A stretch of 16,681 bases of DNA from NCBI GenBank assembly GCA_902778985.1, contig CACYZS010000019.1, positions 1 through 16,681 on the forward strand. The letters are read 5' to 3'. Positions 1 through 16,681 of the stretch are shown here, piece by piece. The DNA is from an uncultured Ruminococcus sp. GTDB taxonomy: Bacteria; Bacillota; Clostridia; Oscillospirales; CAG-272. A model generated the notes under the pieces. It did not search any database, was not told the origin of the DNA, and saw only the letters and a program-made list of their open reading frames with translations. Within the stretch, counting starts at the first letter, position 1; every line of letters starts with the position of its first letter. A program made the translations under genes and the position numbers.

Positions 1-483
1 GCCCACGTAGACGAGGTCGACGTCGGGATCGTCGATGAGGCGGAGCAGGTTGTCGTAGGTGACGCGCGCCTTCTGCTCGGCGGCGAGGTCCTCGGTCAGG
101 TCGGCGAACACGTCGCCCTTCACCCCGATATACTTGGCGTCGAAGGGGACGCCCGCTGCCGCCTGCGGATAGACGCCGACGGTGTGATCGACGAAGTATT
201 TGTCAAAGCCGGCTTCGACGATCTGCTCGGGCGTCAGGTCGCGGGTGAGTTGGTGGAGCATGGTCGAGATCATCTCGACGTGCGCGAGTTCCTCGGTGCC
301 GACGTCGGTTAAGATCCCGACGACTTCCTGATACGGCATACTGAACCGCTGGGAGAGGTAGCGCGTCGAGGCGGCGAGTTCGCCGTCGGGGCCGCCGAGT
401 TGGCTGATGATGATCCCGGCGTAGAGCGGGTTCGGACGCTCGATCTTGATCGGGAATTGCAGTTTCTTTTCATAGATCCACAT
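1..483 (-). CDS. cotJC: Spore coat protein CotJC, manganese-catalase family (3' end beyond window)
   Basis: The 161 residues visible from the ATG at 483 match the manganese-catalase-like coat protein CotJC, and the frame is still open at the window edge. The family is usually about 190 residues, so perhaps 30 are missing. A ferritin-like four-helix di-metal site is indicated by GELAAS (E35), by TEELAHVE (E64/E65 and H68), and by a later acidic helix AAEQKARVTYDNL (about 134-146). In Bacillus subtilis CotJC is laid down in the spore coat with CotJA; peroxide breakdown is the presumed activity and is inferred from the family. The start is supported by GAGGGG just upstream, inside the end of cotJB, which stops 6 bases before this ATG. 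It is the third gene of a coupled cotJABC operon and is expected to be expressed in the mother cell during sporulation. Confidence 0.93.
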   Translation of the reverse strand, partial: MWIYEKKLQFPIKIERPNPLYAGIIISQLGGPDGELAASTRYLSQRFSMPYQEVVGILTDVGTEELAHVEMISTMLHQLTRDLTPEQIVEAGFDKYFVDHTVGVYPQAAAGVPFDAKYIGVKGDVFADLTEDLAAEQKARVTYDNLLRLIDDPDVDLVYVG

Positions 484-489
484 AATCCG

Positions 490-819
490 TCACCCCTCTT
501 CCCCGTTGTCCGTAACGGCGGGCGACACGCTTCCCGTATCGGGAAACCCGTATTCCCACGGCCAGGGCGTCCGCACCCAGCGCCACGCGGTATCGCCGTC
601 GGACGCGCCCGCCGTGATCGGCGCGTAGGTCTTCTCGTACTCCGCCAGAAGAAGGTCGTATTCCGCCTTCTGCTCGGCGTAGTAGGCGAGCGCCCGCCGG
701 TTGGCGGGATGCCCGTCGAGGAAAAGTTCGGTCTCTTTCAGGGCAAAGGACAGTTCCTGCAGCCGCAGCATCGTCTCCTCCTGCCGGCTGACGTTCCCGT
801 TCGTGTAGTGCCGCCTCAC
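490..819 (-). CDS. cotJB: Spore coat protein CotJB
   Basis: A 109-residue protein. The core LRLQELSFALKETELFLDGH (about 18-37) and the later YAEQKAEYDLLLAEYEKTYAP segment followed by the tryptophan-rich W-R-W-V-R-T-P-W-P-W-E-Y are the hallmarks of CotJB. CotJB is a small protein needed for, or accompanying, assembly of CotJA and CotJC in the spore coat; its biochemical role is unknown. The start is a GTG that overlaps the cotJA stop (GTGA, 816-819). A near-perfect GGGAGGTGA lies 6 bases before it, so translation is coupled and this start is preferred to the internal ATG at residue 17. About 16 residues precede the conserved core, slightly longer than usual. The extra C-terminal tail after the WPW motif looks poorly conserved. 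Confidence 0.9.
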   Translation of the reverse strand: MRRHYTNGNVSRQEETMLRLQELSFALKETELFLDGHPANRRALAYYAEQKAEYDLLLAEYEKTYAPITAGASDGDTAWRWVRTPWPWEYGFPDTGSVSPAVTDNGEEG

Positions 820-1085
820 GACGCGTCACCTCCCGTGCAAACGCCGGTCAGCGGCTTGTCGAGTTCCATGAACAGCGTCCCGCGGTCGAGCGCCTCGGCG
901 GGCGAGTACGCGTCCCGCCAGTACTGCCGGGGCGAGTAGACCATCGCGAGCGACTCGCGCACAGTCCCGTTCCCGCAGGCGCACCCCGCGCCGGGCGTCT
1001 CCCCCGCCCCGTTTTCGGGCGCGGCGGGCGAGAGGCTTTCGGGCGAGATCGCCTGCCCGTTCTTGTTTTTTTCGATCATGTACAT
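816..1085 (-). CDS. cotJA: Spore coat associated protein CotJA
   Basis: An 89-residue protein. The second half carries the CotJA signature: SLAMVYSPRQYWRDAYSP followed by EALDRGTLFMELDKPLTG. CotJA is incorporated in the spore coat and depends on, or partners with, CotJC. The N-terminal half (residues 1-43) is low-complexity, rich in Pro, Gly, Ala and Glu, with a CxC pair (GCACG), and is likely disordered. The ATG at 1085 is preceded by AAAGGAAA at a suitable distance; a second in-frame ATG two codons later is less well placed. It is first in the cotJABC operon. In B. subtilis this operon is sigma-E dependent; I could not find a convincing sigma-E promoter in the 87-base gap upstream. Confidence 0.88.
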   Translation of the reverse strand: MYMIEKNKNGQAISPESLSPAAPENGAGETPGAGCACGNGTVRESLAMVYSPRQYWRDAYSPAEALDRGTLFMELDKPLTGVCTGGDAS

Positions 1086-1135
1086 TCGGTTCTGTTTCCT
1101 TTCTTTTCGGGGGAAATACCCTTTAGCAGTTTATG

Positions 1136-1171
1136 AAAAGAAAGGAAGAGGCGTTCACGCCGCAGGCGGCG
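1136..1171 (-). terminator. Weak terminator-like hairpin after the lipoprotein gene
   Basis: Right after the stop of the lipoprotein gene, the minus strand can form CGCCG-CCTG-CGGCG (1158-1171) or the competing GGCG-TGAA-CGCC (1150-1161). These are followed by a polypyrimidine run, TCTTCCTTTCTTTTC (1135-1149). The stems are only 4-5 base pairs and the run is not pure T, so termination would be partial at best. Its position between two functionally separate units supports the call. Confidence 0.35.
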
Positions 1172-1172
1172 G

Positions 1173-2525
1173 TTATTGTTGCAGGTATTCCAGCCACTCG
1201 GCTTTCAGCCCCTCGTAGTCCTTCCCGAGATTGGCCGTGATCGCCTGCCTCCGGTAGGCGTTCATCACCTTCTCGAGTCCGCGCGTACTCACAAGATACA
1301 GAACGAGGGACGTCGCCTGATTGTAAGTGAGTTCGGCGCCGACGCCGGTGCACTCCCTTCCGTTGTTCACCTCTTTGTACGTGTCTCCGAGCGTCGAGGT
1401 TTCCATTCCCAATTCGGTCTTTGCCGTCACGTCATAGAGGATTTGCCAATCTATTGAAGCGGGAGTTTCAAAAGTACCGCCGCGTTCCACGTATTCCTCA
1501 AATTCCCGTTTCATTCTTTGCGAATTGGCGTCTCCCGCTGCGGCGCCTTCGTCGAAATAACCCGCTTCGGCATTTTTCAATTCCGTCCAGGTAAACATGC
1601 TGTCATAATAAAGGTCGAAGCCGAGCGCACTGCCGAAATAGTTACAGAGCCCTTCACTCAACCATATATTTGCCGCGTTGTTGATCCCCATTGAGTGAAC
1701 CGACTCGTGAAGCATGGCGGTGTAATCGTTGATGGTCATGATATGCGTCGCTCCGTTGGTTGCCGACGGGGAGCCGCGCTGAAGCGTCATAAAGTAATAA
1801 AAGTGTTTGCCCGTGTTCATCCACTCCGAATAACCGTTTTCATTCAGATACGCGATCATTTTGTTCAGAGCGACGTTTTTGAAGTAAACAATACCGGGAT
1901 AGGTCCAGTACAGATCCGTGTAATCACCGAAATAGTACGTTGCGTTGTTCAGTTGAAGGATGTATTTGTAATACGAGTTTGAATGACAGTCCAGCCCCGA
2001 CATAACGCGGTCCATCTCTTGCAGTTCCGGCAATTCCGTAAGTGCCGTAAAATCAACGTCGATGCCGATCGACTTCAGATAAGCGGTCCTGAATTCACAC
2101 CGTCTTTCGACGTCCGGCAGCGCGTCGACGCCGTAATGGCGGACGACGAAATCAAAGAACGTCTCCGCTATGGGAACGGCGTTTTCGGGATCGTAGACGA
2201 ACAGATCGTCGTAAAGGCACAGGTAACTGTACAGTTCGAGAATATTGTTTGCAATCCCGGAAAAGAAGGACGACATATCCGGGACCTCTTTCCCGGCGTC
2301 GTAGGCGGCAAGCCCGTATCTGATCCACTCCTCGCCGGTGTCGCGAACGGCTTCGAACGGATCGGACGCAGACGTGGTGACCGTCTCGGTCGCGTCGGTT
2401 ATCCCTTCGATGAATTGCGTCGTCGCTGCCGTTTGGGTTCCCGTGTTCTGCGCACAGGAGCAAAAAACGAAAACCGCAAGCAAAAGCAGCGAAAGAAGCG
2501 ACGTGAACCGTGTTTTCATCTCCAT
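1173..2525 (-). CDS. Putative zinc metallopeptidase lipoprotein (gluzincin-like, peptidase MA fold)
   Basis: A 450-residue exported protein. The N-terminus (KTR followed by LLSLLLLAVFVFCSC) is a lipoprotein signal, with C24 the likely lipidated residue (C22 is an alternative). A Thr/Ala-rich linker follows to about residue 55. The central part contains HESVH (273-277) and, 13 residues on, WLSEGL with E291. Together these form the HExxH...E zinc site of gluzincins, with E274 as catalytic base. A later YNQATSLVLYLVSTRG (401-416) resembles the closing helix of peptidase-MA proteins. It therefore probably hydrolyses peptides at the outer face of the membrane; the substrate is unknown. The ATG at 2525 overlaps the end of the upstream XRE gene by 10 bases and has AAGGA nearby, so the two genes are co-translated. 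I do not recognise a named gene. Confidence 0.8.
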   Translation of the reverse strand: MEMKTRFTSLLSLLLLAVFVFCSCAQNTGTQTAATTQFIEGITDATETVTTSASDPFEAVRDTGEEWIRYGLAAYDAGKEVPDMSSFFSGIANNILELYSYLCLYDDLFVYDPENAVPIAETFFDFVVRHYGVDALPDVERRCEFRTAYLKSIGIDVDFTALTELPELQEMDRVMSGLDCHSNSYYKYILQLNNATYYFGDYTDLYWTYPGIVYFKNVALNKMIAYLNENGYSEWMNTGKHFYYFMTLQRGSPSATNGATHIMTINDYTAMLHESVHSMGINNAANIWLSEGLCNYFGSALGFDLYYDSMFTWTELKNAEAGYFDEGAAAGDANSQRMKREFEEYVERGGTFETPASIDWQILYDVTAKTELGMETSTLGDTYKEVNNGRECTGVGAELTYNQATSLVLYLVSTRGLEKVMNAYRRQAITANLGKDYEGLKAEWLEYLQQ

Positions 2526-3565
2526 TTTCCATCCTTGTTATATTGATCGAGAAACCGATCTCTCATTTTCGTAACGTCTTCTTTGAACTGCTCAAATACC
2601 GGAAGACGAAGCATAATGTCGCAAAGCGAGCAGTACAGGTAGCCGAGCGGTTTTATGGGTTCGGTCTGCCATTCCGGGAACAGAAGCGGGGACGTTTCGT
2701 CAACGCCGACACCCGTCAGGTATCTGTCCATCGAGAACAACACCTTTTTCATATACTCCGCCGCTTTCCCGTTTTCCCCCATCAGTGCGTACGTCTCTGT
2801 GATCTTTACGTATTTTTCGACCAGAAAATTTTCGTAGAAGCCGGCAAATTTCCCTTCCAGGACCGTTTCGAAGAGAGTCGCCGCTTTTAGATAGTAATAG
2901 AGACGCTGTTCCGGGGGCAGATCCGGTCGGGCAAGTTGCCATAGCACCTTGTCGGCGTGAAGGATCAGGTGGATCAGGGTTCTCAGTTCCTGCACCCGGT
3001 CTTCCTCTTTACTCAGAACGTACTTCGCGGAAAACTCGCGTCCGTGCCGGAAAAGCGGCAGTTTTTGATAATAATACTTCCCCTTTTCGCGGATCGCGGG
3101 ATCATTCGATCTTGCACAGATCCTGACCGTATTGCGGAATATCTCGTTGCGTTTTTCGTCGTCGGTACAGTGTTTGTCGGCGTGTTCGGCAAGAGAGAGC
3201 ATCGTCTTGATCCGTTCCGGATCACGGAAACGCGCGGTATTGGCAAGTTCCATAATTTCCGCGTAGTACTCGTACGTATCGGGGTTCAGTTTGATCTCTT
3301 TGAGCCACTCCGACCATTCGGCTTCATATTCCTTTTTCCCGTGAAGCGAACGGATCCTTTCCCAAAACGCCTTGCGATGCTCCTCGCTCCACGTCAGTTC
3401 CATATCGAAAAGCGAATCGATCGAGCATCCGAACAGGACCGCCATTTTCGGCAAAACCGACAGGTCGGGCTGTACCAGCCCGCGTTCCCACTTGGAAACG
3501 GTCTGCGACGAAACCGACAGAACCCGCGCGACCTCGTCCTGCGTCATATTCCGTTCTTTCCGCAA
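2516..3565 (-). CDS. XRE-family helix-turn-helix transcriptional regulator with long C-terminal region
   Basis: From the TTG at 3565 this is 349 residues. Residues 1-55 are an HTH_3/Cro-CI domain: MTQDEVARVLSVSSQTVSKW, then ERG-x-x-x-PDLSVLPKMA and a hydrophobic end at GCSIDSLFDM. The remaining 290 residues are alpha-helical and charged, with many Tyr/Leu-rich helix pairs that look like a solenoid (TPR-like) sensor region, although no clear repeat signature can be read. The true start is probably not this TTG. The in-frame upstream codons read ACG-GAA-CTG-AAA-GAC, which with ATG for ACG gives the family-typical MELKDRIRELRKER, and AAAGGGG (3603-3609) lies 11 bases before that ACG (3590-3592). 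It forms an operon with the overlapping lipoprotein-peptidase gene and probably regulates itself through the adjacent palindrome (inference). Confidence 0.88.
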   Translation of the reverse strand: MRKERNMTQDEVARVLSVSSQTVSKWERGLVQPDLSVLPKMAVLFGCSIDSLFDMELTWSEEHRKAFWERIRSLHGKKEYEAEWSEWLKEIKLNPDTYEYYAEIMELANTARFRDPERIKTMLSLAEHADKHCTDDEKRNEIFRNTVRICARSNDPAIREKGKYYYQKLPLFRHGREFSAKYVLSKEEDRVQELRTLIHLILHADKVLWQLARPDLPPEQRLYYYLKAATLFETVLEGKFAGFYENFLVEKYVKITETYALMGENGKAAEYMKKVLFSMDRYLTGVGVDETSPLLFPEWQTEPIKPLGYLYCSLCDIMLRLPVFEQFKEDVTKMRDRFLDQYNKDGKWR

Positions 3566-3630
3566 CTCCCGGATCCTGTCTTTCAGTTCCGTTTTCCCGT
3601 CACCCCTTTCGATATTGATCTTTCACCATT

Positions 3631-3659
3631 ATTCTATCATTTTCCGAGTTCATTGTAAA
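3631..3659 (-). promoter_or_regulatory. Sigma-A type promoter of the XRE/lipoprotein operon
   Basis: On the minus strand TTTACA (3654-3659) and TAGAAT (3631-3636) are separated by exactly 17 bases. Each box has one mismatch to TTGACA/TATAAT. Transcription would begin about 30 bases before the AAAGGGG ribosome site of the XRE gene. Confidence 0.75.
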
Positions 3660-3661
3660 TA

Positions 3662-3685
3662 GACAATTCTGCACGCCGAATTGTC
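3662..3685 (-). promoter_or_regulatory. Interrupted palindrome, candidate operator next to the -35 box
   Basis: GACAATTC (3662-3669), 8 spacer bases and GAATTGTC (3678-3685) form a perfect inverted repeat that ends 2 bases upstream of the -35 hexamer. A third ATTGT half-site (3652-3656) overlaps the -35 box and pairs with ACAAT at 3663-3667. Such spacing fits a dimeric HTH regulator, most simply the XRE protein itself. This is inference; the sequence shows only the symmetry and the position. Confidence 0.45.
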
Positions 3686-3742
3686 CGTTTTGGCGAACCG
3701 CGACACCGCTTCGGTAACTTTCGCCCCCCACCCGCGCCGTAG

Positions 3743-3764
3743 GGGACGGCGTCCTCGACGTCCC
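3743..3764. repeat. GGGACG...CGTCCC hairpin
   Basis: A 6-base-pair inverted repeat (3743-3748 with 3759-3764) with a 10-base loop, inside a GTAGGGGACGGCGTCC segment. It lies between the two TTCGGTAAC repeats. It resembles short GC-rich intergenic hairpins that recur in clostridial genomes, but that comparison is from memory only. Confidence 0.45.
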
Positions 3765-3780
3765 ATTCTTCGGTAACATT

Positions 3781-4080
3781 CAAAAAACAAACTGCGCCAG
3801 CCCTGTTATCAGGCGCGCGCAGGCAGATGCAGAATTCGCGTTTGCGTCCCGAAGCCTGTATACCAACCGTTCTTCGCCTTCGGCTCCGCACGCTTGCATA
3901 CCGCGAGAGGTTAGCGAGCGAAAACGCCCCGGTGGGGTGTTTTCTTGAAGCGGTGTCGCCCCAAGAACCCGTTTGAAGGAGCGAACCTGCGAGCGACGCG
4001 CAAACGGGATTTGACGGCGACCGGATCGCAAACGCGAATAGGAAAACAAATTGAACAAAATGGAGAAAACCGCCCGTGAA
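3781..4080. repeat. Structured intergenic element, copy 1 (long form)
   Basis: The copy begins with CAAAAAACAAACTGCGCCAG and ends near TGGAGAAAACCG. It has a 5' hairpin (CCTG-TTAT-CAGG at 3802-3813, with an outer CTGCGC/GCGCAG pairing), then the shared GCAGAATTC anchor (3829-3837). A perfect 13-base-pair long-range stem joins 3834-3846 to 4027-4039. Inside the stem are an AAAACGCCCC/GGGGTGTTTT hairpin (3921-3943) and a CCCGTTTG/CAAACGGG pair (3968-3975 with 4001-4008). After the stem comes the second shared anchor, GGAAAACAAA (4041-4050). Copy 2 shares both anchors and the stem architecture, but not most of the interior. Confidence 0.65.
3921..3943. terminator. Terminator-like hairpin within element copy 1
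   Basis: AAAACGCCCC (3921-3930) and GGGGTGTTTT (3934-3943) pair over 10 positions (one G-U) around a 3-base loop. An A-run on one side and a T-run on the other make it a possible bidirectional terminator. It could equally be just an internal helix of the structured element. Confidence 0.4.
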
Positions 4081-4140
4081 GGAAGGGGTTCCCCGACGTG
4101 AGTTTACGAGCGTTGGGGGTTCCCGTGATCGCGCGCCGTC

Positions 4141-4320
4141 CAAAAACCCACCTGCGCCAGCAAGTGCTGCCGTGGCGCGCGAGAACGAGCGCAGAATTCC
4201 CGTTCTCGATCCGAAGGCGTACAATCGTACGCCGAGAGTGAGAGAACGTGAGAGAACGGGGAGAGGAAAACAAAAATTCGATCAAATGGAGAAAACCGTC
4301 CCGAAGGACGGTTTTCAACC
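4141..4320. repeat. Structured intergenic element, copy 2 (short form)
   Basis: The copy begins with CAAAAACCCACCTGCGCCAG. It contains a CAGC-AAGT-GCTG hairpin (4158-4169), the GCAGAATTC anchor (4191-4199), a long-range stem of 11 pairs (4197-4207 with 4252-4262), a perfect GGCGTAC-AATC-GTACGCC hairpin (4216-4233), the GGAAAACAAA anchor (4265-4274) and the shared TGGAGAAAACCG (4288-4299). Compared with copy 1 the stem sequence differs at several positions, but the partner bases differ too, so pairing is kept. GAGAACG appears three times within it (4181, 4242 and 4252). Confidence 0.65.
4291..4316 (-). terminator. Intrinsic terminator of the transporter operon, UUCG-capped
   Basis: GAAAACCGTCC (4291-4301), CGAA and GGACGGTTTTC (4306-4316) form a perfect 11-base-pair stem. 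On the minus strand the loop is the very stable C(UUCG)G tetraloop, and T-rich sequence follows (ATTTGATCGAATTTTTG). The AAAA/TTTT base of the stem could let it act in both directions. It lies 114 bases past the stop of the last permease gene. Confidence 0.75.
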
Positions 4321-4372
4321 ATAAAATGCAATTTGCTATGCAGGGTAACGGAACAAAGCGAAAAGCAAAGGC

Positions 4373-4388
4373 GGACTTGAGATAGTCC
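4373..4388. terminator. Small hairpin between the last permease gene and the main terminator
   Basis: GGACT (4373-4377), six loop bases and AGTCC (4384-4388). The plus strand continues with CATTTTTGTTTT, so it looks like a terminator facing right, although no plus-strand gene reads into it. On the minus strand it may be an auxiliary 3'-end hairpin. Confidence 0.3.
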
Positions 4389-4429
4389 CATTTTTGTTTT
4401 CCGGTCTGTGCCGTCGATCGCGCGACGTC

Positions 4430-5494
4430 TTACCCGACGATACCGGAACGTTCGATACCCTGCACCAGATACCGCTGGCAGAACAGGAACACGATCAGCA
4501 ACGGGAAGATAACCATCAACCCGCCGGCGTTCTTGACCGCCTTGTAGTACTGTCCGGAAACCGCGAGGTTATTGACCTGCAGCGCGGGAGGCGCCGAGTT
4601 CATAACCAGGTCGGGCATCAGCCCGATGCCGCCGCTCGAAGAGAAGAACAGATTGGTGTAGAAACTATCCGTCCACTGCCACGAGAAGGCGAACAGGAAG
4701 ATGGTGATCATCATCGGGATCGAAAGCGGGAGGATGATCCGGAAGAAGGTGCGGAAGGTACCCGAACCGTCCATATACGCGGACTCCTCGAGTTCGTCCG
4801 GCACGCCGTGGAAGAACTGGCGCATCATGAAGATATACAGCCCGTTCTTGAAGGCAAGACCGGTTGCCGACAGGATCGCGAACGGCCAATAGGTATTGGT
4901 CAGGCGGAGCGTGTGCTTGAAGATCCGCTCCAGAAGTCCGGGCGTGTTGGTCGCCTGGATCGCGAAGAAGTCGAATTCGCCGAAGTGCTGGAAGAGCGAG
5001 AGTTTCAGCGTATTGTGCGGGATCGCCATCGTGATGATGACGAGGACCAGGACCAGTTTGTTCCCTTTGAAGCGGAACTTGGCAAGTCCGTACCCGATCA
5101 TACAGGTCACGAAGGTTTGCAGCCCGGCGGAGAGCACCGAGAGGATCAGGGTGTTGCGCAGGATCGTGAGGTAATGCCAGTACTTCGCCAACTGTACGTA
5201 GATGTTGAACGAAATCTTGGTCGGGATCAGGTTGACCTGCGTGTTGCTGAAGTCCTCAAGCGGCCAGAACGAGGTCATCAGGTTCGTCAAAAACGGGTAC
5301 AGAATGACGAAACTGATACCCAGCATCATGATAAAGCGGAACAGGTACCAGACGCGGTCGATCCAGAAGGACGACGACGTCAGCCGCATGATCAGGCGCT
5401 GTTTGAAGGGGATCTTCCCTTCGAAGTTCATCTTGACGCCGCGTTTGGTGATCACGGCGGTAGGGGCGGTTTGGTTGGTTTTCTGATTATCCAT
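4430..5494 (-). CDS. Carbohydrate ABC transporter permease, MalG-like (second pair)
   Basis: A 354-residue inner-membrane permease of the CUT1 (MalG/UgpE) type. A polar N-terminal tail of about 45 residues precedes the first membrane helix (about 50-72). Four or five further helices follow, including one just before the C-terminus. The ATPase-docking EAA loop is clear at about 235-259: ELEESAYMDGSGTF, then FFRIILPLSIP. The C-terminus ends IERSGIVG, as is usual for this family. I place the start at the ATG at 5494 because GGGGAGGTGA sits 7 bases ahead of it; a GTG three codons upstream overlaps that ribosome site. It follows the MalF-like partner after 15 bases and is the last gene of the operon. 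The sugar carried cannot be told from the sequence. Confidence 0.92.
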   Translation of the reverse strand: MDNQKTNQTAPTAVITKRGVKMNFEGKIPFKQRLIMRLTSSSFWIDRVWYLFRFIMMLGISFVILYPFLTNLMTSFWPLEDFSNTQVNLIPTKISFNIYVQLAKYWHYLTILRNTLILSVLSAGLQTFVTCMIGYGLAKFRFKGNKLVLVLVIITMAIPHNTLKLSLFQHFGEFDFFAIQATNTPGLLERIFKHTLRLTNTYWPFAILSATGLAFKNGLYIFMMRQFFHGVPDELEESAYMDGSGTFRTFFRIILPLSIPMMITIFLFAFSWQWTDSFYTNLFFSSSGGIGLMPDLVMNSAPPALQVNNLAVSGQYYKAVKNAGGLMVIFPLLIVFLFCQRYLVQGIERSGIVG

Positions 5495-5509
5495 TCTTTT
5501 CACCTCCCC

Positions 5510-6466
5510 TTAATCACGTCTCTGATAGAAGACGTAAGCCGACACGATTCCGGCGAACACCGCCAGGACCAGGAAGACGATCAGGAAGTACAGCCAGTAC
5601 TCCGCGGTCGCCAAACTCTGGCTCTCTCCCGTGTACACGGTGTCGATGAACTTCATGACGGGGTTCTGCGTTCTCGTGAAACTGTCGATGATGGTGTAGA
5701 TACCGTTCACGAGGATCATCGGGCTGATCATGGGGAAAGTGATCTTCCAGAAGGTTTCCCAAGCCGAGGCGCCGTCGATCCGCGCCGCTTCGTAGATCGC
5801 GGGGCTGATCGATTGCAGACCGGCAAGGAAGATCAACATCTGCACACCGGAATAACTGATGATGTTGAAGATGTCGTTGACCATACCGACGACTCCCAAG
5901 ACGAGCGGTGACCCGATCGACATCGTGCCGAAGAGCCCGGAGATGTCCATCAGCGAGATGAACCCGTTTGCGGCGTTTCCGCCCGTGCCGTCGTCGATCG
6001 CCTCGGCTTCGGAATAACCGCTTGCCGTAATGGCTTCCATCAGACCGGTCGACAGAATGACCGGGATGAAGAAGATGGCGCGGAACACGGCGCGTCCCAG
6101 CATCTTCTGGTTCAGGATGACCGCGATGAAGAGCGAGAAGATAACGATCGCGGGGACCTCAAGCGCCAGGTTTCTCAGTCCGCCCAGAAGCGCTTTCGTG
6201 AACGCGGAATCATCCCACATCTTCTTGTAGAACTCGAAACCGTGCGAGGTGGTCTGCGTGTAGGAGTAGCCCGCCGCGTCCAGTTTGATATCGACCGTCA
6301 TGAACGTGAAGCAGATCGAGTCGATGATGATCGGCAAATACACGAGGATAAATCCGACCACGAAGGGCAGGACGAAGAGCCAACCCTTGAGCGCCTTCCG
6401 CTCTGCGAGCGTAGGATGACCGAATTTCGGAAGTTTCAATTTGACGTTCTTCTGTGAAGTGGTCAT
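5510..6466 (-). CDS. Sugar ABC transporter permease, MalF-like (second pair)
   Basis: A 318-residue CUT1 permease. The first membrane helix (about 27-52) follows a short basic tail. The EAA loop is at 225-248: YEAARIDGASAWETFW, then KITFPMISP. Between helices about 130-147 and 186-203 there is an acidic, Gly-rich outside segment (about 150-185) that the first-pair MalF-like protein lacks, so the two are not recent duplicates. It should pair with the MalG-like protein encoded immediately downstream. The ATG at 6466 has AAAGGAGG 11 bases ahead; that ribosome site overlaps the stop codon of the DUF5696-type gene. It belongs to the long transporter operon, with no ATPase gene nearby. Confidence 0.92.
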   Translation of the reverse strand: MTTSQKNVKLKLPKFGHPTLAERKALKGWLFVLPFVVGFILVYLPIIIDSICFTFMTVDIKLDAAGYSYTQTTSHGFEFYKKMWDDSAFTKALLGGLRNLALEVPAIVIFSLFIAVILNQKMLGRAVFRAIFFIPVILSTGLMEAITASGYSEAEAIDDGTGGNAANGFISLMDISGLFGTMSIGSPLVLGVVGMVNDIFNIISYSGVQMLIFLAGLQSISPAIYEAARIDGASAWETFWKITFPMISPMILVNGIYTIIDSFTRTQNPVMKFIDTVYTGESQSLATAEYWLYFLIVFLVLAVFAGIVSAYVFYQRRD

Positions 6467-6483
6467 TTGTTCTTCGTCCTCCT

Positions 6484-9400
6484 TTACCGTGATCTCGGAT
6501 CGGTCACCCCGTCTGCACGGGGATCGATCCGGATAAAGTCGTATTTGTCGAGCGTGTAGGTCTCACCGCCGTACTTGACGGTGACGTTGAAGATGCTGTA
6601 GTTGAGCAGCAGGCGTACCGAGTCGGTACCGTTCGAGTAGGTGACAAGAACGATCGAACCGTCGTCGATGGTGTAGGTGGTCTTCTTGTACGCGGGATCG
6701 TCCGCCTCGGAGTCGGTTACGAAACTGTTCTTGGTCTTGGTCGCGTAGTTGTCGACGCTGCTGATCGTCAGAGGCATCACGCCGTCGGCTCCGTCGTACT
6801 CGTACTCCGCCTTGAGCGCCTCGATCTGTCCGCGGAGCCAATCGCTCGGCGCCGCGTTGAGTTGCGCTTCGGCGTCCGCCAGGATCGCGTCGAGGTCGAA
6901 GGTGACCTTGATCTTCTGTCCCGAAGCCGTCGAGTAGGTGAAATCGGGATCGGCGGGATCGATCAGTTTCTTCAACGCGTCGGGCGCGATGTCCGGGTCG
7001 GCGGTACCGGGAGCGTAGTTGTCGCGGATCTCCTCGATGACCTCTTGGATCCGGAGCATCGCCTCCTGCCCGTAGGTGTTGCCCTTGAGCATTCCCTGTC
7101 CCAGCGTCTTGATGCGCTTGTCACGCTCTTCGGCGTTGGGAGCCAGGTCGATGTACCAGAGGTACCGGAGAAGTTTGTTGCGTTCGACGTACCGGTCTTC
7201 AAACTGCCGTCTCAGAAGCGTGAAGTACTCTTCTTCGAGCGTTCTGGCGTCCTCTTCCTTCTCCGATTCCATGACGTTCCGTTCGGCGTTCAGGAACCGG
7301 TGATCGGTGATGGTCCAGGTCTGCAGATCGCCGATCGCGTAGTCGAGGAGGTCGTAGTAGGAGATCAGGTCGTCGTGCCAGATCTTGTAGTTCGCCGAGT
7401 AGTGGTCGACCAGGTAGTAGGCGCCTTCCTTCATCAGGTCGGTGTTCTGGTAGACCAGAATGACGTACATGGCGGCGCCGCTCTCGATGTCGCGCAGGAT
7501 CTCGTAGCCGGGGTTGCCCGTCTCGTTGAATACCGTGCCGGCATACTGGAGCGCACCGTGCATCACCATACCGAAGAACGGAATGGTGCGCGAAACGAAG
7601 TTGTAATGGCTTCCGTCGATCGGAGCCGAGAGCAGGTAGTCGACGTACGGGATCGCGTAAATGTTGCCGCCCGTCGACATCACGGTGTACTTCTCGGATA
7701 TGGTGTTCAAGGTATCGACGATCATCGCCTTCGCTTCTTCGCGGGTGAAGTAATCGTCCTCGTTGAAGTTGGAGGTCAGATCCGACGCGAAATTGACGAA
7801 CGCGACCGAGGTCGACTTGAACTTCGAGAACTTCTTATCGAACTTCTTGAAGAGTTCGGCAAGTTTGGACGCAGAGACCAGGAGTCCGCTTGCGTCCCAG
7901 AGCGACCGGGCGATCGTGCTATACATGGTTTTCTGGACGTAGCGTCTGTCCATCGAACGCACGAGGTACTTCTTGTTCGAGATGCTGCCCGCTCTGTAAA
8001 AGTCCCACTTGGAGAGCAGGTCGACGTCGGTGAACACGTCGAATCCTTCTTCTTCGTGTTCGGAGACGTAGTTCATCAGGGCTTTGAATCCCTTCTTGCC
8101 CCCGACCTCTTTCATCCACTTGATACGGGTCGGATAGTAACCGTGGTAGCCCTCGTTGTAGTAACCCATCAGGCGGAACTTGACGTTCGAAATGCCCGCC
8201 TCGCGGAGTTCGTTTCCGATGGTCTGCACGTCCGCGAAACTGGTCAGCGGCTCGTCGACCTCCACCGGGAACGTGAGAATCGTTTCGATCGTTTTAACGG
8301 TCGCGTAGGTCTCGAGGAAGAGCGGGAGACGCTCTTCCAGTTCGGCGGCGTCGAGAGCGGCGAGATCGCCGTGCCCGAAGAGGTAGTCGCGGTACGCCTT
8401 CGCCATACCGACGTAGTCGGCACGGTAGCCGTAGCCGGCGGGGTTCAGCGTTTCGTCGGTCAGCATGACGTATTTCTGCGTCAGGAATCCGGTGTACTTG
8501 AAGTCCGCCGTGATCGAGATCGAGTTGCCGCCCGATCTTCTGAACGAATAGTTATCGGTCGAACGGAGCGTGTAGGACGCGTACGCGCCGACGTATGCTC
8601 CGCCGTCGTCGAGTTTCTTCGTGTAGAGACGCGCAAGCGACTCGCCTTCGGTCAGGATGGCGAGATAACCGACGTGGCTGTAGATCGCATTCCCTTCTCC
8701 GTCGGTCCCGGTCCGCACGTTGTTGACCGCACCGTAGACCGGCAGGCGGATCGGCTGACTGGACGTGACCGTATCGCCGGTGTTCTCAAGCACCAGGGAC
8801 GAGAACGCGTAGTTGTAACTGTAGACCGGCTGGTTCAGAACGGCACTGGACGGAATGGTCTTGTTGTAGATCAGAGCGCCGCTGCCGTCGGGATAGAAGA
8901 CGTAGCCGTCGTTTTGAGCCGTGTTTTCGGTCTTGCCCGCCCCGAAGTAACGGAGGAACGAGAGTTCGGTCAACTCGTACTTCGACTCGTCGAAAATGAC
9001 AGAGGACGCGGGAACGTCGACCGTCACGCCGGTATCGTCGAGCGTGTACTCGAGCGCGCACCGGAACAGCGGGTTATCGAAGATCACCGGTTCAAACCCG
9101 ACCTTCTCTTCCTGCGCAAGCATTTTCGCCATGTCGTAGGACGGAATGACGTCGAAGTATTTCTGAACCTTCTGGAAGGTCCGGATCGTCGTCGCCTCGC
9201 TTGCATCGCGCGTGAAACTCAGCGTCCGGATCACGGGGTAGGACTGCCCCGGCTGCAGATCGTAGTCAAGGACCGAATACTGCTTTTTCAGTTCGTCGAT
9301 CTTGGCAGGATTCGTGGGGTTGCCGTTTTCGTCGTAATACTTGTTCAGGTCAACGACGGTGTCGTACGCGGAGGTAAAGTTACCGTAGTCCTTATACAGT

Positions 9401-10362
9401 TCGTTCAGTTTCACCCCGATTTGCGTTTCGTTCGGTATCGGCAGTTCCTGCGTCGGGATCAGGATCTTGATCTCCTCGAGCACCTGCTCTTCAAGGAGAT
9501 TTGCCGCCGCGATCTTTTCGGGATCTTGGGTTTTTCGAAGGTCCTTGATCTTCTCCCTCACGACCATGTAGTCGTAACGGAACCGCGAGCAGACGTCCGC
9601 GTTCCTGTCTTTGTATTGGGCTTTCGGCGTACCGAGGATGGTAGTGAGTTGGGAATTGAACGCCGTCGGATCACTGGTTTTCTTCAGTTGATCCAACCTT
9701 CTGTACACTTCTTCCGCCTCGGGATCGGCCGTGTTGATGATGGTGCCGAACTGAGTCGTGAAAAACTCGTAGTTCATGATATCCATAATACGATCCTGAT
9801 AGGGACCGAGGATGGAATCGACGAAGTCGGTCTCCAGGAGCGCCTGCGGCGCCAGGTAGCGGCTGTTCACGTCGCCCATCGTGTATTCGACGCGGATACC
9901 GCCCCGGATACGGCTGACGGAGATCTGCCCTTTCTTGGCAGCCATCGTGAAACTGTTGTAACTGACCTGTGCGGTGCCCGCCTCGAAGGTCCGGTAGGAG
10001 ATCCAGACCTGCGAGAGTTTATCCGCCTGCTGCGACGTACCGACGTCGACCGGGTTGGTCGTAAGGTACTGCCCCGTCGTGCGGTCGCGCAGGTACACCT
10101 CGCCGGTGTACTTGTTGCAGAAAAGTTGATACTTTTCGGTCTGCGCGTACAGTTCGGTGTACCCCTCCGCGATCTCGACGGTCAGTTTTCTCGTGACGTC
10201 GCTGAACGGCTTCTTGTCGGGATCGTCCGGGTCTTTGTTGTCTTCGGCGAACGCCGTCGCCTTCTCGTATACTGCTACTTCTTCTGCCGCCGTCACCGGG
10301 AGGATCAACGCCCCGAACAGAGTCAGAACGACGAGCAGAATGGCAATTAATTTGTTCTTCAT
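6484..10362 (-). CDS. Large secreted protein of DUF5696 type, possible glycan-active TIM-barrel enzyme
   Basis: A 1292-residue exported protein. A signal peptide (residues 1-25, KNKLIAILLVV...LPVTAA) is likely cut before EE; no membrane anchor or wall-sorting motif is present. By eye: a beta-rich N-terminal region (55-165), a charged helical insertion (210-370), a beta-sandwich-like part (375-640; YVFYPDGSGALIYNK at 487-501), an alpha/beta-barrel-like region (680-1010) and a C-terminal helical plus beta tail. DUF5696 and the enzyme idea come from my memory of the family and its transporter neighbours, not a search. Acidic strand ends such as FDVFTDVDLL (774-783) and NFASDLTSNF (857-866) are candidate active-site residues. 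It is embedded between the Yip1 gene and the second permease pair, with AAAGGAGG before its ATG. Its reaction is not known to me. Confidence 0.8.
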   Translation of the reverse strand: MKNKLIAILLVVLTLFGALILPVTAAEEVAVYEKATAFAEDNKDPDDPDKKPFSDVTRKLTVEIAEGYTELYAQTEKYQLFCNKYTGEVYLRDRTTGQYLTTNPVDVGTSQQADKLSQVWISYRTFEAGTAQVSYNSFTMAAKKGQISVSRIRGGIRVEYTMGDVNSRYLAPQALLETDFVDSILGPYQDRIMDIMNYEFFTTQFGTIINTADPEAEEVYRRLDQLKKTSDPTAFNSQLTTILGTPKAQYKDRNADVCSRFRYDYMVVREKIKDLRKTQDPEKIAAANLLEEQVLEEIKILIPTQELPIPNETQIGVKLNELYKDYGNFTSAYDTVVDLNKYYDENGNPTNPAKIDELKKQYSVLDYDLQPGQSYPVIRTLSFTRDASEATTIRTFQKVQKYFDVIPSYDMAKMLAQEEKVGFEPVIFDNPLFRCALEYTLDDTGVTVDVPASSVIFDESKYELTELSFLRYFGAGKTENTAQNDGYVFYPDGSGALIYNKTIPSSAVLNQPVYSYNYAFSSLVLENTGDTVTSSQPIRLPVYGAVNNVRTGTDGEGNAIYSHVGYLAILTEGESLARLYTKKLDDGGAYVGAYASYTLRSTDNYSFRRSGGNSISITADFKYTGFLTQKYVMLTDETLNPAGYGYRADYVGMAKAYRDYLFGHGDLAALDAAELEERLPLFLETYATVKTIETILTFPVEVDEPLTSFADVQTIGNELREAGISNVKFRLMGYYNEGYHGYYPTRIKWMKEVGGKKGFKALMNYVSEHEEEGFDVFTDVDLLSKWDFYRAGSISNKKYLVRSMDRRYVQKTMYSTIARSLWDASGLLVSASKLAELFKKFDKKFSKFKSTSVAFVNFASDLTSNFNEDDYFTREEAKAMIVDTLNTISEKYTVMSTGGNIYAIPYVDYLLSAPIDGSHYNFVSRTIPFFGMVMHGALQYAGTVFNETGNPGYEILRDIESGAAMYVILVYQNTDLMKEGAYYLVDHYSANYKIWHDDLISYYDLLDYAIGDLQTWTITDHRFLNAERNVMESEKEEDARTLEEEYFTLLRRQFEDRYVERNKLLRYLWYIDLAPNAEERDKRIKTLGQGMLKGNTYGQEAMLRIQEVIEEIRDNYAPGTADPDIAPDALKKLIDPADPDFTYSTASGQKIKVTFDLDAILADAEAQLNAAPSDWLRGQIEALKAEYEYDGADGVMPLTISSVDNYATKTKNSFVTDSEADDPAYKKTTYTIDDGSIVLVTYSNGTDSVRLLLNYSIFNVTVKYGGETYTLDKYDFIRIDPRADGVTDPRSR

Positions 10363-10377
10363 ACCGTTGTTCCTCCT

Positions 10378-12696
10378 TTACGTTCGGGTACTGACTTCCG
10401 TGACGATGTTCACGACGAACAGAACCATCTTTGTGACCAGCGACGAGAAGAGGCCGGCAACAAAGGTCAGAACTGCCGCCGCCAGAAGCGTACCGAGCAT
10501 GGTAATGATGTTCTTCGGCAGCGAGTAACCGTGCGTCACCAACATTCCGAAGAAGAGCAGGAAAATCACCCAGATAACTCCGAATATCGGGATCAGTTTG
10601 GTCGCGATCACCCCTTCCGTCTCGGTCAGGACGCGCGTCAGCAGCGTCGAGATCACGAGGAGCGGGGGCAACGGTGCGAGCGAGTAGGACGTCGCGATCA
10701 GAACGTCGCGGAACGACCCTTCCCCGTCGAACAGCGTCGTAAGACACCAGTTGGACGTCACCCACAGGAAGACCGTAAGGATGATCGAGCCGGCAATAAC
10801 GATGATGTTGGCGCCGGTCTGATTCGGGTTGAAGATGTAACCCGTACCGATCTCTTTGTAGTAGAGCGCGAGAACGGTCAGCGCCATGATGGTCAGACCG
10901 CCGCGGACCGAGCCGCGTTTCTCATGCTTGAGATCCCAGAACCCGTCGAAGGGGTGGAATACGAGGTGGAACGGGAAGATCAGTTCCTCCCAGTAGGTCT
11001 TCTTCCCCGGTTTGAGAGAAACGCGGGTATTGAACTTCTTCGCCGCGCCGAGCCCCTTGACCACAACGACAAGGAAGACGACGACGACCAGAACGACCAG
11101 AACAAGGTGCCAGGACTCCGCGATCCACTGTTTGCGGAGTTCGGCGTACGCTTTAGAATAATAGGAAGTTTCGTAGCACGCCTTGAAGTACTCCTGCGCC
11201 TCTTTGTATTTGCCCTGACGGTAGAGCGCCTTACCGACGCCGATATAGGCGCTGTCGAAGTTGCCGTTACGCTGCAGGATCCGGATCCAGTACTCTTCCG
11301 CGTTCTGGTACTGGCGGTTGTTCTCCTGCGCCAGCGCCTCGATCAGAAGATCGCCGTAATCGGTGCGGGTGAAAACCGTGAAGAGCGACGTGAAACTGTC
11401 GAGCAGGACCATGTTGTAGGTCGGAAGTTCCGCGTCCTCGTCCTGGTTGGGGGCGAGTTGATAAGTGATCGACTGCAGGTGCGTCAGCGAACCGAGTTTA
11501 CCGGTACTGCCGCTCCCGTCGCCGCCGTCGCCGAACGCGAAGAGCAGTTCACCCTCCGAAGAGTAGGTGAAGACGCGTCCGCGGACGTTGTCGATGATCG
11601 ACCAGGACCCTTCCGGTCCGACCGCGACGTCGACGATCTTGGACGGTCCGTTCGCCGTACCGAGAGCGCCGCCGCCGGCGTTGACTTCCCCACCGGGATC
11701 GAAGAAACCGTTTCTCTGCAGGATGTGCTTACCTGCCGAGTTCAGTTTCTTGACCGGCGAATAGTCCGCTTTTTTCTTTTTGATCGAGTCGATCTGCTTG
11801 TCGGCGTCGATCTTGTCGGTCGTGACGTAAATGAAGCCGTCTTCGTCGATCGTGATGTTGTTGTAGGTGACCGAAACGTTCTTGATGTCCTTCTGTCTCT
11901 GTTTCTCGGTCTGGAATTTGCGCCAGATCAGGTCGAACAGACTCGGGTTGGTCTTCTGACCCCCGATATAACCGTTGAAGTATCCGTTGTCGTCAGCCAG
12001 AACGATAACGCCGTCGGTCGCGGTCTCCGAGATCACGAACACCCGTCCGTACTGGTCGACGGCGCAGGCGCAGGGCTGCCACTGCCCGTCCGAGATGTAC
12101 GAGGTGTCGGGCTTGTAGATGATCTTATAGAAGGAAAGATCGCTCTTGTTGAAGATCACGATCCGCTTGTTCCCCGTGTCGCTGACGTAGATGTAATCGT
12201 CGTTGACGAACACGCCTTTCGGTCCGCTGAAGGTATCGTAATCGGCGGCGGAACTCTCGAAGATGTCGATCGCGGAATAAACGGTGTAGTCGTTTTTCAG
12301 GATCACGATCCGGTTGTTGTCGGTATCGGCGATGTAGAGCCGGCCGGCCTTATCCGCGCGGACCGCGTTGGGCTTGTTCAGCGCGTTGAGCCCGGACTTA
12401 TCCCACTCGTTCTGCGCGGTGGTCTTCGCTTCGGACTCGGTCTTCCCGTTCACCGCCATCTCGAGGTTTTTTCGCTTCTCGACGTAGGCGTCCTTGTAGC
12501 GGGAGAGTTGCATACGCTCGGCGTTGTAGTTCCCGTAAACCTCGTAGGCGTTCGGGGATTTCCGGTAGGAGCCGGATTTGGCATAGGTGAAGGTCTCGTA
12601 GGAGGACGCCGCACCCGAGCCGATCGTCATGATCCCGAAAAGGAGAACCGCGATATACGCGATGATGAGGAAGCGTACGAACACTTTCTTCTTCAT
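10378..12696 (-). CDS. NHL-propeller / TPR / Yip1-domain membrane protein
   Basis: A 772-residue protein with three parts. After an N-terminal membrane helix or signal anchor (8-28), residues 105-440 carry repeated beta-propeller blades of NHL type: RLYIADTDNNRIVIL (119-133) and YIYVSDTGNKRIVIF (168-182) are the clearest, and about six can be followed. Residues 454-525 are a TPR pair (AEEYWIRILQRN, then GKALYRQGKYKEAQEYFKAC). A membrane helix (530-548) leads to a Yip1-like domain of about five hydrophobic segments (565-768), with a conserved-looking FHPFDGFWDLKHEKRG before it. The propeller and TPR probably lie outside the cell and the Yip1 part in the membrane (inferred topology). Yip1 proteins in bacteria are uncharacterised for the most part. 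It sits 15 bases before the DUF5696-type gene, and AAAGGAG precedes its ATG. Confidence 0.85.
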   Translation of the reverse strand: MKKKVFVRFLIIAYIAVLLFGIMTIGSGAASSYETFTYAKSGSYRKSPNAYEVYGNYNAERMQLSRYKDAYVEKRKNLEMAVNGKTESEAKTTAQNEWDKSGLNALNKPNAVRADKAGRLYIADTDNNRIVILKNDYTVYSAIDIFESSAADYDTFSGPKGVFVNDDYIYVSDTGNKRIVIFNKSDLSFYKIIYKPDTSYISDGQWQPCACAVDQYGRVFVISETATDGVIVLADDNGYFNGYIGGQKTNPSLFDLIWRKFQTEKQRQKDIKNVSVTYNNITIDEDGFIYVTTDKIDADKQIDSIKKKKADYSPVKKLNSAGKHILQRNGFFDPGGEVNAGGGALGTANGPSKIVDVAVGPEGSWSIIDNVRGRVFTYSSEGELLFAFGDGGDGSGSTGKLGSLTHLQSITYQLAPNQDEDAELPTYNMVLLDSFTSLFTVFTRTDYGDLLIEALAQENNRQYQNAEEYWIRILQRNGNFDSAYIGVGKALYRQGKYKEAQEYFKACYETSYYSKAYAELRKQWIAESWHLVLVVLVVVVFLVVVVKGLGAAKKFNTRVSLKPGKKTYWEELIFPFHLVFHPFDGFWDLKHEKRGSVRGGLTIMALTVLALYYKEIGTGYIFNPNQTGANIIVIAGSIILTVFLWVTSNWCLTTLFDGEGSFRDVLIATSYSLAPLPPLLVISTLLTRVLTETEGVIATKLIPIFGVIWVIFLLFFGMLVTHGYSLPKNIITMLGTLLAAAVLTFVAGLFSSLVTKMVLFVVNIVTEVSTRT

Positions 12697-12714
12697 TCTT
12701 TCGTTCTCCTTTCG

Positions 12715-13590
12715 TCAGTCTTTCATACCGCTGGTACCCATCGTCTCGATGATCTTGCTCTGGTTAATCACGAATACGACGATCGGGACCAGCATCATCA
12801 CGACGGTCGCGGCAGCGCCGGCGCCCGAACGGGCGATACCGCCGGAGACGATCTGCGTGATGGCGTAGTTGAAGGTCTTGAGTTGCTCGGAATGGATGTA
12901 GATCGACGCGCCCGTGTTCCAGAGGCTCCGGAAACTCTCGATGATCAGCGTCAGCCAAGCCGGCTTGACCATCGGCATCGCGATCACCCAGAAGGTGCGG
13001 AACTCGCTCGCGCCGTCAAGACGCGCGGATTCAAGCACCGTATCGGCAACCGACTGCTCCATGAACTGCTTCATCAGGTAAAGACCCAGAGTCGACGCCA
13101 TCGCCGGAACGATGATGGCAAGGTAGGTATCGACCCAGTGGACCGAGGAGAGCAGGATGAAGTGAGTGACCTGGTTGACCGTGGGGTGGAACATCAGGGA
13201 CATAACGATCATTTTGAAGAAGAAGTTTCTGCCCGGGAACTTCAACTTCGCGAGCGCGTACGCCGCCATGGAGCCGAGCAGAAGGTTGCCCAGCGTACCG
13301 CAAGCGGTGATGAACACCGTGTTGAAGATGTAGCGCGAGAAGGGGACCCACGCGTCGTTCAGAAGCGAGAACAGGTCGGAATAGTTCTCAAACGTGGGGT
13401 TGCGAACGTAGAAACGCGGCGGGAACATGAAGAGTTCGTCCAGCGGCTTCAGCGACTGCATGATCGCGTACAGCATCGGCAGGAACATGAACGCCCCCAT
13501 GATGACGAGGAAGAAGGTGATACCGGCGTCGCCCCCCGCGCTTCGGTTCAGGACGACTCTATGACTGCGTGTTCTTAATTTTCTGCTCAT
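12715..13590 (-). CDS. Carbohydrate ABC transporter permease, MalG-like (first pair)
   Basis: A 291-residue CUT1 permease with six hydrophobic stretches, starting at about 22-45. The EAA loop for ATPase contact is at 186-210: LESARLDGASEFRTFW, then VIAMPMVKP. The C-terminus ends KIIETMGTSGMKD, the usual tail of such proteins (ends in SG-x-K-x). The gene starts one base after the stop of its MalF-like partner, with AAAGGTGG inside that gene, so the two are translationally coupled. The Yip1 gene follows after 18 bases. It differs clearly from the second MalG-like protein in length, N-terminal tail and EAA sequence. Confidence 0.93.
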   Translation of the reverse strand: MSRKLRTRSHRVVLNRSAGGDAGITFFLVIMGAFMFLPMLYAIMQSLKPLDELFMFPPRFYVRNPTFENYSDLFSLLNDAWVPFSRYIFNTVFITACGTLGNLLLGSMAAYALAKLKFPGRNFFFKMIVMSLMFHPTVNQVTHFILLSSVHWVDTYLAIIVPAMASTLGLYLMKQFMEQSVADTVLESARLDGASEFRTFWVIAMPMVKPAWLTLIIESFRSLWNTGASIYIHSEQLKTFNYAITQIVSGGIARSGAGAAATVVMMLVPIVVFVINQSKIIETMGTSGMKD

Positions 13591-13591
13591 A

Positions 13592-14674
13592 TCACTGTCC
13601 CACCTTTGAAAGCGCTTTCTTGATCACCATGTTACTGGTAATCATGATGGCGAAGAGGATCACGGCGATAGCGGACGCGTATCCGACCTCGTAACGCTGA
13701 CCGCCGTAGTCGTCGAGATGGTGCATGATGGTATGCGCGGCGTAGTTGACCGACGGGAATCCGCAGAGCGCCGTAACGATCGAGCCGAAACCGAAGGACT
13801 GGGTGATCGAGAGGACGGCGCCGAACATCAACTGCGGACGCATGGTCGGCAGCGTGATGAACCAGAGTTCCTGCCAGCGGTTCTTGATCCCGTCGACCGC
13901 CGCCGCTTCGTAGAGCGAGCGGTCAATGGTCTGCAAGCCCGCGATGAACGCAAGGAACGCGGTACCGAGCGAGGTCCACAGCGCGACGACGATACAGAGC
14001 CACATGACGTGCTTGTCGTTCTCGAACCAGAGGATCGGTTTGGAGATCGCGCCGATCTTGAGCAGCATCGCGTTCGCCCAGCCGTAGGAGTCGGACGAGA
14101 AGAGCGTCTGCCAGACCAGGTAGACCGAACCCGAGATCGACGGTGCGTAGAAGATCAGGGTGACCACCGCACGGATCTTCGGGGGAAGTTCGTTGATGAA
14201 CCACGCGATGAGCAGCGACATCAGGTAGGACACAGGTCCCGTGATCGCCGCGAAGATCAGCGTGTTTTTGGCGGCGAGAAGGAAGATCTCGTCGTCCAGG
14301 ATCAGCCGCTGGAAGTTGGAGAGTCCCTTGAAGTGCGGCATCTGCAACATATTGAAGTCGGTCAGCGACAGAATGAGCGACAGGAAGACCGGCAACACCG
14401 TGAAGAAGAAGAACAGGATCAGGAACGGCCCGACCATCAGGTAGGCGACCTTATTCTTCTTCATTTCTGTCCAGACGTATTGCCGACGCGTCATTTCGCG
14501 CGCCACGGGCCGCGCCTTCCCCGTCGTGGGATCGACGATCATATCGGGTTCCTTCTTCTTGAAGATACCCGTGATCTTGCCGACCACTCGGAGCACGCCC
14601 GATTTGATCTTCGACCCGATCGTTTTCAGGATGCGAAGCAACCGACCGGCGAAGGTTTCCTTTCCTTGTGACAT
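13592..14674 (-). CDS. Sugar ABC transporter permease, MalF-like (first pair)
   Basis: A 360-residue CUT1 permease. A long basic N-terminal tail (1-72), with an amphipathic, Lys-rich stretch at 10-42, precedes the first membrane helix (about 76-104). The EAA loop is at 255-280: YEAAAVDGIKNRWQELW, then FITLPTMRP. Such long cytoplasmic tails are seen in some clostridial MalF-like proteins; their role is unknown. The ATG at 14674 has AAAAGGAGAA ahead of it. The gene lies 45 bases after the solute-binding-protein stop; no terminator-like hairpin is visible in that gap, so co-transcription is expected. It forms a heterodimer with the MalG-like protein encoded next (inference from the family). Confidence 0.93.
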   Translation of the reverse strand: MSQGKETFAGRLLRILKTIGSKIKSGVLRVVGKITGIFKKKEPDMIVDPTTGKARPVAREMTRRQYVWTEMKKNKVAYLMVGPFLILFFFFTVLPVFLSLILSLTDFNMLQMPHFKGLSNFQRLILDDEIFLLAAKNTLIFAAITGPVSYLMSLLIAWFINELPPKIRAVVTLIFYAPSISGSVYLVWQTLFSSDSYGWANAMLLKIGAISKPILWFENDKHVMWLCIVVALWTSLGTAFLAFIAGLQTIDRSLYEAAAVDGIKNRWQELWFITLPTMRPQLMFGAVLSITQSFGFGSIVTALCGFPSVNYAAHTIMHHLDDYGGQRYEVGYASAIAVILFAIMITSNMVIKKALSKVGQ

Positions 14675-14719
14675 GGTTGTTCTCCTTTTAATTTAATGAA
14701 AGGTCCGCGGAACGGGAGA

Positions 14720-16444
14720 TCAGTCTCCCTCGGGCGGCGTTTCGCCGACGCCGAGCGTCTTCATGCTGAACTCCTCGCGTTTCCGCGTCAATTCCGCGTT
14801 GATGGTCGGAACGTAGTTCAGGATCGCATCAATGGGATCGGCGGATTTGTTGACAACGTCAAGGAAAGCAAAGTTGGTATAACGAGCGATGATGTAACTG
14901 CCGGGGTAGTTGACGATACCGGACAGGTGGCGGATCTGCTCTTCGATCGCGTCTCTCTCCTTGGTCGTCCAGGACAGGAGTTTGATCGCGCCGAGGTTCG
15001 CCGCGGCGTACTTCGCGGAAGGACCGATCAGAGCGACCATGCGGTTACCGTAGGTCGCCTCGACCTCCGCGCTGGTCTGCCACTTCATGAACTTCCAGGC
15101 GGCGGCGGGATCCTTGCACCCGTGGAGCATGACCGTCGCGTTGACCGTGGCGATCGAGTTGTAGTTCTCGGTGCCGTCTTCGCGAATGGTCGCGGGGATC
15201 CGGGTGAATTCCCAAAGTCCCTTGATCTCGGTCGCGAAAACCGTCAACTGGTTGTAGACCGAAACGTAGTCGGAAACGATCAGGGGCATCTCGCCGGTAC
15301 GGAACCGGTTGGCTGCGTCGAACTTAACGGTCAGACCGTAGTCGGTGTAGAGCCGCGTGCAGTAGAGGAAGGCGAAGAGCCCCTCGTTGGTGTCAAGACC
15401 GATCTGCGCGCCGGCGTACTCGGGGTTGTCCTCGTACTTCCACATACTGCCGCCGTTCTGATAGAGGAAGAAGTCAAGCGCAAGGGTGTAGGTGATACCG
15501 ATCTCCAGGTTGTTCGACTGCAGGATCGGGAGCAGCGAAAGCACCTCGTCCCAGGTGGTCGGGGCGGAAACGCCGAGGTCGACCAGCACGTCGAGACGGT
15601 AGAAGAGCATCGGGAAGTTCATCGTCAGGGGCAGTCCGTAGGTCTGGTTCAACAGGGTCAGCATATTGACCGCGGTGGGCGAGTAAACGTCGTCGGCGGT
15701 GTTCGGCAGCCCGTCGGCGCCGTAGATCGCCTGCGCGTAGTCCTCGTTATCGCGGATCGAGTCGATCGCGCCGCGGATCGCGTAGTTGATGACCGTCGAA
15801 CTGCCGAGTCCGAGGTAAACGTCGGGGCCGCTCTTCGCCAGAACCGACGGGAGCAGGGTGCTCGCCGTGACCAGTTTCAGCGAAACGGGGATCTCGGTCT
15901 CTTCGGTAAACCCGCTGTCGATGATCGAACGCCAGATCTTCGACTGGTCACGCCCTTCGGCGAGCCAGACGTTCAGGGCGTCTTTGCTCTTGGATTCCTT
16001 GCGCGTGACGCCCATGTTATCGTAGTCGATGAAGAAGGACATCACGAAGGATTTGATCTCGAATCCGATCGACTGGAAGACGTTCGCCTTCGCCTTCGGC
16101 TTCTTGGCGTCGCCCGACTGGATCACAATCTTGTCGACCGTCATCGACGAGGTCTTCGAGTCGTTGATCCAGGTACCGAGCGTACCGAGGTAGGTCTTCA
16201 GGTTCTCGACGTTCTTCGCAACGTTGATCTCCTTGATACCCATCGTCGAAAGCAGGTTCGAGACGGTGATCAGCGTCGCGATGTGCGAACCGTTGGTACC
16301 GCAGAGTTCCTCGAACTCCTCGACGATCTTCGCAAGGTTGACCGCCTGATAGTTGAGGGTGTAGATGGCTTCGGGAATGTTGATACCGAAGTCGTAGTCC
16401 TTATTCTCGTCGGGAGGAAGACTGCCATTTCTTCGAGAAATCAA
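14720..16444 (-). CDS. Extracellular solute-binding protein, main part (5' end disrupted)
   Basis: The open frame gives 574 residues from a TTG at 16444, but this is not a credible start. There is no ribosome site, no signal peptide, and the first residues (about 1-9) look like out-of-frame sequence. From about residue 10 the protein is natural: a helical region (24-140) and then a type-1 sugar-binding lobe. SFFIDYDNMG (about 170), the SGPDVYLGLGSSTVINYAIRG segment and a Trp/Tyr-rich C-terminal half with WKFMKWQTSAEVEATYGNR are typical of ABC sugar-binding proteins. The upstream part of the same protein continues in another frame to the window edge. As a binding protein it should be a lipoprotein or secreted protein capturing the operon's sugar. 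The stop is 45 bases before the MalF-like gene. Confidence 0.8.
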   Translation of the reverse strand: MISRRNGSLPPDENKDYDFGINIPEAIYTLNYQAVNLAKIVEEFEELCGTNGSHIATLITVSNLLSTMGIKEINVAKNVENLKTYLGTLGTWINDSKTSSMTVDKIVIQSGDAKKPKAKANVFQSIGFEIKSFVMSFFIDYDNMGVTRKESKSKDALNVWLAEGRDQSKIWRSIIDSGFTEETEIPVSLKLVTASTLLPSVLAKSGPDVYLGLGSSTVINYAIRGAIDSIRDNEDYAQAIYGADGLPNTADDVYSPTAVNMLTLLNQTYGLPLTMNFPMLFYRLDVLVDLGVSAPTTWDEVLSLLPILQSNNLEIGITYTLALDFFLYQNGGSMWKYEDNPEYAGAQIGLDTNEGLFAFLYCTRLYTDYGLTVKFDAANRFRTGEMPLIVSDYVSVYNQLTVFATEIKGLWEFTRIPATIREDGTENYNSIATVNATVMLHGCKDPAAAWKFMKWQTSAEVEATYGNRMVALIGPSAKYAAANLGAIKLLSWTTKERDAIEEQIRHLSGIVNYPGSYIIARYTNFAFLDVVNKSADPIDAILNYVPTINAELTRKREEFSMKTLGVGETPPEGD

Positions 16445-16681
16445 AGCGGGTGCTGTACGCCTCTTCGTAAGGCACGGTGGGGATGCGGGAGTTGACGCCG
16501 TCGCCCTCGCCGTAAACGACGCCGGCGGCGGGATTGCGGTTCTCGCTCCACAGACGGACGGTACGGCAGACGAACATACCCTGCAGCGCCGACTGCTGAT
16601 AGCGCATCGCGATCTTATAAAGCCCGTCTTCGGTGACGGTGAAGGTGTACGCCGCCCACTGTCCGACGGTGTTGTAACTCT
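16401..16681 (-). pseudogene. N-terminal part of the solute-binding protein, frame-shifted (5' end beyond window)
   Basis: This frame is open from the right edge and ends at TAA (16401-16403). It reads as real protein until about 16425. WAAYTFTVTEDGLYKIAMRY, then ALQGMFVCRTVRLW and PTVPYEEAYSTRFDFSKKW resemble the galactose-binding-like, carbohydrate-binding region at the front of large solute-binding proteins in comparable operons. The last residues, QSSSRRE, look out of frame. Joining it to the downstream frame needs one base removed or two added around 16411-16427. Either the gene is inactivated, the sequence has an indel, or an internal stretch was lost. The signal peptide would lie outside the window. 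Confidence 0.6.

Follow-up and report, generated by a model that had tools for sequence, protein, structure and literature searches.

Two probable members of a structured, non-autonomous mobile element family behind a permease gene of an uncultured Ruminococcus

Bacterial genomes carry small dispersed repeats such as bcr and ERIC, which measure 100-200 bp and have a predicted fold. In pneumococci, BOX is described as modular and SPRITE as terminator-like, and BOX, RUP and SPRITE can insert into one another, according to the part of the source used here (PMC3049150). Hairpins also serve as insertion targets. The portion of PMC4923244 drawn on here reports that IS1272 and TnSha1 (IS1182 family) target hairpins with no primary sequence preference, and that five of the seven mapped sites were confirmed terminators, with insertion at the hairpin base or in the stem. 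IS1272 carries its transposase, and its insertion is described there as blunt, part of the hairpin being deleted and the target not duplicated (PMC4923244).

The window analysed here is the whole stretch of 16,681 nucleotides from an uncultured Ruminococcus sp. (contig CACYZS010000019.1). The original prediction had placed within it two diverged copies of an element with a long stem. We give a probability of roughly 0.78 to the reading that these are two members of a non-autonomous mobile family (~230-290 bp) with a P0/P1/P4 junction core, which inserts at terminator hairpins in active lineages. The predicted stem itself was recovered: in copy 1, 3834-3846 (ATTCGCGTTTGCG) pairs perfectly with 4027-4039 (13/13 pairs), and a repeat search finds the same arm as 3834-3851 with 4022-4039 (18 nt, 89%). 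By eye, copy 2 keeps 11 of 13 pairs, one of them G-U, between 4196-4208 and 4251-4263, and the three columns said to change on both sides at once between the copies do so. Blocks common to both copies are 79-86% identical in the repeat search. The stem proved to be arm P4, one arm of a larger minus-strand structure (Table 1), and the element extends past the end of the piece (3781..4320) in which it was first noticed.

Table 1. Features of the two element copies in the window (positions of the window; A3, alignment of window-lineage copies)
Feature	Position	Strand	Basis or remark
Copy 2, intact unit	4141..4429	-	289 bp start-to-start; aligned with 28 other copies (A3)
5' end and P0 5' strand	4405..4429	-	directly 3' of the ABC permease stop codon; P0 = A3 columns 31-34 with 255-258
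P1 5' strand CGGAAAACAAAAAT	4390..4403	-	A3 fold and pair counts
Terminator-like hairpin GAAAACCGTCC-TTCG-GGACGGTTTTC within arm P1	4291..4316	-	A3 fold
P1 3' strand ATTTTTGTTTTCC	4265..4277	-	A3 fold and pair counts
Arm P4	4191..4265	-	P4-model match at 4192-4273; A3 fold
Near-invariant P4 tip CTCTCGGCGTACGATTGTACGCCTTCGG	4211..4238	-	pattern in 34/391 class genomes, reversed control 0
P0 3' strand TTCTGC, after arm P4	4191-4196	-	A3 fold
3' terminal hairpin, distal end of copy 2 unit	4154..4181	-	by eye
Copy 1, damaged tandem copy	3781..4140	-	sequence reading and repeat search
Nested palindromic repeat CGGGAACCCCCAACGCTCGTAAACTCACGTCGGGGAACCCC, ~41 bp, replacing the 5' half of copy 1	4085..4125	-	same or close repeat in several own-genome (G000) elements
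Further dispersed repeat inserted in copy 1 arm P4	about 3867..4023		own-genome DNA search, limits approximate

The gene upstream of copy 2 (4430-5503, minus strand) encodes an ABC permease (PF00528), and the next minus-strand gene (2516-3565) a helix-turn-helix protein (PF01381). Since the unit start at 4416-4429 recurs 289 bp on, at 4127-4140 (93% alike, repeat search), copy 1 is a tandem copy. Arm P4 of copy 2 contains a 10-bp tandem duplication, GTTCTCTCAC. Copy 1 is reduced to remnants, namely the P1 3' strand (4041-4050), the P4 outer stem described above, the P0 3' strand (3829-3834) and the distal hairpin. Part of the repeat inserted in its arm P4 (3905-4028) is 85% identical to another locus of the same genome (L003, G000:C76, 4363-4486). 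Several other elements of this genome also contain this nested repeat or something close to it: near P0 in L006, L007 and L009, within the inner hairpin in L005, L012 and L013, and near the 3' end in L002. Given these further insertions, recombination between two nested inserts would account for the 5' half that copy 1 has lost. A REP-like repeat, GTAGGGGACGGCGTCCTCGACGTCCC, at window positions 3739-3764 (plus strand) is also found near elements L007, L020, L028 and L029.

The locus is one of many. Copies are present in the window's own genome and in related genomes, so the outcome that would have counted against the original prediction, a single locus, is absent. The own draft genome (1.65 Mb) gave 32 blastn matches, some of which are fragments of one copy or nested repeats alone, and 19 copies were examined. 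A P4 model built from 10 copies matched this genome 12 times on 11 arms (one arm on both strands). The model matched 57 of 117 genomes: 56 of the 69 within the genus, the own genome included, and one of the 48 outside it, which belongs to a different family within the order. Across the class, the tip pattern CTCTCGnnGTA..TACnnCTTCGG occurs in 34 of 391 genomes, again including the window's own, and in 23 of 223 genera, with at most 57 matches per genome; the reversed-pattern control gave none. The 17 other same-order genomes of this 391-genome sample are without the tip pattern, and the spread is thus patchy. Scanning named genomes with the tip pattern returned at least 115 stretches; among the matches listed, 77 of 80 bear clostridial labels and 3 bear other labels, and many of the clostridial ones come from herbivore guts, one being labelled Candidatus Coliplasma caballi. 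The P4 tip was also seen in MAGs labelled as other phyla (L118, L133 (Helicobacteraceae), L125 (Verrucomicrobia)), which may reflect transfer, misbinning or chance. In L276, L280 and L340 a variant tip, GCTTG..CGTCGG, replaces TCTCG..CTTCGG; letters flanking the internal loop on either side change jointly, as if forming a non-standard contact.

A pattern scan of viral contigs gave two stretches, L457 and L458, both from one sample, and phage and plasmid records held no element match. In Rfam 15, the window had no match at gathering score, a permissive scan of 3601-4500 gave only matches far below gathering, and 19 other loci matched tRNA and T-box families only. Judged by titles and abstract openings, the literature likewise yielded no published description of the element. 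The original prediction had assigned no known family, and no match to a described repeat or RNA family turned up in these two sources.

The fold was predicted with RNAalifold on two alignments. A3 comprises 29 window-lineage copies (28 picked from the first 40 of 96, plus the window copy), and A4 comprises 17 of the 24 copies listed for four other genomes. Both alignments lean towards intact copies, since those with inserts or truncated ends were left out. On A3, P0, P1, the inner hairpin and P4 form a three-way junction, and on A4 the same junction appears with a terminal hairpin. Of the 51 pairs predicted on A3, 43 were counted: 98.3% of their cells are paired and 19 of the 43 pairs show changes on both sides, so that the covariation first claimed from two copies extends over 29. 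The 104 double-change cells compare with a shuffled mean of 30.2 (0/500 shuffles as high) and with at most 9 when the structure is slid. In A4, 95.1% of cells are paired, 20 of 50 pairs show both-side changes, and 115 double-change cells compare with a shuffled mean of 39.7 (0/500 shuffles as high) and with at most 25 when slid; in both comparisons the structures are favoured over slid versions because they were predicted from the same alignments. Further pair types did not exceed the shuffles (163/500 as high for A3, 500/500 for A4), the A4 count of both-sides pairs was matched by 30 of 500 shuffles, and four A3 P0 pairs never vary and are therefore uninformative on covariation.

Pairing was also seen free of any alignment. 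The strands of an element match each other better than strands taken between copies in 116 of 124 copies for P4 and in 97 of 124 for P1. P4-less copies also occur (L012 1367-1640, L024, L028); there P0 and P1 seem to run together as a single stem, and P4 thus looks like a removable module. A wobble strand test on the same 124 copies gave 72 A-C against 13 G-T in P4 and 26 against 25 in P1. This first P4 count seemed to favour the antisense strand, but the excess comes from a handful of columns and shrinks to 51 A-C against 36 G-T over 93 distinct copies (from the best 99 of 118 P4 matches; the other 19 score below 40 bits and are mostly the opposite strand of the same arms); we read the counts as favouring neither strand. 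The source of the covariation may be a folded intermediate, an RNA or palindrome-correcting mutation.

Copies that are 90-99% identical occupy different sites in three genomes, partly as tandem pairs: over 230 nt, identity is 95-97% in G308 (n=4), 90-95% in G162 (n=9, including tandem pairs) and 93-99% in G503 (n=4). Target duplications were sought in four further genomes that share the junction, G500-G503 (source of L101, L120, L121 and L087), where the units end in CAGrCTGTCGAwAAAG and CTTTTTCGACAAGCwG or close forms, which constitute terminal inverted repeats as in a MITE. From 92 left- or right-end matches, 40 loci were taken, of which 22 were usable (16 had no right end by pattern and 2 had a cut flank). 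Flanking direct repeats score at least 18 in 18 of these 22 copies, compared with 10 for the best cross-site control, and L449 scores 17. The repeat is a whole terminator hairpin, a different one at each site. A strict ungapped rule finds the duplication in 16 of 22, with a length of 21-35 bp, 15 of them being palindromic with stems of at least 6; the left flank folds into a hairpin of -8.4 kcal/mol or lower in 21 of 22. No duplication was seen in three of the 22: in L418 and in L421 the left and right hairpins are unlike each other, and in L426 the left one is missing. At G501:C42:20724-20755 and C91:13812-13843 the terminal hairpins CAGCTTGTCGAAAAA and its complement stand without a nearby left element end among the matches listed, and are perhaps solo hairpins.

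The hairpin duplications, together with the closely similar copies at different sites, indicate a mobile, MITE-like family with a tie to gene ends. The units are short, non-coding, dispersed and present in many copies, and in G500-G503 they are flanked by target site duplications. Unit size is 226-258 bp in G500-G503 and 289 bp in the window. In the window lineage, the only inverted repeats seen at the ends are the paired P0 strands, nor is a target duplication visible there, the window's own genome included.

The tie to gene ends also holds in the window's own genome, where a coding stop lies no more than 36 nt from a hand-set element anchor in 15 of 19 copies; of the rest, two are unresolved and two involve spurious ORFs. 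In seven close genomes the distance from the stop to the start of the model match is 142-167 nt in 46 of 96 copies (taken from the best 99 P4 matches), and the 50 outside this range include many with spurious-looking ORFs. Mechanically called ORFs around 157 copies placed 31 copies inside an ORF, 74 behind a same-strand and 30 behind an opposite-strand upstream ORF, and 47 of the 74 had a stop-to-tip distance of 141-199; this analysis is noisy because of long antisense ORFs. By eye, the elements at L374 and L392 do not lie behind a stop codon. Copies often lie at contig ends. A simple rule detects a terminator-like hairpin in the inner arm of 59 of 98 copies when applied to the gene's strand, and of 14 when applied to the opposite one.

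Orthologous sites differ in element content. At the permease site of the window, the tip is present in five of eight loci (G021, G024, G032, G045, G060) and absent in G026 and both G050 loci; the G026 locus and one G050 locus have a plain hairpin after the permease stop. The element is present in all five close relatives where the permease gene was found, which fits retention. Behind a KH gene (KhpA/KhpB-like, PF13083), the tip occurs in 2 of 30 loci, G000 and G045, and is absent in G067, G032, G060 and G021, which are close relatives by KH protein; in G045, a hairpin resembling the native terminator of the empty sites remains 3' of the element. Behind an isomerase-like gene (PF01261) the tip is found in 3 of 30 loci (G032, G060, G067). 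The first half of the G000 copy is present there, the rest being lost to the contig end, and by eye L224 and L228 may be element remnants. A fourth gene, which we take to be GlmS and whose tail had no Pfam match, has the tip in 3 of 7 loci; G021 and G060 are matched there by the P4 model instead. These differences among drafts are either insertions or precise losses of the element.

We favour a mobile family, and its movement may be pictured as follows. In active lineages, an element would insert at the rho-independent terminator hairpin behind a gene and would leave a whole copy of the hairpin on each side, so that the host gene would keep its terminator. A transposase would act in trans on the folded ends, the target would be recognised as a hairpin or cruciform, and the folded junction would take part in target recognition or the insertion step. 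The window lineage, with its different ends and no visible duplication, would descend from the same mobile family and would now pass many copies on by descent. Its homology to the duplicating lineage is suggested by the junction topology and the P4 tip, and not by the end sequence. A bolder proposal is a new transposition mode, in which a folded single strand carrying the junction and P4 tip (ssDNA, cruciform or RNA) inserts at a hairpin target, the cut falls at the two feet of the terminator palindrome, and the hairpin, not the enzyme, sets the duplication length (21-35 bp). We offer it tentatively and think it unlikely to be correct.

No partner enzyme emerged from the searches. Of the 24 genomes tried, 7 matched an IS1182-family transposase and one of these did so above cut-off; the IS of that genome did not show the element ends, and a partnership is not supported. 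Long elements with CAG ends were absent among the matches listed for four genomes, and no autonomous transposon sharing the element ends was found in these incomplete drafts with the two transposase families tried. The one Y1 transposase found in the own draft genome, L031 (G000:C182:128-598), presumably lies in an IS200-type unit; with no element beside the gene, it is unlinked to the repeats and was set aside as a Y1 or REP-RAYT partner.

The presence of a Y1 transposase, along with structured palindromes behind genes, would suit an alternative in which an HUH transposase or an integrase moves a single-strand element of REP/RAYT or attC type. We consider this highly improbable: no element lies beside that transposase gene, and the idea is weakened by the long target duplications in G500-G503, which to our knowledge HUH transposition would not be expected to leave. 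In another reading, the element is a 3' UTR RNA that acts in cis to regulate or stabilise: the sense RNA would fold into the junction, a protein or RNA would bind the P4 tip, and selection would keep the element behind chosen genes. This would agree with covariation around a near-invariant tip, with the position behind stop codons, with the orientation of the element along with the gene and with its maintenance at one ABC permease gene across G000 and five relatives. However, 59 of 98 copies have a terminator-like hairpin ahead of P4 on the sense strand, so that P4 would often escape transcription from the gene, the tip is present in just 2/30 and 3/30 loci at two other genes, and closely similar copies and target duplications occur elsewhere; the P4 wobble count (36 G-T against 51 A-C in 93 distinct copies) gives no pointer to a folded sense RNA, nor against one. 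We judge such an RNA very unlikely. The original prediction had left the choice between a non-coding RNA and a mobile hairpin element; its mobile half is supported by dispersed and tandem copies, closely similar copies at different sites and target duplications in related genomes. Its RNA half has no such backing, the sense strand often having a terminator-like hairpin ahead of P4.

Template switching on quasi-palindromes is a mutational process that corrects palindromes, and together with whole-arm exchange between copies it might have produced the covariation in place of selection on the fold. The element is largely palindrome, tandem copies occur, and orthologous copies, such as the window copy and that of G021, differ by whole stem segments at a time. 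Against this, the junction-side and tip letters stay near invariant while the stems change, and the junction topology is common to lineages with unrelated stems. We regard this explanation as somewhat unlikely. It nevertheless touches the earlier claim of selection for the fold, which stands as a statement of covariation and falls short as proof of selection, given that palindrome-correcting template switching could also match the arms.

The favoured mobile family is abundant, class-wide yet patchy, and resides mostly in uncultured gut Clostridia. Its copies supply or duplicate terminators, covariation screens could mistake it for a conserved non-coding RNA, and the hairpin-length target duplications make structure-recognising transposition directly testable.

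Set against the systems described so far, as the consulted parts of the sources present them, the family has partial counterparts in each. It resembles REP and REP-targeting IS in that extragenic palindromes act as dispersed repeats and as insertion targets; however, REP units measure 21-65 bases, far below the size of the junction, and the target of those IS is one repeat family, whereas here it is a different terminator at each site (PMC1525189). Insertion occurs at terminator hairpins, as an IS1182-family derivative would show, but with a duplication unlike IS1272. IS1272 targets hairpins, often terminators, as the family probably does; in G500-G503 the whole hairpin is duplicated, and the element carries no transposase. 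Like pneumococcal BOX, RUP and SPRITE, its members are small, dispersed, folded and MITE-like, although in those elements of another lineage the consulted part of the source reports no three-way junction with a P4 tip and no hairpin-length duplication (PMC3049150). On these partial sources, IS1272 comes closest in published behaviour (PMC4923244), and by type of element the nearest neighbours are BOX, RUP and SPRITE (PMC3049150, PMC10969869).
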